Below are positions 1 through 62,500 of a stretch of DNA of 62,500 nt, one piece after another (the stretch's first letter is position 1; each line of letters begins with the position of its first letter). The notes beneath the pieces were generated by a model that saw nothing but the letters and a program-made list of their open reading frames with translations, ran no database searches and had not been told where the DNA came from. This DNA comes from Candidatus Zixiibacteriota bacterium. Lineage in GTDB: Bacteria > Zixibacteria > MSB-5A5 > GN15 > FEB-12. The stretch covers positions 1 to 62,500 of the forward strand of contig JAOUBJ010000017.1 in NCBI GenBank assembly GCA_029860345.1. The letters are read 5' to 3'. The position numbers and the translations under genes are program-made.

Positions 1-37
1 TGCGTAGGTTCTTCTCTGAGAAATCCAATTCTCGCAT
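1..37 (-). CDS. N-terminus of an unidentified gene, cut by the left edge
   Basis: Only twelve codons are present, beginning MRELDFSEK from an ATG at 37-35. The start is convincing because a strong Shine-Dalgarno (AAGGAGGA on the minus strand, 52-45) lies about seven bases upstream. The gene leaves the window to the left, so its product cannot be named. A 10-bp inverted repeat immediately upstream may control it (see 38-77). Confidence 0.55.
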   Translation of the reverse strand, partial: MRELDFSEKNLR

Positions 38-77
38 GGGCATATCCTCCTTGGAAAGCTGTTAAGTGGATATGCCC
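38..77 (-). promoter_or_regulatory. 5' leader hairpin that would cover the ribosome-binding site of the edge gene
   Basis: GGGCATATCC (38-47) and GGATATGCCC (68-77) are perfect inverted repeats of 10 bp separated by 20 bases. On the transcript the second arm ends at the AUG and overlaps the Shine-Dalgarno, so folding would hide it. What binds or melts it is unknown; translational control is inference. Confidence 0.45.
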
Positions 78-136
78 TATTTCTTTGTCAAAAATCCACC
101 AATTTACACAAGAAAATTTACGCTAACGGCAACTCA

Positions 137-208
137 TGTCATGCTGAGCGCAGTCGAAGCATGAGCGACTTCAGAAGAATTCACCCTTCGACTGCGCTCA
201 GGGTGACA
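137..208. repeat. Dispersed repeat, two copies facing each other
   Basis: The element containing TGAGCGCAGTCGAAG lies at 137-159, and its inverted copy (CTTCGACTGCGCTCA) at 186-208, so the pair could form a long hairpin. The same core recurs at 43211-43252, 43339-43380 and, degenerate, near 61190. It does not code. Confidence 0.75.
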
Positions 209-276
209 GGGCCAGAAACCCGAAGCTGACTTCCACTAACACCACCGCGCGAATCGCACGAGCCCAACCTGTTGGT

Positions 277-717
277 TTATCGCCCCTCCGCGGCCATCAC
301 CTTCTGCACCCTCGCGATGTGGCGGCCACCGTCGAAGGGAGTCGAAAGAAAAGTCTTGATGATCTCTTCGAGTTGATCCTCTGAAATGTATTTCTGCGCC
401 AAAGTGAGCATGTTGGCGTCGTTGTGCGAACGTGTCAGAAAAGCCATGTCGGGATTCAAGGCCATTCCGGCCCGGATGCCCTTGACCTTGTTGCAAGCCA
501 TGTTCATCCCGTTGCCGGTGAAGCAAACAGTGATGCCATAGTCAACCTCTCCGGCCGCCACAGCACGCGCTGCGGCCAGGCCAAAGTCCGGATAGTCAAC
601 AGAGTCTTTCGAATTAGTGCCGCAGTCAACAGCTTCGTGCCCCAGGGCTTGGAGAATATTCTTAACCTTTTCCTTGAACTCCAGCCCGGCGTGATCACAG
701 GCCACGGCGATTCTCAT
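277..717 (-). CDS. rpiB: Ribose-5-phosphate isomerase B
   Basis: Interconverts ribose 5-phosphate and ribulose 5-phosphate in the cytosolic non-oxidative pentose phosphate pathway. The 146-residue length is normal for the RpiB/LacAB family. The N-terminal ACDHAG motif, Cys65 within the TVCFTGNGM loop (usually C-G-T-G-x-G-M) and the RSHNDANM phosphate-binding motif are all visible. The GN-for-GI/GV change in the loop is a modest departure from the common form. The start ATG overlaps the ilvE stop (TGATG), so the two genes are translationally coupled with ilvE first. A sugar-phosphate isomerase of the same fold with another substrate cannot be fully excluded. Confidence 0.93.
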   Translation of the reverse strand: MRIAVACDHAGLEFKEKVKNILQALGHEAVDCGTNSKDSVDYPDFGLAAARAVAAGEVDYGITVCFTGNGMNMACNKVKGIRAGMALNPDMAFLTRSHNDANMLTLAQKYISEDQLEEIIKTFLSTPFDGGRHIARVQKVMAAEGR

Positions 718-1661
718 CAGGCCGTTACCTTCTCATACTTGGGTACGTGAGTCAACCAGCCGTACTGATCCTCAACCTCACCTTTGACAATTCCAAAGAA
801 CGCTTTCTGGAGGGCACGCGTCATCGGACCGGCGACCCCATCGCCGATGGTGATATTATCTACTCTGGAAATCGGCGTGATCTCAGCCGCCGAGCCGGTG
901 AAGAAGACTTCCTCGGCCAGATAGAGAGCTTCGCGGGGGACATTTTGCTCGATCACTTTGATGCCCATATCCTCGGCCAGTCTGATAACCGAACGTCGGG
1001 TGATTCCCGGCAGGATCGAGGCCGCGAAGGTCGGCGTTACCAAGGCCCCTTTGCGCACGAGAAACAAATTCTCCCCGGAGCCTTCCGAAACATGGCCATA
1101 CACATCGAGAGCTATCCCCTCGGAGTAGCCATGCGACAATGCTTCCTGTTTAATGAGCTGGCTGTTCATGTAGTTGGCGCCCGCCTTGGCCATGGCCGGC
1201 ATGGTGTTGGGGGCGATTCTGTTCCACGACGAAACGCAAACCGAGACACCTTTCTCAAGCGCTTCGGCGCCGAGATACTTACCCCACGGCCAGGTGGCAA
1301 TAGTCAAATCAACCGGACAGGGTGTCGGATCGACACCCAGCGATTCGTAACCGCGATAGGCGACCGGACGGACATAGCACTCTTCGAGACTGTTAATACC
1401 GATAGTATCGAGAATGGCCTGATCGATTTCCTCGGCTGTCCAGGACATCGGCATGCGATAAATCTTGGCCGAGTTCAAAAGCCGTTCGCTGTGGTCGCGC
1501 AGCCGAAAACAAGCCGCTCCCTGGGGGGTTTTGTAGACGCGCATACCCTCGAACACCGATGAACCATAGTGGACGACATGCGACAGAACGTGGATCTTGG
1601 CCTCGTCCCATTTGATCATCTTTCCGTTCATCCAGATGTATTCAGTTTTGTCAAATGCCAT
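717..1661 (-). CDS. ilvE: Branched-chain amino acid aminotransferase
   Basis: PLP enzyme for the last step of leucine, isoleucine and valine synthesis, or the first step of their breakdown. Its 314 residues fit the class IV aminotransferase (BCAT I) family. The expected PLP lysine is Lys159 in MAKAGANYM, the same place as in E. coli IlvE, and the C-terminal half holds the signature EGSGENLF. GGAGGA sits three bases before the ATG. It overlaps the downstream rpiB by one base. The leucine-degradation operon at 43.6-48 kb would need such an enzyme for its first step, but the genes are far apart and the link is only metabolic inference. Confidence 0.95.
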   Translation of the reverse strand: MAFDKTEYIWMNGKMIKWDEAKIHVLSHVVHYGSSVFEGMRVYKTPQGAACFRLRDHSERLLNSAKIYRMPMSWTAEEIDQAILDTIGINSLEECYVRPVAYRGYESLGVDPTPCPVDLTIATWPWGKYLGAEALEKGVSVCVSSWNRIAPNTMPAMAKAGANYMNSQLIKQEALSHGYSEGIALDVYGHVSEGSGENLFLVRKGALVTPTFAASILPGITRRSVIRLAEDMGIKVIEQNVPREALYLAEEVFFTGSAAEITPISRVDNITIGDGVAGPMTRALQKAFFGIVKGEVEDQYGWLTHVPKYEKVTA

Positions 1662-1800
1662 GATTCCTCCGTTTATCTAAAGGTAGCGGTCTTTCTCTGA
1701 CGAGAAAATACAGCCGCGCTGCGTGAGAATCAACGAAAATCGGCATCCCATAAATGGGTCACATCTGTGTCGCACGCGGTCGCATTCACGAGAGTTTCTC

Positions 1801-1983
1801 GTGGTGGGCGAGTCTTCAGACTCGGTCACTCGCTTTCGCAAACGGAATCCCGCCGCGTCTGAAGACTCTGCGGGCACCACACGATCAAGCCGTGGTTTTC
1901 GCGCTTCGCGGCTCGTGATGCCGGCAAGCAGTGCACTGGGCAGGGCGCGTAGGGCGAGAACCAGGCTTGCCTGCCGTCCCAAC
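1801..1983. repeat. Dispersed intergenic repeats filling the ilvE upstream gap
   Basis: The 457-base gap between ilvE and the next gene has no convincing gene. It holds an inverted pair (1801-1821 against about 1858-1881, arms containing GAGTCTTCAGAC), then an ~83-bp element at 1901-1983 that recurs at 6835-6917 in the same orientation with only scattered differences. A related GAGTCTGAAGACTC palindrome appears near 61285. Open frames here on both strands are by-products of the repeat. Confidence 0.7.
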
Positions 1984-2118
1984 AACGTTTCATACGGCCG
2001 ACCGCGGAACCCGTCACGGTTGGCAGCCTGCCGTAGCGGACTATCCAACAGAACAGCGCGCTCTATGGTAACTCGAAATTGTGTTGCCACCGGGATTGGT
2101 GTGGGTTAGGTTTTAACC

Positions 2119-3522
2119 ATGACTTCATTTCAAAGAGCAATGCTGGTTTTTTGTGGTGCTGTTCTGGTACGACTGGCCTTTCATCTTTTCACAGGTTTCA
2201 CGGGCGATGATGCATTCATAACCTTTCGGTATGCAGAGAATCTCGCCGCCGGAAGTGGGTTCGTGTACAATTCTGGGCAACAAGTGCTTGGGACTTCCTC
2301 GCCGATGTTCGCTCTCTTGTTAGCAGCGTTTTCCCTGGCGGGTCTCAAGCCACCGTTTGCAGCGTTGATGGTATCTCTGGCATCATCGGGCGTCACGGCG
2401 GTTGTTGTTTATCAGCTCGCGCTCCACATTGGCTTTAAGCAGTTCGCATGGACGCCGACTCTTCTCTACATTCTGTTCCCGCGCTCAGTCTCGGCAGAGA
2501 GCTGCGGAATGGAAACGGCGCTTTTTACTACATTGGTAATATCAGCAATCTACTTGTTCAGAACATCACGCTACACCTGGTCACTGGTGCTTGCTTCCCT
2601 GGCTATAGTAACACGTCCCGAAGGCTGCTTTGCACTTCTCATTATCATAGTAGCAATTACGTACAAAGAGCGCGGCGTATCGTGGCGAAGGCTCCTACCG
2701 CCGGTCCTGATAGTCTCCCCCTGGTTGATATTCTCCGAGCTTTATTTCGGTTCTGTAGTGCCCCATTCCATCCCGGCCAAACTTGCTCTGTACAACCGGA
2801 TCGGCGTCGACTCGGGTTGGGAGCGGGTGGTCTTTCTCATGGCCTGGCACAATCCGTTTGGATGGGTACTTACCGGGCTGGTCGTGGCCGGTTGTATTTA
2901 TCTCATGCGTAAACATCAAACCGGACTTTTGGAGATCGCCTGGAGCTTTGGCCTGATACTATTCTATGCGCTATCTCCCACGCACTTGTTCTTCTGGTAT
3001 GTGGCTCCGATCTATCCCGTGTATCTTATCCTGGCGTCATGCCCACTTCTCAGTCCCAGGCTCCAAGGCTCCGGCACAGATTCGAGCACGGGAAAGGTCG
3101 TGATCTACGCCTGTACCTGCCTTGCTCTCTTGATGTTGTTTGCTTCCTGCCGAACTGCTGTTTCCTACAAGGCTCAACAAGAGGTGCTTGACAGTGTTCA
3201 CAGGGCTATAGGTGGATACTTGCGCAAAAACGCCGACGCAGCCGACCTGGTGGCGGCTGAGGATATCGGTTACATCGGATACTATTCCCGGCTGCGGATA
3301 CTTGATCGCGATGGGCTGGTGTCACCTGAGGCGGTGGCATATAATAGACGAGGTGAATACGGGGAGTTGATAAGTAGTGTCCGTCCAGAGTGGGTAGTTG
3401 CAGGCTTGGAAAGCCCCATATCTGCTTTCACAGCCGATTCCTCATTCCTGCGCAACTACGTTTTGAGCGCGTCATTCTCAGAACGAAGTATAGAGTACTC
3501 GGTTTTTCGCTTGGTGGAGTAG
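2119..3522 (+). CDS. GT-C type membrane glycosyltransferase
   Basis: A 467-residue polytopic protein with about ten hydrophobic segments. The first loop contains GDDAFITFRYAENL followed by GSGFVYN and GTSSP. This acidic DD motif after the first helix is typical of GT-C transferases that use lipid-phosphate sugar donors (the ArnT, PMT and AftB-like arabinofuranosyltransferase groups). The last ~120 residues form a soluble domain facing outward in this family. It probably adds a sugar to an envelope lipid, glycan or protein; donor and acceptor cannot be read from the sequence. It stands alone, without other glycan genes beside it. The Shine-Dalgarno before the ATG is weak. Confidence 0.75.
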   Translation: MTSFQRAMLVFCGAVLVRLAFHLFTGFTGDDAFITFRYAENLAAGSGFVYNSGQQVLGTSSPMFALLLAAFSLAGLKPPFAALMVSLASSGVTAVVVYQLALHIGFKQFAWTPTLLYILFPRSVSAESCGMETALFTTLVISAIYLFRTSRYTWSLVLASLAIVTRPEGCFALLIIIVAITYKERGVSWRRLLPPVLIVSPWLIFSELYFGSVVPHSIPAKLALYNRIGVDSGWERVVFLMAWHNPFGWVLTGLVVAGCIYLMRKHQTGLLEIAWSFGLILFYALSPTHLFFWYVAPIYPVYLILASCPLLSPRLQGSGTDSSTGKVVIYACTCLALLMLFASCRTAVSYKAQQEVLDSVHRAIGGYLRKNADAADLVAAEDIGYIGYYSRLRILDRDGLVSPEAVAYNRRGEYGELISSVRPEWVVAGLESPISAFTADSSFLRNYVLSASFSERSIEYSVFRLVE

Positions 3523-3638
3523 CAGGGTAAACCCATTGCTGGTTCTGCCGTTTTTCATCGACGGAACCACTAATCCGCCGCCGCGGACGCCCTACTCAAT
3601 GTCGTTTGGCTAATCGCCTTTTCGGCACAATCTGTCAG

Positions 3639-4217
3639 TTACTTTTCTTCCCTGCCCACAAACCGGCAAATCGTCGGGAGCACAATGGCCGCCACGGTGA
3701 CTTTAATCAAAGCACCGGGCAGGAACGGATAGAGACCCATCTCAAGCATGGCACCGTCCGGAACCATCACACCGAGCCAAGCCAGACCACAAATAAATAT
3801 GGTGGCCGTACCCACCGTCATGGCGGCTACCGATTTCAAGTAGCCTGAATACCAACCCTTGTCGGAAAGATACCCAACGATATACGCCGCGCCCAGGAAT
3901 CCGAACAAATACCCACCGGTTGGACCCATCAGTGCAGCCATACCGCTTCGTCCCCCGGCGAAGACCGGCAGACCAGCCATTCCCTCAAGCAAGTAGGCCA
4001 GAACAATGGCCGTGCCGCGCACGCGACCCAGCGCCATGGCGATCAACAAGACGCCTAACGTTTGGCCGGTGATCGGCACAGGTGAGAATGGTAAGTTAAT
4101 CGAAAGATAGGCCGAGGCCACCAGGATCAAATTGAAACTCAATAGTATTGGGACTTCCAACCAGCGTTGGGCCGGTCTGAAAAGGTAGTCGTAACAGGCG
4201 ATGGTGGCTTGGTTCAT
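3639..4217 (-). CDS. bioY: Biotin transporter substrate-binding subunit BioY
   Basis: S component of an ECF-type vitamin importer that binds biotin in the inner membrane. At 192 residues with about six hydrophobic helices it has the usual BioY size. The family pattern LPFSPVPITGQTLGVLL near residue 50 and GPTGGYLFGF near residue 105 are clear. CGGAG lies eight bases before the ATG. No ECF ATPase or T-component gene is adjacent, so it works alone or with a shared energising module elsewhere. The cell also encodes a biotin-dependent carboxylase (43.6-48 kb), which makes biotin uptake useful. Confidence 0.93.
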   Translation of the reverse strand: MNQATIACYDYLFRPAQRWLEVPILLSFNLILVASAYLSINLPFSPVPITGQTLGVLLIAMALGRVRGTAIVLAYLLEGMAGLPVFAGGRSGMAALMGPTGGYLFGFLGAAYIVGYLSDKGWYSGYLKSVAAMTVGTATIFICGLAWLGVMVPDGAMLEMGLYPFLPGALIKVTVAAIVLPTICRFVGREEK

Positions 4218-4299
4218 GTCGTTTTCTCCGGTTTCTACGGCAGTCTCTTATTATCGGCCTGCAATGTATGCGAGCACCGATCGATTGACAAGAGTTTTA

Positions 4300-4327
4300 C
4301 ACCCCCGGCGCCACTGAACCGGGGGTG
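4300..4327 (-). terminator. Hairpin downstream of the 4367-4618 gene
   Basis: CACCCCCGG (4300-4308) pairs with CCGGGGGTG (4319-4327). It follows the stop of the minus-strand gene at 4367 and precedes bioY. The following T-tract is weak (TAAAACTCTT on the minus strand), so termination is likely but not certain. Confidence 0.5.
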
Positions 4328-4366
4328 GTATCTCGTATCGAAGGCAATCCGTCTAACATGAATCCC

Positions 4367-4618
4367 CTATGTCTCTTCCTCACCGATCATTTCACTGGAT
4401 GTGGTGATCCACTTTCTCCCGCTGCCCGCCGTGCTCACAACATAGAAAATCGGTTTCTCGTTGCGCAATGTATCCGCCAGGTAGACTGCATCTTCCTTCG
4501 GCGGAAACCAATTCACGTTCTTCGTTGCCGTTCCGTCCTTGTAATGGAAAATCACCCAAGGCCGATTCTGGTCGAGATCGTACCGAAGCACGTAGTTTAG
4601 AATTCTGTAAACCGGCAT
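4367..4618 (-). CDS. Small hypothetical protein, 83 residues
   Basis: The frame is open to 4675, but the ATG at 4618 (MPVYRILNYV) is chosen because a perfect AGGAGG (4629-4624) lies five bases upstream. No signal peptide or membrane segment is seen. The protein is polar and tryptophan-containing (RPWVIFHYKDG, KNVNWFPP), with no motif I recognise. It sits upstream of bioY on the same strand with a hairpin between them, so it is probably a separate transcript. Function unknown. Confidence 0.6.
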   Translation of the reverse strand: MPVYRILNYVLRYDLDQNRPWVIFHYKDGTATKNVNWFPPKEDAVYLADTLRNEKPIFYVVSTAGSGRKWITTSSEMIGEEET

Positions 4619-4857
4619 TTTGACCTCCTGTTCGTGTTTGATTCCACTTACTTCGAGACTTCGCTGTCCGATCAATGATGTAATGAATACCTACGCCAAA
4701 GTAGTCCCCGCTTGAACAGCAGTCAACAACTTTGTCTTCGGGAAAGCGAGAGATACCAGATCGAGTCCGGTGCCTGCATATTTCCCTTGCAAGAATCAGA
4801 TTCATCGTTTTCTTGAGAGTATCAAGGATTCGGGATACCGCCACGGAGGATATCAAA

Positions 4858-6249
4858 ATGAGAATAAGAACAGTTTTCTCTTGTCTGTCAATGACCGCGC
4901 TTGTGGCGTTGTCATTATCGAGCGTTGTCGAAGGTCGCACGGACTACGACATAGCCGGGTCGGCAACTGCCCTGATCGCGGTCGACCTTGACGGTGACAG
5001 CGCGCTGGACATCGCCGCCGCCGATGGGTCTTCCGGTGCGGTTGCGATCCTGTTCAACAACGGCGATGGTAGTTTTCAGACGCCCGTCTACATCGCAACT
5101 GCGCCCGGCACCAATTCGATAGCCGCCGGGTATCTCAACCCGGATAGCTTTGTCGACCTGGCTGTCACCAACTCAAGTGATGGTTCAGTTTCGATCCTCT
5201 ATGGAAACGGCGATGGCAGTTTTCAACCGGTCCAGACAATCGTCACGTTGGAAAGCCCACACTCGATCGTAATAGCCGATTTCTACCTGGATGGCCGTCC
5301 CGACCTCGCCTTTGCCGCGGGTAACGTAGCGACATCCTGTTTGTGTTTGCGCTTCAACGACAACCTGGGCAGTTTTGAGGCAAATGCGCAGTACGCACTT
5401 GATACCGATGCGTTGGAGGTCCTGGCCGGTGACTTCAATGGTGACGACACGGTCGATGTGGCCGTACTCCACCGCCATTACTGGGGTGGGATTCCATCGC
5501 ACGACCCGGTATGGATCAGATTGGGCAATGGCAACGGCTCCTTCCAGGATGCAACCTACCCGCCCGGCTTGATGATGGCCAGCACTATGGCCGTGGCCGA
5601 CATAGATTCGGACACCGATCAGGATCTGGTAGTCGGCGTCGATGACTGGGATGTCTGCATGGGAGCGATGTTGACGCTCGAAAACGACGGCAGCGCTAGT
5701 TTCTCAACCGGTGTGATTGGCGCCTTCTTCTGGGATCAAGCCAGATCATTGACACCGGTCGACTTCAACAACGACGGTGGCATGGATTACCTCGTTGCCC
5801 TGACCTGCGATACGATTGGACGCATTAATCTCTACATGAACTACTTTGACACAACGTTGTACGAGCCGATCAAACTGGTCGACGCCAACTACGCCTCCTA
5901 CGATGTCATCGCCGCCGACCTGGACAACGACGGTGATTTCGACATAGCATCGGCCAACGGTGACATTGCCGTGTTTGAAACCCAGAAAACCGGCGACCCC
6001 TGCTGTCGCGGTATCCGTGGCAATATCGACTACGATGCGAACGATCAGATCAACATCGCCGATATCGTGGCTTTGGTCGACTACATGTTTACAGGTGGAC
6101 CCAACCCGCCATGCACCGGGGAAGCCAATGTCAATGGCGACGGCGTCGGTGAGAGTGAGCCGTGGGACATCAACGACCTTATCTACCTAATAGACTATAT
6201 GTTCGGCGGGGGTCCACCCCCACCGCATTGTGTGATCTTTGACGAATAG
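4858..6249 (+). CDS. Secreted FG-GAP/VCBS-repeat protein with dockerin-like tail
   Basis: 463 residues from the ATG at 4858, which has GGAGGA seven bases upstream and begins a signal peptide (MRIRTVFSCLSM, cleavage near VEG). The body is FG-GAP/VCBS-type repeats: D-x-D/N-x-D-G calcium loops such as VDLDGDSALDI and ADLDNDGDFDI alternate with NNGDGSF strands, consistent with a beta-propeller. The last ~75 residues hold two dockerin-like Ca-binding units, INIADIVALVDYMFTGG and WDINDLIYLIDYMFGGG, like those in three other proteins here. The frame continues upstream of the chosen start but lacks a ribosome site. It ends 11 bases from the convergent gene at 6261. Likely cell surface; the target is unknown. 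Confidence 0.8.
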   Translation: MRIRTVFSCLSMTALVALSLSSVVEGRTDYDIAGSATALIAVDLDGDSALDIAAADGSSGAVAILFNNGDGSFQTPVYIATAPGTNSIAAGYLNPDSFVDLAVTNSSDGSVSILYGNGDGSFQPVQTIVTLESPHSIVIADFYLDGRPDLAFAAGNVATSCLCLRFNDNLGSFEANAQYALDTDALEVLAGDFNGDDTVDVAVLHRHYWGGIPSHDPVWIRLGNGNGSFQDATYPPGLMMASTMAVADIDSDTDQDLVVGVDDWDVCMGAMLTLENDGSASFSTGVIGAFFWDQARSLTPVDFNNDGGMDYLVALTCDTIGRINLYMNYFDTTLYEPIKLVDANYASYDVIAADLDNDGDFDIASANGDIAVFETQKTGDPCCRGIRGNIDYDANDQINIADIVALVDYMFTGGPNPPCTGEANVNGDGVGESEPWDINDLIYLIDYMFGGGPPPPHCVIFDE

Positions 6250-6260
6250 GTTGCGGCTGT

Positions 6261-6653
6261 TTAGATCGTCCGGAACGTCATCTTGAAGGGCGCCGCAGGG
6301 TTTCCGTTTTTGTCTTTGAAGTTCTTGAAGTTTGAAGAGTTGATCCAAACCACATATTCCCGACCACTCTCCAGGCTGACCGGCAGGATGTTCCTGGTGA
6401 GGTCTTCATTGTAGTAAGGCTGGCCGGTCATCGTGGGGAAACTGTTTTTGTCTTCATAGACCCACGACCAGTTTTGGTCCATCATTTCCTCGTTGAATAC
6501 AACAGCGATTTCCGTCAGAGTGGGATCAACCTCCATACTGCCGTTCTGGGGAAAAGTACTGACCACGCGCGGTGGATCTGTGTCACTCTGGGCGCACATC
6601 ATGCAAGAGAACAAAAGTAACACCGTAAGTATGAACAAAGTTGCTTTTTTCAT
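6261..6653 (-). CDS. Small secreted protein with Ig-like (Big_5-type) domain
   Basis: 130 residues from the ATG at 6653 (MKKATLFILTV), with a GGAG site upstream; longer upstream codons lack one. The N-terminus is a signal peptide ending in Cys-containing LLFSCMMC, possibly a lipobox. The rest matches the bacterial Ig-like Big_5 pattern: PPRVVSTFPQNGSMEVDP, then IAVVFNEEMM, and a C-terminal KDKNGNPAAPFKMTFRT. Such domains are structural adhesion modules and are seldom alone as here. It converges with the FG-GAP protein gene. Function otherwise unknown. Confidence 0.7.
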   Translation of the reverse strand: MKKATLFILTVLLLFSCMMCAQSDTDPPRVVSTFPQNGSMEVDPTLTEIAVVFNEEMMDQNWSWVYEDKNSFPTMTGQPYYNEDLTRNILPVSLESGREYVVWINSSNFKNFKDKNGNPAAPFKMTFRTI

Positions 6654-6834
6654 CCGTATCTCCTCGACGTTTGGGGATAGCTTGAGTTCTGCATCTTCCC
6701 TCTTTGGTATATGTATCTGTATCGGCATGCTTCTGCTCGGAATGCAGTATGGCAGAACCGCCTCTGGTTCTGCCATACTTCGGTGGGTGGCACCCCTCAA
6801 GCCTCGCTTGGGAGTGGTGATGAATCAATTACTT

Positions 6835-6917
6835 GCGCTTCGCGGCTTGTGACGCCATCAAGCCGTGCACTGGGCAGGGTGCTTAGCGCGAGAAACAGGC
6901 TTGCCTGCCGCCCCAAA
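6835..6917. repeat. Dispersed repeat, second copy of the 1901-1983 element
   Basis: It aligns over about 83 bases with 1901-1983, starting GCGCTTCGCGGC and ending GCTTGCCTGCCG, in the same orientation. It directly precedes the 172-bp element at 6943-7114. Together they occupy most of the 577-base gap between 6653 and 7231; I see no gene in it. Confidence 0.7.
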
Positions 6918-6942
6918 CAAGCAGGCTGGGTCGCAATGGCAC

Positions 6943-7114
6943 GTTCCTCCGGTTCCTGCGTTCGCCGAAGGCGAGCGTGTGAACCGGAGGTTTCAAAGGC
7001 TGCTCTTACACAACGCCTTGGTAAGAGTCGCAGGGTCACATTTCCGACTTCGTCGAGATCGGGACCCTGCGAAACCACATTATGACACAGCCTCAAGGTT
7101 TGAGACAGCCACCC
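6943..7114 (+). repeat. 172-bp dispersed palindromic repeat, copy A
   Basis: Copy B is at 51149-51320 on the opposite strand, with exactly the same length and about 85% identity by eye. Internally it contains two hairpin pairs: CCTCCGGTTC with GAACCGGAGG, and CGCAGGGTC with GACCCTGCG. It has no coding capacity that is conserved between copies. It resembles a small non-autonomous palindromic element. Its 3' end (GGTTTGAGACGGCCAC) also appears at about 43273. Confidence 0.75.
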
Positions 7115-7162
7115 ATAATCGTCCTGGCGAAGACGGGCCCACCCTACCTCATTGGTAGTAAA

Positions 7163-7190
7163 GGCCGGGCAAGTATAAACTTGCCCGGCC
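7163..7190 (-). terminator. Hairpin terminator of the subtilase gene
   Basis: GGCCGGGCAAGT and ACTTGCCCGGCC form a strong 12-bp stem about 40 bases past the stop of the minus-strand subtilase. On the minus strand it is followed by TTTACTACC, so the T-tract is short. Confidence 0.6.
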
Positions 7191-7230
7191 TGGGTTGTTT
7201 AAGGATTGAGGTTCGGAACCTGAAGCCGGC

Positions 7231-10200
7231 CTACAACCCGAACATCGTTTCGACCAGTAGAATCAGATCCGCTATATCGACAACCTGATTCCTGTCCATG
7301 TCGATTACTTCCAAAACCAGCGGCGGCGGACCACCGGCGAAGAAGTACTCAACCACATAGACCAAGTCTGAAATGTCGAGCGTTCCGTCAAGATTCGCAT
7401 CTCCCGGAATGTGGCCAATCATCACTACCGAACCATCGACACTGAAGGAATCGGCATCGTTAAATTGACCCGAAACCGTGTACGTCTGGACAGTAGTGTC
7501 GAACAACGGCCCGTAGCCTAGAATCAGCTCTTTCATCGGAACAGTCAGGTGTAATGGTGGACCAAAGAATTCAGGATGCACAGGTAGTATCGAGTTGGAT
7601 ACGGCAGCTATTGTGGTGTTCACCAGAACTGTCGCTGTATCGATCATATCTGTGGTGTGACCGTCGATAAAATCGCCCACGTACACCGAGGCTGCTAACG
7701 GATCAACAGCATAGGCCCAGTAAACGTAGATAGTATCCGGTTGTATCGTCGTTCTTGCCGCAAGATCGTCCGATATCCGGTTGCGTGTAGTGTTGGTTAT
7801 GACCGGTGCGTTGAAATCGAAGTAGATAGCGGCCCGGTTCTCTATAACGGTGCCGTCGGGAACACCGTCTCGCGGCGCCGCATCGTAAGTCAGAAAACCG
7901 TGACTGCCTGGTTCGCTGGTGTTGCTGTCGGGCAGCAGAATGTTATCGAAAGTCCACACCAGTTCCGTTCCAACCAGGTTGAACGTATACGGGTGACTGC
8001 CGGCGCCGATTTTCAGCGACGCAGGATCGATATCACTATCCAGGCTGTCGCGGACGATGACGGTGAAGGCAGTATCGGTGCCCACATTCTGGAAGTTCAC
8101 CTGGTAGCGAAGGGTATCGATCCGACGGATCAGGCTATCGGGCCCAAAACCCGCTGGCGTCACCAGTTTTTCATTGGGATCGTAGGAGCCACGAACCGTC
8201 TGTGCCTCGGAGTCGGTGTTGTCGTCCTGATTATCGTCGCCGATAAGCGGATGGACCTCGGCCGTTGATATCAGTATGGTTCCCAAATCGATATTGACCG
8301 GTATCTGGGCCTTGGTCCACATCCACCTGGTCTCACCCGGCGCCATTGTTCCCAAAGGCCAGCTTACGGTGTGTGTGCCCGCAGCATAAGCGCTGTCCGG
8401 GCTGCTTTCCAGATGAGTCAATTGCGATGGTAGCTTCAACTGTACCGTTGCGTTGGCGACGGGCACGGTGCCGTGGTTCTTGCAGGTGATTCCGTAGAAC
8501 TTCTGAAAACCCGGCCTGGCCGGTCCGCCGGCGACATCAACGGTCAAATCCTGGATATTGGCCAAGGCACGACCGCCGAAGTCCTTATCCAGGAATGTTT
8601 GCCCCGCGGTCAGCGCGATCACATGGGTTCCCGGAGATAGTGGGCATGTCTGAACCCAGTTCGGTGGCGGGACAACACTAACGGTGTATGTGTTGGGCTG
8701 AAGGAAGCTGAAGAAGTATTCTCCGTTGGCATCTGAAGTGGTGGCCAAGCCGCCCGGTTCCAGGGTAACTGTCCAACCAGCCAAACTGTCCTCGGTGGCA
8801 TCCCAGGTACAGTCATCGTCAACGTCGTCAAACACGCTCCCGGCTATGGTTCCCAGACCTTCGCAGACATTGAAGCGGCGCGCCGTATTGTCCAGGTAAC
8901 TTATTCCGTCGGCGTTACCACCGGCGCCGTCATAGTCGATTCCTTCGTGGTCGAACCGCCCCACCAGAGCGTAGCTTATCCCGTCTCCTTTGTTGGCTCC
9001 CGCCGTGGCCGGTGCGCCGCCAAAACCATTGGAACCGCCCGACGCGTCGCCAGTTGTCCATTGCATGTCACCATAGCTGAAAGCCACGTTTTTGTCGAGG
9101 CCGACTATGGTATCGGTTCCATCTGTAATGATAACCTCGAAGGTGGACAGTTTCTCGGCATGGCTTCCAAAGTAACCCACACGATCCCAGATAACTGTGA
9201 GACGATGGGGTTCGGAGCGATAGTACACCACACCGCCGCTGTCGTTTCGGGTGTCGACATCACCCCAGAACGGTGCAATCATACCGAATCCCGAAATAGG
9301 GAAACCTGATGGACTGTACTCGAAATATGGGCCTTCAAAGGACAGGTTGCCATTGTTGTTTATGTAGAGTTCATTGAGCTCCGTCCCATAGAAACAGAAG
9401 GGAAATGACAACGGTATGAGAGGACTTGAGCCGTCGTCGTTACGATAGAGTGGCGGTGTGCCGTTGGTGAACGGCACAGCTGAGAACCTGGGCCACTGGA
9501 GCCAGGTAATGGCATAGTCTTGTGTGGTTCCACTTGCTCCCGCAACGGTGGGGGCGGATACCCGGATTTTCCATTTACCCGCGACAGGGTCCTTGACCAC
9601 CACTTGTTCGACATTGTCGCGGTCGTTAACCCCCTGTGCGGCGTTGTTGGACGGATTGGCCGGATCGAGAGTCAACGGCAAATACTCGGTTCCGTTCGGA
9701 TCGATCAACTTTAGATTGAGATTGTTGACAAGCGTCGGATTCGCATTGACGGCCGCTTCTTCATCGGAATAGGCCAACATAACCCGAAGGGTGTCGGTGT
9801 GGACCAATACATCGAGATTCCATTCATCGGTGGAGTCCTGAGCAATCTGGTATTCCCGCCAGGCCATTCCTTCCAGGGTTTTCACTGCCTGAAGCCCGTC
9901 AGCTTTGCCGTAACCATATTTATAGTCGGGGCCGGGATTGCCAAGTTCTTTGGCCGTGTTGAGTATGATGGACTTAATCAATTCCGGAGAGGGATTGGTA
10001 CTGTCCTTCAGCTCACGGTAGCGATCGATCAGCAACGCGCTCAGGCCAGAGATGGCCGGTGCGGCCATTGACGTACCGTTTTTGCTGCCATATAAGTTGT
10101 TGGGTAAAGTCGAGACCACACTCTGACCGACGGCTGTGATTTCCGGTTTCAAGCGCCCGTCATCAGTGGGTCCCCAGTCGCTGAATTGGGTCATGCCGTC

Positions 10201-11700
10201 GGACTTATTAATGGCCCCGACGGTAATGATGTTTTTAGCGCCCGCCGGTGGGGAAATTGAGGAATACCCCCCGGGTATAGTGATACCACAGATTCCGTCG
10301 TTTCGGTAATTACCTGCTGCGAATACAATCAAAAGGTCTTGATCTCGGGCCAACTGGTCATAGTCATCTGATCCTGAATCATAGTCGCCGAAGTCTCCGC
10401 AGTTTGCAGCAGTTATCGTAATGGCCCATGAATTCTGGGAGATCAGAATGTTATCGTTAGTCACACCGGCGAGCATCTCGGCGGGTATATCTCCCTGGAA
10501 GTCCCAAGAGAATATGTTGGTAGAGTCGGCCATGCCTCTAAGCGAGTCGTTCGATGACAAGGCTCCGTCACCGGCCATGGTGCCAGCGACATGGGTGGCA
10601 TGATCCAGGAGGTTTTGCGAGTAACCGCCGGCGTTGTCCCTTATCGTCAATCTCCCGGCAAATCCATTATGAGCCTGGACCGGACCGCCGTCCCAGATTC
10701 CGGTATTGAACCCGGTGCCGTGAAGGAGGTAGGGCGACGCCTGGATTGCCGTGACATTGATACTATCACGCGAAACATCATTCTCAATTGTGGGTGGAGG
10801 AGCGATCGGAGCGACCCACATGACCCACGGAAAAGCTGAAACCTCATTGACCCGGGCTTCATTGAGGCGAATGGTAACGCGATTGAAGTAACTCGAACCG
10901 CCGATGATCTCGGCGCCCCGGTCCCGCATGATTCGCTCGACTTCAGCTATCGGGACGTCCGGCATATAGCGCACGATGAGGTCGAATTTGCCTTCGACGG
11001 GTTTCGCCCACTCGCCCACTGTCTTGTTGCGAATGGAAGCTGCCTGTTTGTCGGCGATTTCCAGTTGAAACAGCGCCCGGACCTGAAAGTCCGTTAGTTG
11101 TTGTTCCGACAGGCGAGTGTCTACAGAGGCGAAGTAGGCGTTTTCCGGAAGGTACTTGTGCAGGGTTATACCGCCGTCGCTCAGGCGTTCCCGTTCGTCA
11201 CCGGACGGAATACTTTCGAACTGTATCACGCAATGAAGTACGTCGGCCAGCACCTTATCCCCCGGCTGGCCGCTATCGTTTACCAGTCTGGTGAACGCGG
11301 TGATGTCCGCCTGTGGTACAAAGTTTCTGCTCTTCAGTTTGATTTCGAACGAGTTGCTTTTCTTGGATCCCGACATGGCACTCGTAACCGGTCGCATCTG
11401 GGGCGGCTCAAGCCTCGTAAACGAAGCATCCAAAGGAATGAGTAAGCCGGCCGTCCGCTCAAAGGCATCCGGATCGATTGTGTTGTTCTCGAGTTGCCGG
11501 GGTGTGAGCGGTTTAACCTGATCGGGCTGAGGGAGCTTACCCTGCGCCTTCAGTTTTTGATAGGTTTCCTCACTCATGGCGGAACGATCGATCTTGTCCG
11601 CGGACTTCTGTGGGTCCGGGCCTGCCGAAGTGACGACAGCAACGGCCAGCCCCAGTACCAGGACAGCCACGATCATGAAAGTGAACTTAGCGTTGAGCAT
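7231..11700 (-). CDS. Secreted subtilisin-like serine protease (S8) with dockerin-like tail
   Basis: About 1489 residues. The ATG at 11700 (MLNAKFTFMIV) is preferred: GGAGG lies ten bases upstream, whereas the in-frame ATG at 11709 is almost on top of it. In order: signal peptide; long propeptide (to ~residue 320); S8 domain with Asp ~337 (GIWDGG), His 367 (DHATHVAGT), Asn ~463 (AAGN) and Ser 544 (GTSMAAP); a beta-sandwich domain; an SdrD/Cna-B-like segment (GSVFDDVDDD, DANGEYFF); a DUF11-like segment with SYDPNEKLV; and a dockerin-like pair (DISDLVYVVEYFFAGG, DIADLILLVETMF). All catalytic residues are present, so it is probably an active exported protease. Confidence 0.9.
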   Translation of the reverse strand: MLNAKFTFMIVAVLVLGLAVAVVTSAGPDPQKSADKIDRSAMSEETYQKLKAQGKLPQPDQVKPLTPRQLENNTIDPDAFERTAGLLIPLDASFTRLEPPQMRPVTSAMSGSKKSNSFEIKLKSRNFVPQADITAFTRLVNDSGQPGDKVLADVLHCVIQFESIPSGDERERLSDGGITLHKYLPENAYFASVDTRLSEQQLTDFQVRALFQLEIADKQAASIRNKTVGEWAKPVEGKFDLIVRYMPDVPIAEVERIMRDRGAEIIGGSSYFNRVTIRLNEARVNEVSAFPWVMWVAPIAPPPTIENDVSRDSINVTAIQASPYLLHGTGFNTGIWDGGPVQAHNGFAGRLTIRDNAGGYSQNLLDHATHVAGTMAGDGALSSNDSLRGMADSTNIFSWDFQGDIPAEMLAGVTNDNILISQNSWAITITAANCGDFGDYDSGSDDYDQLARDQDLLIVFAAGNYRNDGICGITIPGGYSSISPPAGAKNIITVGAINKSDGMTQFSDWGPTDDGRLKPEITAVGQSVVSTLPNNLYGSKNGTSMAAPAISGLSALLIDRYRELKDSTNPSPELIKSIILNTAKELGNPGPDYKYGYGKADGLQAVKTLEGMAWREYQIAQDSTDEWNLDVLVHTDTLRVMLAYSDEEAAVNANPTLVNNLNLKLIDPNGTEYLPLTLDPANPSNNAAQGVNDRDNVEQVVVKDPVAGKWKIRVSAPTVAGASGTTQDYAITWLQWPRFSAVPFTNGTPPLYRNDDGSSPLIPLSFPFCFYGTELNELYINNNGNLSFEGPYFEYSPSGFPISGFGMIAPFWGDVDTRNDSGGVVYYRSEPHRLTVIWDRVGYFGSHAEKLSTFEVIITDGTDTIVGLDKNVAFSYGDMQWTTGDASGGSNGFGGAPATAGANKGDGISYALVGRFDHEGIDYDGAGGNADGISYLDNTARRFNVCEGLGTIAGSVFDDVDDDCTWDATEDSLAGWTVTLEPGGLATTSDANGEYFFSFLQPNTYTVSVVPPPNWVQTCPLSPGTHVIALTAGQTFLDKDFGGRALANIQDLTVDVAGGPARPGFQKFYGITCKNHGTVPVANATVQLKLPSQLTHLESSPDSAYAAGTHTVSWPLGTMAPGETRWMWTKAQIPVNIDLGTILISTAEVHPLIGDDNQDDNTDSEAQTVRGSYDPNEKLVTPAGFGPDSLIRRIDTLRYQVNFQNVGTDTAFTVIVRDSLDSDIDPASLKIGAGSHPYTFNLVGTELVWTFDNILLPDSNTSEPGSHGFLTYDAAPRDGVPDGTVIENRAAIYFDFNAPVITNTTRNRISDDLAARTTIQPDTIYVYWAYAVDPLAASVYVGDFIDGHTTDMIDTATVLVNTTIAAVSNSILPVHPEFFGPPLHLTVPMKELILGYGPLFDTTVQTYTVSGQFNDADSFSVDGSVVMIGHIPGDANLDGTLDISDLVYVVEYFFAGGPPPLVLEVIDMDRNQVVDIADLILLVETMFGL

Positions 11701-12254
11701 GTTGAACATGCCTCCTTCGTGAATAGGTTTACGCGTCCATGTAATCTCTAACCACGCAGTCCCCACCGGATATAAGACATTGGGAGGTCCCACCCTTGGG
11801 CAAAACTCAGAACCTCTGTCGAACCGGAACAGACCTGCCGATATAACCCGGAGCACATCGATCTACGGCAACCGAATCCTTCGCGGACTGGTCCAACGGG
11901 ACCAGTCTTCCCATAAGGCTTAGTCGCGGATGTTCGAGGGCATTGCCGTACATGACTGCGCTACTCGCCAAACACGGGAGCAGCGAATTGCTCTTGCTGC
12001 AATTCTCAGCACGTGATACGTGGAGAACATGGAGCGTGTTGGTGATTGTTTTGAGCTAATCGCAGGAAAGAGTAGATCGCATCGGGCGCCGACAGATTTC
12101 ACATGCAAGACTCAACAGCGGCCCCAGCCTGGTGTCCCTCCACAACAACGATCGAAACCGAGTAGTCTCGTGCAAAAAGATATCAAAAAAAAGCGGAGAA
12201 GGTGTAACACCTTCTCCGCGTACAGAACTTCAAATAACGCCCGAGCGACGCTTG
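11701..12254. other. Intergenic region between two protease genes
   Basis: 554 bases without a convincing gene. It should contain the subtilase promoter. The only structures noted are a 9-bp hairpin GACTGGTCC/GGACCAGTC at 11886-11907 and the terminator of the upstream metalloprotease at 12185-12219. Confidence 0.6.
12185..12219 (-). terminator. Rho-independent terminator of the metalloprotease gene
   Basis: GCGGAGAAGGTG (from 12193) pairs with CACCTTCTCCGC (to 12219) and is followed on the minus strand by eight consecutive T residues. It lies about 35 bases past the stop at 12255. This is the clearest terminator in the window. Confidence 0.9.
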
Positions 12255-15200
12255 TTACAGACAGGTCGGCGGTGGCCCTCCGGTAAACATGTAGTCGACC
12301 AAGAACACCAGATCGGAAATATCTATCCCACCCGATCCGTCAAAGTCGGCCGCCGCGATTACCGGCGGCTCAGGTCCATCGTTGAACATGTAGTCAACCA
12401 GGTAGACGAGGTCGGCAATGTCAATGACCGGACTGCCGTTGCCGTCGACGTCACCACAAATCCAGCCCGCCGTGATCGCAAAAGTAAACGGTTGCTCATC
12501 GGAGCTACCGACGGCATCGACGACCGCCGCCGTAAAGTTGATCGTCTGGACCGATGCCACCGTGCCCGAAAGGAGTCCGCCGGACGACAGGCTCAAGCCG
12601 GTGCCGCTGAGCCCGGCATCACCCTCCGACCAGGTTCTGCTGCCGGTACCGTCGGACGCTTCAAGCTGGACGGAATAGGGCACACCTTCCATACCGTTGG
12701 GCAGTGAACCGGTGGTGATAGAGACGACATCGTTAATGGTGAAGGCAAAGGGCTGCAATGTTTCAGCGCCGGCTTCATCGGTTACGCTGAGAGTGAAACT
12801 GATGACTCCGGCTGCGGCCGGTGTTCCATCGATCAGTCCGGTCGGTGAGACGCTAAGCCCGGTGCCTAGCAGGTCGCCTGCGTTGTCGCTGAAGGACCTC
12901 TGCCCCGTTCCGCCGGTGGCCACGAACTGCTGCGAGTAAGCGATGCCGGCCGTCCAATCAGGCAGCGAGGCAGTGACGACATCGATAGCCGGATTGATAG
13001 TGAGGCTCAGTTGTTGTTCATCCTGCCCGCTGTCATCGATGACCAGAGCGGTGAACATTATCCCACCCGCCGAGAGTGGCGTACCACTGAGTAAACCGTC
13101 GCTACCTAAACTCAAACCAGTGCCGACGAGGTCTGAATTCTTGTCGCTCCATACGGCCGTGCCGCTACCACCGGCCAACTCCAACTGTTGACTGTAGGCA
13201 GAGTTTACCGTCCACTCAGGCAGGTCAGTGGTGGTGATAGTGACGCCCTGGGTGACCTCTATATTGAACAGACGTTCGAAACTGGCGCCAAGAGCATCAG
13301 TGGCCTTGGCCGTGAAGCTGATTGTGCCACCGGCATTCGGCGTGCCCTGTACGATACCGAGCGGTACCAAGAATAGTCCGGTGCCGGCCAGATCACCGTT
13401 CTTGTCGGACACCGTTCTTTGGCCGGTGCCGCCGGACGAAATAATGTCGGCCTGGTACATCTCACCCACTGCACCTCCGCCCAGAGTTTCGGTAATGATC
13501 GTCACAGCCGGGTTGAGAGTGAAGTCGAACTGCTGTTCAACGGTAAACAACGAGTCCACAACCTGAGCTACGAAACTGACCGCGCCGGACACCGCAGGCG
13601 TCCCACTGAGAACACCATCGGATGCCACCGAAAGCCCGGTGCCGACCAGGTCTGAGTTCTTGTCGCTCCAGGTTTGTTCGCCATAGCCGCCGTCGGTAGC
13701 GAAGGTCAGGCTGAAAGGATGATCCTGAGTCCAATCCGGGACTTCAGTAGTTGTAATCGACAGGGCGTGGATGACCTCAAAAGAGTACAGTTGCTCATCG
13801 GCACCGCCGCCGCCATCGATGACCCTGGCCGTGAAACTTACAACTCCCGACGCATTGGGCGTGCCGGTAAGATCACCATCGGAGCCCAGATTGAGCCCGG
13901 TGCCGGCAAGATCATTGTTCATGTCAATCCAGTACCTCGGCCCGGTCCCACCGGAAGCGGCCAGTTGTGCCGAATACGGTTCATCGAGATTTGCGTTGGG
14001 CAGTGACGCTGTGGTGATAACCAATTCCGGATTAATTGTGAAACTGAAGGCGGAGTTATCGGACGATCCAACAATGTCCGCGGCCACCGCCGTGAAACTG
14101 ATCGTTTGAGCCGCCGGTGTTCCGGATACCAGTCCGGTAGGCGACAAGGTCAGGCCGGAGCCATTGAGGTCATCGTTCAAGTCGGCCCAGACCACCGATC
14201 CGGTACCACCACTCGCTTCCAATTGTTGCGAGTAAGCAGTGCCCGCTGTTCTGTCCGGCAATGAAGTTGTGGTAATATCAACGGTGCCGTTGATTCGCAG
14301 TGACAGCAGGACGGCATCGGCGTAGGCAGAATCGTCTACTACTTGAACGGTAAAACTGAACACACCCGGACTGACAGGTGTACCGGAAAGCAGGCCGCCT
14401 GCCGACAGGTTAAGGCCGGTTCCCACCAAGTCGGAGTTCATGTCGGTCCAAACATACGGCTCGGTACCACCGCTGGCTTCCAGGACGTGCGAAAACGGGA
14501 TACCTTCGGTCCATTCCGGCAGGATAACTGTTGTGATACTGGGACCATTCGGATTGCACTCGTAACCGGTGACCACGACATCGTCGATATTCCAGCCGCA
14601 CCATTGCCAGCCAACATCCGTAGAGCCCATTGTGAAACGGACATAAACGGTAGATTCACCATCGGCCACGGACGAGATATCGAACGTCTGCTCGACCCAA
14701 CTGCCGGCGTTCATAGTTGCTGTGTTCTCCCAAACGGTCGTCCACGTGCTGCCATTGTTGCTGACCCGCACATAGGCATGATCGTATTGCGGCTGCTCCA
14801 CGCCGAGCCAGCGCCAGAAGTTCAGTTGCACCTTGGCCAACTCCGAGCAGTCCATGGGTGGCGAGGTCAGGTGACGTTCGGGCATGTTGTTTTCGTAATC
14901 GCCGTTCAAGTTGTATCCAAAAACGGTGCTGCCGGAGTGCCCACTTGAGGGATCGGGCTGGCCGTACTGCCCTCCGTTGCCGGTCGGTGTGCCGCGCGCC
15001 CACAAGCCGCCCGACGACGTCCAACCCTGATCGGTGTCGAAGTTGTCCTCGAACAAAACGACTTCATCGGTGGCCGCAAACGCCTTCCTGGGGGTGGACG
15101 GGTTGGGATCGTAGATGACCCCGATGCCTTCCGCTTCGGCGCTGACGTAGTATTGGACTTCCTCCAGACAGTCGACCGGCGGCAGAGTGGCTATATAATT

Positions 15201-17129
15201 GTTGTCGCTAATCTCGGTCATGTAGACACTGTTCAGGCTGCCGCCCTCGATACGGTAATGCAACTGGCCGGTGCCGGGTACCGGAGCCTCGCCTTCAATA
15301 CCCGAGATAACCACTGTAAATGTGGTCGGAGCACCTGGCGTCAACAGATCGGGGGTACCGAGCGGATAAGAGAACGACAGCGGCGCCAGTTCGGGAGCAT
15401 CCATGTTATGCAGTCCGAATCCGGCGGCGATCTCCCAGTAATGCGGGGTGCCGTTGTTGATATTGCCGTCATTGTCATCCAGGGTCAGCCAGTCGATTGT
15501 GATCTGCGGAGTGATCTGGTCGCCGGTATGCAGGAGAATGCTGTTGATAGTCAGATTTTGAAGAATAGGTAAATACTCTCCCGGTCCCTGCGTGGTCTGA
15601 GCCAGGGCGTTGCGAGTATCCCAGACACATCCGGAGAGCAACTGTCCACAGTCGTGGATAGCCCCGGAACAGGGATATTGATGGCTGTTGTCGGCGTTGC
15701 GTAAAGGTGTGGTGCAGGGTCCGAAGAACCCGAGGCCCATCAGGTGTGAATCTTCGATAACGACATAGATACAATCGCCCATGCCTTCACCGTATTGACC
15801 CTGGCCACTGCCGGCCATGTTGACCAGATGGTGGCCGTATTCGTGATGAACTACTGCGCTCCACGCTGTGTTCGGATAGGACCCACCGGCCTGACAGAAG
15901 TTGATCGATTGTTCGGAGGGGCTGTACCAGGCGTTGCCGGGACAGTATCCATCGGTGCGGTTGACCGTGACCGGAAACTCGTTGACCATCAGATTGGGAT
16001 AACTCGGGTTCTGAGCCACGGCCATCGAGCGCACGACGTTGGATTCGATATATGCATTCACCTGAGCTCGTACCAGAACATTGGAGTTGGCCGCGTTATG
16101 AATAAAATCGGCCGGGCCGGGCGGGGTTACTACCTGGCTCAGGTTCTCTACTGCTCCCACGTAGTTGTATACGCGAAACCACTCACCGCGCATCTCCGAG
16201 CCAACCGTCACATCGGCCGTTCCGCCGTTGGGAATGACAAAATCACCCAGCGAATCGGCATAGGACACGGTGCCACCGATATTGACTCGTGCAAATGGCA
16301 TCTCCTCAAGAGCCTCGGCCTCACAGTTTTCCGAGGCCAGACCCTGCGAGGCCATGCCTGAGACATTGCCGACCACATCTTCAAATATGATGCGGTCCTC
16401 TTTGTACAGGATTTCGCCGGTTTGCGGGTCGACGACAAAGCGGAACTCCTGAGGAAAATCGGATGTGCCTTCAAAAACAACAGCCATGCGTGGATTCTCA
16501 CGCTGTGAGTTGACGCCGGCCCAGATCACTAATTCCTGTTCAGTGAAATCGGTCAGGTCTGGTTCCGAGCTTCGCGCGGCCTGTTCGGCCACTGTTGAGT
16601 AGCCGCCGAGATAGCTCTTGTCGGGCGCAAAATCGCCCAGGTCGCAAAGGCTGGAAACAGCCAGCACCAACGGATTGTCATAATCGTTGCGCATCAAAAG
16701 ACGCAACTCTGCTTGATAAACCGGTATCCCCTCCACCTCCTGATGATAATAGACGAGGGTGAACTTGTACTGACCGGTTTCGCTGTTGTACATCACCGGC
16801 TGAGTGAGTTGTCGATTCGGCATCAGATTGCCCGGGACCAGATGTCCACTCTCGACGCCGAACAGTCTGGCATGGTTTAACCGGAATTGATCGGCCGTCT
16901 CCTCTGCCGAATAGCCAAAGCCGAACTGTACGCCATAGAGTCGGGTTACCATGGGGCCTGTATGATATGTTCTGATACCATCGTAATCAGATTTGAGATT
17001 GTCAAGGGCCTGCTCAGCCTGTTGCATTCGCTGGGGCGTCAGCCCGGCGTAGCCGTCGTCATCAGAAGCGGCCATTGCCGAGCATGCGAACAGCGCGAGA
17101 ATCGCCATGGATAGCAGAATCCGTCTCAT
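12255..17129 (-). CDS. Secreted thermolysin-like metalloprotease with eight Ig-like repeats and dockerin-like tail
   Basis: 1624 residues from the ATG at 17129, which has AGGAGG four bases upstream. In order: signal peptide (MRRILLSMAIL); FTP/PepSY-like propeptide (to ~residue 260); a zinc protease domain with HEYGH at 429-433 and a downstream GEGMGD that supplies the third ligand Glu448 (M4/M36 clan); a jelly-roll domain with NFDTDQGW (~680-870); eight repeats of ~86 residues (about 870-1560) with the He_PIG pattern DLxGTGLxLxxxGxLxGTP; and a dockerin-like pair (DIADLVYLVDYMF, DISDLVFLVDYMF). Probably an exported, surface-held protease. The exact peptidase family needs a profile search. Confidence 0.85.
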   Translation of the reverse strand: MRRILLSMAILALFACSAMAASDDDGYAGLTPQRMQQAEQALDNLKSDYDGIRTYHTGPMVTRLYGVQFGFGYSAEETADQFRLNHARLFGVESGHLVPGNLMPNRQLTQPVMYNSETGQYKFTLVYYHQEVEGIPVYQAELRLLMRNDYDNPLVLAVSSLCDLGDFAPDKSYLGGYSTVAEQAARSSEPDLTDFTEQELVIWAGVNSQRENPRMAVVFEGTSDFPQEFRFVVDPQTGEILYKEDRIIFEDVVGNVSGMASQGLASENCEAEALEEMPFARVNIGGTVSYADSLGDFVIPNGGTADVTVGSEMRGEWFRVYNYVGAVENLSQVVTPPGPADFIHNAANSNVLVRAQVNAYIESNVVRSMAVAQNPSYPNLMVNEFPVTVNRTDGYCPGNAWYSPSEQSINFCQAGGSYPNTAWSAVVHHEYGHHLVNMAGSGQGQYGEGMGDCIYVVIEDSHLMGLGFFGPCTTPLRNADNSHQYPCSGAIHDCGQLLSGCVWDTRNALAQTTQGPGEYLPILQNLTINSILLHTGDQITPQITIDWLTLDDNDGNINNGTPHYWEIAAGFGLHNMDAPELAPLSFSYPLGTPDLLTPGAPTTFTVVISGIEGEAPVPGTGQLHYRIEGGSLNSVYMTEISDNNYIATLPPVDCLEEVQYYVSAEAEGIGVIYDPNPSTPRKAFAATDEVVLFEDNFDTDQGWTSSGGLWARGTPTGNGGQYGQPDPSSGHSGSTVFGYNLNGDYENNMPERHLTSPPMDCSELAKVQLNFWRWLGVEQPQYDHAYVRVSNNGSTWTTVWENTATMNAGSWVEQTFDISSVADGESTVYVRFTMGSTDVGWQWCGWNIDDVVVTGYECNPNGPSITTVILPEWTEGIPFSHVLEASGGTEPYVWTDMNSDLVGTGLNLSAGGLLSGTPVSPGVFSFTVQVVDDSAYADAVLLSLRINGTVDITTTSLPDRTAGTAYSQQLEASGGTGSVVWADLNDDLNGSGLTLSPTGLVSGTPAAQTISFTAVAADIVGSSDNSAFSFTINPELVITTASLPNANLDEPYSAQLAASGGTGPRYWIDMNNDLAGTGLNLGSDGDLTGTPNASGVVSFTARVIDGGGGADEQLYSFEVIHALSITTTEVPDWTQDHPFSLTFATDGGYGEQTWSDKNSDLVGTGLSVASDGVLSGTPAVSGAVSFVAQVVDSLFTVEQQFDFTLNPAVTIITETLGGGAVGEMYQADIISSGGTGQRTVSDKNGDLAGTGLFLVPLGIVQGTPNAGGTISFTAKATDALGASFERLFNIEVTQGVTITTTDLPEWTVNSAYSQQLELAGGSGTAVWSDKNSDLVGTGLSLGSDGLLSGTPLSAGGIMFTALVIDDSGQDEQQLSLTINPAIDVVTASLPDWTAGIAYSQQFVATGGTGQRSFSDNAGDLLGTGLSVSPTGLIDGTPAAAGVISFTLSVTDEAGAETLQPFAFTINDVVSITTGSLPNGMEGVPYSVQLEASDGTGSRTWSEGDAGLSGTGLSLSSGGLLSGTVASVQTINFTAAVVDAVGSSDEQPFTFAITAGWICGDVDGNGSPVIDIADLVYLVDYMFNDGPEPPVIAAADFDGSGGIDISDLVFLVDYMFTGGPPPTCL

Positions 17130-17681
17130 GAGTCCTCCTGAAGGGTATATCAAGCTTCTCTTTTATTCGTAGTAATCGTGAACCTGCACAACGTTGGATT
17201 ACCTCTCGTAGACAAGATAGGGAAATGTTGAATTAAGTCAACCAGTTGATTGGTCTGAAAACTAAAAGTCAAACCCGTTGTTATTTCAATCTGACAATTT
17301 ACACAACTTAGTTTACACTACCATTGCCCAATTGCTCGAATGCTGCCACGGTTTGGCGCCAAAAGCAGATAACTCCGGTGTGGGATAGGTGGGCTTCCAC
17401 TACGGGCTTGTTGACAAACCCAAGATTGGTTGTGTCGGGTCTTGATCGCGCCGTAGGCGTGGTTGTGACCCGACACATAGTAAAATGCGGGACTGGAGCG
17501 GCAGGTCACACGAATCACGCGGGACGCGTGATCCGCACGACCCACCGCAACGAGCAGGCACACTTCTTCAACACTCCCCCCTCGGCTTGTTTTTGTCCCA
17601 TCTGAGTCCGGCTACATTACCACACAAGAAAAGCCCGACGGGGCGAACCCGCCGGGCTGGTGTGTTCGGTTCAGACGCTGT
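17130..17681. other. Intergenic region upstream of the metalloprotease
   Basis: 552 bases. It contains an inverted repeat ATCACGCG/CGCGTGAT at 17514-17532 and the terminator of the giant repeat protein (17632-17658). The AT-rich stretch near 17220-17320 is the likely promoter area of the metalloprotease. No gene is supported. Confidence 0.5.
17632..17658 (-). terminator. Terminator of the 1973-residue repeat protein gene
   Basis: AGCCCG-ACGGG pairs with CCCGC-CGGGCT with small mismatches, and on the minus strand is followed by TTTTCTTGTG. It lies about 25 bases after the stop at 17682. Confidence 0.8.
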
Positions 17682-20600
17682 CTAACGAGCGGCGCCCGTT
17701 CTACAGCTTGACGGCACTGCCAGTGATCCGGCATGGGCAGACCAGCGACGCATAGTCTCCACACCGGGTTTGCTCGGCGTTCCTCCTCTCAAGCAGTCCA
17801 GACAGTCGCAACGGCAGGGTGGCGGACCACCGACGAACATGTAGTCAACCACCCAGACGAGATCGCTAATATCGATCACGCCGTCGCAATTGACATCAGC
17901 ATCCTCAAAGCAACATGGCGGCGGGCCACCGGTGAACATGTAGTCAACCAGGAAGACCAGGTCGGAAATATCCATACCCGGTGTCCCGTCGCAGTTGATG
18001 TCACCACGCGGCCTGTCGGGAGGACTACAGCACGGCCTGGGGATATGCCGCTTGCGCGTATGTCCGATTACTTGGCCGTTGTTATCCAGGATAGGTACAA
18101 TGCGCGGATCGTTGTACGGCCGATCAAACGGCGGCGTGAAGGCATCACCATCCATCGGGTCCCAGCCCTCAGCACACGACAGATGCATCTGCGCCGGAGC
18201 ACCGTGCAGAACATCCATCGGGAAAGGAAGTCCCGTGGTGATAACAAAGTACACGTCGAAGAAGCTCTCGGCCTGGTGATCGTCGCACCAGTTGCACATC
18301 TGGATATAACCACCGGATGGCTGAGTGGGATCGAGCTGAATCTCGAACGGACCCAGCAATACCGGGTCATCGCCTGAGCCGCCGAACTCCAGGATAGTGG
18401 TGTTCATGCGGTAGGTGCCCGGCGCAACTTCAAACGGCGCCGAACGCTGGACGATCATGTCCTGACCGGTAGCGTACAGGGTTGTCAAGAGAACGATTCC
18501 CGAAGGATCGTACAACTCGATTTCGAAGTCATGGACCGGGATAGTATCGATACCGCCGTTCCAACCAGTCGAACAAGGCTCGCACGGGTTCGGATCGCAC
18601 GGTATACCGTCGCCCTGATACTCATCGTTGGGACCGATGCATCGGGCCTCGGTGGTCATGTGGCAAGTATGCTCGATGGTGTCACAACATGCACCCAGCG
18701 AATCGACATCGATACTGTGACGCTTCATTGTATAACCAAGCGTGTCACCGGTGGCTTCATCGATGATCGGCACCTTCCTCGGGTCAATATAGCGATGACC
18801 ATAAGGAGGCGCGAACTCTCCACCTGGGAACGGATTCCACTGATCGTCGCAGTCTAAGCCCATCTGAGCGTTTCCGGTGTACATCGCCGAGGGTCCGGTG
18901 ACTCGATAATCGAAATCGAAGAAGCTCTCGGCCCAATTGTCGTTGCAGGAATCGCACATCCGGATGAAACCGGTATCGGGCGAGTTCGGATCAAGGTCGA
19001 TCGTAAAGGCTCCACCCACCAGTGCGCTGGTACCGGCACCGGTCAGACTGAGCACCTTGGTATCGAGCTTCCAGATACCCGATCCGGGAACTTCCTCGTG
19101 CAGGTTGTAGCGCATGACAACCATGTTGGCGCCAAAGGCCGTTACCGTACCCAGTGAAACCGACGGGTCGACAAGATCGAAGAGTTCCACCTCGAAGGCC
19201 GAGAACAGAATGGTATCCATGCCCGGTATCCAGTCGGTGCAGATGCACGGATTGGGCGAGCACGGGACACCATCGCCCATGTATGCCTCATTGGGACCGA
19301 AGCAACGTACCGCTGAAGTCATGCGGCAAGCACCGGTAGCATAGTCGCAACAGGCACCCAGAGGTTCATCGTCCACATTGTGCTGTTTCCAAACATAACC
19401 GATGACTTCACCGTTCTCGTCGATGATCGGAACCTTGCGTGGATCGTTGTAGGAGTTGCCGTTGGGCGGATTGAACTCTCCACCCTCGAACGGGTCCCAC
19501 TGATCTTCACACGGCAGGATCATCTGGGCGTTGCCGCGCCAACGGTTGCTCGGCCACGGTAGCGACGTCAGTATCTCATAGTTGAGATCGAAGAAACTCT
19601 CCGCCCAGTTGTCGTTGCAGGAATCGCACATCTGGATATAGCCGCCCGACTGCAACGTCGGGTCGAGACCGACCGTGAAGGGACCACCGGTCAGCGCACT
19701 GGTACCGTTTCCACCGAACTGCAGAATGTCGGTATCCATCCGCCAGATGCCCGGCGCCACCTCGTAGGGTGTACCCCGTTGGACGACCATCTGCACGCCG
19801 AAGGCGTAGAGGGCGCTGACCGGATTGAGCGTATCCGATCCATCGTAGTACAAGACCTCAAACGATGAGAACAAAATAGTGTCAATCCCCGGTGTCCATT
19901 GTGTGCACACGCAGGGGTTGGGATGACAAGGCACGTTGTCACCCTGGTACTCATCGGCGGGACCGACGCATTGGATGGACGAAGTAATGCGACAGGTATG
20001 TTCCACTGTGTCGCAGCATGCGCCCAAAGGCTCGCGGGCAATCTTGTGCCGTTTCCAAGTATAGCCGACCAGATTGCCGTCAGCGTCATAGACCGGCACC
20101 TTGCGCGGGTCAACATAGCGGTGACCATACGGCGGAGTGAATTCGCCACCCGGAGGGAATGGATTCCACTGAGCTTCGCACGGCAATTTCATCTCGGCCA
20201 GTCCGTGATACCTATGTTGCGGAGGCGGCAACGAGGTGTTAAGGCGGTAGTGAATACTGAACTCACTCCGCGCCCAGTAATTATCGCAGGAGTCGCACAT
20301 CTCGATCAGACCACCGGAGTACTGGCCGGGGTCCAAGTCGATGGAGAACGGTCCGCCGATTGCCGGATTGGCCGATGTACCTGCTCCGGAGAACTGAAGC
20401 ACCTTGGTGTTCATTCGCCAGATACCGGGCGCCGTTTCAAAGGGCGCAAACCGCTGGACTATCATCTGGGCGCCGAACGCGGTCAGCGTATCGGGTGGCG
20501 CCGCCGAGTCGATAGGATCGTACAACTCAACCTCGAAAGCTGAAAACAATATAGTATCGATACCCGGTGTCCATGTCACGCACTGCGGACACGGGTTCGG

Positions 20601-23600
20601 CACACAACTGGTAAGTTCAGGATTAGGCTCTTCGTTGGGACCGTCGCAATCAGCCAAAGATGTCAAACGACAAGCACCGGTAACCATGTCGCAGCAGGCG
20701 TAACGCATGCTGTCGCACGGATGCGGGACAGTCGGTTGGTGCTGGGCGTGGCAGAGCCAACCCCGATGAACGGTTGAGACAGCCTCCACCAGCTTGAGCG
20801 GTGGCTGAGTCGGCACCGGGAAGTAGGCGTTGGTCGGGGGCAGACTGGTGATGCTGGCCTGCAAATGTAAAGCCGAATCGCCGGTGTTGAGCAAAAGACC
20901 GTAATCCGGCACTTCGACTTCGAGGTAGACATCGAAGAAGCTCTCGCCCGACACAAACCCACCATAGCCGTCGGTCACGACACTGGCGATATACCCTGTC
21001 GAAGCCTTGTCGGCGCGCTCACGAACTATGACCGTGCCCCAGACAGGATCGACAGCCGACAATTCGAACGCCACGATTTCGGTCTGGATAGTATCGCCGT
21101 TTTGATACGGACGCGGCTCGACCCAAACCTCGGACGTCGGAGTAAGCAACGAGGTCAGGTTCAACGGTACGCCGTAGAAACAAGTAGTGTCATCGGGATC
21201 GAGCGTGATAGTACCGCCACCTTCGGAGTCGAAGCAGTCTTTCTTCGGAATGACCGGACACGGGTTGGGCACACAACTGGTACCGTCGCCCTGCCATTCA
21301 TCGTCGGGACCGATGCAGCGTTCTTCGATGGTTATCCAACAAGCGCCGGTCACGGTGTCACAGCATGCACCCAGACTGTCGGGCGGCTGCACCCAGTGTA
21401 CCGGCCGTACCCATCCGATGATAACTGCCGAGTCCAGTACATTGACAACGGGATGCCAGTTGGGATCGGCATATTCCGTGTTGAATGGCGGAATAGCCTC
21501 GATACCGTTTTGTGCCTCCATGTGAGGAGGTGTAGCCGGCCCCGGTTCAATCGCAACACCAATCTCCGGGAAATTCACTTGGTAGTAAACATCGAAAAAA
21601 CTCTCGGCCGGGAAGAACTCATCCGGTGAATTGGGATACACCCAGCCATAGGAAGCTTGTGGGGACAGCGTGAGAATAGCCTCACCAAACAACTGGCTGC
21701 GACCGGTTAGGTCCATCTCAAGCAGTTGCGTGAATAACTCTCCCTCGCCAAAGCTCTCCCATGAGAGAGTGCTGGTGCCGCCCAGATGAATCGTTTCATC
21801 GGGCTCCTGACCTGGAATGGGCGGTGTGGGTCCAACCACGATTCCCATCCAGCCGCCGGTCGGAATGGTACCCTGCCCGGTCTCCGGGTCCCGAACACGG
21901 TGTTTATGCCAGACCCAATAGAGAGTATCGCCGGTGTTCGGATCGACAACCGGCCTCTTTCGCGGGTCCTGATAGACGCGACCGTGCGGCGGGATTTGCC
22001 ATATCTCATCCTCCATGCGCGCATTCCCTCTGGGCGGCTCCTGCGCTCCGCAACAGAGTTCCACACCGATATTGAACTCGAAGCCGGTGCCGAACAGGGT
22101 TAAAATAGTGTAATAGAAACCCTGATAGTGCGCCCAGGATCGATTCGAGCCCGCCGTGCCATCGTCGGAAATGATAGCGAGCGTGTCGAGAGCCGGGTCG
22201 CCCGTATTCTGGACACCTATATGGAAGTCCTGGCCACAGAATATCAGGTTGAAGGCTGAGAAATCAACGACCGCATATCCGAAGGTTGCCGGTAAACTTG
22301 CTGACGGCACAGTGACTGAGGCCAGCGCCGCACCGGGCAAGCCTGCTCCGTCATCGGCATACACGGTAACCGTCATGTCGGGCGAGCCGACGGTCACATC
22401 GCCGTAGACCAGAACCTTCGCAGTTTTCAGCGTACAGCAGGCGCCGGCCAAGGGCGTGATTCGTTCACCCCACTCCGGGATTTCCCACGAGTTGGGTAAA
22501 CCCCAGAAATATGAGGCAGCCTGAGCTGTCTCATAGTACGGGCAGGTGTCCGGCGGCGGGATGATATCCCAGCAGTAGGGTCCGTTCCAAGCCGGGGAAC
22601 CGACGCCAGACCATAACCAGGCTCCTGACGGCGGGAAGAAAGCGGAGTCGATACACAAGGTCTTTCCGATCTCTGACGGATCGACCTGTGTGGCGATGGT
22701 GGCTGCGATGTCATCCCATCCCGGTGGGAGGCCGGTACTGGTCATCGCGGCTGCCCCGATTCCTATGGTGTCAGCGTCGCTGCCGTTGACGCTGAACTCG
22801 TTGTAACTACAGACAAGGTTAAACAACGCACAAAAGTCCGGATTGAGCGTTGTGGTCGGTGTAGTCCAGAGAGCGCCGTCCGGTGAGTGCATCCGAAAAC
22901 CGTTGCTTACGCCGGCGACATTACCTCCGCTGGTGTTATTCATCCAGATTTCGATATCAACCGGTTGACCGGCATATATACCGCCCCCCCCGGCGCCGGC
23001 GCCGGATAACTGCACATAGACGCCACTTTGACGACCCTTGACGGCACCCTGCGGCTCGACGGCATTGTCCGGAAGAGGCTCCAGTCGGACATCCGGTACC
23101 GGCTGCATCGATTGCAATTCGGCTTGCCGGTTCTGAAGATCGTAGCCCAACTGCCCCTTATAGGAGCCGCCGGTCGCGCTGGACTTTAACGGGTCCGGTT
23201 GCGAACCATGGGTGATTATATAATACACGTCGAAGAAGCTCTCGGCCGGGAAATCTATCCCGGGCGTGAGCTGAGTAATCTGCCCCGTGGACACGATGCT
23301 GCGGTCCAGCGTGACAAACACCGAGTCGCCGCTGACTGCACTCCAGCCGCGCATCAGCAGAGTATCCATGCGAGTGTTTATGGTCATAACACCGTCATCA
23401 TCAAAGGGGTCCCCGCGCCATATCACGGCGTATCCAACCATAGGGATTGTCTCAGTCGGTCCTCCGATAGTGTCCGGGTAAACTTCGATCTGAGCCGAAG
23501 TTGTGATGACGTCATATCCCGATGGCGGGTAGGCTTGCGCAAGTTGCAGGCCGCCGCCAAGTATAAGGATTGACAGTATGATTAATAGTTTTGCACGTAA

Positions 23601-23603
23601 CAT
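17682..23603 (-). CDS. Giant secreted Cys-rich modular protein with dockerin-like repeats
   Basis: 1973 residues; GGGAGG lies five bases before the ATG. After a signal peptide (MLRAKLLIILSILIL, cleavage near AQA), modules of roughly 150-200 residues repeat. Each has a DTI.F..FE...YD strand, an AESFFDVYF-type motif (seven variants, a few degenerate) and EFxPPxGxxYxDPRKVP. Five Cys motifs of the form GACCD-x-C-x-T-x-C-x-GP-x-GD-x-C-x-PNPC separate the later modules. A dockerin-like pair follows (DISDLVFLVDYMFTGG, DISDLVWVVDYMFVGG), and then an unusual 40-residue tail with CRCDCLDC. No enzyme motif is visible. Function unknown; a structural surface protein is the likeliest guess. Confidence 0.8.
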   Translation of the reverse strand: MLRAKLLIILSILILGGGLQLAQAYPPSGYDVITTSAQIEVYPDTIGGPTETIPMVGYAVIWRGDPFDDDGVMTINTRMDTLLMRGWSAVSGDSVFVTLDRSIVSTGQITQLTPGIDFPAESFFDVYYIITHGSQPDPLKSSATGGSYKGQLGYDLQNRQAELQSMQPVPDVRLEPLPDNAVEPQGAVKGRQSGVYVQLSGAGAGGGGIYAGQPVDIEIWMNNTSGGNVAGVSNGFRMHSPDGALWTTPTTTLNPDFCALFNLVCSYNEFSVNGSDADTIGIGAAAMTSTGLPPGWDDIAATIATQVDPSEIGKTLCIDSAFFPPSGAWLWSGVGSPAWNGPYCWDIIPPPDTCPYYETAQAASYFWGLPNSWEIPEWGERITPLAGACCTLKTAKVLVYGDVTVGSPDMTVTVYADDGAGLPGAALASVTVPSASLPATFGYAVVDFSAFNLIFCGQDFHIGVQNTGDPALDTLAIISDDGTAGSNRSWAHYQGFYYTILTLFGTGFEFNIGVELCCGAQEPPRGNARMEDEIWQIPPHGRVYQDPRKRPVVDPNTGDTLYWVWHKHRVRDPETGQGTIPTGGWMGIVVGPTPPIPGQEPDETIHLGGTSTLSWESFGEGELFTQLLEMDLTGRSQLFGEAILTLSPQASYGWVYPNSPDEFFPAESFFDVYYQVNFPEIGVAIEPGPATPPHMEAQNGIEAIPPFNTEYADPNWHPVVNVLDSAVIIGWVRPVHWVQPPDSLGACCDTVTGACWITIEERCIGPDDEWQGDGTSCVPNPCPVIPKKDCFDSEGGGTITLDPDDTTCFYGVPLNLTSLLTPTSEVWVEPRPYQNGDTIQTEIVAFELSAVDPVWGTVIVRERADKASTGYIASVVTDGYGGFVSGESFFDVYLEVEVPDYGLLLNTGDSALHLQASITSLPPTNAYFPVPTQPPLKLVEAVSTVHRGWLCHAQHQPTVPHPCDSMRYACCDMVTGACRLTSLADCDGPNEEPNPELTSCVPNPCPQCVTWTPGIDTILFSAFEVELYDPIDSAAPPDTLTAFGAQMIVQRFAPFETAPGIWRMNTKVLQFSGAGTSANPAIGGPFSIDLDPGQYSGGLIEMCDSCDNYWARSEFSIHYRLNTSLPPPQHRYHGLAEMKLPCEAQWNPFPPGGEFTPPYGHRYVDPRKVPVYDADGNLVGYTWKRHKIAREPLGACCDTVEHTCRITSSIQCVGPADEYQGDNVPCHPNPCVCTQWTPGIDTILFSSFEVLYYDGSDTLNPVSALYAFGVQMVVQRGTPYEVAPGIWRMDTDILQFGGNGTSALTGGPFTVGLDPTLQSGGYIQMCDSCNDNWAESFFDLNYEILTSLPWPSNRWRGNAQMILPCEDQWDPFEGGEFNPPNGNSYNDPRKVPIIDENGEVIGYVWKQHNVDDEPLGACCDYATGACRMTSAVRCFGPNEAYMGDGVPCSPNPCICTDWIPGMDTILFSAFEVELFDLVDPSVSLGTVTAFGANMVVMRYNLHEEVPGSGIWKLDTKVLSLTGAGTSALVGGAFTIDLDPNSPDTGFIRMCDSCNDNWAESFFDFDYRVTGPSAMYTGNAQMGLDCDDQWNPFPGGEFAPPYGHRYIDPRKVPIIDEATGDTLGYTMKRHSIDVDSLGACCDTIEHTCHMTTEARCIGPNDEYQGDGIPCDPNPCEPCSTGWNGGIDTIPVHDFEIELYDPSGIVLLTTLYATGQDMIVQRSAPFEVAPGTYRMNTTILEFGGSGDDPVLLGPFEIQLDPTQPSGGYIQMCNWCDDHQAESFFDVYFVITTGLPFPMDVLHGAPAQMHLSCAEGWDPMDGDAFTPPFDRPYNDPRIVPILDNNGQVIGHTRKRHIPRPCCSPPDRPRGDINCDGTPGMDISDLVFLVDYMFTGGPPPCCFEDADVNCDGVIDISDLVWVVDYMFVGGPPPCRCDCLDCLRGGTPSKPGVETMRRWSAHAGSLAVPSSCRTGAAR

Positions 23604-23735
23604 CTATTCCTCCCGTTTTCAGGGATTCAGAGTTAGATAGTTTTGTGTTGATTATGCCCATTGCGGGCCAAACGCGCGGTAGTGATGTCCGGCCGAGTTG
23701 CCGGATCGCCGACCCGCTCGTTTGCTTTTCTGATG

Positions 23736-24389
23736 TTACGATACGGGAGGTCCGCGAAGATGCGGAACCACATACCATAAGGAGATGCAGTGAGCCGACT
23801 CAAACCGTATGCAAAGTCGTCGGGAACAGCGCGAGTGGATACTGCTATGACGCAGTAATCGGCGCTTGACATAACGAGCCAAAAGCAGAATCAACCAGTT
23901 GCCCAGTACGATTACCGACGACCAAACGACCAACCCGCCCAGGGAACCTAATCCGGCTATAATATCCGGCCCCACAAACTCGCCTGGCAATTGACTGACC
24001 CCACTGTGCCGAGCCAAAACAGAACCGGACGCAACCCACAAAGCCGCAACGCACAACGGGTGACATTTTAAGTGTGACTTGAAGTGATTGAGGGCGAAAG
24101 CGAAGCCGGCGAAGGCCACATTGAGGGCAACCAGCCGAATGAAAAACTGGACGGGAGATGCCGGCAAATTGCCCAAGTAGCCCGCAACTACGTAAGTTGA
24201 AGCCAGGATCAGACCCAGAACCGGCGCCTGCATGCGCGAAACATGACAGAGACGCCACAGAAGAGGAACCAAAGCGAAGAGAGAGAAGAACCATAGTTCG
24301 GGGTGAACGTGTGCAAAACACAGCATCACACCGGAACTTCCTGCCGACAGCAGATTCAGTCGCAGTTGACTACCGAGCGCCCGGTTCAT
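23736..24389 (-). CDS. Lnt-like polytopic membrane protein lacking the nitrilase domain (A)
   Basis: 217 residues from the ATG at 24389. This start is chosen because it aligns with the paralogue at 24986: both then run ...LR.N...A.SS..ML..AH.HPE.W..SL.A.VP.LWRL. The pattern of short N-terminal helices and FALVPLLWRL resembles the membrane domain (LNT_N) of apolipoprotein N-acyltransferase. The C-N hydrolase domain with its Glu-Lys-Cys triad, normally ~260 further residues, is absent. About six hydrophobic segments are visible, then a basic cytoplasmic tail rich in Arg, Ser and Cys. Next to the IPTL/exosortase H genes. The annotation rests on resemblance read by eye. Confidence 0.5.
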   Translation of the reverse strand: MNRALGSQLRLNLLSAGSSGVMLCFAHVHPELWFFSLFALVPLLWRLCHVSRMQAPVLGLILASTYVVAGYLGNLPASPVQFFIRLVALNVAFAGFAFALNHFKSHLKCHPLCVAALWVASGSVLARHSGVSQLPGEFVGPDIIAGLGSLGGLVVWSSVIVLGNWLILLLARYVKRRLLRHSSIHSRCSRRLCIRFESAHCISLWYVVPHLRGPPVS

Positions 24390-24985
24390 CACAACCCTGC
24401 CCGTTTTGTAGCCGATTGGTGCAGCTACATCGTTCAGACTTTTTCGGTTCTCCAAGCGGATGATGAGGACTTAGTAATCTGCACTGTTGTGAATTCGACG
24501 ATGGTCTGTTGATCTGAGCCCAAGACGGGGCATCACTCCTCACCCTATGCCGGAAGAAAGAGATGATGGTCGACGTTGTCAAGCTTTTAATTGGAGATAA
24601 ATCCGATGTCCGGCCATGTCCGGAGAGTTGTGAGAGCTAAGGTCCCATTTCATTCCCGGCATCGCACGGTCTGGCGCGCTGACAAGCCCGGGAAACAGGA
24701 CCACTCACACATAGAATAATGGAGCGATTCATCCAAAAAAGAGCTTGACAAGCCCTGCCCCAGGTGGTTCTTTGCTCATGAGGTTGGGGGCGACCTTCAA
24801 CATTGAGTATTACCACCACAGCCCAACCCCGGGACGATAGGCTTACTTCTCAGTTACCTCGTCGGGAAACTGTAGGAACAATTTGTCTGTCTGCAAAATG
24901 GCGGACCATCAGGCTACTTGACGGCATCGGCGGGATTGGCCGTCTGCCTCAGAGTACCTCTGGGCGCCGGGAAGAGATACACGCC
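24390..24985. other. Divergent intergenic region between the two Lnt-like genes
   Basis: 596 bases that must carry the promoters of both divergent genes. Short frames here lack ribosome sites and recognisable products. No strong palindrome was found. Confidence 0.45.
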
Positions 24986-25711
24986 ATGAGGCCGGTTGCC
25001 ACCAAAACCAACCTTCGCGGTAACTGTCTTTGCGCCGCCAGTTCGGCGTTGATGTTGTATATCGCTCACAATCATCCCGAATTCTGGTATCTCTCGCTAA
25101 TTGCATTTGTGCCGTTTCTGTGGCGGCTTCTTCAGGTTGGCCTCTGGGACGCCGTATGCCTGGCTTCCACACTCGCGTCACTTTTTGTACTGGCCACCAA
25201 TGCCTTCGCACTGTTAGACGCTTTCGGTTCCGTTTGTTTTGAGTTGGTCACGTACAACATCGCTTTTGTAGCCTTTGCGCTTGGAATAAACCGCGCCAAG
25301 ACAAAACTGGGCTTCGATCCATTGATGATCGCTCTGCTCTGGTTCCCCATTGAGTATGTCCTGATTATCTATGCCGATGTCGGTAGCGTGTTTTCGGTAC
25401 CGGATGCTGGCTTGGGAGCAGCCGTCAGCTTTTGCACATTGTTCGGCTTTGCTTTGGGGTCATTTGTTGTGGTCCTGGTCAATGCCCTGATCCTCTGGCT
25501 GGCCGAGTGTATCGCACGGAAGGCGAGCGCGGATTGCAGAGCTTCATCAAGAGAGACTCAGACTTTTTACGTTCAAACCAATTTCGTCACGCTGCATTGC
25601 AATCTCTATTATCTTCTGGGTCCCCGCGCCCCTCCTGTTGTCATCACGTGGCTTGAGAGATCACTGGGAAGGCTGGCGCCAACGGTCGGGCTTCAGTCTT
25701 CACACCTGTAA
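24986..25711 (+). CDS. Lnt-like polytopic membrane protein lacking the nitrilase domain (B)
   Basis: 241 residues. The start is set at the ATG 24986 by alignment with paralogue A; the frame stays open to 24803 but the extra N-terminus is unlike A. It shares AH.HPEFWYLSLIAFVPFLWRL and the following helices (about six in all) with A, resembling the LNT_N membrane domain without any hydrolase domain. The C-terminal ~60 residues are a hydrophilic tail. Its stop is only 25 bases before the IPTL-CTERM gene at 25737, so the two are probably co-transcribed. That suggests a role in handling or anchoring exosortase substrates (inference). Confidence 0.5.
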   Translation: MRPVATKTNLRGNCLCAASSALMLYIAHNHPEFWYLSLIAFVPFLWRLLQVGLWDAVCLASTLASLFVLATNAFALLDAFGSVCFELVTYNIAFVAFALGINRAKTKLGFDPLMIALLWFPIEYVLIIYADVGSVFSVPDAGLGAAVSFCTLFGFALGSFVVVLVNALILWLAECIARKASADCRASSRETQTFYVQTNFVTLHCNLYYLLGPRAPPVVITWLERSLGRLAPTVGLQSSHL

Positions 25712-25736
25712 ATCTGACTAGCTAAAGGACAATGAA

Positions 25737-26552
25737 ATGAAGAGATTAGGAATCTGCTTTATAGCACTAGCGCTAATGGTGGGTGCCTTTGGCCAACTGG
25801 CTCAGGCCGCCTATCAGGAGCAAGATTGGCGCCATAATGGTACCGGGAGAACCGCGAACAACTTAGAGAAATTCCTTGATGGTGATTATCTGGTTTCGAG
25901 GTGGTACCAGGGCGGTGGACAGCGCTTTTCAAACTTCGACTATATCTATGACGCCACCACGGGTGTCACGACTCTCAAATGGTCGGGCGGAACGGTTCCC
26001 GACTCCACCTCCACCTGGGCATGTTTCTCAACCAACCAGAATAGTATCAAACATAAGTACATTCCTAGGTGGACCTTTGAGGACACAACGATTGGACACG
26101 CGGGCCCGGGCCTCTCAGGTGAATTCGCCGAAGTTTCCCCCGGTACTTTTAGGTGGGCTCTTACCAACGACGCTGTGGACGGTTACGATGTCACTCTGGC
26201 CGAGTTTTCCGTGGCAATCGTGCCAGACCCTCTTAGTTTTGCTGACTTGCGATACGATGAGATGGCTGGCTTGGAATGGCTCCCCGGTTACCCCACGCAC
26301 CTCGGTCTTTCCATGGGCGATTCCCTGGTTTTTGATGTGCCCGGTGTCCCAGAGGGAGGCGCCGTTGTTTGTCGTGCGGAGGTATATTACGACTTCGACC
26401 CAAGCGAAGTAGTCTACTACTCGGCTCAGATCCACATCAGCCCCGTCCCCACCCTCACCGAATGGGGAATGATCATCTTCTGCGTTCTGTTGTTCGGCTG
26501 GATGGCCTGGATGGTGGTGCGTCGGAAAAGGAGTGTGACAGTAGGTATCTAA
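25737..26552 (+). CDS. Exported IPTL-CTERM protein 1
   Basis: 271 residues, with AAAGGA before the ATG. A signal peptide (MKRLGICFIALAL, cleavage near AQA) precedes a ~210-residue beta-rich domain of unknown role. The C-terminus is a complete exosortase H sorting signal: PTLTEWG, a hydrophobic helix (MIIFCVLLFGWMAW) and a basic RRKR cluster. The encoded enzyme at 28049-28606 is the expected processor. From codon ~237 through the terminator the DNA is nearly identical to that of the neighbouring gene at 26677. The tail is therefore a duplicated cassette, whereas the rest of the two proteins is unrelated by eye. Confidence 0.85.
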   Translation: MKRLGICFIALALMVGAFGQLAQAAYQEQDWRHNGTGRTANNLEKFLDGDYLVSRWYQGGGQRFSNFDYIYDATTGVTTLKWSGGTVPDSTSTWACFSTNQNSIKHKYIPRWTFEDTTIGHAGPGLSGEFAEVSPGTFRWALTNDAVDGYDVTLAEFSVAIVPDPLSFADLRYDEMAGLEWLPGYPTHLGLSMGDSLVFDVPGVPEGGAVVCRAEVYYDFDPSEVVYYSAQIHISPVPTLTEWGMIIFCVLLFGWMAWMVVRRKRSVTVGI

Positions 26553-26640
26553 CGAGATAAAGATGTCGAAACCACAGAGGTCTCGACCTACTAGAGAAAA
26601 GGACTGACTCAGGCGGTGGGAGTTAAGCTCCTACCGCCGT
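26446..26640 (+). repeat. 195-bp sorting-signal and terminator cassette, copy 1
   Basis: It matches 27269-27463 (offset exactly 823) without gaps and with about seven substitutions by eye. It covers the last ~36 codons of the IPTL gene, the stop and two hairpins: 26565-26586 (GTCGAAACC/GGTCTCGAC) and 26612-26638 (GGCGGT.GGAG/CTCC.ACCGCC). The hairpins are probably the terminator. Confidence 0.9.
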
Positions 26641-26676
26641 CACCGATTCAATGATTGACAAGGCGGAAGAAATGTT

Positions 26677-27375
26677 ATGAGAACTTTCAAGACGTGTTTA
26701 GGGAGTTGGGTGTGGCCCTTCGTTCTGGCGGCGGTGATCCTCCAGCCGGCCCACGCCATAGCGTCGATAGATGACTGCCGATGCGCCGGTTGGGGGCCGG
26801 TACATGATATGATTGAGCCGATAACCGGTGAGATCACAATACAGATGAGCGTTCTGGAGACAATCGGTTCACACCTTGGACGGGTCGGCAACGTACAATC
26901 CCAGGTACTCTATGGTGTGTCGGCTGACTACGGAAGTATGAGTATTATGTACGACGATGCAAACCCGGCCCCATCTTGCACCCTGCTCTCGTTAAACCCC
27001 GTAGGTCAAATGGGAAGCCTCTACCCGGCCATCCACACCGTGCACCTCAACTGGGTGATGACGCTCGGGTCGCTGCGGGGACTAACGTTGCGCAGCGCCT
27101 CGACGGTCACCATGGTCAGTGAAGTACTTGACCAATGGCCAGCTGACAATATGACGTACACGGCCGTCACCGACGTCTATTTCGTTAATGTCGACGACCC
27201 CACGGACACCGTTCTGATGTTTCCGATGGCCGGCACCGTGGGCACTATCTCGCATACTCAGACTACCATCCCCACCCTCAACGAATGGGGAATGATAATC
27301 TTCTGCGTTCTGTTGTTCGGCTGGATGGCCTGGATGGTAGTGCGTCGGAAAAGGAGTGTGACGGTAGGTATCTAA
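26677..27375 (+). CDS. Exported IPTL-CTERM protein 2
   Basis: 232 residues with a GGAAG site before the ATG. A signal peptide (MRTFKTCLGSWV..., cleavage near AHA) is followed by a ~160-residue domain starting with a CRCAGW motif, of unknown function. The sorting signal is PTLNEWG, a hydrophobic helix and RRKR, almost the same as in protein 1. The gene lies 124 bases downstream of protein 1, after its terminator-like hairpins. It converges on the exosortase H pair, which lies on the opposite strand directly beyond the shared hairpin. Presumably cleaved and surface-released or anchored by exosortase H. Confidence 0.83.
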   Translation: MRTFKTCLGSWVWPFVLAAVILQPAHAIASIDDCRCAGWGPVHDMIEPITGEITIQMSVLETIGSHLGRVGNVQSQVLYGVSADYGSMSIMYDDANPAPSCTLLSLNPVGQMGSLYPAIHTVHLNWVMTLGSLRGLTLRSASTVTMVSEVLDQWPADNMTYTAVTDVYFVNVDDPTDTVLMFPMAGTVGTISHTQTTIPTLNEWGMIIFCVLLFGWMAWMVVRRKRSVTVGI

Positions 27376-27463
27376 CGAGATATAGATGTCGAAACCACAG
27401 AGGTTTCGACCTACAAGAGAAAAGGACTGACTCAGGCGGTGGGAGTTAAGCTCCTACCGCCGT
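27269..27463 (+). repeat. 195-bp sorting-signal and terminator cassette, copy 2
   Basis: Second copy of 26446-26640. Its hairpins fall at 27388-27409 and 27435-27461. The second hairpin also contains the stop codon of the convergent gene at 27454, so it may terminate transcription from both sides. Confidence 0.9.
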
Positions 27464-28047
27464 TTATTTGAGGTGCGGTCCGGTGCCGGTTTAGCTTTCT
27501 TGAAGTAGCGGTCGTACCAAACAAAGTAGAAGTAAAGACCCGCCCAAATCAGCACCGGGACCGCCTGAGCACTGAGCCGCAGCATCGTCAGGTTGGTGTA
27601 GAAAAGCGCCTTCCGCCAAAACACCGGATAGAGCGACTGTCCAGCGACTGTATTCATGTGCTGACCGTAGTAGTTGAACACGTACACTACCAAATGAACA
27701 ACCTGCACCCCAAAGATGACAGCGTAGCCAATCCCGAGGATCTTCAGGCGCAGCCGGGGCTTCACGTTCGGTACGGCCATAATCAGCGCCAGTAGGAAAA
27801 CCGTACCGAAGGAAATAATCCGGTAGCTCATAACATGCGGTTTGCCGTCGGGCGTCGGCTGATAGCGCAGTCTGATGTTCTTTCCGCTACTGTCCATCCC
27901 CGTGGTCAAGTCGTGACTGTCCAGCAGCAGCACCACCTTTTCGGCAACGAATGTCAGGACGGTGGTCACGGCCGGAGTTGTCACCACCCACAGGCCAAAG
28001 GCAAGGACGAAGAAAATCAGAAACCGAAGTAAGAACAGCAGTCTAAT
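27454..28047 (-). CDS. Exosortase H-associated membrane protein
   Basis: About 197 residues with four to five hydrophobic helices, ending in a basic, Lys/Arg-rich tail. It follows exosortase H directly and fits the membrane partner commonly found beside XrtH. The start is a problem. The in-frame ATGs (28149-28134) lie 86-101 bases inside xrtH, lack ribosome sites and would add a low-complexity Ser/Arg leader. The next GTG (27987) would cut the first helix. The chosen AUU at 28047 lies one base after the xrtH stop and would keep helix 1 by translational coupling. Function: probably assists sorting or anchoring of IPTL proteins (inference). Confidence 0.6.
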   Translation of the reverse strand: MRLLFLLRFLIFFVLAFGLWVVTTPAVTTVLTFVAEKVVLLLDSHDLTTGMDSSGKNIRLRYQPTPDGKPHVMSYRIISFGTVFLLALIMAVPNVKPRLRLKILGIGYAVIFGVQVVHLVVYVFNYYGQHMNTVAGQSLYPVFWRKALFYTNLTMLRLSAQAVPVLIWAGLYFYFVWYDRYFKKAKPAPDRTSNKRR

Positions 28048-28048
28048 G

Positions 28049-28606
28049 TTAAGCGGTTTCTTTTTCCGCCGCCCAGCGCGACCAGAAGTGCCAGACGAAG
28101 ATCGCCCAGAGGATGATGATCGGCTGCCAGACATACACATGGACCTCATTGAAAATGTTGGGATAGGAGCGACCCAGGTAAAACAAGCTGATCACCCTGC
28201 CCAGATTGAGCACGAAAACGGCCGCCACCCCCACCGGGATACCCCAGGCCTTGGCTTTGAGACGGGAAGGATAGGCGATGATGCCTGAGACCAATATCGC
28301 GGTGGCGTAGATGCCATTGCAGCCATCGACTACATTGATGCTATAGTCGGAGGTCATCAGACTGTTGCCCATCACTCTGGCCCCTGCCCCGAAGATATTC
28401 ATCACCAGGCTTGAGGCTGCAGTGACCAATCCGGTGAACGGCACGACAACGGCCATCTGGACCGCTTCGAAGTTGAAGGCAACGACAAACAAAAGCAGCA
28501 CGCCTCCGAAGGCCAGGTAAAGACGTAACAATGTTTTGATCAGCGCTCTCTTATCGCCGGTCTGCTTCTTGGTCCGCCCCTCACTCTTTGATTTCCGACG
28601 TCCCAA
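28049..28606 (-). CDS. xrtH: Exosortase H (IPTLxxWG-CTERM processing transpeptidase)
   Basis: Polytopic inner-membrane cysteine enzyme of the exosortase/archaeosortase family, which cleaves C-terminal sorting signals after export. At 185 residues with about six helices it matches the short XrtH type. The triad is in place: Cys96 in VVDGCNGIY, Arg137 in LNLGRVISLFYLG and His156 in FNEVHVYVWQ. The start is TTG at 28606 with GGAAAG upstream, and the N-terminus is basic. Two cognate IPTL substrates lie next to it on the opposite strand. Its stop is followed at once by the associated membrane protein. Confidence 0.9.
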   Translation of the reverse strand: MGRRKSKSEGRTKKQTGDKRALIKTLLRLYLAFGGVLLLFVVAFNFEAVQMAVVVPFTGLVTAASSLVMNIFGAGARVMGNSLMTSDYSINVVDGCNGIYATAILVSGIIAYPSRLKAKAWGIPVGVAAVFVLNLGRVISLFYLGRSYPNIFNEVHVYVWQPIIILWAIFVWHFWSRWAAEKETA

Positions 28607-28844
28607 TATCTTCTTTCCTTTGATTTAGACAGCCCCATAATACACTCAAATCCTGCCGCCGTCAAGGGGGTGCCTGTTCCTTGAGCGGAATGCTTCATGC
28701 CGACCGGGCCGCTACTTTCGTGAGGCGATATGACGAGCTAACGCTTTATCCAACTGACGAAAGACTCTCATCTTGTGCACTAACGAGGCAAGCCCCCGCG
28801 GGCTTTGAACCATTCTTCCCTTCAGGAAATCTCCTTTATACAAA

Positions 28845-28880
28845 ACGGCAGGCCGCGGAGAGTATCCTCTGGCCTGCCGT
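28845..28880 (-). terminator. Terminator of the cyclophilin gene
   Basis: ACGGCAGGCC (28845-28854) pairs with GGCCTGCCGT (28871-28880), followed on the minus strand by TTTTGTATAAAGG. It lies about 40 bases after the stop at 28918. Confidence 0.8.
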
Positions 28881-28917
28881 GTGAAATCGGTCGAACCAAC
28901 AAATCTGAGACGATGAC

Positions 28918-29562
<645 letters not shown>

Positions 29563-30153
29563 TTCGTTTTCTCCTATCACTACTCGTTTATGATGTAATT
29601 TGCGTTCTTTGGTCGTCTTGGGGTCTCTGCCGGTTGGCTCAGGCGACCAAAACAGTTGTCCAACACGTCTCTCAAGCGGACTAAAGAACAGAACTGACGC
29701 CGGTTTGTCAAGGCGAAAGGGCGGCGGCTGCCCGCCACGCAAGAAGTGCTGAATAGGACCCTATTGAGCCATTGGTTTCGACGGCGAGGCATGGTTAGTC
29801 CCTTCTAAAATAAATGAAGTTGTACTTTCTTCGTGTCCTACTGCCATCCCTTGGCAGCCCAGCAACATTGATTGCCCCAGTTTCTTACAACTCGTGATCC
29901 CAGCAACCTGTTAGATTTAGACATTGGGTGTGGCGCGCACTAATGATCGCCGGCTTAGAATGATGGCCGCATTCGTTTCTATTGTTGGCCGCCGGAGCTA
30001 TTGTTGTCGGCCATAGTTCGGCAATTCCCGGACTGAGATGAACAGCGGAACTCAGCCAAGCTTCACCTTAGTGGTGATATGCAACGCTACTATCGGAGAG
30101 TGATGGACTTCCAGACAATTATAATACTAAACTTTACTGAAGGAGTGCAAGAA
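29563..30153. other. Intergenic region, nothing recognised
   Basis: 591 bases between divergent genes. The frames on both strands lack ribosome sites and recognisable products. It should hold the promoters of the cyclophilin (minus) and of the 30154 gene (plus). Confidence 0.4.
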
Positions 30154-30696
30154 ATGAAAACAGTATTGTTGGCTGTGGTGCTCTGTGGCCTGGTTGTCGC
30201 CTCATGCTGCGGTCCCTGGTGCAAGCCCCCCACTCGATGCAACTTCGAAGACTGCCTCGGGCTTGACCCCATGGAAGCTCGCGCAGAACAAGCTAACGGA
30301 AGTTGGAGAATCGTCGCCGGGGGAAGCATCATGCTGGACTTCGGCGACAAGCAGGACGAAGCCGAACGAGCGATAGAGATCATCCGCCACTATAAACTCG
30401 ACGAACAGTGCTTTGTGGGTAGGCCCAATCCGCCGATGAGATACTGGAAAGTGAAAGGCGAGGCGCCGTCGGGGGCAATGCCGGGCGAGGATTGCATAAG
30501 TTTCAACCCGGATAACATTGCTGTTGAGAATGGGAGCGGTGACTGGAAAATCGTCGCGGACGGTCACATCATCCTCAATTTCGGCGATCAGGAGCACGAG
30601 GCTCGCACATCGCTTAAGATCATCAAGTGTTACGGCTTCACCAGTACCTGCTATGTCGGCAGGCCGGATGCTTCGATGGTCTATTTCCGCAAGTAA
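30154..30696 (+). CDS. Secreted or lipoprotein with two tandem 70-residue repeats
   Basis: 180 residues from the ATG at 30154, with GAAGGAG upstream. The N-terminus is a signal sequence with a Cys at VASCC, possibly a lipobox. Two repeats (about 25-95 and 108-178) share the order C-[IL]-x-[LF]-[DN]-P, NGSW or SGDW-[RK]-IVA-[GD]-G, [LN]-FGD, EA...[KI]-II..Y and CFVGRP or CYVGRP. The same repeat type is scattered among bacterial secreted proteins, but I know no assigned function. It lies just outside the left edge of the tRNA-Leu island. Confidence 0.7.
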   Translation: MKTVLLAVVLCGLVVASCCGPWCKPPTRCNFEDCLGLDPMEARAEQANGSWRIVAGGSIMLDFGDKQDEAERAIEIIRHYKLDEQCFVGRPNPPMRYWKVKGEAPSGAMPGEDCISFNPDNIAVENGSGDWKIVADGHIILNFGDQEHEARTSLKIIKCYGFTSTCYVGRPDASMVYFRK

Positions 30697-30810
30697 CGGA
30701 CCGAACCGGTCGAGAGGTTTCAAGGAGCGGCCGGTTCCCCAAGAACGCTGTCAATGCCTGCCCCAGCCGTCCGACTTGGCCGCTAAGCGATACGACAAGC
30801 GCGTATTAAG

Positions 30811-30873
30811 GACTTTACTTTTCACAGTTTACGACATACATTCGCCACGCACTCAGCACCGGCGGGTGCTTGA
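30811..30873 (+). pseudogene. Remnant of a tyrosine recombinase C-terminal region
   Basis: The reading DFTFHSLRHTFATH resembles DFTFHDLRHTFASH of the intact integrase at 42452-42493, partly through synonymous codons, so it derives from a related but distinct gene. It stops at TGA 30871-30873. Only ~12 bases separate it from the tRNA fragment, against ~200 bases in the intact locus, so DNA has been deleted. It lacks the Tyr region. Confidence 0.65.
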
Positions 30874-30884
30874 TTTGTTTGCGT

Positions 30885-30925
30885 GCCGGAGTGGTGAGAT
30901 TGGTAGACGCACGGGACTCAAAATC
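30885..30925 (+). pseudogene. 5' half of tRNA-Leu(CAA), left boundary of the island
   Basis: 41 bases matching 42700-42740 of the complete tRNA with one difference, from the acceptor 5' strand through the anticodon loop. The sequence then changes to an unrelated A-rich stretch. It cannot fold as a tRNA. Direct orientation relative to the intact tRNA fits an attachment-site duplication. Confidence 0.85.
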
Positions 30926-31042
30926 AAAAAACGTAAGAAACGCAAGTGATTGGCAATCAGCGTATTCCCCGCCGTACCACTTGCTTAGCGCATCGCATTG
31001 CAAGTATCACTTTGTATTGAATTGGACCGTTTTGGACTGACT

Positions 31043-31063
31043 ATGGTCACAATATGGTCACAA
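31043..31063 (+). repeat. Left copy of a 21-bp TGGTCACAA double repeat
   Basis: Identical over 21 bases to 42625-42645; each contains TGGTCACA twice. It lies ~120 bases inside the left tRNA fragment. It is either an integrase arm-binding site or the tail of another decayed integrase, since both copies can be read GHNMVT. The rest of the 30697-31144 gap holds the remnants listed separately. Confidence 0.6.
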
Positions 31064-31144
31064 ACGATAATGAAAGTGCGGATACTCTAACACATGAGCG
31101 GCCCCGACTACTTTGCTCGACTAGAGTGGGATCACAAGCCAAAA

Positions 31145-32605
31145 TCAATCAGCCAGCACACGCATGCAACTGATCAAATCGCTTACTCCAACAGTTGCTA
31201 TGCCTGACATGACATCAGACATGGCATAGGGAATAACCAACTCTTCATTGTGGATGATAGCGCCGCAAGTATAAACGACATTGGGGACATATCCCTCGCG
31301 CTCTTCCTCACGCGGTGCAAGTAAAGGCTCTTCCAGGCGCGCGATGATTTTTGCAGGGTTGTCCAGATCAAGCAGCATGGCGCCAATAGAATACTCACGC
31401 ATGGGACCGACACCGTGGGTGAGCACGATCCACCCTTCATCGGTCTCCAGGGGCGAGCCGCAGTTGCCGATCTGAATGAACTCCCAGGGGAGAGTTGGTT
31501 CCTGTATGATTTTGGATTCCTGCCAGAAGTGGATATTGTCGGAAAACATGATGTGATTATTTTCTCCGTCCTGACGCGAGAGCATGACATAGCGATCACC
31601 AATCTTACGTGGGAAAAGAGCCATGCCCTTGTTCCGTACCGCCCTGCCGTTGAGGGTCAAGACGTTAAATCTGACAAAGTCCTTTGTTTCAATCAACTGC
31701 GGGAGAATATCAAAGCCGTTATAGGCCGTATAAGTCGCATAATAGGTAACTTCACTGTTGTCATCGATGAACTGCACGAATCGGGCATCTTCAATGCCTC
31801 TGCTTTCGTTCCTCGAAACCGGAAAGATAACCCGTTCGGAAACCCGGTGATCGGGCTGGAAACTCATCTCATAATTGGAATCTGCCAGCCAGTGCATGAG
31901 CTCAAAGGCCTCGTTTTGGCGTACTTCAGAGAAGACTGGTTGCGAGGATAGCGCTCCAATTCTCTCCTTCAATTCATCGTAGGCGAATTGTTCCGGCAAG
32001 CGATCAAGTAGATATGCCGTTATCTCATTGCAGGCATCCATCTCTCTGAGCTTTAATTGGAAAAGATGCCGGTCGTAAACAGAGTCTACATGTAGATCCG
32101 GCGTTTCGACGTACTCGCTGATAGGGTCAAAGAGAATCGTATTATGCTGGTCTAAACAACCGCTGCGAAATACAATAGAAGAAACATGACCTTCGCCGGT
32201 TGCCCGTAGACTCATGATGAAGCGCATACTGCCATCGTCAAGTTGGCTCTGATCAGGATGGGGAACGATTGAGGGGTTAAACAGGGCAGCCGACTCTATA
32301 GAGTACTCCATAGTAAAATAGGCTCCGATAAGAGCCTTCTTGGTCTCGCTGAGTACGGTATTTTTGGGCGCATAGTCGGATACCGCATTCGAGTGAAGCT
32401 CGAAGACCCGCCTGATGTCTCTGTGTCTTTCAGAAAAACCCAACATTACTTGTTCAAGCAGAGTTTTGGCCATTGCCTCAGACAGGTTCAATATACGTTT
32501 TATGATCTTCGATACACGGTGTGGATTGTCGGGCATATGAAGCCGGGCAATGACGCGAGAGTGGTCGCCCTGGATCTTCTTCTTTTTGCGTTTGATCTTT
32601 AGCAT
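31145..32605 (-). CDS. GH130 family glycoside phosphorylase/hydrolase, long form
   Basis: 486 residues. The C-terminal ~300 carry the GH130 five-bladed propeller pattern: SRGIEDARFV with the family's acidic ED-x-R motif, WEFIQIGNCGSPLETDEGW, LDLDNPAKIIARLEEPLLAP and GYVPNVVYTCG. GH130 enzymes mostly phosphorolyse beta-linked mannosides, releasing mannose 1-phosphate. The N-terminal ~170 residues, starting with a Lys/Arg-rich MLKIKRKKKK stretch, are not part of the usual core, so this is a long variant. No signal peptide, hence cytoplasmic. Last gene of a probable four-gene run with the other GH130 and two GT4 genes; the gap to the next is 70 bases. Confidence 0.85.
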   Translation of the reverse strand: MLKIKRKKKKIQGDHSRVIARLHMPDNPHRVSKIIKRILNLSEAMAKTLLEQVMLGFSERHRDIRRVFELHSNAVSDYAPKNTVLSETKKALIGAYFTMEYSIESAALFNPSIVPHPDQSQLDDGSMRFIMSLRATGEGHVSSIVFRSGCLDQHNTILFDPISEYVETPDLHVDSVYDRHLFQLKLREMDACNEITAYLLDRLPEQFAYDELKERIGALSSQPVFSEVRQNEAFELMHWLADSNYEMSFQPDHRVSERVIFPVSRNESRGIEDARFVQFIDDNSEVTYYATYTAYNGFDILPQLIETKDFVRFNVLTLNGRAVRNKGMALFPRKIGDRYVMLSRQDGENNHIMFSDNIHFWQESKIIQEPTLPWEFIQIGNCGSPLETDEGWIVLTHGVGPMREYSIGAMLLDLDNPAKIIARLEEPLLAPREEEREGYVPNVVYTCGAIIHNEELVIPYAMSDVMSGIATVGVSDLISCMRVLAD

Positions 32606-32675
32606 AGTACTTTATCGGTCGTCGCGAGCGGTTCTATGACAAGTTTACCGGTGTAGGAGTGTCCGTCTGCCAGTA

Positions 32676-33617
32676 TTACAGTGCTGACCTGGAACTTGAA
32701 AGACATAACCGTACTAGTTCATCGATTACTGCCGTACCAACACACATCACGGAATCAGCCCCTCCCCAATATATCTTCACGGTGCCATCCTCTTCGGGAA
32801 CAGCGCCACACGTAAATACAACATTGGGTACGTAGCCGGTCACCTCCCATGGTTCTTCGGGCTGCAATATCCAATTGTCGGAAACGCCGATGATCTTCGC
32901 TGGATCGTTAAGGTCGTGCAGGGCGACGCCAAGACGGTACACCGCACCAGCCATAGTCTGAAATACTCCGTGGTATATATGCAGCCAACCCTTATCGGTC
33001 TTGAATGGGGGTGCACCTGGCCCGATTTTCATTTCATCCCAGTGATAAGGAACCGGCTTCATGATCACCCGTGAATCGCCCCAGTGAATCAGGTCGGGGG
33101 AATAGGAAATCCAGATAGACCACGGTGAAATCTCAGAATGCGGCCGATCAAGACGCACATAGCGGCCACCGAACTTTTCGGGGAAAATGACGACGTTGCG
33201 AAGGTCGGCCTGAGTTATGAGAGCAACTCGTTCAACTTGTTCAAAATCCCTGGTGCACGCAAGAGCAATCCGGACGCCATGACGTGAATACGCGCTGTAG
33301 GTAAGAAGGTAGTCGTCCTGGACGGGGCAAATCCTAAGGTCCTCGACTCCGAACTCTTCATATTCCGTAAATGTGTCGTCCGTTGCAGGTGTGAGAAAAG
33401 GTTTGGGATGAACCGTGAAGGAGAACCCATCCTCGCTGTCAGCTCTTCCGATGATGGAGCGTCCGTTGTACCTGTGCGATCTGAAAAGCATAATGTAGCG
33501 GTCGTTATGTTTGACGATGCCAGCGTTGTGCACCGTGGCTACCGGGTAAGGAACATCGTCTTTTGTGAGAATCGGGTTCCTATCGTAACGCTTTACAATG
33601 GAATCTTGATTAGTCAT
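32676..33617 (-). CDS. GH130 family beta-mannoside phosphorylase-like protein
   Basis: 313 residues, the normal GH130 length. Visible features are RYDRNPIL and HNAGIVKHNDRYIMLFR at the N-terminus, EEFGVEDLRI with the catalytic Asp candidate, KIGPGAPPFKTDKGWLHIYHGV, LHDLNDPAKIIG and the GYVPNVVFTCGAV signature. Known members reversibly convert beta-1,4- or beta-1,2-mannosides plus phosphate to mannose 1-phosphate. The exact linkage cannot be read. It starts two bases after the stop of the GT4 gene at 33620, so it is tightly coupled to a glycosyltransferase. Cytoplasmic. Confidence 0.88.
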   Translation of the reverse strand: MTNQDSIVKRYDRNPILTKDDVPYPVATVHNAGIVKHNDRYIMLFRSHRYNGRSIIGRADSEDGFSFTVHPKPFLTPATDDTFTEYEEFGVEDLRICPVQDDYLLTYSAYSRHGVRIALACTRDFEQVERVALITQADLRNVVIFPEKFGGRYVRLDRPHSEISPWSIWISYSPDLIHWGDSRVIMKPVPYHWDEMKIGPGAPPFKTDKGWLHIYHGVFQTMAGAVYRLGVALHDLNDPAKIIGVSDNWILQPEEPWEVTGYVPNVVFTCGAVPEEDGTVKIYWGGADSVMCVGTAVIDELVRLCLSSSRSAL

Positions 33618-33619
33618 GG

Positions 33620-34660
33620 TCAGTGCCGGTGTTCCTCTCTTATCCTCTTTTCGAGAATTGTCTCATAGACCTGAATGTACTTTTCAACCATGTGGTTGGT
33701 TGTAAAATACTGTTCAACATGGCGACGGCAGTATCCCCGATCGACATCTCTTATATGTGCAACAGCGTCTATTGCTTCAGTCACTGTATTCACGAGAAAA
33801 CCGTTCTTGCCGTTTTCTATAAGTTCGGGCATGCTTCCTTTGTTAAAAGCGATCACCGGAGTACCGCAAGCCATGGCTTCTATAACAGACAGGCCAAAAG
33901 GCTCATTGAAATTGATGGGATGCAGAAGCGCAGTCGCCTTACCAAGAAGTTGATTGCGGTCGATCGGCCCGACGCTACCGGCAAAAACAACATTGTTATC
34001 GTTCAGGCGCGGTTCGATGTACTGATGATAATAGGTGTCATCCTGGATTATTCCCGCCAATACTAGCTTTTTGTTGCAGGCTCCGGCAATTTCAAGGGCT
34101 TCCCTCGCGCCCTTGTCATGATGAATGCGCCCGAAAAAAAGCAGATAGTCGTCCGGCTCAGGCTGAAAATCAAACTGATTCACATCTATACCGTGGTGTA
34201 TAGTTTTGATATAACCAAGCTCTGGCGACCGATCGGCGTCGCTGATGGAAACATAGAACACTTTGCCATCATATTTCTTGTAGACTGGTAAAATATCGAT
34301 TGATGAAAAACCGTGAATGGTGCTAACGACCGGAGTGCTGACAAGGCCACTATAGGTCAAGGGTAGAAAGTCGAAATTGTTATGGATGATGTCGAATTCA
34401 TCGGCGCGCTCGAAGAGTTCGGAAATATGAAGGCATTCCCATACTTTTGGCACAATGGTCTGATCCTCTTCATAGCCTCGCTCGCAAACGGCGTGCAGCT
34501 TGCCAGATGTTACAGAATCACCAGTTGCGAAAAGAGTAACATCGTGACCGCGCGATACCAACCCTTCGGTCAAAAGGGAGACGACACTCTCCCACGGACC
34601 GTAGTGCCTTGGTGGTGTTCGCCATGCAATCGGAGAGAGCATAGCAATTTGCATAGTCAT
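33620..34660 (-). CDS. GT4 family glycosyltransferase
   Basis: 346 residues, GT-B fold. The N-terminal domain has the usual LTEGLVSRGHDVTLFATG. The C-terminal nucleotide-sugar site has FGRIHHDKG near 188 and FNEPFGLSVIEAMACGTPVIAF with the E-x7-E pattern. It likely uses a nucleotide-activated sugar such as GDP-mannose (inference from GH130 context). Its first ATG (34660) overlaps the stop of the upstream gene (ATGA); a second ATG at 34654 is better spaced from AAGGGA, so the start may be two codons shorter. Cytoplasmic. Confidence 0.88.
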   Translation of the reverse strand: MTMQIAMLSPIAWRTPPRHYGPWESVVSLLTEGLVSRGHDVTLFATGDSVTSGKLHAVCERGYEEDQTIVPKVWECLHISELFERADEFDIIHNNFDFLPLTYSGLVSTPVVSTIHGFSSIDILPVYKKYDGKVFYVSISDADRSPELGYIKTIHHGIDVNQFDFQPEPDDYLLFFGRIHHDKGAREALEIAGACNKKLVLAGIIQDDTYYHQYIEPRLNDNNVVFAGSVGPIDRNQLLGKATALLHPINFNEPFGLSVIEAMACGTPVIAFNKGSMPELIENGKNGFLVNTVTEAIDAVAHIRDVDRGYCRRHVEQYFTTNHMVEKYIQVYETILEKRIREEHRH

Positions 34661-36978
34661 TCCCTTGTGCTAACTGGTTGATTACGTATCGATGGTTGTC
34701 TTAAAATCTGATCGGCATAGAGCTTCTGCATAGTCATAAGAGAAAGCAACCAAGCCAAAGTCGACTCAGCACCTTCATTTTGATTGATTCCGTCAGCCAT
34801 CAATCCATCCCGACAGCCGCCAGTTTTTGGGTCATAGAGAGGCGTGTTTAGGTCGTTGTGTCCAAGAAACCAATTAAAACACAAGACTGCATTGTCAAAC
34901 CATGTTTTGTCCCCCGTGATATTGTATGCTTCGATACAAGCTCCTATCATGGCATTGGCCTCGATTGGCTGCTGATCGAATCTGGCTTTGGTGCCACCTT
35001 TCTCATACCACCCACTATTGCCGATGGGTACAAAATGGTCGTCCTCAGTCTGAATTGTGAGTAGCCACTTGAGCGATCTCAGCCCCATATCGGCCATGTC
35101 ACTACGTTGCAGCCATTGACCGGACAGGAGCAAGGCATGTGACAGTTTTCCGTTGGCATAGTTTAGAGCATTCTCTAACCACGGCCAGTTTTCCGTGGCG
35201 TTGCTATTGAATTGATCAAATAGTCTGTTGGCAATGACCTCTCGTACTTTTCGCACTTCACTGTCGCCTGAGAATTTCTGCAGGTAGGCGTGGATGCCCA
35301 CCAAAGCGAATGCGATAGCTCGGGGCGATTTAAAGTGTTCTACTTCCTTAATGGCTTTGCTGAAGAGCGTCATACTCATAGTCTTCTGTCCCGGATTGCC
35401 AAGAAAAGCAACGGACTCCCCCAGACCCCAGAGCGCTCGGCCGTGAGCATCCTCGGAACCCACGTCCTCAACCCATTGCCTTTCATAAGTCATGAAATTG
35501 CGAAACCTCCCGTTTTCATCATTGAAGGAATGCAGTAGAAAGCTGAGATACTGGCTGCAGAGCAAGTCGAAGCACTTACTGTTTGTATTCATATATTCCC
35601 GGCCCATCGCAGCTACCATGAGCGCCCTGGCATTATCATCAGTACAGTAGCCATGATCACGATCAGGAACGGTATGATTGGCATGTTGCAGAATGCCAGT
35701 ATTATCGGTCAGGCTCTCCAGATGATCAAGTTTCATCTCAGGAAGTTGGAAATCTGTAATGGATTTGATGTTCTCAATATACAAATGGCGCGGGCGGGGA
35801 TGTTGAGAGCGGTTGACCTGAGCTTCGCCGAACACTTCAAGATATCTTCGTGAAACCTCTTTCCACGTAGCTTCGCGACTGAAGACATAGGCCTTCTTGC
35901 GCATGTTATGCAAGTTCGTGTCGTTGTCAAGCAAATCGTTGATATTATCAGCTATGGCGTCAGGGTCTTTGAATGGAACGATTATTCCGCGCCCATCGGC
36001 CAGCATCTCGATCGCATACCAGTACGGAGTTGATATGACTGCTTTGCCGGTTCCCATAGCGTAAGCGAGTGTGCCTGATGTAATCTGGCATTCATCAAGA
36101 TACGGAGTGACATATATGTCAGTCGCCCCAAGAAATTCACACAATTCCTTCAGTTCAACAAATCGATTGTGAAAGATGACATGATCGCCGAGACGAAGTT
36201 TGCGGACGAGCTGCTGAAGACTGATACGGTACTCTTCTCCATGCTCCCTAATGATATCCGGATGTGTCGCCCCGACAAGAATGTAGGTAGCATCCGGATG
36301 CTTTTTGATAACCGAAGGGAGTGCCTGCAGTACATTTTCAATTCCCTTATTAGGTGATAGAAGGCCAAATGTTAGAAGCACCTTCTTCCCATCCACGCCG
36401 AACTTATCTTTATAGAAATTAGGATCAATGAATGGCATGTCCGGAATGCCATGATGGATGAAGGCAATCTTCTCTTCCGGAACGCCATATATATCCTTTA
36501 GAAAATCGCAAGCCTTCTGACTCATCACGACCAGCCTGTCGGATAGGTCAGTCAGCTTGTCCATGACTTTACGATATTCCGGTGAGGGATATTTTAACAC
36601 CGTATGTAACGTGGTCACGATTGGCATCCGAAGCTCTCCGAGAAGTTTCAAGAGATGGCTGCCGGCTGGTCCGCCGAAAATACCGTACTCATGCTGCACA
36701 CAGACAATATCGGCTTGAGCAATATTGAGAAACTCCGAAGCCACACCATAATCGGCGAGTTTGTGTTGATTCACGACGAATTTCACTTTGTCCGGATAGG
36801 CATATCCCTCCTGCTTGTCATTCATGGCAACCGCCCAGCAATTAATATCGGGCGCTTCTGCTGATATGGCCTCAACCAGATCAGTAGTGAATGTCGCGAT
36901 ACCGCACAGGCGGGGCAAATAGTTGCCAATTACGGCAACGGAGCCGATTCCCTCATAATACCGAATAATAGATTCCAT
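34657..36978 (-). CDS. GT4 glycosyltransferase fused to an alpha-helical glycosidase-like domain
   Basis: 773 residues, GGAG before the ATG. Residues ~10-390 are a GT4 transferase: LPRLCGIATFTTDLV, LLTFGLLSPNKGIENVL, and the donor-site region DECQITSGTLAYAMGTGKAVIST. Residues ~410-760 form an (alpha/alpha)-toroid-like domain: HGYCTDDNARALMV, DAHGRALWGLG, WPWLENALNYANGKLSHALL, FDQQPIEANAMIGAC. Such domains occur in glycoside-processing enzymes, but no catalytic acid can be assigned here. First gene of the GT4-GT4-GH130-GH130 run. The fusion suggests synthesis and trimming of the same glycan (inference). Confidence 0.82.
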   Translation of the reverse strand: MESIIRYYEGIGSVAVIGNYLPRLCGIATFTTDLVEAISAEAPDINCWAVAMNDKQEGYAYPDKVKFVVNQHKLADYGVASEFLNIAQADIVCVQHEYGIFGGPAGSHLLKLLGELRMPIVTTLHTVLKYPSPEYRKVMDKLTDLSDRLVVMSQKACDFLKDIYGVPEEKIAFIHHGIPDMPFIDPNFYKDKFGVDGKKVLLTFGLLSPNKGIENVLQALPSVIKKHPDATYILVGATHPDIIREHGEEYRISLQQLVRKLRLGDHVIFHNRFVELKELCEFLGATDIYVTPYLDECQITSGTLAYAMGTGKAVISTPYWYAIEMLADGRGIIVPFKDPDAIADNINDLLDNDTNLHNMRKKAYVFSREATWKEVSRRYLEVFGEAQVNRSQHPRPRHLYIENIKSITDFQLPEMKLDHLESLTDNTGILQHANHTVPDRDHGYCTDDNARALMVAAMGREYMNTNSKCFDLLCSQYLSFLLHSFNDENGRFRNFMTYERQWVEDVGSEDAHGRALWGLGESVAFLGNPGQKTMSMTLFSKAIKEVEHFKSPRAIAFALVGIHAYLQKFSGDSEVRKVREVIANRLFDQFNSNATENWPWLENALNYANGKLSHALLLSGQWLQRSDMADMGLRSLKWLLTIQTEDDHFVPIGNSGWYEKGGTKARFDQQPIEANAMIGACIEAYNITGDKTWFDNAVLCFNWFLGHNDLNTPLYDPKTGGCRDGLMADGINQNEGAESTLAWLLSLMTMQKLYADQILRQPSIRNQPVSTRE

Positions 36979-37268
36979 TATAGCTTCTCCATATTGCGAT
37001 ATTGCAGCTTGCGTCAGACAGTTACTTAATCATCATAACATATCTCGATCCGCTTAGTAAGGAGTTTTTCCGTTGAATGCTCCGTGAGGTCGATCGTAGG
37101 TATGGAATGTCCCCCACTTCGCTCCAGAGACCATGTGCAGTACGATCTTGTTAAGCAGCACTTGCTGGCGATTGGAAGACTCCGGCGCACACAAGGGCGT
37201 GTCTGCGACAGAGACGATGGAGTTCGTGCAGAAGATTCAGAGACTGCAAAGGCGAGAGTGACCGAGGC

Positions 37269-37514
37269 TCAAATACTCACTCCGCTTTCCTTGACGGTCA
37301 ACGAAGCCCCGCCCATCATCTTACCGTGTAGTTGCTTGATTGCCCGTGACGCCTGGTTTTCAAAGGGCATTTCTACAAAACAGAAGCCATACGCATCATC
37401 ATTGCGTGGCTTACTATCTAAACTGACTTTGTCAACTTTGCCGTACATTTCGAATGCCTTGCGAAGTTGCTGGTCTGAGGTTTTGGGTGACAAATTACCG
37501 ACGTAAATATTCAC
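37269..37514 (-). CDS. Small RRM RNA-binding protein 1
   Basis: 81 residues forming one RNA-recognition motif. RNP2 is IYVGNL (residues 3-8) and RNP1 is YGFCFVEM, both with the aromatic residues that stack on RNA. There is no C-terminal Gly-rich tail. Bacterial stand-alone RRM proteins of this type (best known in cyanobacteria) bind single-stranded RNA, often under cold or stress. The first of four such genes on this strand; it is separated from the others by a small membrane-peptide gene. Confidence 0.9.
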   Translation of the reverse strand: MNIYVGNLSPKTSDQQLRKAFEMYGKVDKVSLDSKPRNDDAYGFCFVEMPFENQASRAIKQLHGKMMGGASLTVKESGVSI

Positions 37515-37651
37515 ATCATTCTCCTATCAGTTTTGTTGTATCAATCATCGCAATATAAGCCGGGTCGTATTCCTGCACCGAGATCAGCACCAGGTCAATC
37601 CACCGCCAGACAATAGCTGTTAGTGCCGCATTTGACCGAACTCAATCGTTG

Positions 37652-37762
37652 CTATTCCGAGTTTTTGATTCCCACGCGAACTGCTGTTTTCCGAAGCGCA
37701 GCTAAAGCACCGCCGAAGAAGCCGGGGATTACCGCAAGAATCATCCATGCTACTATTGACAT
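37652..37762 (-). CDS. 36-residue single-helix membrane peptide
   Basis: Starts MSIVAWMILAVIPGF and ends VRVGIKNSE. One hydrophobic helix with a GFFGGALAAL glycine face is followed by a short basic tail, so the N-terminus is probably outside. A strong GGAGAGG lies eight bases before the ATG at 37762, which supports real translation although the gene is short. It lies between two RRM genes on the same strand. No homologue recognised. Confidence 0.6.
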   Translation of the reverse strand: MSIVAWMILAVIPGFFGGALAALRKTAVRVGIKNSE

Positions 37763-37894
37763 GCTTGTTTCCTCTCCAAAAGGTGATAGGAAATTCGAGT
37801 ACCGTCGTCGAATGGTGAAGGTAACCCGGTGTCGGTCTGGAACCTTCTATAACCAGGGTCCCCGAGGTTACCATTGGCCGGCAGCTTTGTTCCT

Positions 37895-38128
37895 TTATCC
37901 CCCTTGTATCTGCAACAGGTTTCCACTAAGCTCTCTGCCATGTAAGCCGGCGATAGCTTCCAAACCCTGTTTTTTGGACGACATTTCGACGAATCCCGGG
38001 GCTCGGGATTGGCCCTCAACCGTGTATGTGCTGATCGAGACATCTTCCACCTTGCCGAATGCCTCAAAGCATCCCAGGAGTTCTGAGCACAGGGTCTTAG
38101 GCGACAAGTTCCGGATATAAATGTTCAT
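37895..38128 (-). CDS. Small RRM RNA-binding protein 2, divergent
   Basis: 77 residues. RNP2 is IYIRNL. RNP1 reads SRAPGFVEM, lacking the first aromatic and the usual GF-x-F order seen in the other three copies. RNA binding may therefore be weakened or altered. The end GLHGRELSGNLLQI matches the GLHGKDLAGNLLKV of copy 3, showing common descent. It may be decaying or specialised. Confidence 0.8.
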   Translation of the reverse strand: MNIYIRNLSPKTLCSELLGCFEAFGKVEDVSISTYTVEGQSRAPGFVEMSSKKQGLEAIAGLHGRELSGNLLQIQGG

Positions 38129-38276
38129 ACCACACGTCTCCTTTCATTGGCATTGGCAGTTTACTCTTGAGTGGCACTATTCGGGGCTTGTCAAAAACAC
38201 TGCAACTCTATCGACAAAACAGGTTTCGTCAAAGTCGGTTGACTCGAAACTGTCATACTTCGCACAAGTTATCGAT

Positions 38277-38302
38277 AGGAGTCCGGTATAAACCGGACTC
38301 CT
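38277..38302 (-). terminator. Perfect 11-bp hairpin after RRM gene 3
   Basis: AGGAGTCCGGT (38277-38287) and ACCGGACTCCT (38292-38302) with a four-base ATAA loop. It lies 24 bases past the stop at 38326. No T-tract follows on the minus strand, so it might stabilise the 3' end rather than terminate. Confidence 0.6.
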
Positions 38303-38325
38303 TCGATTCGGAACGACAGTTCTGT

Positions 38326-38583
38326 CTAGTTTCTCGAGGTCGAGTTGTCCCTGGCCGCATTCACCTTCAACAGGTTCCCGGCTAAATCCTTGCCATGCAG
38401 ACCAGTGATCGCCTTCTGAGCATGGTCGTCTGAGGACATCTCAACGAAAGCGAATCCCCTCGATTTGCCGCTATCCTTGTCCATTACGATGTTCGTCGAA
38501 TCCACTGTTCCGAATGTTTCGAATGACTCACGAAGCTGCGGCTCCGTGGTCTCATGTGCGAGGTTTCCTACGTAGATTTTCAT
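38326..38583 (-). CDS. Small RRM RNA-binding protein 3
   Basis: 85 residues, one RRM with ideal motifs: RNP2 IYVGNL and RNP1 SRGFAFVEM. The C-terminal tail AARDNSTSRN is short and polar. AGGAG lies upstream of the ATG. It closely resembles the cyanobacterial Rbp type. Its leader contains nested inverted repeats (38599-38635) that could regulate it. Function: single-stranded RNA binding; targets unknown. Confidence 0.92.
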   Translation of the reverse strand: MKIYVGNLAHETTEPQLRESFETFGTVDSTNIVMDKDSGKSRGFAFVEMSSDDHAQKAITGLHGKDLAGNLLKVNAARDNSTSRN

Positions 38584-38598
38584 TACAAACTCCTTTTG

Positions 38599-38635
38599 TG
38601 TCTGACTGTTCGCATTTGCAAATGCGCTTCAGACA
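38599..38635 (-). promoter_or_regulatory. Nested palindromes in the leader of RRM gene 3
   Basis: A perfect 16-bp palindrome CGCATTTGCAAATGCG (38611-38626) lies inside an outer pair TGTCTGA/TCAGACA (38599-38605, 38629-38635). It begins 16 bases upstream of the ATG. It is either a protein operator or an RNA hairpin just above the ribosome site. Confidence 0.5.
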
Positions 38636-38833
38636 AAATTCGTTTGGCGCGTAATAGCGCCATAGTTATCTTTTCAAAAGTTCGTCAAGGATTGAGGTGC
38701 CAGAACAAGGCTTGAAAAACGGTCAATTGGATAACACCAATTCTATTACGGTATACGCTGATAAACGCAAAACGCCTAAACAATTATGGCCTATGGCGAT
38801 GTAGGTCACTTAGCGAAGCGTCAACCAGGGGGG

Positions 38834-38917
38834 AAGTGTCTCCGGTGGAGACACTTGGGGCAATGACAGCCAAGACAAGAACAAAACACAAAGGAGACTG
38901 GCTGATAGCCAGTTTCC
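38834..38917 (-). terminator. Two hairpins downstream of RRM gene 4
   Basis: 38893-38917 forms an ~11-bp stem (GGAGACTGGCT/AGCCAGTTTCC with one G-T pair), followed on the minus strand by TTTGTGTTTTG, a plausible terminator about 45 bases past the stop. A second, perfect 10-bp stem, AAGTGTCTCC/GGAGACACTT, lies at 38834-38856. The remaining part of the 380-base gap to RRM gene 3 shows no gene. Confidence 0.65.
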
Positions 38918-38963
38918 CTCAAGAGTCAATCCCGTGAAATAGTTGCCACGGATCTCATTGGAT

Positions 38964-39269
38964 TTAGTACACCTTGCGATAGTGGTTGCCGCCATCGCGA
39001 TTGCCGGCCTGGTCGTTGCTACTTTCGGTGCGTGGTTTCGCTTCGTCGACAGTCAACGTGCGTCCGTTAAGCTCATGGCCTTTGAGACCGACCACGGCAG
39101 CCTTGGCCTCGTCTCTACCAGTCATCTCGACAAAAGCAAACCCTTTCGGTTTACCGCTGTCACGATCAGTAATCATCCTGACAGATGAGACTTCTCCATA
39201 ACCCTCGAAAGCCTGGCGTAATTGAGTTTCTGTCGTATCAAACGACATGTTTCCGATGTAGATGTTCAT
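38964..39269 (-). CDS. Small RRM RNA-binding protein 4
   Basis: 101 residues. The start is taken at ATG 39269 (MNIYIGNMS), which has GGAG upstream; four more codons are open. RNP2 is IYIGNM and RNP1 is PKGFAFVEM, both intact. After the RRM there is a 25-residue polar tail with RTESSNDQAGN and a basic end, longer than in the sister genes. Similar tails help RNA or partner binding in related proteins (inference). The most upstream of the four RRM genes. Confidence 0.9.
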   Translation of the reverse strand: MNIYIGNMSFDTTETQLRQAFEGYGEVSSVRMITDRDSGKPKGFAFVEMTGRDEAKAAVVGLKGHELNGRTLTVDEAKPRTESSNDQAGNRDGGNHYRKVY

Positions 39270-39535
39270 TCTACACTCCATTTTTGCTCATTCCGAAGAT
39301 CCAAGTTCCAAAAAAGACAGACACTTCAGAACAAGTGACATATTGCGCAGGATTGCGCAATCAACTCGAGATAATCTCTAGCGGGGTGTTGTAGTTTAAT
39401 ACAAGACTACGAAAAAGGTCGAACTCAAATCAATATTAACTGCTAAGTATATCGGTTCATTTGGCAATAACCTACTCTTATTTCGCCCAAACAGGATTTA
39501 TTTTTCGGTCGCCTCCGTGCAACTGTCGCTTTGAA

Positions 39536-39790
39536 TCACAGCTTCAGCCTCTTCTTCTTAGCGATCTCTGTCAGGCTTTGCCGCTTCGGCTTTGGCCTCA
39601 CACTTTTGCCTGCAAAGAACTCAATGAGCGAAAGTGACACCACGTCACTCCGCGACAGTGACTCCTGAAAAGAATAATCTTCGACAAGATCAATGAGTTT
39701 GGCTGGCAGACTGTAGGTTCCCCTCCCTATCTCATACTCGGCCTTGGGGCGACCGGGTTTTCTGTTCTTCTTCTGGCTGGAAGGTTTCAC
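39536..39790 (-). CDS. Basic ribbon-helix-helix-like protein
   Basis: 84 residues from a GTG at 39790, which has a strong GGGAGAGG about six bases upstream; the frame is open to a TTG at 39847 with a poor site. The N-terminus is very basic (SSQKKNRKPGRPK, an AT-hook-like GRP core). A region reading GTYSLPAKLIDLVEDYS...SRSDVVSLSLIEFF follows, which has the strand-helix-helix look of RHH DNA-binding proteins, and then another basic tail (KPKRQ, KKKRLKL). Possibly a regulator of island genes. Assignment is by pattern only. Confidence 0.55.
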   Translation of the reverse strand: MKPSSQKKNRKPGRPKAEYEIGRGTYSLPAKLIDLVEDYSFQESLSRSDVVSLSLIEFFAGKSVRPKPKRQSLTEIAKKKRLKL

Positions 39791-40418
39791 GACTGGCCTC
39801 TCCCCCGTTCGAGGTGTCCGAAAACCGACCGTTTGTCGGACAGCCAACCCTTACAACTACGCTGCATACTTGGCATTACGGCTCTTTCGGTGGTCGTTTA
39901 TCACCGCGTGGACGGTTGATTCTTTACCGAGTCCCGGGGTTCAAGTCGGTGCAGGGACTTGAAACGTTATGGAAGTCGGGGTGGAGTTCGGATTCACTGT
40001 CATTTCGCCCAATCAAAGACGCAGGAGGACCGGGTGACCTATCAGTCAGAATGCTCTCCTGTTTCGTTGAATGCCCTCAAAAAACAGGCTAACCACATAC
40101 AGATTAGCCACTTGTATATACACACCCCTGGGATACTCCGAGCGAATGCAGTCGGCAGCTACGACGAACTATGAAACTGAGCAAACAGAACTACAGAAAA
40201 ACAATTGCCGGAAAACAACCGATGCCTTAGATTTCAATTACAGATGTCCGAATTGTCTGAAGACGTACAGTCACAGCCAATCGGTTTGGCGTGGTGTGGC
40301 CGTCAAAACGGGGTTGCCAAGCGGACCGAAATTGCCTTGACGAACAAAAGCCGTAGATTCTATTCGTGATGTGATCGGAAACTTCAGTGAGAGTTACTAC
40401 TTTGATGACGGTCAACGC
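39791..40418. other. Divergent intergenic region in the island, no gene seen
   Basis: 628 bases between the RHH-like gene and the antiporter. Several frames are open on the plus strand (around 39814-40340), but none has a ribosome site or recognisable product. It must carry promoters in both directions. It may include decayed genes. Confidence 0.4.
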
Positions 40419-41642
40419 ATGAATATCTTCAGCATATTCGCCGTGTTCATCACAATCGCGGCTCTGGCCAGTTACGTCAACTATCGCTATCTAAAACTGC
40501 CGATGCCAATCGGACTGATGGCCATAGCACTCCTGTCATCATTGGTTCTGGTCGGAGCAGGGGCATTAGGGTTTGGTATTCAGCAGTCAGCCGAGGAGTT
40601 TCTGGGAGCGGTCGACTTCGGCGAGACTCTCATGAAAGGCATGCTGAGTTTCCTGTTGTTTGCCGGGGCTCTCAACATCAACATCAATGATCTAGGTGAA
40701 CAGAGGGCCATCATCGGCCTGCTGGCCACGGCCGGAGTCATCGTATCCACGATGATCATTGGCACTTGCCTGTACTTCTTGTTGGGCGTTATAGATATGG
40801 CCTTGCCCTACATCTACTGCCTGGTGTTCGGCGCCCTGATCTCACCGACCGACCCGATAGCGGTGCTGTCAATTCTCAAAGCCACCAAAACACCGAAATC
40901 ACTGGCGACCAAGATCGCCGGTGAGTCGTTGTTCAATGACGGTGTCGGCGTGGTTGTGTTCACCATCCTTTTGGGTATCGCCACCGGTGGTGGATCGTTC
41001 GCTGTTGGTGATGTAGCATTGCTGTTTCTCGAAGAAGCGGTCGGGGGAGTTGTCTTCGGACTTATCGTGGGTTGGGTGGCCTACCGCCTGCTCCGAAGTG
41101 TTGACAACTACACCGTCGAGATCCTGATCACCCTGGCCCTGGTCAGTGGAGGCTATGCCCTCGCCTCGGCTGTCCATACATCCGGTCCCATCGCCATAGT
41201 CGTGGCGGGATTGCTGATCGGCAACCACGGGCGACGTCTGGCGATGTCCAAGGCCACCTGCGAACGGCTCGACTCGTTTTGGGAATTGATTGATGAGATC
41301 CTCAATGCCTTGTTATTCGTGTGGATTGGCATGGAAATCCTGGTACTGTCCTTCACATGGGGTTATCTGTTGGTTGGCTTGCTAACTATCCCAGTGGCTT
41401 TGGCCGCACGGTTTCTCAATGTTTGGTCGGCCGTAAACGCCATGAAGTTCCGGCGGCAGTTCAGCCACAATGCCACCTTGATAATGACTTGGGGAGGACT
41501 GCGCGGTGGGATCTCAATTGCCCTGGCTCTTTCGCTGGCGGCAAGCCCGGCGCGAGATCTGATCCTTGCAGTAACATATGTAGTGGTGGTGTTCTCGATT
41601 CTGGTGCAAGGGCTGACAATAGGGAGACTGGTGAAATCCTGA
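40419..41642 (+). CDS. Na+/H+ antiporter, CPA1 (NhaP) type
   Basis: Exchanges cytoplasmic Na+ (or K+) for protons across the inner membrane. 407 residues with about twelve hydrophobic helices. The core motif is fully present: ISPTDPIAVLSILK (ion-binding TDP), then KIAGESLFNDGVGVVVF with the ND pair of electroneutral CPA1 exchangers, and later TWGGLRGGISIALAL. There is no long C-terminal cytoplasmic domain. The ATG at 40419 is used; a GTG at 40371 would add 16 polar residues, and both lack a strong ribosome site. It ends 117 bases before the integrase. Confidence 0.9.
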   Translation: MNIFSIFAVFITIAALASYVNYRYLKLPMPIGLMAIALLSSLVLVGAGALGFGIQQSAEEFLGAVDFGETLMKGMLSFLLFAGALNININDLGEQRAIIGLLATAGVIVSTMIIGTCLYFLLGVIDMALPYIYCLVFGALISPTDPIAVLSILKATKTPKSLATKIAGESLFNDGVGVVVFTILLGIATGGGSFAVGDVALLFLEEAVGGVVFGLIVGWVAYRLLRSVDNYTVEILITLALVSGGYALASAVHTSGPIAIVVAGLLIGNHGRRLAMSKATCERLDSFWELIDEILNALLFVWIGMEILVLSFTWGYLLVGLLTIPVALAARFLNVWSAVNAMKFRRQFSHNATLIMTWGGLRGGISIALALSLAASPARDLILAVTYVVVVFSILVQGLTIGRLVKS

Positions 41643-41759
41643 CACACACAACTTCGGTTCAACTCGGGGGCCAGTATTCCAGTTATTGCAGGATATAAGC
41701 GTACCGTTATGAGTCGCTGCTGAAGGTGGCTTGATCTGGAACTGTCCCCGGCGAATGCG

Positions 41760-42749
41760 TTGAGGATCCAGGCAGCCGAAAACCGGTACTTGGATATCAA
41801 GAGGAAAACCAGATTTACGTTTGACCAACTCGCCGGACAGTACATGGAATGGTCCAAGACGAATAAGAAGTCCTGGTCTCGCGACGAGCGAAGCATACTG
41901 ATGCTCAGGCGCTGGTTCGCAGGATTGCCCTTGGCCGCCATCAATCCGCTCGGCATTGAACGATTCAAGACGCAACGATCCGAAGAGGTCTCCCCCGCTT
42001 CGGTCAATCGTGAGTTGGCCTGTCTGAAACACATGTTCTCGAAGGCCGTCGAGTGGGAAATGGCCGACAGCAATCCGGTCAAGAGGGTGAAACTGTTTCG
42101 GGAACCGAAAGGGCGAGTCAAGTTTCTCTCGTTAGAACAGGCCGCTACCCTCGTTCACGAATGCTCCGACGAGCTGAGACCGATTGTAGTAGCTGCGCTG
42201 CACACCGGTATGCGCCGGGGTGAGATTCTCGGTCTCAAGTGGGAAGACGTTGATCTTGACCGGCGGCTGATCTATGTCCGGGACAGCAAAAACAGTGAAG
42301 GTCGCGAATTGCCTATTGCCACTCCCCTCTTTTTCATACTGCTTGCGATGGAGAAGAAAAGTGAGTTGGTCTTCGTCCGTGCCGATGGCAAACCACCGTT
42401 AGACATTCGTGGTGCCTACGCAGGTGCTTTGAAACGGGCGGGCATTTCGGACTTTACTTTTCACGATCTTCGGCATACATTCGCCTCGCACTTGGTTATG
42501 AGCGGCGTTGACCTTTTGACTGTAAAAGAGTTGATGGGTCACAAGACGATGGAGATGACATTGCGGTACGCACACCTCAGTCCGGAGCATAAACACGATG
42601 CTGTGGAGGCTCTGAGGTTTCTTGATGGTCACAATATGGTCACAAGGCCCATTTCAGCCCCATCGCCAAAAGACGCAAGTGCATGTCCTACAACGCCGTG
42701 CCGGAGTGGTGAAATTGGTAGACGCACGGGACTCAAAATCCCGCGGTAG
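41760..42749 (+). CDS. int: Tyrosine recombinase (integrase) of the tRNA-Leu island
   Basis: Site-specific recombinase of 329 residues. A core-binding domain (TFDQLAGQYMEWSKTNKKSW...) is followed by a catalytic domain with Arg in HTGMRRGEILGLKW, His-x-x-Arg in TFHDLRHTFASH, His in LMGHKTMEMT and Tyr in LRYAHLSPEH. All key residues are present. The start (TTG 41760) is poor; the frame is closed by TGA at 41721, and the usual ~60-residue arm-binding N-terminal domain is missing. The 5' end is therefore probably truncated. The last ~16 residues (GEIGRRTGLK) are encoded by the 5' half of tRNA-Leu, and the stop lies inside the tRNA gene. Confidence 0.85.
   Translation: MRIQAAENRYLDIKRKTRFTFDQLAGQYMEWSKTNKKSWSRDERSILMLRRWFAGLPLAAINPLGIERFKTQRSEEVSPASVNRELACLKHMFSKAVEWEMADSNPVKRVKLFREPKGRVKFLSLEQAATLVHECSDELRPIVVAALHTGMRRGEILGLKWEDVDLDRRLIYVRDSKNSEGRELPIATPLFFILLAMEKKSELVFVRADGKPPLDIRGAYAGALKRAGISDFTFHDLRHTFASHLVMSGVDLLTVKELMGHKTMEMTLRYAHLSPEHKHDAVEALRFLDGHNMVTRPISAPSPKDASACPTTPCRSGEIGRRTGLKIPR
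42625..42645 (+). repeat. Right copy of the 21-bp TGGTCACAA double repeat
   Basis: Identical to 31043-31063. It lies within the 3' end of the integrase coding region, 55 bases before the tRNA. See the left copy for the two explanations. Confidence 0.6.
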
Positions 42750-42783
42750 CAATACCGTGCCGGTTCGATTCCGGCCTCCGGCA
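42700..42783 (+). tRNA. tRNA-Leu(CAA)
   Basis: 84 bases, cloverleaf read by eye. Acceptor GCCGGAG/CTCCGGC with discriminator A, a D-arm with GGTAGAC, anticodon stem CGGGA/TCCCG around loop CTCAAAA (anticodon CAA, reading UUG), a variable arm GGTAGCAATACC, and T-loop GGTTCGATTCC. CCA is not encoded (ACT follows). The 5' half overlaps the integrase reading frame. It serves as the island's integration target and is intact. Confidence 0.95.
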
Positions 42784-42970
42784 CTGATAAATCAGCTTTT
42801 GTTGAGTGGTGAAATTCAGCTCGTACCGATACCCAACTTTGACACATAAAGTGGCTTGCCACTCCGGCCTCCGGCACTGATAAATCAGCTTTTGTTGAGT
42901 GGTGAAATTCAGCTCGTACCGATACCCAACTTTGACACATAAAGTGGCTTGCCACTCCGGCCTCCGGCAC
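42770..42970 (+). repeat. 93-bp tandem repeat starting in the tRNA 3' end
   Basis: The tRNA 3' end (TCCGGCCTCCGGCAC) plus 78 bases of flank is repeated head-to-tail with a period of exactly 93: copies start at 42770 and 42863, and a 15-base partial copy at 42956. The two full copies appear identical by eye. The copied tRNA pieces cannot fold into a tRNA. Confidence 0.9.
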
Positions 42971-43570
42971 CAGCAAGGTGATAAATCACTTATTGCGCCT
43001 TCGGCGCCATTAACCCTTGTTTTACAGAGTTCTCGGTTAGGTACTGAATGTGGTTGGGATTGCAGGCATCGAAATTCCGGTGTAGGCGGGAATCCAATCG
43101 TCATTGTGAGGAGTTCCGCGCTGCACGGATCAACGTGGCAATCTCATCTTCTAGGTCGAAACCGATGTGGGTTCGACAACGTGACTTCTTGTAGGGCAGG
43201 ACCCCATGCGGTCCTGACACCATGTCACCCTGAGCGCAGTCGAAGGGTGAACGGACTATGATGATCTCCGTCCCAAACAAGGTTTGAGACGGCCACTCTC
43301 GGACCGGGCATCCCCTTGCCCACTTTATCAGTCCTGCAGTCCTGACACCATGTCACCCTGAGCGCAGTCAAAGGGTGAACCTTGCCAAGGGTTCATGGTT
43401 CGACTCCGCTCACCACGTGGTTGCGCGCGAAGCGCGAGAAACCCATATATTGGTGTCATTTCTGCGAGCGAGGGAATCCATTAGGGTTATCGTCGTAATG
43501 AGAGGGAAGATGGACCCCCGCCTTCGTGGGGAGACAAAAAGAACCTGTGTCGCATAACCGAATACTACCC
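42971..43570. repeat. Gap packed with dispersed intergenic repeats
   Basis: 600 bases without a gene. Recognisable pieces are: a GTCATTGTGAGGAG...ACGTGGCAATCTC element (43100-43145); two direct copies of a 42-bp element with ACCATGTCACCCTGAGCGCAG (43211-43252 and 43339-43380) that shares its core with 137-208; a tail piece of the 172-bp repeat (about 43262-43290); and a palindromic TGGACCCCCGCCTTCGTGGGG unit (43508-43535). Confidence 0.65.
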
Positions 43571-44064
43571 CTACTCCCCCAACTCCAACTCGATAATAGG
43601 ACTCTCGGTGTCGACCTGGTCGCCGACAGCGAAGTTGACAGCTTTTACTTTACCGACAGCGCGCGAGTTGACTTGGTTTTCCATTTTCATCGCCTCGACA
43701 ATCACCATCGGCTGTTTCTCAGTCACGTCATCGCCGACCTCAACCATGATCTTGACAATCTTGCCCGGCATGGGTGCAAAAATCTTGTCCTTCTCCCCCG
43801 CCTGACTACCGGCGCCACCGGCAAAACCGTCTTCGGACGGTTCCTGCAACTCGATCAGCATCGAGTCTATATCGACAAAGTAGGTTCCGTTGCGCGCAGC
43901 CACAGCAACAAGACAGCGCCGACCATCGACCGTGGTGGCATATAGATTGTCACCCACAGGCGTGAACTCGTACACCGTTTCGCCGACCGTTGCGGTAAGA
44001 ACATGGCCGTTTTTCTCGCAGGCCGCCTCGACCATTTCGCCGTCGTATACAAACTCTGTCTTGT

Positions 44065-44068
<4 letters not shown>
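43571..44068 (-). CDS. Biotin carboxyl carrier protein of an acyl-CoA carboxylase
   Basis: 165 residues from the ATG at 44068, which overlaps the stop of the biotin carboxylase gene (ATGA). The C-terminal ~75 residues are a biotinyl domain: APMPGKIVKIMVEVGD, then EAMKMEN with the Lys that carries biotin. The N-terminal half (beta-rich, TVYEFTPVGDNLYATTVDGRR) resembles the BT-type linker that docks carrier and carboxylase in MCC/PCC alpha subunits. In most 3-methylcrotonyl-CoA carboxylases this is fused to the carboxylase; here it is a separate gene. Last gene of the operon. Confidence 0.92.
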
Positions 44069-45582
<1,514 letters not shown>

Positions 45583-45591
45583 AATCCGGTC

Positions 45592-46383
45592 TCAGTCCTC
45601 CTCCACCCAATTCGGTTTACGTTTGTTCAGAAATGCATCCATCCCTTCCTGACCCTCGTCCGATACGCGCAGTTTTGCAATCATCTCAGCCGTGTACGGT
45701 TTGAACTCAGCGGCCGACATGTCGGGTACTTCACTTACCAGTTTCTTAGCCATCGCAACCGCTTCGGGGCCTGAAGACAGAACGCTCTTCAGTAGGGTAT
45801 CGACATCGTCATCGAGCTGTCCATCGTCGACTACTCTGTTGACCAGCCCGACTTCACAGGCCCGGTCGGCGTTCATTCGTTCGCCGGTGATAAACAGTTC
45901 CCGCGCCTTGCCTTCACCCATTTTTTTGATCACATAAGGTCCGATGCAGGCGGGGACGACGCCTATTTTGACCTCTGAAAATGAGAACCTGGCCGACCGA
46001 GCCGCGATGGCAATATCGCACACGGCCACAAATCCGGTGCCGCCTCCGATAGCTGCGCCGTTGATGCGTCCAATGACCGGACGGCGGCTTGAGTAGATGC
46101 GATAAAAACACTCGGCCAGTGCATTTGATTCGTCCAGGTTTTCGCCGAACGTCTGTTTGACCACGCCGCGCATCCAAGTGAGATCAGCCCCGGCGCAGAA
46201 CGACTTTCCTTCACCGGTCAGCAGTACGGCTCTGATAGTGTCGTCCTGTTCGATCTCGGCGAAGACATCTGTCATTTCGGCGATCATGGTTGAATTGAAA
46301 GCGTTATGAATCTCCGGACGACTGAACGTCACCCGCGCTATGCGGTCGGTCTTCTGATATGTTATGGTTTCGTGATTCATCAT
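45592..46383 (-). CDS. Enoyl-CoA hydratase/isomerase, probably methylglutaconyl-CoA hydratase
   Basis: Crotonase-fold protein of about 263 residues. Oxyanion-hole motif GEGKSFCAGADLTWMRG and GAAIGGGTGFVAVCDIAIA are typical, and the FCAGADL-x-WM form is common among methylglutaconyl-CoA hydratases (LiuC/AUH). It sits between the carboxyltransferase and biotin carboxylase genes, as expected for leucine breakdown, where it would hydrate 3-methylglutaconyl-CoA to HMG-CoA. ATG 46383 is used; a GTG three codons upstream is possible. No HMG-CoA lyase is seen nearby. Confidence 0.88.
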   Translation of the reverse strand: MMNHETITYQKTDRIARVTFSRPEIHNAFNSTMIAEMTDVFAEIEQDDTIRAVLLTGEGKSFCAGADLTWMRGVVKQTFGENLDESNALAECFYRIYSSRRPVIGRINGAAIGGGTGFVAVCDIAIAARSARFSFSEVKIGVVPACIGPYVIKKMGEGKARELFITGERMNADRACEVGLVNRVVDDGQLDDDVDTLLKSVLSSGPEAVAMAKKLVSEVPDMSAAEFKPYTAEMIAKLRVSDEGQEGMDAFLNKRKPNWVEED

Positions 46384-46420
46384 AAACGCCACTTATGGAT
46401 CGCAGCCATTCATGGCTGGG

Positions 46421-48028
46421 TTACATCCTGAAGACACCGAACTTCTGATCGGGAATGTCAGCGTTCAATGACATCGAGATACCCAAAGCCAGCGCCTGCC
46501 GGGTGTCGGTGAATCCGATCATGCCGTCATCCCAGAGACGCGCCCCAGAGTAGTACGGTGTCGACTCCGACTCGTATTTTTCCAGCACCGGTCTGCGGAT
46601 GGCCTCGATCTCTTCCTCGGACAGTTTGCGTCCTTCGTTTTCGAGCTGTTTGATTTTGACCGATGTCAGTACACCGGCCGCCTGGTCGCCACCCATAACG
46701 CATATCTTGGCATTCGGCCACATCCACAACAAGCGCGGCAGGTATCCCCGTCCGCACATAGCGTAGTTACCGGCGCCGTAGGAGCCGCCAACGATCAGGG
46801 TGAACTTCGGCACGTCGGCATTGGCCACGGCGTGTACCATCTTGGCTCCATCGCGCGCGATGCCGCCCGCTTCATACTGTCGCCCGACAATGAAGCCGGA
46901 GATGTTCTGCAGAAAGATTAGCGGTATCTTCCGCTCGGCGCAAAGCTCCACAAAGTGCGCGCCTTTCTGCGCCGATTCGCCGAACAGTACGCCGTTGTTG
47001 CCGAGGATACCTACCATGTACCCCATAATGCGTGCGAATCCGGTCACCAGCGTGGTTGCATACAGCTCCTTGAATTCATGAAAACGCGAGCCGTCGGCGA
47101 TCCGTGCGATCACTTCTTTGATGTCGAACGGCTTTTTGATATTGTTCGATACTACACCATAGAGTTCTTCAGGATCGTAGTATGGGTCCTCCGGCGTAGA
47201 GCGATCCAGCGGGAACTTGCTTTTCGTGTTGAGGTTTTCGACAACGTTGCGGGCCAGTTGCAGGGCGTGTTCATCGTTCTGAGCATAATGATCGGTGACA
47301 CCCGATGTACGACAATGCACGTCGGCGCCACCCAATTCCTCGGCCGTGACAACCTCACCTGTCGCCGCCTTGACCAAAGGCGGTCCGCCGATGAAGATAG
47401 TACCCTGCTTGCGAACGATGATCGATTCGTCCGACATAGCCGGCAAGTAGGCGCCACCGGCCGTGCATGAACCCATGACCACCGCAACCTGCGGCAAGCC
47501 CTTGGCCGACATGCGCGCCTGATTGTAGAATATCCGTCCAAAATGATCTTTATCGGGGAAGACGCCCGACTGTCTCGGCAGAAAGACACCGCCGGAATCG
47601 ACCAGGTAAACCGAGGGCAGGTGGTTTTTCTCGGCGATCTCCTGTGCGCGAGCATGCTTGAGCACGGTCATCGGATAGTAGGTGCCCCCCTTTACGGTGG
47701 CATCGTTGACCACAACCATTACATCCTTGCCGTGCACGGTACCGATCCCGGTGATGATCCCGGCCGATGGTGCGTCGTTGTCATACATATCGTATGCGGC
47801 CAGCGAACTGAGTTCCAGAAAGGGCGTGTTTCGATCCAGAAGTTTGGCCAATCGTTCGCGCGGAAGCAGTTTGCCGCGATCGGTGTGACGCTTGCGTGCT
47901 TTCTCGGAGCCACCGAGCTTGACCTGTTCAAGTCGCTCCTTGAATTGTGCGTGCTGCGCCTTGTTAAGTTCTGAGTTCTGTTTGAAAGCTTCCGACGAAC
48001 TGTCTATTTTTGTTTCAATGCGATACAT
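46421..48028 (-). CDS. Carboxyltransferase subunit, 3-methylcrotonyl-CoA carboxylase beta-like
   Basis: 535 residues. Transfers the carboxyl group from biotin to an acyl-CoA. The acyl-CoA-binding half has [32 protein letters not shown] and [18 protein letters not shown]. The carboxybiotin half has [34 protein letters not shown] and [16 protein letters not shown] with [12 protein letters not shown]. The SGGVFLPRQ-x-x-VFPD signature and sequence length match MccB/LiuB better than PccB. First gene of the operon, 37 bases before the hydratase. Confidence 0.93.
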
Positions 48029-48322
48029 ACTTTGTCTCTCGCCGACGACCGAGTCTCCATGTCGCCAATTAAGCCGTTGCCGGTCAATACAGTATCAACA
48101 CCCAAGGTATTGGTTAGGACGGTGAATATAATCTAATGCCCGACCATTGTAAAGCACGAAGCAGGGTCATCGGTTGCTGTATTGCCGAGCTCCAGAAACA
48201 TCTTGTAAAGGTGGATAACTCAGCTTACATTTATAATAGCCTTGGCAGAGGGGACCCGCTGACAGGGCTGACGACCTCGCTTCGATGCCCGCATCACGCC
48301 TCACAAACCGGGAGGTCCGAAG

Positions 48323-50992
48323 GTGTTCGACCAACTCAGAACCGTAGTGACCTTTATTCTCCTGCTTATCGTCTTACCGGTAAACTATGTCACAGCCCGG
48401 AGTGTCGCCAGGGACGCTCGGTATGGTCAATCCAAAGCGCTTCTGGGAGACGATGATGGGCCGGCCAGTTGCGCCGCTTACCACGATGTCGGCAAACTGA
48501 AGCTGGCCATATCAAACACAGGTAATCCAGGTGGGTTCAACTGGGGACACAGTGGTTGCTTTGAGTTTATCAACCCGGATGCTCCACGTTGGACCTGCGA
48601 GTACCCGAAAAACACTGGCCTGGAACATCTCTGGAATACAGGCCTGTGGGTAGGCGCGATTGTGGGGAATGACACCCTGGTGTCGACCGGCGACGCCGAA
48701 TGGTGGTTGCAGCGTGAGTTTGCCCCGGACTTTGCACCCGAAGGGGACATGGTGCGACGTTCGATTCTGGACCCGGAGTCGCCTGAGTATGAGGGGGCCC
48801 GCTCCGAGCAGGACTTTATCGCCGTGTACTATGATACTCTGAAATCACTTCACAATACACTAAACTGGGGATATGAGTACTCAAAACCGATTGGACTGAA
48901 GGTTACTCAGAAATCATATTCCTGGTCGTATAAGTACGCTGAGGATTTTGTGCTGTTCGACCTCACAATCAAAAACATGGACTACCGACCCTTAAGAGAT
49001 GTATACATCGGTCTATTTGTGGCCCCTACGGTGGGGTACGCGGGGGGAGGAGTGTGGGGGTGGGCTGACGATATTTGTGGTTTCCTGCGCACCTATCCAT
49101 CGCATCGGGGCTGCGACTTCGAAGATACACTCAATCTGGCCTGGGCAGCCGACGCCGATGGTGACTGGTACGACTATGTCGGACCGAGAAGGTGGTTGCA
49201 TCGACTCGAACAGGTGTGGCTTCCATTGTATCCGACAGATGGCTATGGGCGGACGAGGTCCATCTTCAGTGTGGCAGCCGCTGAAATACTGCAGGCACCC
49301 GGGGCCGACTGGGACGTATCTTTTAACTGGTGGACCCGACGCTGGGGTACGGATCAACGGATAGACTTTGGTCCTCAAACACGCGATCACTATAGGGTTT
49401 TTGAAAGCGGCGCCATCGGCGCCCCTCACACCGACCCGGAAAAGTACTTCGTCATGTCGAACGAAGAAATCGATTATGATCAGGCACACATAGGCCGAAT
49501 CTCACCGGCCAATCCAACGTGGTCGTACCCAGGTAAGGATGTTGCAGACACGGTGGCGCGAGGCGGTGGCACGACGTATTTGCTATCTTACGGACCGTTC
49601 CAACTAGGCCCTTATGCTTCGGTTCCGCTATCCTTCGCGCACGTACTTGGCGAGCATCTCCATTCCGAACTCTTCAATCTCGATAATCTGCCCGACCGCC
49701 CCCATGCCTACTACTCAAACCTCAACTTCTCCGATCTGGCCCGCAACGCCACCTGGGCGCGCTGGGTGTATGACAATCCTGGCTATGACACCGACGACGA
49801 CGGTTACCGGGGTGTGTTTCGGGTATGCCCGGTGGAGTCTACTCTGACCGACAGTGGATGGCTACTGACCGAGGCCGACACCTTCTGGTATCGTGGCGAC
49901 GGCGTCCCCGACTTCCGAGGTGCCTCCCCCCCACCGGCGCCGGACGTCTGGGTCACACCAACTGTGGGCGGACTGCATGTTCGAATCAACGGCCAGCGGT
50001 CCGAGACCGAGAAGGACGTTTTCTCAGGCATTTCGGATTTCGAAGGCTATCACATATATATAGGTCGAGACAATCGCAAAGCCAGCTTCTCTCTGGTCGC
50101 TTCGTATGATCGTGAAAACTTCGACCGGTATGTATGGGACAATGATCACGTGGACGCCGAGGGTTGGCCCGAGCCCGGCTTTGCCCTTTTGGATGTTCCG
50201 TTCACGCTACGAGAGTTGCGCTGCCTGTATGGCGGCGGCTCCGACCCCTGTGAGGACACCAGCTTCCACCCGCTTCATTACCCCCACAGCCGCCCCTTCT
50301 TCCACCCGCTGTTCGGTGACTCAGTATTCTACTTTGTGCCTCACGACTTCAACACTTACGAGGGCGGTGAAACCACGCCTATTCGAAAGCGCTTTCCCTT
50401 GGCGGCCGACCCCAGAGGGATACCTGTCGATGAACTGACCGAAGAATACTACACCGAAGACGGTTATCTGAAATACTTCGAGTATGAGTTCACTATCGAG
50501 AATCTCCTGCCGACGGTTCCCTACTGGGTGAGCGTAACAGCCTTCGACTTCGGTTCGCCCACCGGCGGCGTCGACGCTCTGGAAACATCTATAACCGACG
50601 TTACGGTCCAGGCCTATCCCATAAACTCCGAGGCTGAAGCGACCGGCGCCTATACCGATGTGTATGTATATCCCAATCCGTACATCAAGGATGCAGGCTA
50701 TCGAAACGACGGCTACGAACTGAGAACGCGAACGGACCTTCCCAATTATCGAGTGCACACTATTCACTTTACCAACCTGCCGCCCAAATGCACGATTAGA
50801 ATCCACACCCCCGACGGCGATCTGGTGCGGGAGATTCGTCATAACGTCGATCCTGCCGATCCGGTCGCGCGCGACCATGATTGGCATCTGGTAACACAGA
50901 ATCATCAATTGGTGGTGAGCGGATGGTACTACTGGACCGTTGAGTCACCTGACGGCAGAGTCCAGATCGGCAAGCTGGTGATTCTGTTGTAA
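48323..50992 (+). CDS. Large secreted protein with C-terminal beta-sandwich sorting-like domain
   Basis: 889 residues starting at GTG 48323 with GGGAGG upstream. A signal peptide (MFDQLRTVVTFILL, cleavage near VTA) precedes a long aromatic-rich region with no catalytic motif I recognise. Towards the end there is a fibronectin-like segment (YKYFEYEFTIENLLPTVPYWVSVTAFDFG type) and a last ~90-residue domain beginning VYVYPNPYI, with FTNLPPKCTIRIHTPDGD and GWYYWTVESPDG. This resembles the C-terminal domains of FCB-group secreted proteins, including type IX secretion signals. The sorting role is inference. The 294-base gap before it shows no gene. Confidence 0.75.
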   Translation: MFDQLRTVVTFILLLIVLPVNYVTARSVARDARYGQSKALLGDDDGPASCAAYHDVGKLKLAISNTGNPGGFNWGHSGCFEFINPDAPRWTCEYPKNTGLEHLWNTGLWVGAIVGNDTLVSTGDAEWWLQREFAPDFAPEGDMVRRSILDPESPEYEGARSEQDFIAVYYDTLKSLHNTLNWGYEYSKPIGLKVTQKSYSWSYKYAEDFVLFDLTIKNMDYRPLRDVYIGLFVAPTVGYAGGGVWGWADDICGFLRTYPSHRGCDFEDTLNLAWAADADGDWYDYVGPRRWLHRLEQVWLPLYPTDGYGRTRSIFSVAAAEILQAPGADWDVSFNWWTRRWGTDQRIDFGPQTRDHYRVFESGAIGAPHTDPEKYFVMSNEEIDYDQAHIGRISPANPTWSYPGKDVADTVARGGGTTYLLSYGPFQLGPYASVPLSFAHVLGEHLHSELFNLDNLPDRPHAYYSNLNFSDLARNATWARWVYDNPGYDTDDDGYRGVFRVCPVESTLTDSGWLLTEADTFWYRGDGVPDFRGASPPPAPDVWVTPTVGGLHVRINGQRSETEKDVFSGISDFEGYHIYIGRDNRKASFSLVASYDRENFDRYVWDNDHVDAEGWPEPGFALLDVPFTLRELRCLYGGGSDPCEDTSFHPLHYPHSRPFFHPLFGDSVFYFVPHDFNTYEGGETTPIRKRFPLAADPRGIPVDELTEEYYTEDGYLKYFEYEFTIENLLPTVPYWVSVTAFDFGSPTGGVDALETSITDVTVQAYPINSEAEATGAYTDVYVYPNPYIKDAGYRNDGYELRTRTDLPNYRVHTIHFTNLPPKCTIRIHTPDGDLVREIRHNVDPADPVARDHDWHLVTQNHQLVVSGWYYWTVESPDGRVQIGKLVILL

Positions 50993-51513
50993 GAACCTAA
51001 TCGTAGGTCAGGACCCGTGTGGTCCTGACCTATAGCTGTCCAGTCGTGGGTCAAGGACCCTGCGAGTAGATGACCTGCAGGGTCACACCATCACCTCCGG
51101 TGAAGCCAGGACCCTGCTGAACGATGCAGGACATGCCCCGCGCTAGTCGGGTGGCCGTCTCAGACCTTCGGGCTGTGTCATAATGTGGTTTCGCAGGGTC
51201 CTGATCTCGACAAAGTCGGGATTGTGACCCTGCGACTCTCACTAAGGCGTTCTGTGAAATAAGCCTTGGAAACCTCCGGTTCACACGCTCGCTTCCGGCG
51301 AACGCAGGAACCGGAGGAACATACAAGAGTGCCCGTGTTTCTGATTGTCATGCTTCCCACCCTCGCTTTGACTCGACTTGTAGTGTACAAGGTCTACGTG
51401 CGATGCTCGTAACGGATTCAGCAATGCATGATATTTACAATCAGCCCACACCGTAATGCGCGGAGCGCGAAAGAGTGATTTATCACCGCGTAGTGCGAAG
51501 AAGTGGCTTGCCA
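50993..51513. repeat. Intergenic repeat region including 172-bp repeat copy B
   Basis: 521 bases without a supported gene. 51149-51320 is the inverse-orientation copy of 6943-7114. Before it lies a short palindrome GGTCAGGACC...GGTCCTGACC (about 51006-51030) and several AGGACCCTGC units. After it, GTGATTTATCAC (51475-51486) and GTGGCTTGCCACT pieces resemble fragments in the 93-bp array at 42.8 kb. Confidence 0.65.
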
Positions 51514-51939
51514 CTATCGCCGGCCGTCCTGATGGTCAAAATCACGCCTTATCATCGATACTACTTGCATCGCGCCCGACGACTTAAGCCCGAACTTTTC
51601 ATAAAACGGAATCAGGTCTTCATTGCAAACGAGATCGATCATGTAGAGACCATCCAACTGCGCCATCAGCCTCTTCACCAAATGGCCGCCAATTCCCCGC
51701 CCCTGAAACTCCGGCAGCACTTCCAAAAGCGGAATGTAAGCGCTGAGAACACGATCGGAAACGGCATTGATAAACCCGACTATGCGGCCGGTTTCCGTAT
51801 CCTGAGCCATAACGACAAAACTACTCTGCTTTAGAATCTTCAAGTGGGTATCGGTCGACGGAGGTTTTGGCCAGCCCACAAAGAAGCCAGTCAATTGTTC
51901 CGGCCTGAGATCGTGTGGCGAATCTAGATACTCTATCAT
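51514..51939 (-). CDS. GNAT family N-acetyltransferase
   Basis: 141 residues. The acetyl-CoA-binding motif A is clear: IPLLEVLPEFQGRGIGGHLVKRLM (Q-x-x-G-x-G/A), preceded by a VGFINAVSD strand and followed by DLVCNEDLIPFYEKFGL, the usual last helix. AGGAGG lies eight bases before the ATG. Substrate unknown. Single gene, close to the repeat-rich gap. Confidence 0.85.
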   Translation of the reverse strand: MIEYLDSPHDLRPEQLTGFFVGWPKPPSTDTHLKILKQSSFVVMAQDTETGRIVGFINAVSDRVLSAYIPLLEVLPEFQGRGIGGHLVKRLMAQLDGLYMIDLVCNEDLIPFYEKFGLKSSGAMQVVSMIRRDFDHQDGRR

Positions 51940-52066
51940 GGCTGGGTCCTCCTTGTTTGCCCTTATATAGCAATTAGTTACCGCATTGTAAAGCTGTCAA
52001 AACTCGCCTTTATTGGCTGACCAGACAAAAGATAGTTATTGTTTTCACGATATTTTGTTTTTCCTC

Positions 52067-52133
52067 TTGACAACGTAGGCCAATACGGTATAATCGGTCC
52101 CAAATAGTACATGCAAATGAATTTCATTTGCAT
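52067..52133 (+). promoter_or_regulatory. Sigma-70-type promoter with a downstream palindromic operator
   Basis: TTGACA (52067-52072) and TATAAT (52089-52094) match the consensus exactly, with 16-base spacing. A perfect palindrome of 11-base arms, ATGCAAATGAA/TTCATTTGCAT, with one central base lies at 52111-52133, just past the expected transcription start and ~31 bases before the ATG at 52165. Its look (AATGA-x-TCATT) recalls Fur-family boxes; the identity of the regulator is inference. Confidence 0.65.
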
Positions 52134-52164
52134 TTAACGCCTAACGAAGCCGAGAGGTTTGACA

Positions 52165-52878
52165 ATGCTCACAAAACTGCTCATCTGCTCCCTGGTTCTG
52201 ACTATGGCGGCGCCATCGGTGATGGCCGACCGCCGCAAGTATGTCTGGACTTACGGGACGCAGACAACACCCGAAGGAAGTTCTGAGATCGAGTTTTACC
52301 AGACGACCAAACTGGACAAAAGCGACAGTTGGGAATATCGCATCGAAATCGAACACGGCCTCTCCCCCCGTTGGGATTTTTCTGTTTATCAGATTTTCGC
52401 CCAAAAGGAGGGTGAAGGGATCAAGTGGGATGCATTTCAGTTGCGATCTCGCTATCGGCTGGCCGAGCCGGGGACGGTTTTTGGCGACCCGGTTCTCTAC
52501 CTGGAGTACCGACGCAAGACTGACCTGACGGCACAGAACAAGGCCGAAGCCAAGCTTCTTCTGGGGCGCAATTTCGACCGTGTCAACATTGCCGTCAATC
52601 CGGTTTACGAGTTCTTCTGGGCGCCCGGCGATCCGGTCCATGAGATCGGGCTTGATGTCGGTCTGTCGTATGAATTCTCGTACAAGTTCTCAGCAGGCGT
52701 AGAATCGACCTCGCGCCGCGAGTTTCTTAAGGACGCAGACGACGAAGTAGGTTCCTATTTCGGCCCAACCATCTCATTCGCCTCCGGCACCGTATTCTAC
52801 ACAGTCGGATATGCATGGGGTTTGACTGACGACTCCAACGACGCCCGCGCCCGTTTCCTCATGGGAGTTGGCTTTTGA
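52165..52878 (+). CDS. Outer-membrane-type beta-barrel protein
   Basis: 237 residues from the ATG at 52165 (GAGAGG seven bases upstream). Signal peptide MLTKLLICSLVLTM, cleavage near VMA. The mature part alternates hydrophobic and polar residues in ~10-residue strands with aromatic ends (WEYRIEIEHGLSP, YLEYRRKTDL, NPVYEFFWAPG, VFYTVGYAWGL) and closes on Phe (MGVGF), as expected for an outer-membrane barrel. No specific family recognised. It overlaps the following c-type haem gene by four bases and follows a strong, apparently repressible promoter. Confidence 0.7.
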   Translation: MLTKLLICSLVLTMAAPSVMADRRKYVWTYGTQTTPEGSSEIEFYQTTKLDKSDSWEYRIEIEHGLSPRWDFSVYQIFAQKEGEGIKWDAFQLRSRYRLAEPGTVFGDPVLYLEYRRKTDLTAQNKAEAKLLLGRNFDRVNIAVNPVYEFFWAPGDPVHEIGLDVGLSYEFSYKFSAGVESTSRREFLKDADDEVGSYFGPTISFASGTVFYTVGYAWGLTDDSNDARARFLMGVGF

Positions 52879-53147
52879 TATTTGAACGAAAAATCTTGGT
52901 GTGGGTGGTTGCGACGGTCGGCATATTGGCAATAATGTCGTCCTGTCGGAACCATTCTGCAGGTGAGGTCCGCTCCGCAGGTGAGCGGGCCTTTCGTTAC
53001 AAGTGTGCGACCTGTCACAGTTTACCTGATCACTCGGCCAGGCCTGATGACGATTGGCCCGGCTTCTTAGCTGACCATGCCGATCGCGCCGGGCTGACCG
53101 ATGAGCAGATCAAACTTATCTCGGGCCATCTGGGCAACGTCAACTGA
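52875..53147 (+). CDS. Small exported protein with a CxxCH haem-binding motif
   Basis: 90 residues. Start TTG at 52875 overlaps the previous stop (TTGA), so translation is coupled. The N-terminus is a hydrophobic signal with Cys at IMSSC, possibly a lipobox. One KCATCHSLP motif would bind haem c covalently. A distal Met ligand is not evident in the short C-terminus (WPGFLADHADRAGLTDEQIKLISGHLG), although the DEQIKLISGHL helix is like the last helix of class I cytochromes. Probably a small periplasmic haem protein working with the barrel protein; role unknown. Confidence 0.75.
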   Translation: MIFERKILVWVVATVGILAIMSSCRNHSAGEVRSAGERAFRYKCATCHSLPDHSARPDDDWPGFLADHADRAGLTDEQIKLISGHLGNVN

Positions 53148-53376
53148 CTCGTCGGCTCCGATCAACTCCAAAGCCCTCTACGAATTCTTCATTGACAAAT
53201 TCAGGTTTTGTATTATTCTTAAAATGAGGGACCGCGATAGCCATTATGTGGCATGATTGACGATTTGTAGCGCCAACGCCCTCCATATTGCTTAATGAGT
53301 ATAGTCCGCTGTCCGGTGTATCGTTGTATGTACGCCACGCGGCGAAACGCTGTCCAAAAGCAGGGAGACCCAGTCG

Positions 53377-54426
53377 GTGACCAAATCTCTAATCCTGAGC
53401 GCCTTGCTCTGTTCCGGCCTTGCGGCAAACGCTGCAGATAGAGATGGGCTGAATGAGCCTTCTTCAACACCGGCGGTTGAAACCGTGCCTTTGTCTTCCG
53501 ACAGTTTCAACGTCGCCGAAATCCTAACCCCGGTCGATCCAAACCTGGACAAGGTGGAACATGCCGACGATGAGTATTTCAGAGCACTGGGTACCCTTAT
53601 AGACGATCCGATTTTCGCTATGACCAACTACGGCTCCGATCTGGTTGTGGCACAAACGACTTTTTTCAAATCTTCTCATGGGCCGAGCAGTGTAAAACGC
53701 TGGGCCGGCCAACGTTGGGAGATGATGGGCTCGTTTATGGACAATTTCGTGAGCGATCTGGTTGAGTTTGAGGGCGATCTGATCGCGGGCGGGATGTTCA
53801 AATATGTCGGCGGCACCGAGGCGCGACGAGTTGCGCGGTGGGATGGTGAGAATTGGCAGCCTTTGGGATCAGGACTAAACGGTCGGGTGTGCGCGCTTGT
53901 GGTCTACAAAGGCGAGCTTGTGGCCGGCGGCAACTTCACCGTCGAGGGTTGTATCAAGAAAGGAATGTTGGCCCGGTGGGATGGCTCCGACTGGCAAACC
54001 CTGGGCACCGGCTGGGATCACCCAATCTATGCCCTGGCCGTTTACAATTCCGAGTTGATTGCAGCCGGTACTTTTCATCATGAGAATCAGGTGCACGACA
54101 ATTGTGTCGCCCGTTTGGACGGTGACAATTGGATACCGTTGGGCGACGGCAAAGACTGCTCGGTTGTGGCCATGACCGAGTTTGAGGATGATCTTTTGGC
54201 TTTGGGATCGTTTTGGCCAAAAACAGGATTCAGCCCCGGCAGCCTGGCCAGTTGGAATGACAGTCTGTGGCGGCCACTGGATTCCGATTGCTCACATGAT
54301 GTATTCGCCCTGGCGATCCATCGCGGCCGTTTGCTGGCGGGCGGATGGTTCCAACAGGCCGGCGGTATCCAGCACAGTTCCCTGGCTAGTTGGGACGGAC
54401 AGCGTTGGCGTCCGCTGGGACAATAG
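53377..54426 (+). CDS. Secreted beta-propeller-like repeat protein
   Basis: 349 residues from GTG 53377, with AGGGAG upstream. Signal peptide MTKSLILSALLCSGL, cleavage near ANA. From residue ~70 there are six to seven repeats of ~45 residues of the form ARWDG..W..LG.G....V.AL..Y...L.AGG.F, which is the pattern of WD40/kelch-like or delta-60-type propellers in metagenomic secreted proteins. No catalytic residues visible. It precedes a lipoprotein gene by 95 bases on the same strand. Function unknown. Confidence 0.7.
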   Translation: MTKSLILSALLCSGLAANAADRDGLNEPSSTPAVETVPLSSDSFNVAEILTPVDPNLDKVEHADDEYFRALGTLIDDPIFAMTNYGSDLVVAQTTFFKSSHGPSSVKRWAGQRWEMMGSFMDNFVSDLVEFEGDLIAGGMFKYVGGTEARRVARWDGENWQPLGSGLNGRVCALVVYKGELVAGGNFTVEGCIKKGMLARWDGSDWQTLGTGWDHPIYALAVYNSELIAAGTFHHENQVHDNCVARLDGDNWIPLGDGKDCSVVAMTEFEDDLLALGSFWPKTGFSPGSLASWNDSLWRPLDSDCSHDVFALAIHRGRLLAGGWFQQAGGIQHSSLASWDGQRWRPLGQ

Positions 54427-54521
54427 TCTGCCTCCTGACCCCTCCACTTCTTCGGGTAGCTCACTGGAACCACTCCTTCAGGGCCAGTGTTCTATTGACC
54501 AGAAAGTGCCGAGGAGCGATA

Positions 54522-55388
54522 TTGCATACCATGAAAAAGCGGTTTATCAATCGATCTTCAAGTATCTGCCTTGCGGTGCTAACACTTGCAGGCCTGGCCA
54601 CGCTGTCGGGTTGCGGCGCTAACTACCATGTCACCAGGGCGATCAGCAACAACCGCCCCGCCCGCGATCTGAAAGCACCCGTGGAAATCATTCATCGCGG
54701 GACCCATCCGGAGAGACCGTTTCAGGTCCTGGGCAAGATTTTTGTAGAAAAAAGCTATAGCCTCTGGAATGCCGGCGACCGCGATGTGGATATCATCGAG
54801 AGACTGAAAGTGGCCGCACGAAAACTGGGTGCCGAGGCTATTATCGATGCACATGTCTACGCGGCTCGAGGCAACTATAGTTCCGACACAAAACGCTGGG
54901 CCGGTGGCCTGGCCGTCACTTTTGCCGACACGGCGGTTCAACAAGCCGCCACCGACTTCGTGGTGATCATCCCCACTCTGGCCGGTGCCTCATTTGGACA
55001 ACAAGAAGCTATTCGCGAGTATTTGCAATACGATCTCCAGAAAAAAGGGTTCTACGCCATGCTCTCGAAGGACTCGCTGACCGAGGCGAACATAAGTCAA
55101 CTTTCCGAAATCGACCTGAAGACATCCGGCCAACAGCTTGCCTCTTATGTCATGATGGTAGAATACAGACTGCCGACACTCGGGATGCGTGACCACAACG
55201 TCAAGGCAGTCCTGGTGTCGGCCGACAAGCGATCTGCCGTGTGGCAGAATGCCGTCGATCTGTCCATTGGCGATGAGACGCCACCGGTGGAGGAAAACGT
55301 GATTCATGCCCCCAACATCGCAACGTTGAAACGCGCCATCAAAAACCTGATTCTACCGCTGCCGGACTACTCCGCATTTCGAAACTGA
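54522..55388 (+). CDS. Putative lipoprotein of unknown function
   Basis: 288 residues. The TTG at 54522 is five bases after GAGGAG; the ATG at 54531 (MKKRFINRSS) is the alternative, with a spacing that is too long. A lipoprotein signal ends at the lipobox TLSGC. The mature part contains LGKIFVEKSYSLWNAGDRDVDIIERLKVAARKLGAEAIIDAHVY, which reads like an alpha/beta domain of envelope lipoproteins, and a C-terminal half with RAIKNLILPLPDY. I cannot name a family. Probably anchored in the outer or inner membrane facing the periplasm. Confidence 0.7.
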   Translation: MHTMKKRFINRSSSICLAVLTLAGLATLSGCGANYHVTRAISNNRPARDLKAPVEIIHRGTHPERPFQVLGKIFVEKSYSLWNAGDRDVDIIERLKVAARKLGAEAIIDAHVYAARGNYSSDTKRWAGGLAVTFADTAVQQAATDFVVIIPTLAGASFGQQEAIREYLQYDLQKKGFYAMLSKDSLTEANISQLSEIDLKTSGQQLASYVMMVEYRLPTLGMRDHNVKAVLVSADKRSAVWQNAVDLSIGDETPPVEENVIHAPNIATLKRAIKNLILPLPDYSAFRN

Positions 55389-55492
55389 GAACCTAAGTAG
55401 ACAAGATTCATGCTTGACGACGTCCTTGAATTTTCCTATGCAATCGGCGTACCTTTGATGATGGATAAAATTGCAGCATGAAGGATGAAGCC

Positions 55493-55744
55493 ATGGAATA
55501 CAGACTAAAAGTTGGCGAGTCGGCGCGGATCAACCATTCGATTTTTTCTTCGCATCTTGTGATCTATGCCGGAATGCCGAACCAGGACACCTACTCGCTG
55601 GCCATCACGCATTCGGAAGGAGCTCGGCATGGCGGTTACAATCTGTTCATGCCCAAAGATCGGCGCGAAGTGTTTCATAAGAAGGGTAAGATCGTCGTGC
55701 TCGATGTCAATGCGAACGAGATCCGTCTTAAGATCGAACATTGA
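55493..55744 (+). CDS. Small hypothetical protein, 83 residues
   Basis: ATG 55493 (MEYRLKVGE) is preferred over the ATG at 55478 because AAGGA lies seven bases upstream. The sequence looks like a short all-beta domain: VGESARINHSIFSSHLVIYAG, SLAITHSEGARHGGYNLFMP, GKIVVLDVNANEIRLKIE. No signal peptide, so cytoplasmic. No family recognised. The following ~296 bases hold no supported gene. Confidence 0.55.
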   Translation: MEYRLKVGESARINHSIFSSHLVIYAGMPNQDTYSLAITHSEGARHGGYNLFMPKDRREVFHKKGKIVVLDVNANEIRLKIEH

Positions 55745-56040
55745 GGGCGGTGGTCTTCCCTGGAGTAGAACCCACTTCTACTCCGCTTCAAGGTCTAGAC
55801 CGTGGAGATGTATCGTTGCAGGTACTCGCTTGGTTGGCAGAGTACTCGAACTCGGCACAATGGGTATCCACTATTTCCGGAGAAAGACCGCTTGACATCC
55901 GAGGACGACCAGGGTAGGATGTGACGTTATAAGCTGGGTTTGTCTCCCACGCTGATCCGGTCGATCGTGGGGTCGTCAAGCCGAAGAGTTCCTTGAAGCA
56001 AGCCACAATCTAAACTCGGCTAGTAGCCAAAGGAGGAAAC

Positions 56041-56598
56041 ATGCTCCGAAAGCGCAGAATCCCACTAATATCGGTCCCTGGGCTGTCATTGCTGGGCCAA
56101 AACTGTATATGGCAATTGCACAAAGTTGTCCGCGGCAAGCGCTCTATCCGGCTGGGCCGGTCGTATAAATGCCCCAGAGGCATTACACAAAAAGGTAACT
56201 GTGAGTTCAAGGTTGGGCTGGTCTCGGCACCCAAAGGCTGTGATCAGGACCCCGGTCTCATTCCCGGGGGTAGCGTACTGACAGCAGAGGGCACTATTGT
56301 CCGGCGTAGCGACGGACTGGCGCAGTTCGTCGGACGCTTCAAGATACTTGATCCAGGCGGCAGAGCGATCTTTAGCGGACACATCGTGACGTTCGACAGA
56401 ATCGGTAGCCATCAAAAACCGTTCGGAAGTGAATCCTGCAAACAGCCCAAGCATGTCGAGGGTTGGATCGATGGGAAAGGACTGTACAAGCTTCGAGACT
56501 GGACAATACGGGCCGACCTTGTGGCAGAGGGCTCCTTGAGTCTTAAGCGCCGGTCTACACTGTTATGGGGCTTTCTCAATGGCGTGTTAACCAGGTGA
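56041..56598 (+). CDS. Hypothetical protein, 185 residues
   Basis: A textbook AAAGGAGG precedes the ATG at 56041, so translation is credible. The N-terminus is basic and lacks a clear signal peptide. The middle (GGSVLTAEGTIVRRSDGLAQFVGRFKILDPGGRAIFSGHIVTFDRIGSH) looks like a beta-barrel or lipocalin-like segment. HVEGWIDGKGLYKLRDWTIRADLVAEGSL follows. Four Cys are scattered. Function not recognised. Confidence 0.6.
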   Translation: MLRKRRIPLISVPGLSLLGQNCIWQLHKVVRGKRSIRLGRSYKCPRGITQKGNCEFKVGLVSAPKGCDQDPGLIPGGSVLTAEGTIVRRSDGLAQFVGRFKILDPGGRAIFSGHIVTFDRIGSHQKPFGSESCKQPKHVEGWIDGKGLYKLRDWTIRADLVAEGSLSLKRRSTLLWGFLNGVLTR

Positions 56599-56734
56599 TC
56601 GTGGCGGCATGGCCACTACGATAACTTTCGACGGCGTGCTAACCCGCCGTATACCCCAGGTTCCATCGAGATTAGCTTGTAATTCGCCGGTAGTGGCAGA
56701 AAGGTCAATCGTGTAAAGCAACCGGAGATCACCT

Positions 56735-57184
56735 ATGCCGACCGACACCAAGATCACACTTCGCGAAATCACGGCCGAGACACTCAGCCCGATTCTGAAA
56801 CTAAAAGTGGCCGAACATCAGAATCAGTTTGTAGCCCCCAATGCTGTGTCGATTGCACAGGCTCATTTTTCCGAGCACGCCTGGTTTCGAGGAATATACG
56901 CAGGCGACACGCCTGTTGGGTTTGTCATGCTACACATCGATCTTGAAAAACCGGAGTGTTTTCTCTGGCGGTATATGATCGATAACAACCATCAGGGTAA
57001 CGGCTATGGTTACCGCGCCATGCAACTGGTTATCGAATATGTCCGCAACCTTCCGGGCATAAGTGAATTCGACCTGAGCTATGTGCGCAGCAAGGGTGAT
57101 CCATCCGGATTCTATGCCAAACTCGGTTTCGTGGACACCGGCCGAATGATCGACGGTGAATACATTATGCTGCTGGAATTCTAA
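56735..57184 (+). CDS. GNAT acetyltransferase, diamine/spermidine acetyltransferase-like
   Basis: 149 residues, GGAG seven bases before the ATG. The early HQNQFVAPNAVSIAQA segment is typical of the SpeG/BltD-like diamine and polyamine acetyltransferases. Acetyl-CoA site: WRYMIDNNHQGNGYGYRAMQLVIE. The end SKGDPSGFYAKLGFVDTG is the usual last strand-helix. Substrate assignment to a polyamine is by family resemblance only. Single gene. Confidence 0.82.
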   Translation: MPTDTKITLREITAETLSPILKLKVAEHQNQFVAPNAVSIAQAHFSEHAWFRGIYAGDTPVGFVMLHIDLEKPECFLWRYMIDNNHQGNGYGYRAMQLVIEYVRNLPGISEFDLSYVRSKGDPSGFYAKLGFVDTGRMIDGEYIMLLEF

Positions 57185-57223
57185 CGTCGGAAATGAGCGA
57201 ATAGACCCGACTTCGAGTAGCCT

Positions 57224-57493
57224 CTACTCCACGTGCAGCAGTATAACAACGAGCGTTGAGATTATCATGGCCGCATTCCAATACAAGGGCCGAAGGTATC
57301 TTGGGTCGACTTTTTTGCTTTGGCGCAATGTCTCCCACAGAAGCGCAGTCAATCCCGGGACGGCGTTGTAGAGGTACCGAATCTCAACGTGCAAAATGCG
57401 TTTGGCAGCGAAGGCCAAAAGTATGATGCAGAAGCCTAGTCCCAACGCAATCTTGATCTCGTCGGATTCTAGCAGTGCTTTTATCTTCGACAT
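57224..57493 (-). CDS. Small two-helix membrane protein
   Basis: 89 residues. A short polar start (MSKIKALLESDEIK) is followed by helix 1 (IALGLGFCIILLAFAAKRIL), a loop with a hydrophobic half-helix (NAVPGLTALLWETL), and helix 2 at the very end (NAAMIISTLVVILL). The ribosome site is weak. No family recognised. It stands between two acetyltransferase/small-protein genes of opposite orientation. Confidence 0.55.
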   Translation of the reverse strand: MSKIKALLESDEIKIALGLGFCIILLAFAAKRILHVEIRYLYNAVPGLTALLWETLRQSKKVDPRYLRPLYWNAAMIISTLVVILLHVE

Positions 57494-57727
57494 CGTTCAA
57501 TTCCATGGTTCTGTGCGCGCTGCACGTTTCCGTGTCCGGCGAAGTCTCTTCCCTGCTTGGCGGTTTCAGAGTAGCAATGATCGAGCAGTCTGTCAAGGTG
57601 AGACTTGGGCGGTGGCGCCCAAATATCGATGCTGCATGCATAAATACTCAGTCTCCGAGACTTCTGCAACTTTCCCCAGACACGCCGGTCTGACACAATA
57701 GAACACAAGAGACTAAGGAAGGATTGT

Positions 57728-57847
57728 ATGGACCAGCAGAACAGTTCAAACGGGAATGCCACGGCGGCTTGGGGAATTATCGGGGTCGTGGCCTTGGCGG
57801 CTTTACTCTTAGCCTTTTTTGCCGTGTCTCGCTCCGGCGTGTTTTAG
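57728..57847 (+). CDS. 39-residue single-helix membrane peptide
   Basis: A polar N-terminus (MDQQNSSNGNATA) precedes one helix (WGIIGVVALAALLLAFFAV) and a short SRSGVF end. AAGGAAGGA lies three to eleven bases upstream of the ATG, a strong site. It is too short for most gene finders. It lies convergent to the NTF2-like gene at 57866 with 18 bases between. Function unknown. Confidence 0.6.
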   Translation: MDQQNSSNGNATAAWGIIGVVALAALLLAFFAVSRSGVF

Positions 57848-57865
57848 GCCGGTCTCGGTTACATC

Positions 57866-58297
57866 TTACGGGCGGCTTGCCTGGCCCCAGGCGCCTCCGG
57901 TGGGGATCACGGTAATGTGCGACCCGGCTTGTATCCAATCGCCGGATTCGCGACGATAAACATCAACCGAGCGTAGCGGGAGCGAGTGCGAACTGCCATC
58001 CTCCCCTTCGTACTGGTACCTGGCCACATAGTAGACGAGGGCCAGATCACCGTAAAGTTGCACCTCGGTGTCGAGTAGTTCAAAGCCGGTTCCCTTGAAG
58101 CTTTCCAGCGATTTGTCGACGTTGGCCATGTAGGCATCGATACCGCGTTCGATCCCCACGCTGGGTCCCAGGAACCCTACCCAGTCCTCGGTGTGGGCTT
58201 TTTTGATAGCTTCCCGGTCCCGCTTCAGAAAGGACTGAAAGATACAGTGGATATGACCGATGATCTTTTCGCGATCTGCTCTTTGTGTGTCCGTCAT
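57866..58297 (-). CDS. NTF2/SnoaL-like fold protein
   Basis: 143 residues from ATG 58297, chosen for GGAGAG eight bases upstream; an ATG five codons earlier is possible. The layout matches the DUF4440/SnoaL-like cone fold: a helical start (IGHIHCIFQSFLKRDREAIKKAHTEDWVGFLGP), GIDAYMANVDKSLESF, then strands VQLYGDLALVYYVARYQYEG and DVYRRESGDWIQAGSHITVIP. Such proteins bind small hydrophobic ligands or act as small enzymes; nothing more specific is visible. Confidence 0.8.
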   Translation of the reverse strand: MTDTQRADREKIIGHIHCIFQSFLKRDREAIKKAHTEDWVGFLGPSVGIERGIDAYMANVDKSLESFKGTGFELLDTEVQLYGDLALVYYVARYQYEGEDGSSHSLPLRSVDVYRRESGDWIQAGSHITVIPTGGAWGQASRP

Positions 58298-58407
58298 TTT
58301 GCGACTCTCCATTTGTCCTGATTTGATCTACTTTGTCCATGTAGTATAAGCGGATTTCGGTTAATTGGTATCACATTTTGCGGGGCCGAGGAGTTGTGTT
58401 TCCGACC

Positions 58408-58437
58408 TTGACAAGACACGTCACGATATGTTATACT
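58408..58437 (+). promoter_or_regulatory. Sigma-70-type promoter of the DsrE-like gene
   Basis: TTGACA at 58408-58413 and TATACT at 58432-58437 with 18 bases between. It lies ~58 bases before the ATG at 58495, on the correct strand. Confidence 0.6.
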
Positions 58438-58494
58438 TGGACCCAGTTTAACTATGTTTACAAGGCTCTATCAATCTCAAACTATGAGGCATTC

Positions 58495-58866
58495 ATGTCT
58501 GACGAAAAGAAGAAATTGGTAATCCTGATCGCCTGCGGTCTGGATGACGAGAAAATGTCGGTGGCCTGGAGTGTCGCCAAGGGGGGAGTCAAGACCGGCC
58601 TTGATGTAACAGTGTTTTTGACGGCAGGGGCGGTCGATGTTGTTCGCAAGGGTGCGGCCGACAAAGTACGGCTTAATCCGATGGACCCGCCGGTCGGCGA
58701 AATGATGGAAACGGTCACCTCGGCTGGTACAAAGATACTGGTCTGTCCGCCCTGTGCAGATGTGCGTGGATATACACAGGACGACTTCATTGATGGCGTT
58801 GTAATCACTGGTTCGGGCGCGATTCACCAACTGATTCTGGAGGGCGCCGCGACTCTGAGTTTCTGA
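58495..58866 (+). CDS. DsrE/DsrF-like family protein
   Basis: 123 residues from ATG 58495 (GAGG five bases upstream). Alpha/beta fold of the DsrE family: LVILIACGLDDEKMSVAWSVAKGGVKTGLDVTVFLTAGAVDVV, followed by GTKILVCPPCADVRGY, whose Cys pair is at the position of the sulfur-relay Cys in related proteins, and a final GAIHQLILEGAATLSF. Members shuttle sulfur or are peroxiredoxin-like with unknown role. No other dsr or tus genes lie nearby, so a stand-alone function is likely. Has its own promoter. Confidence 0.8.
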   Translation: MSDEKKKLVILIACGLDDEKMSVAWSVAKGGVKTGLDVTVFLTAGAVDVVRKGAADKVRLNPMDPPVGEMMETVTSAGTKILVCPPCADVRGYTQDDFIDGVVITGSGAIHQLILEGAATLSF

Positions 58867-58935
58867 TTTTGTGCCAAGCGGCCGGACGGTATCACCCTCG
58901 GCCCGCTCGAAAGGGGGCCGGGGTATTCGCTTGCA

Positions 58936-59580
58936 TTAGTCATCATCCGCTCGGTGTCTGGTCACTTCTTCATCTATCCAGTCCTCTTCCTGAAAGCTGA
59001 CCCCGCCTCGACCCGGTACTTTGCGGATGGCCCCGGCCCGGTAGAGCGGACAGCTTTTGGGTCCATAGCAGAAGGTCTCGGATCGGTATCTCTTTATCCA
59101 TGGTTTCCAGTTGTCGATGACTAACTCTACCGGCATCCTGCATCCCCAGATACATGTCGTGCACTTCAGTTCGTAGGTCCTGGCGGCCAGGCGGCGATGC
59201 CCTCGTTCCCGGTATGTCCAAAGATCAGGCGGTACTTTGAGAAAAGGTGGGCTCTTCAAAGACACTTCCACATTGGCCGTCTCGGTTAAAGTAATCCGAC
59301 TCGTCTTGTAGTACGCTGCGTTTTCCAGTCGCGGATCATTGACAGGAACCGACAGGCCACTGACTTCCATACCGGCACAAAACTGATGTTTCTCGTGGGC
59401 GACCTTACCGACGGCAATCAGAAACTCGCTTGTCACATCTCCGCAAGTTCCGTCGAGGCGTAGATTATACCCGAGGTAATTGTGAGATCGCTCATCGAAG
59501 GACCGGTTGAGACGAATCCTCGGCTGCACGGCCACCAGCCGCCCCGACCATGTGACTTTATCGGATTTGCCTATTGTCAT
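58936..59580 (-). CDS. Hypothetical protein with a Cys cluster, possible metal site
   Basis: 214 residues, AAGGATG before the ATG. The first ~110 residues are strand-rich (VTWSGRLVAVQPRIRLNRSF, NYLGYNLRLDG). The second half contains YELKCTTCIWGCRMPVELVIDNWKP and FCYGPKSCPLYRAG, giving about five Cys in CxxC-like spacings that could hold zinc or an iron-sulfur centre. The C-terminus is polar and acidic. No family name can be given with confidence; the pattern is like a conserved uncharacterised family. Single gene. Confidence 0.65.
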   Translation of the reverse strand: MTIGKSDKVTWSGRLVAVQPRIRLNRSFDERSHNYLGYNLRLDGTCGDVTSEFLIAVGKVAHEKHQFCAGMEVSGLSVPVNDPRLENAAYYKTSRITLTETANVEVSLKSPPFLKVPPDLWTYRERGHRRLAARTYELKCTTCIWGCRMPVELVIDNWKPWIKRYRSETFCYGPKSCPLYRAGAIRKVPGRGGVSFQEEDWIDEEVTRHRADDD

Positions 59581-59728
59581 CAGAGATCATCCTTTGTGCG
59601 TCGTCACTTTAGGAAAGATAGATGAAACTCCAGAGGAGCACAATAGTATTCAGTGCCTGTGGGCAACACCATAATGCTGCTGGCCACGCGGCTATGGGAG
59701 GGTTCGACGACGAATACACTCAGCCGGC

Positions 59729-60994
59729 CTAAGGCCGCTCACCTCTGATGCGCCTGGCCAGTTTGCTCACAAAGTGGAAGGCCGAAACCAAGCCGGGAAT
59801 ACGGCGCAACAGTACTTTCGCTCTGGCGGGTAAGTATCCGGTCACGAACGGGAAGCTTCTTGGAGCATAGACCCAGAGATGCCGGTAGACGTGCTTTTGG
59901 CGTTGCCACTTGTCATGCCAGGGCATATCGGTGAGAAAATCGACTTCGTCGATGTCCTCAGAGGCGAAGGCTCTCATCAAGGAGCGCTCAAACAGAATGT
60001 TGCCGGGTCCATACGATGCAAAGGACTCGTCGTAGCTTATCCGCTTGATAATCAGACGTCGTCCCATCTTGACGGCCAATTGGGCCGCCACGGCAAGGTT
60101 GTCGACCTCCATGAAGTGCCACTCCAACCATCCAAGTTCGGCCAGGCGCTGTATCACTTCCCGATAGAAGGACAACACGGATGGATCTGAATCGATCGCG
60201 TACCCGGCCTTGCCTCGCCAACTGGCTGCGTCCACTCTGATAAAATCCTGCACTCTTGCTTCAGTTGACTCGCCGTTGGGTAGAAACACGAATCTCACAT
60301 CGTCCAGTCGGTTAACTCTGTTGTGGGTTCCGGCGAGTGCGCGACGCGTCTTGCGGCTGAGAGATTTGTAGTAATCATCGAAGTCTCCGATAGTCCTGAA
60401 GTAAGACCCTGAGTCGCACTCTTCCGAATACTGGCGAAGGGACCGTGGTTGCTGTTCAATGAAATTGAACAGTGGAGAAGTCGGTGACAACCTGCGCATG
60501 ACCAGATGATGCCAGTGTTTATCGACCTTGTCCAGATTGGCCAGCAAAGCTGTGATGATCTCCGACTCTCTTGGGCCATCGGCCAGGATATCCACCGAGT
60601 AGGTGTGAGGGCCGAACATCGTGCGCAACTGCACAGTGTCCATACCAAACACGCGGTGCGGACAAATCAGCAGCGGTAGCACCCCCACCATTTCAGAACC
60701 GTCAAAAGCAAACAGAACCGCCCAGCGTTCTTGTTCGCGCAGGCGGTGTTTCACGTAGGGGATGATCCAGGCGGCCGAACTCATGGGAATAGGTCGCGGA
60801 GCAGCTAAGGCCAATCGGTCCCAGGCTGATTGGTAATGGACCAGTTCCTCAAGGTCGGTAACGACTTCAACACAGATATTGCCGGATGTTTGACTCACGA
60901 CACTATCGTTTGCAATCGGATTCAACGAGCCCGACTGAGGGTTGACTGAACTTCTCAAAACTTTCCCTAACGAACATGCTGCACCTGCCGGCAT
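59729..60994 (-). CDS. FemAB/CelD-like GNAT acyltransferase (BioF2-like)
   Basis: 421 residues. The middle and C-terminal parts match the Acetyltransf_6 pattern: SRKTRRALAGTHNRVNRL near residue 218, then FIRVDAASWRGKAGYAID, REVIQRLAELGWLEWHFMEVDNLAVAAQLAVKMGRRLIIKRISYDESFASYGPGNILFERSLMRAFASEDIDEVDFL. This is typical of CelD/BioF2-like proteins in exopolysaccharide or envelope gene sets, which transfer acyl or aminoacyl groups. The N-terminal ~40 residues look unstructured, so the true start may be further inside; the ribosome site is weak. Single gene; substrate unknown. Confidence 0.75.
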   Translation of the reverse strand: MPAGAACSLGKVLRSSVNPQSGSLNPIANDSVVSQTSGNICVEVVTDLEELVHYQSAWDRLALAAPRPIPMSSAAWIIPYVKHRLREQERWAVLFAFDGSEMVGVLPLLICPHRVFGMDTVQLRTMFGPHTYSVDILADGPRESEIITALLANLDKVDKHWHHLVMRRLSPTSPLFNFIEQQPRSLRQYSEECDSGSYFRTIGDFDDYYKSLSRKTRRALAGTHNRVNRLDDVRFVFLPNGESTEARVQDFIRVDAASWRGKAGYAIDSDPSVLSFYREVIQRLAELGWLEWHFMEVDNLAVAAQLAVKMGRRLIIKRISYDESFASYGPGNILFERSLMRAFASEDIDEVDFLTDMPWHDKWQRQKHVYRHLWVYAPRSFPFVTGYLPARAKVLLRRIPGLVSAFHFVSKLARRIRGERP

Positions 60995-61187
60995 CCCATT
61001 GACACCGGAATCATACTAATTGTATCGTCTTTTGCACTCCTAAGGAACAGTATGGCGAAAAGATGGACAACAAGAATTCTGCCTGCCCGGTCAAGCCGCC
61101 CATAAATGGGTTTTATGCGCTCCGTTCATTCCCGCTGTGATTGTGGACTTTGGCGCCGGAATCCAGCAAAAAAGTGAATTATCACCT

Positions 61188-61310
61188 CATCCTGAGCGGA
61201 GTCGAAGGACAGGCAAGCCTGTTTCCGTTGTGCCTGTGTGATCTTCAGATCGCGCGGGCAGGCATGGCCCGTTTCACATGTGCCCGAGTCTGAAGACTCA
61301 GGCACCACAA
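61188..61310. repeat. Dispersed repeats in the 60995-61755 gap
   Basis: A degenerate TGAGCGGAGTCGAAGGACA unit near 61192-61211 is related to the 137-208 family. GTGCCCGAGTCTGAAGACTC (from about 61281) continues into AGGCACCAC, a palindrome related to 1801-1881. No gene is supported between 60995 and 61755. Confidence 0.55.
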
Positions 61311-61587
61311 CATCCGGACCGAATTCCCGGCATTCCACACCCGGACAGTGCGTTACAGTGAATTGGGTTCGTTTTGGGTACTTTCGCATTTATCCGGCGT
61401 CCCCCCGGTGCAAATGGGTTCGTTTGCGTGATTTTTTTTCCGAGGTTAACAGAAGTTGTTGTGAATTCGGGTTGCGTTGCAGTATCTGAGCTGATTCAGT
61501 TGCTGTTGGCCAGATGATCATGGAACTTGTCCTTTATAGAGCAGGGTGCAGACGTTTTTTGCGTGGGGTTTTTGGTGTAATTGTGTA

Positions 61588-61726
61588 CCTGAAGAACCCA
61601 CCCGACGCGAAGCGCTCTGGGTGGGGTACCGTGTTTTGCGTGGGGTTGGCATTATTTCTGCGAATCCTGAAGAACCCACCAGTCCATAAGTGGGATGTGG
61701 CGCGAAGTGCTCTTGGTGGGGTACCG
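61588..61726. repeat. Two copies of a CTGAAGAACCCACC...GGTGGGGTACCG unit
   Basis: Copy 1 lies at 61588-61631 and copy 2 at 61666-61726. Each has inverted arms ACCCACC/GGTGGGGT around a different centre, with GCGAAG before the right arm. A GCGTGGGGTT motif also repeats (61561, 61638). Non-coding. Confidence 0.6.
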
Positions 61727-61755
61727 AAGAAAGTGCGGGTGGGAAACGGCGTGAG

Positions 61756-62145
61756 TTACCGGTTTGCAGGTGTGTCTTGACTGAAGATGTTTTTCCAAGC
61801 ACCGTCAACACTCCTCCATATCGACGTAATGTAGGTCAGTTCCTTCGCATTCTCCGAAGTACTCTCATGTTTGACCCACTCAGCGCGATACGATAGTAGC
61901 ACTACTTGATCAGATAGCACCAGGATTCTGGCCTCTGACAGATCGAAACGTGCAACTGTCGGACCGTCTCGCAATTGACCAGTGTGATCAGACTTTCCAG
62001 CGAACCCAGCACCATAAACACCCAAGAAACTATCTTCCAGTAATCGAGTGTCAGCTTCAGCGTCGCCTGCCGCCAAGGCTTTCCAAACTTCGACTTCGAG
62101 TTGTAGGAACTGTTCTACTGTGTACCGATCATGAGGTGTTTCCAT
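61756..62145 (-). CDS. NTF2-like DUF4440-type protein
   Basis: 129 residues with GGAG upstream of the ATG. The cone-fold pattern is visible: FLQLEVEVWKALAAGDAEADTRLLEDSFLGVYGAGF, then VARFDLSEARILVLSDQVVLLSYRAEW and YITSIWRSVDGAWKNIFSQDTP. That last W-R-xxG-W-xxxxxQDTP run is typical of DUF4440. Role unknown. It faces the same way as the edge gene at 62275, with ~130 bases between. Confidence 0.8.
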   Translation of the reverse strand: METPHDRYTVEQFLQLEVEVWKALAAGDAEADTRLLEDSFLGVYGAGFAGKSDHTGQLRDGPTVARFDLSEARILVLSDQVVLLSYRAEWVKHESTSENAKELTYITSIWRSVDGAWKNIFSQDTPANR

Positions 62146-62274
62146 TACAACTCCGCTCTTAGTCTCAGCGTGGTTATCGGACGCAAGGTAGATTGTGCAA
62201 CCAAGTGGGACAAGGGGAAACTGTGGTACCTGTTAGTTCCCACCGCAAGCTGTGGGGCTATCCGGGCTACGTGG

Positions 62275-62500
62275 CTACACAACCGCTGCCTTAGTCACAT
62301 CCCGTTCACAGAATTCAGAAGCCAGTAAGTATGTGAACTGTCCTCCAATCCAACTCAGAAAATCCTGTATAAAGGGGCCGTATGTTCCCGACAGTAGCTT
62401 ATCAAAATCATCGGGGCGATACCGTGTAATCGACCCAAGGTAAAACGCTACGGCATACATCGACGCGAGTTGGGGTAGGACGTGATCATGTTCCTTCACC
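62275..62500 (-). CDS. C-terminal part of a YaaC-like protein, cut by the right edge
   Basis: 74 codons plus the stop are visible; the frame runs off the window, so there is no true start. MYAVAFYLGSITRYRPDDFDKLLSGTYGPFIQDFLSW matches the helix pattern near the C-terminus of YaaC-like proteins (Y-x-L-S-x-x-x-RY-P). Function of that family is unclear. Resemblance read from memory. Confidence 0.5.
   Translation of the reverse strand, partial: VKEHDHVLPQLASMYAVAFYLGSITRYRPDDFDKLLSGTYGPFIQDFLSWIGGQFTYLLASEFCERDVTKAAVV

Follow-up and report, generated by a model that had tools for sequence, protein, structure and literature searches.

Lnt-like membrane proteins of Zixibacteria as candidate translation-arrest leaders of exosortase cargo genes

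Beside an exosortase H gene (xrtH) in a genome of Candidatus Zixiibacteriota lie two genes for membrane proteins that resemble only the membrane half of apolipoprotein N-acyltransferase (Lnt), which raises the question of what such proteins do at an exosortase locus. The window, meaning the whole stretch of DNA analysed here, comprises 62,500 nucleotides (contig JAOUBJ010000017.1, positions 1 to 62,500). Judged from sequence comparisons, the Lnt-like genes are probably (at a probability of roughly 0.8) polytopic arrest leaders of the RAPP type that control the synthesis of exosortase cargo in cis. The two proteins are referred to below as leader 1 and leader 2.

Gene content of the locus and the Lnt fold

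A preliminary description of this DNA had listed xrtH, two IPTL-CTERM genes and two divergent Lnt-like paralogues, all of which were found in place, and the gap of 25 bases that it gave between leader 2 and the following IPTL gene was correct (Table 1). As in the XrtH/IPTL-CTERM system (TIGR04177, TIGR04174), xrtH and the IPTL genes are present and adjacent; that system as described in the literature searched includes no arrest leader. The true start of the XrtH-associated membrane protein probably lies inside the overlap with xrtH. Leaders 1 and 2 are divergent paralogues with 38% identity (E 7e-32). It had gone unnoticed that leader 1 also precedes a gene for a secreted protein, and that the genome holds seven paralogues.

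Table 1. Features of the exosortase H locus and of the genes behind the two candidate leaders (positions in the window).
Feature	Position	Strand	Basis or remark
1973-aa secreted dockerin-like repeat protein behind leader 1, without IPTL tail	17682-23603	-	
Shine-Dalgarno ACGGGAGG of the 1973-aa gene	23609-23616	-	8-bp complement of leader 1 arrest codons (23743-23750)
Leader 1 (P0007), 217 aa, six-TM, Lnt-N-like, C-terminus RGPP-VS	23736-24389	-	
Putative RGPP arrest codons of leader 1, CGC GGA CCT CCC	23745-23756	-	sequence
Leader 2 (P0008), 241 aa, Lnt-N-like, RAPP 24 residues before stop	24986-25711	+	
Putative RAPP arrest codons of leader 2, CGC GCC CCT CCT	25625-25636	+	sequence
GUUGUC in the footprint of the stalled ribosome	25637-25642	+	predicted pairing with Shine-Dalgarno region of P0003
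Shine-Dalgarno region of P0003 (AAAGGACAA)	25724-25732	+	
P0003, IPTL-CTERM protein behind leader 2	25737-26552	+	TIGR04174, 26.2 bits (cut-off 20.5)
Sorting tail of P0003	26445-26528	+	
P0004, second IPTL-CTERM protein	26677-27375	+	TIGR04174, 31.8 bits (cut-off 20.5)
Sorting tail of P0004	27268-27351	+	
Terminator-like hairpin, 3' of P0004	27435-27461		
XrtH-associated membrane protein	27454-28149	-	NF041730 (XrtH_assoc), 26.4 bits, below cut-off of 35
xrtH, exosortase H	28049-28606	-	TIGR04177, 108.5 bits (cut-off 86)

The resemblance to the Lnt membrane domain was weak with single sequences, which scored 18.1 bits (E 0.003) and 13.3 bits (E 0.097) against LNT_N, both below the Pfam cut-off of 27.1, but it was recovered at the level of the fold. 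Alignment of the leader family with four full-length Lnts by hhalign gave a probability of 97.6 (E 2.9e-12) over TM1-6, and a structure search with an AlphaFold model of leader 1 (pLDDT 82) placed Lnt at VIA ranks 1-20, with Z scores reaching 13.6 against 8.1 for the best match outside Lnt. The fold of the leader body is that of the Lnt membrane half. Both proteins were, as had been claimed, without the nitrilase half and its catalytic triad, their ORFs stopping after TM6 and a tail of about 45 aa. Compared with Lnt (PF20154 plus nitrilase), with which they have the TM1-6 fold in common, the leaders thus have no TM7, nitrilase or TM8 and carry an RxPP tail in their place. Lnt residue R139 and the FPW loop are not conserved in the leader family, while the Glu aligned with the Lnt EYFR motif is conserved in 35 of 48 members. 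The leader protein is under purifying selection (dN/dS 0.11-0.33).

The C-terminal motif and its distance from the last helix

A family search of 132 genomes of the phylum yielded 48 complete, non-redundant members, and a second search using a profile without the C-terminal tail added eight further complete members to give a total of 56. An R[AGSV]PP motif was present near the stop codon in every one of these Zixibacteria proteins (RAPP in 30, RGPP in 23, RSPP in two and RVPP in one, and hence RAPP or RGPP in 53); the median distance to the stop is five residues. Besides the start Met, the R and the two prolines are the only invariant columns of the 48-sequence alignment, and they are preceded by a weaker consensus of [W/L][Y/F]L[V/I]P[E/D]x. 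An origin of the motif in a search profile that itself contained it was rejected, since all eight members found with the tail-less profile (A3) also carry RxPP; these scored 43-97 bits against that profile and full-length Lnts 21-36 bits. No RxPP was present in the four full-length Lnts checked, and among all window ORFs of at least 50 aa only leaders 1 and 2 have such an ending. Conservation at the DNA level was also rejected, as the codons of all four motif residues vary synonymously. The RGPP and RAPP endings of the two membrane proteins are absent from the preliminary description.

Among the known RAPP-like ribosome-arrest motifs, R-[A/G]-P-P, which terminates both leaders in the window, is the strongest. 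When ApdA and ApdP were mutagenized, arrest depended wholly or almost wholly on the R and both prolines; Gly in place of Ala fully supported arrest or strengthened it, whereas Ser, Asp and Pro, as well as Val in ApdP, supported it in part (PMC12992588). The residues seen at the x position of the leader family (A, G and rarely S or V) are only those tolerated in that mutagenesis. Information content falls immediately after the A-site Pro, from 4.32 to 0.89 bits, so that the residues of the tunnel, P-site and A-site are conserved and nothing beyond them, which is the shape expected of an arrest core. By analogy with the published RxPP biochemistry, the leaders are likely to stall ribosomes.

The distance between this motif and the last transmembrane segment is similar throughout the family, the TM centre and the P-site residue being separated by 48 residues in the median (IQR 46-50). 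Measured from the end of the TM by a crude hydropathy measure, the median is 35 residues (range 28-40), with three of 48 members at 30 or fewer. A nascent chain is pulled hardest when about 45 residues separate the TM centre from the PTC (PMC7886326), which would put the arrest site near the point of strongest pull from insertion of TM6 and suggests that the family exploits this force. The end of the protein after TM6, the topology of Lnt and the basic residues following TM6 all point to a cytoplasmic tail.

Downstream genes and co-occurrence with exosortases

An IPTL-like tripartite tail was found in the next same-strand gene at 46 of the 56 leader loci, compared with two of 53 preceding genes and three of 49 second genes downstream. 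At two of the ten loci without a scored tail the sequence breaks off within the tail at a contig end (L080, L125), at two more the downstream stretch has a TIGR04174 match (L118, L121), at another the downstream gene is masked by N and its beginning resembles an IPTL paralogue (L107, compare L104), and one lies at a contig end (L099). The remaining four all belong to the genome of the window, where large dockerin-like proteins without an IPTL tail lie behind four of the seven leaders; seven copies, four of them before non-IPTL genes, suggest a portable regulatory module. Starts were assigned heuristically, with signal peptides among the criteria; on that basis a start codon and a signal-peptide-like N-terminus are present in nearly all downstream ORFs, and most have a clear Shine-Dalgarno sequence. 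Between the P-site codon and the downstream start lie at least 62 nt (median 118), and two loci stand out with close to 430 nt. Grouped by their bodies, 54 downstream proteins form about 35 unrelated sets, by which coupling of the leader to one conserved cargo body was rejected; the leader would instead track the export and sorting tail. No RxPP ORF was found upstream of 22 leaderless IPTL genes, so that leader control would cover a subset of these genes. Two genomes with 18 and 12 IPTL matches (G114 and G115) each have a single leader, located beside xrtH.

Among the 132 genomes, a leader was present in 37 and an XrtH-type exosortase in 50, with both in 36 against about 14 expected (hypergeometric 1e-19, uncorrected for phylogeny). 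Co-occurrence with XrtH, which had been proposed as a check, is therefore non-random. The sole leader genome without XrtH (G006) is 69% complete, one of the XrtH matches is partial (G089, 22.7 bits), and 14 genomes have XrtH and no leader. At about 15 loci leader and exosortase lie within a few kb of each other. A plasmid search for relatives by way of XrtH returned only Methylomonas, with two of the three matches annotated as XrtM.

Proposed mechanism and alternative explanations

It is proposed that the six-helix bundle derived from the Lnt membrane half would insert into the membrane during synthesis, and that the ribosome would stall on reaching R-[A/G]-P, when the codon of the following Pro occupies the A-site. 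The last helix would at that moment be moving from translocon to membrane, and the pull of a normal insertion would release the stall. Were insertion or assembly slow, possibly through a shortage of Sec/YidC or through a state sensed by the bundle (XrtH or lipid), the ribosome would remain stalled. In the genus of the window it would then cover a stretch otherwise paired with the Shine-Dalgarno sequence of the next gene, and stalling would activate the expression of this gene in the manner of SecM and secA. The gene switched would be that of a secreted, mostly IPTL-tailed exosortase cargo. Both the direction of this regulation and the signal sensed are inferences.

The RNA around the leader ends is in part consistent with such a switch. 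The putative arrest codons of leader 1 (CCUCCCGU, 23750-23743) are perfectly complementary over 8 nt to the downstream Shine-Dalgarno sequence, and the region folds better than 200 of 200 shuffles (z -3.84). For leader 2, pairing is predicted between the six bases after RAPP and the Shine-Dalgarno region of P0003, the region as a whole not being unusually structured (z -0.82). Across the window's genus, the probability of pairing between footprint and Shine-Dalgarno is 0.54-0.95 in eight of nine leaders versus about 0.2 for swapped footprints (combined p 1e-4, for a subset chosen post hoc in which paralogues are not independent). Masking was not significant in the family as a whole (p 0.19, 0.33 and 0.44), and as a universal feature it is unsupported; a SecM-type switch is thus supported in the genus of the window and not as a general rule. 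The leader-end region is nonetheless more structured than the coding control (z -0.97 vs -0.05, p 0.002).

In a variant of the arrest-leader explanation, the stalled leader in the membrane would tether the polycistronic mRNA there, and cargo would be made near the translocon and XrtH. The polytopic nature of the leader, its strict cis position upstream of secreted cargo, the space for a second ribosome left at every locus between P-site and downstream start (at least 62 nt) and the lack of family-wide masking would all agree with a tether. This variant is considered rather unlikely, however, because masking in the window's genus indicates a switch and the cargo is already targeted by signal peptides alone.

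The preliminary description had suggested that the Lnt-like proteins may bind a lipid or pass it on to the sorted C-terminus, that is, that they act in trans as non-catalytic lipid binders or transferase partners anchoring the C-terminus cleaved by XrtH. The Lnt fold, the co-occurrence with XrtH, the purifying selection and the retained Glu of the EYFR motif would suit this role. It is unsupported, however, by proteins that have lost the catalytic half, R139 and the FPW loop, and lipid transfer or catalysis was judged unlikely on these grounds. Such a role would also leave unexplained the invariant RxPP and the loss of conservation behind it, the single copy per cargo gene in fixed order, and the leaders before four genes without an IPTL tail. 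The one-to-one pairing in cis with a secreted-protein gene fits a regulatory leader better than a lipid enzyme acting in trans, and the lipid role is regarded as very improbable. Hardly any weight is given to RxPP as a translation-independent binding or processing tag of the mature membrane protein, for its place on the predicted cytoplasmic tail after TM6 would suit a tag, but its close match to the mutational profile of ribosome arrest, the avoidance of RAPP/RGPP in proteomes, probably because of stalling (PMC12992588), and a spacing from the TM that fits force sensing all speak against it.

Within the arrest-leader explanation, it can tentatively be suggested that the enzyme-derived domain serves as a nascent-chain sensor for the state of the exosortase pathway (XrtH or the lipid donor) and so gates the synthesis of sorting substrates, although this step is rather less likely to be right than wrong. 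If true, a surface-sorting system distinct from Sec and YidC would be under feedback control.

SecM arrests near its C-terminus (RAGP), is released by force and unmasks the downstream Shine-Dalgarno sequence of secA. Arrest at the C-terminal end and release by force are likewise proposed for the leaders, as is unmasking for those of the window's genus, whereas SecM is a small secreted protein without a polytopic domain and its target is the translocase, not cargo. The RAPP/RGPP arrest peptides ApdA, ApdP and the RQH family (PMC7897499, PMC10951233, PMC10987492, PMC12992588) resemble the leaders in having a C-terminal R[A/G]PP preceded, at a distance of over 30 residues, by a localization signal or TM, a small ORF immediately upstream of the regulated gene and a patchy distribution. 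The known sec/yidC RAPP leaders contain either a signal sequence or a TM segment and target secA, secDF or yidC; one S. lividans RAPP leader has as many as four TMs, in contrast to the six-TM, Lnt-derived body and exosortase cargo of the Zixibacteria leaders. CruR of Bordetella is an upstream ORF with a C-terminal RAPP that controls a surface-receptor operon (PMC9426467, via PMC12992588); in that account it differs in being copper-responsive and acting on a TonB-dependent receptor, and no Lnt fold is described.

Translation arrest and exosortases were not found together in the open-access full texts searched. The main texts of two large arrest-peptide surveys mention neither exosortases nor Zixibacteria, and that of the second does not mention CTERM proteins. 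Arrest-leader control of exosortase cargo has most likely not been described before. If true, this would be the first case of an exosortase pathway controlled by translation arrest, with the most complex membrane domain among arrest sensors in the arrest-peptide literature examined, and would give a direct handle on what the synthesis of exosortase cargo responds to. It would also remove the false lead of catalytically dead Lnts as lipid transferases. The 56 natural variants of one putative force-sensor design provide material for the co-evolution of arrest strength, helix spacing and mRNA folding. Given its conserved Lnt core, the released protein could in addition have a second role in trans.

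Repeat shared by P0003 and P0004

The 3' ends of P0003 and P0004, the two IPTL genes of the window, form a 198-nt direct repeat of 96% identity, which spans the IPTL sorting tail and the following sequence as far as the terminator-like hairpin. Outside this repeat the genes appear unrelated; the tail and terminator seem to move as a cassette.

Leaders before other secreted proteins

Leaders were also found upstream of four large secreted dockerin-like proteins without an IPTL tail. In three of them the C-terminus reads SCRTGAAR or SAPCKR, preceded by a Cys-rich stretch (e.g., CDCLDC), while the fourth extends beyond the examined region. These ends are perhaps another anchoring tail. In locus L031, leader and secreted-protein genes follow one another in turn along a single strand (leader-cargo, three times). 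The ORF downstream of the L121 leader carries its IPTL-type signal mid-ORF rather than terminally, an arrangement reminiscent of 'midcut-by-XrtH' proteins.

Coordinates of features
Feature	Location	Strand
Repeat, P0003	26443-26640	
Repeat, P0004	27266-27463	
Dockerin-like gene, window	17682-23603	-
Dockerin-like gene, L031	4991-9838	
Dockerin-like gene, L031	10900-13221	
Locus L031	G000:C1:176000-195000	
Leader, L121	G028:C36, 6442-7131	
Second exosortase, L034	12642-13241 (G000:C9:184743-185195)	

Exosortases and IPTL-rich genomes

A second XrtH-type exosortase in the window's genome scored 81 bits, under the family cut-off (86 bits, TIGR04177), with no leader nearby. Genomes G114 and G115 (L137-L148) contain 18 and 12 IPTL matches, respectively, but only a single leader each, which adjoins xrtH; the cargo behind it may be a sentinel substrate.
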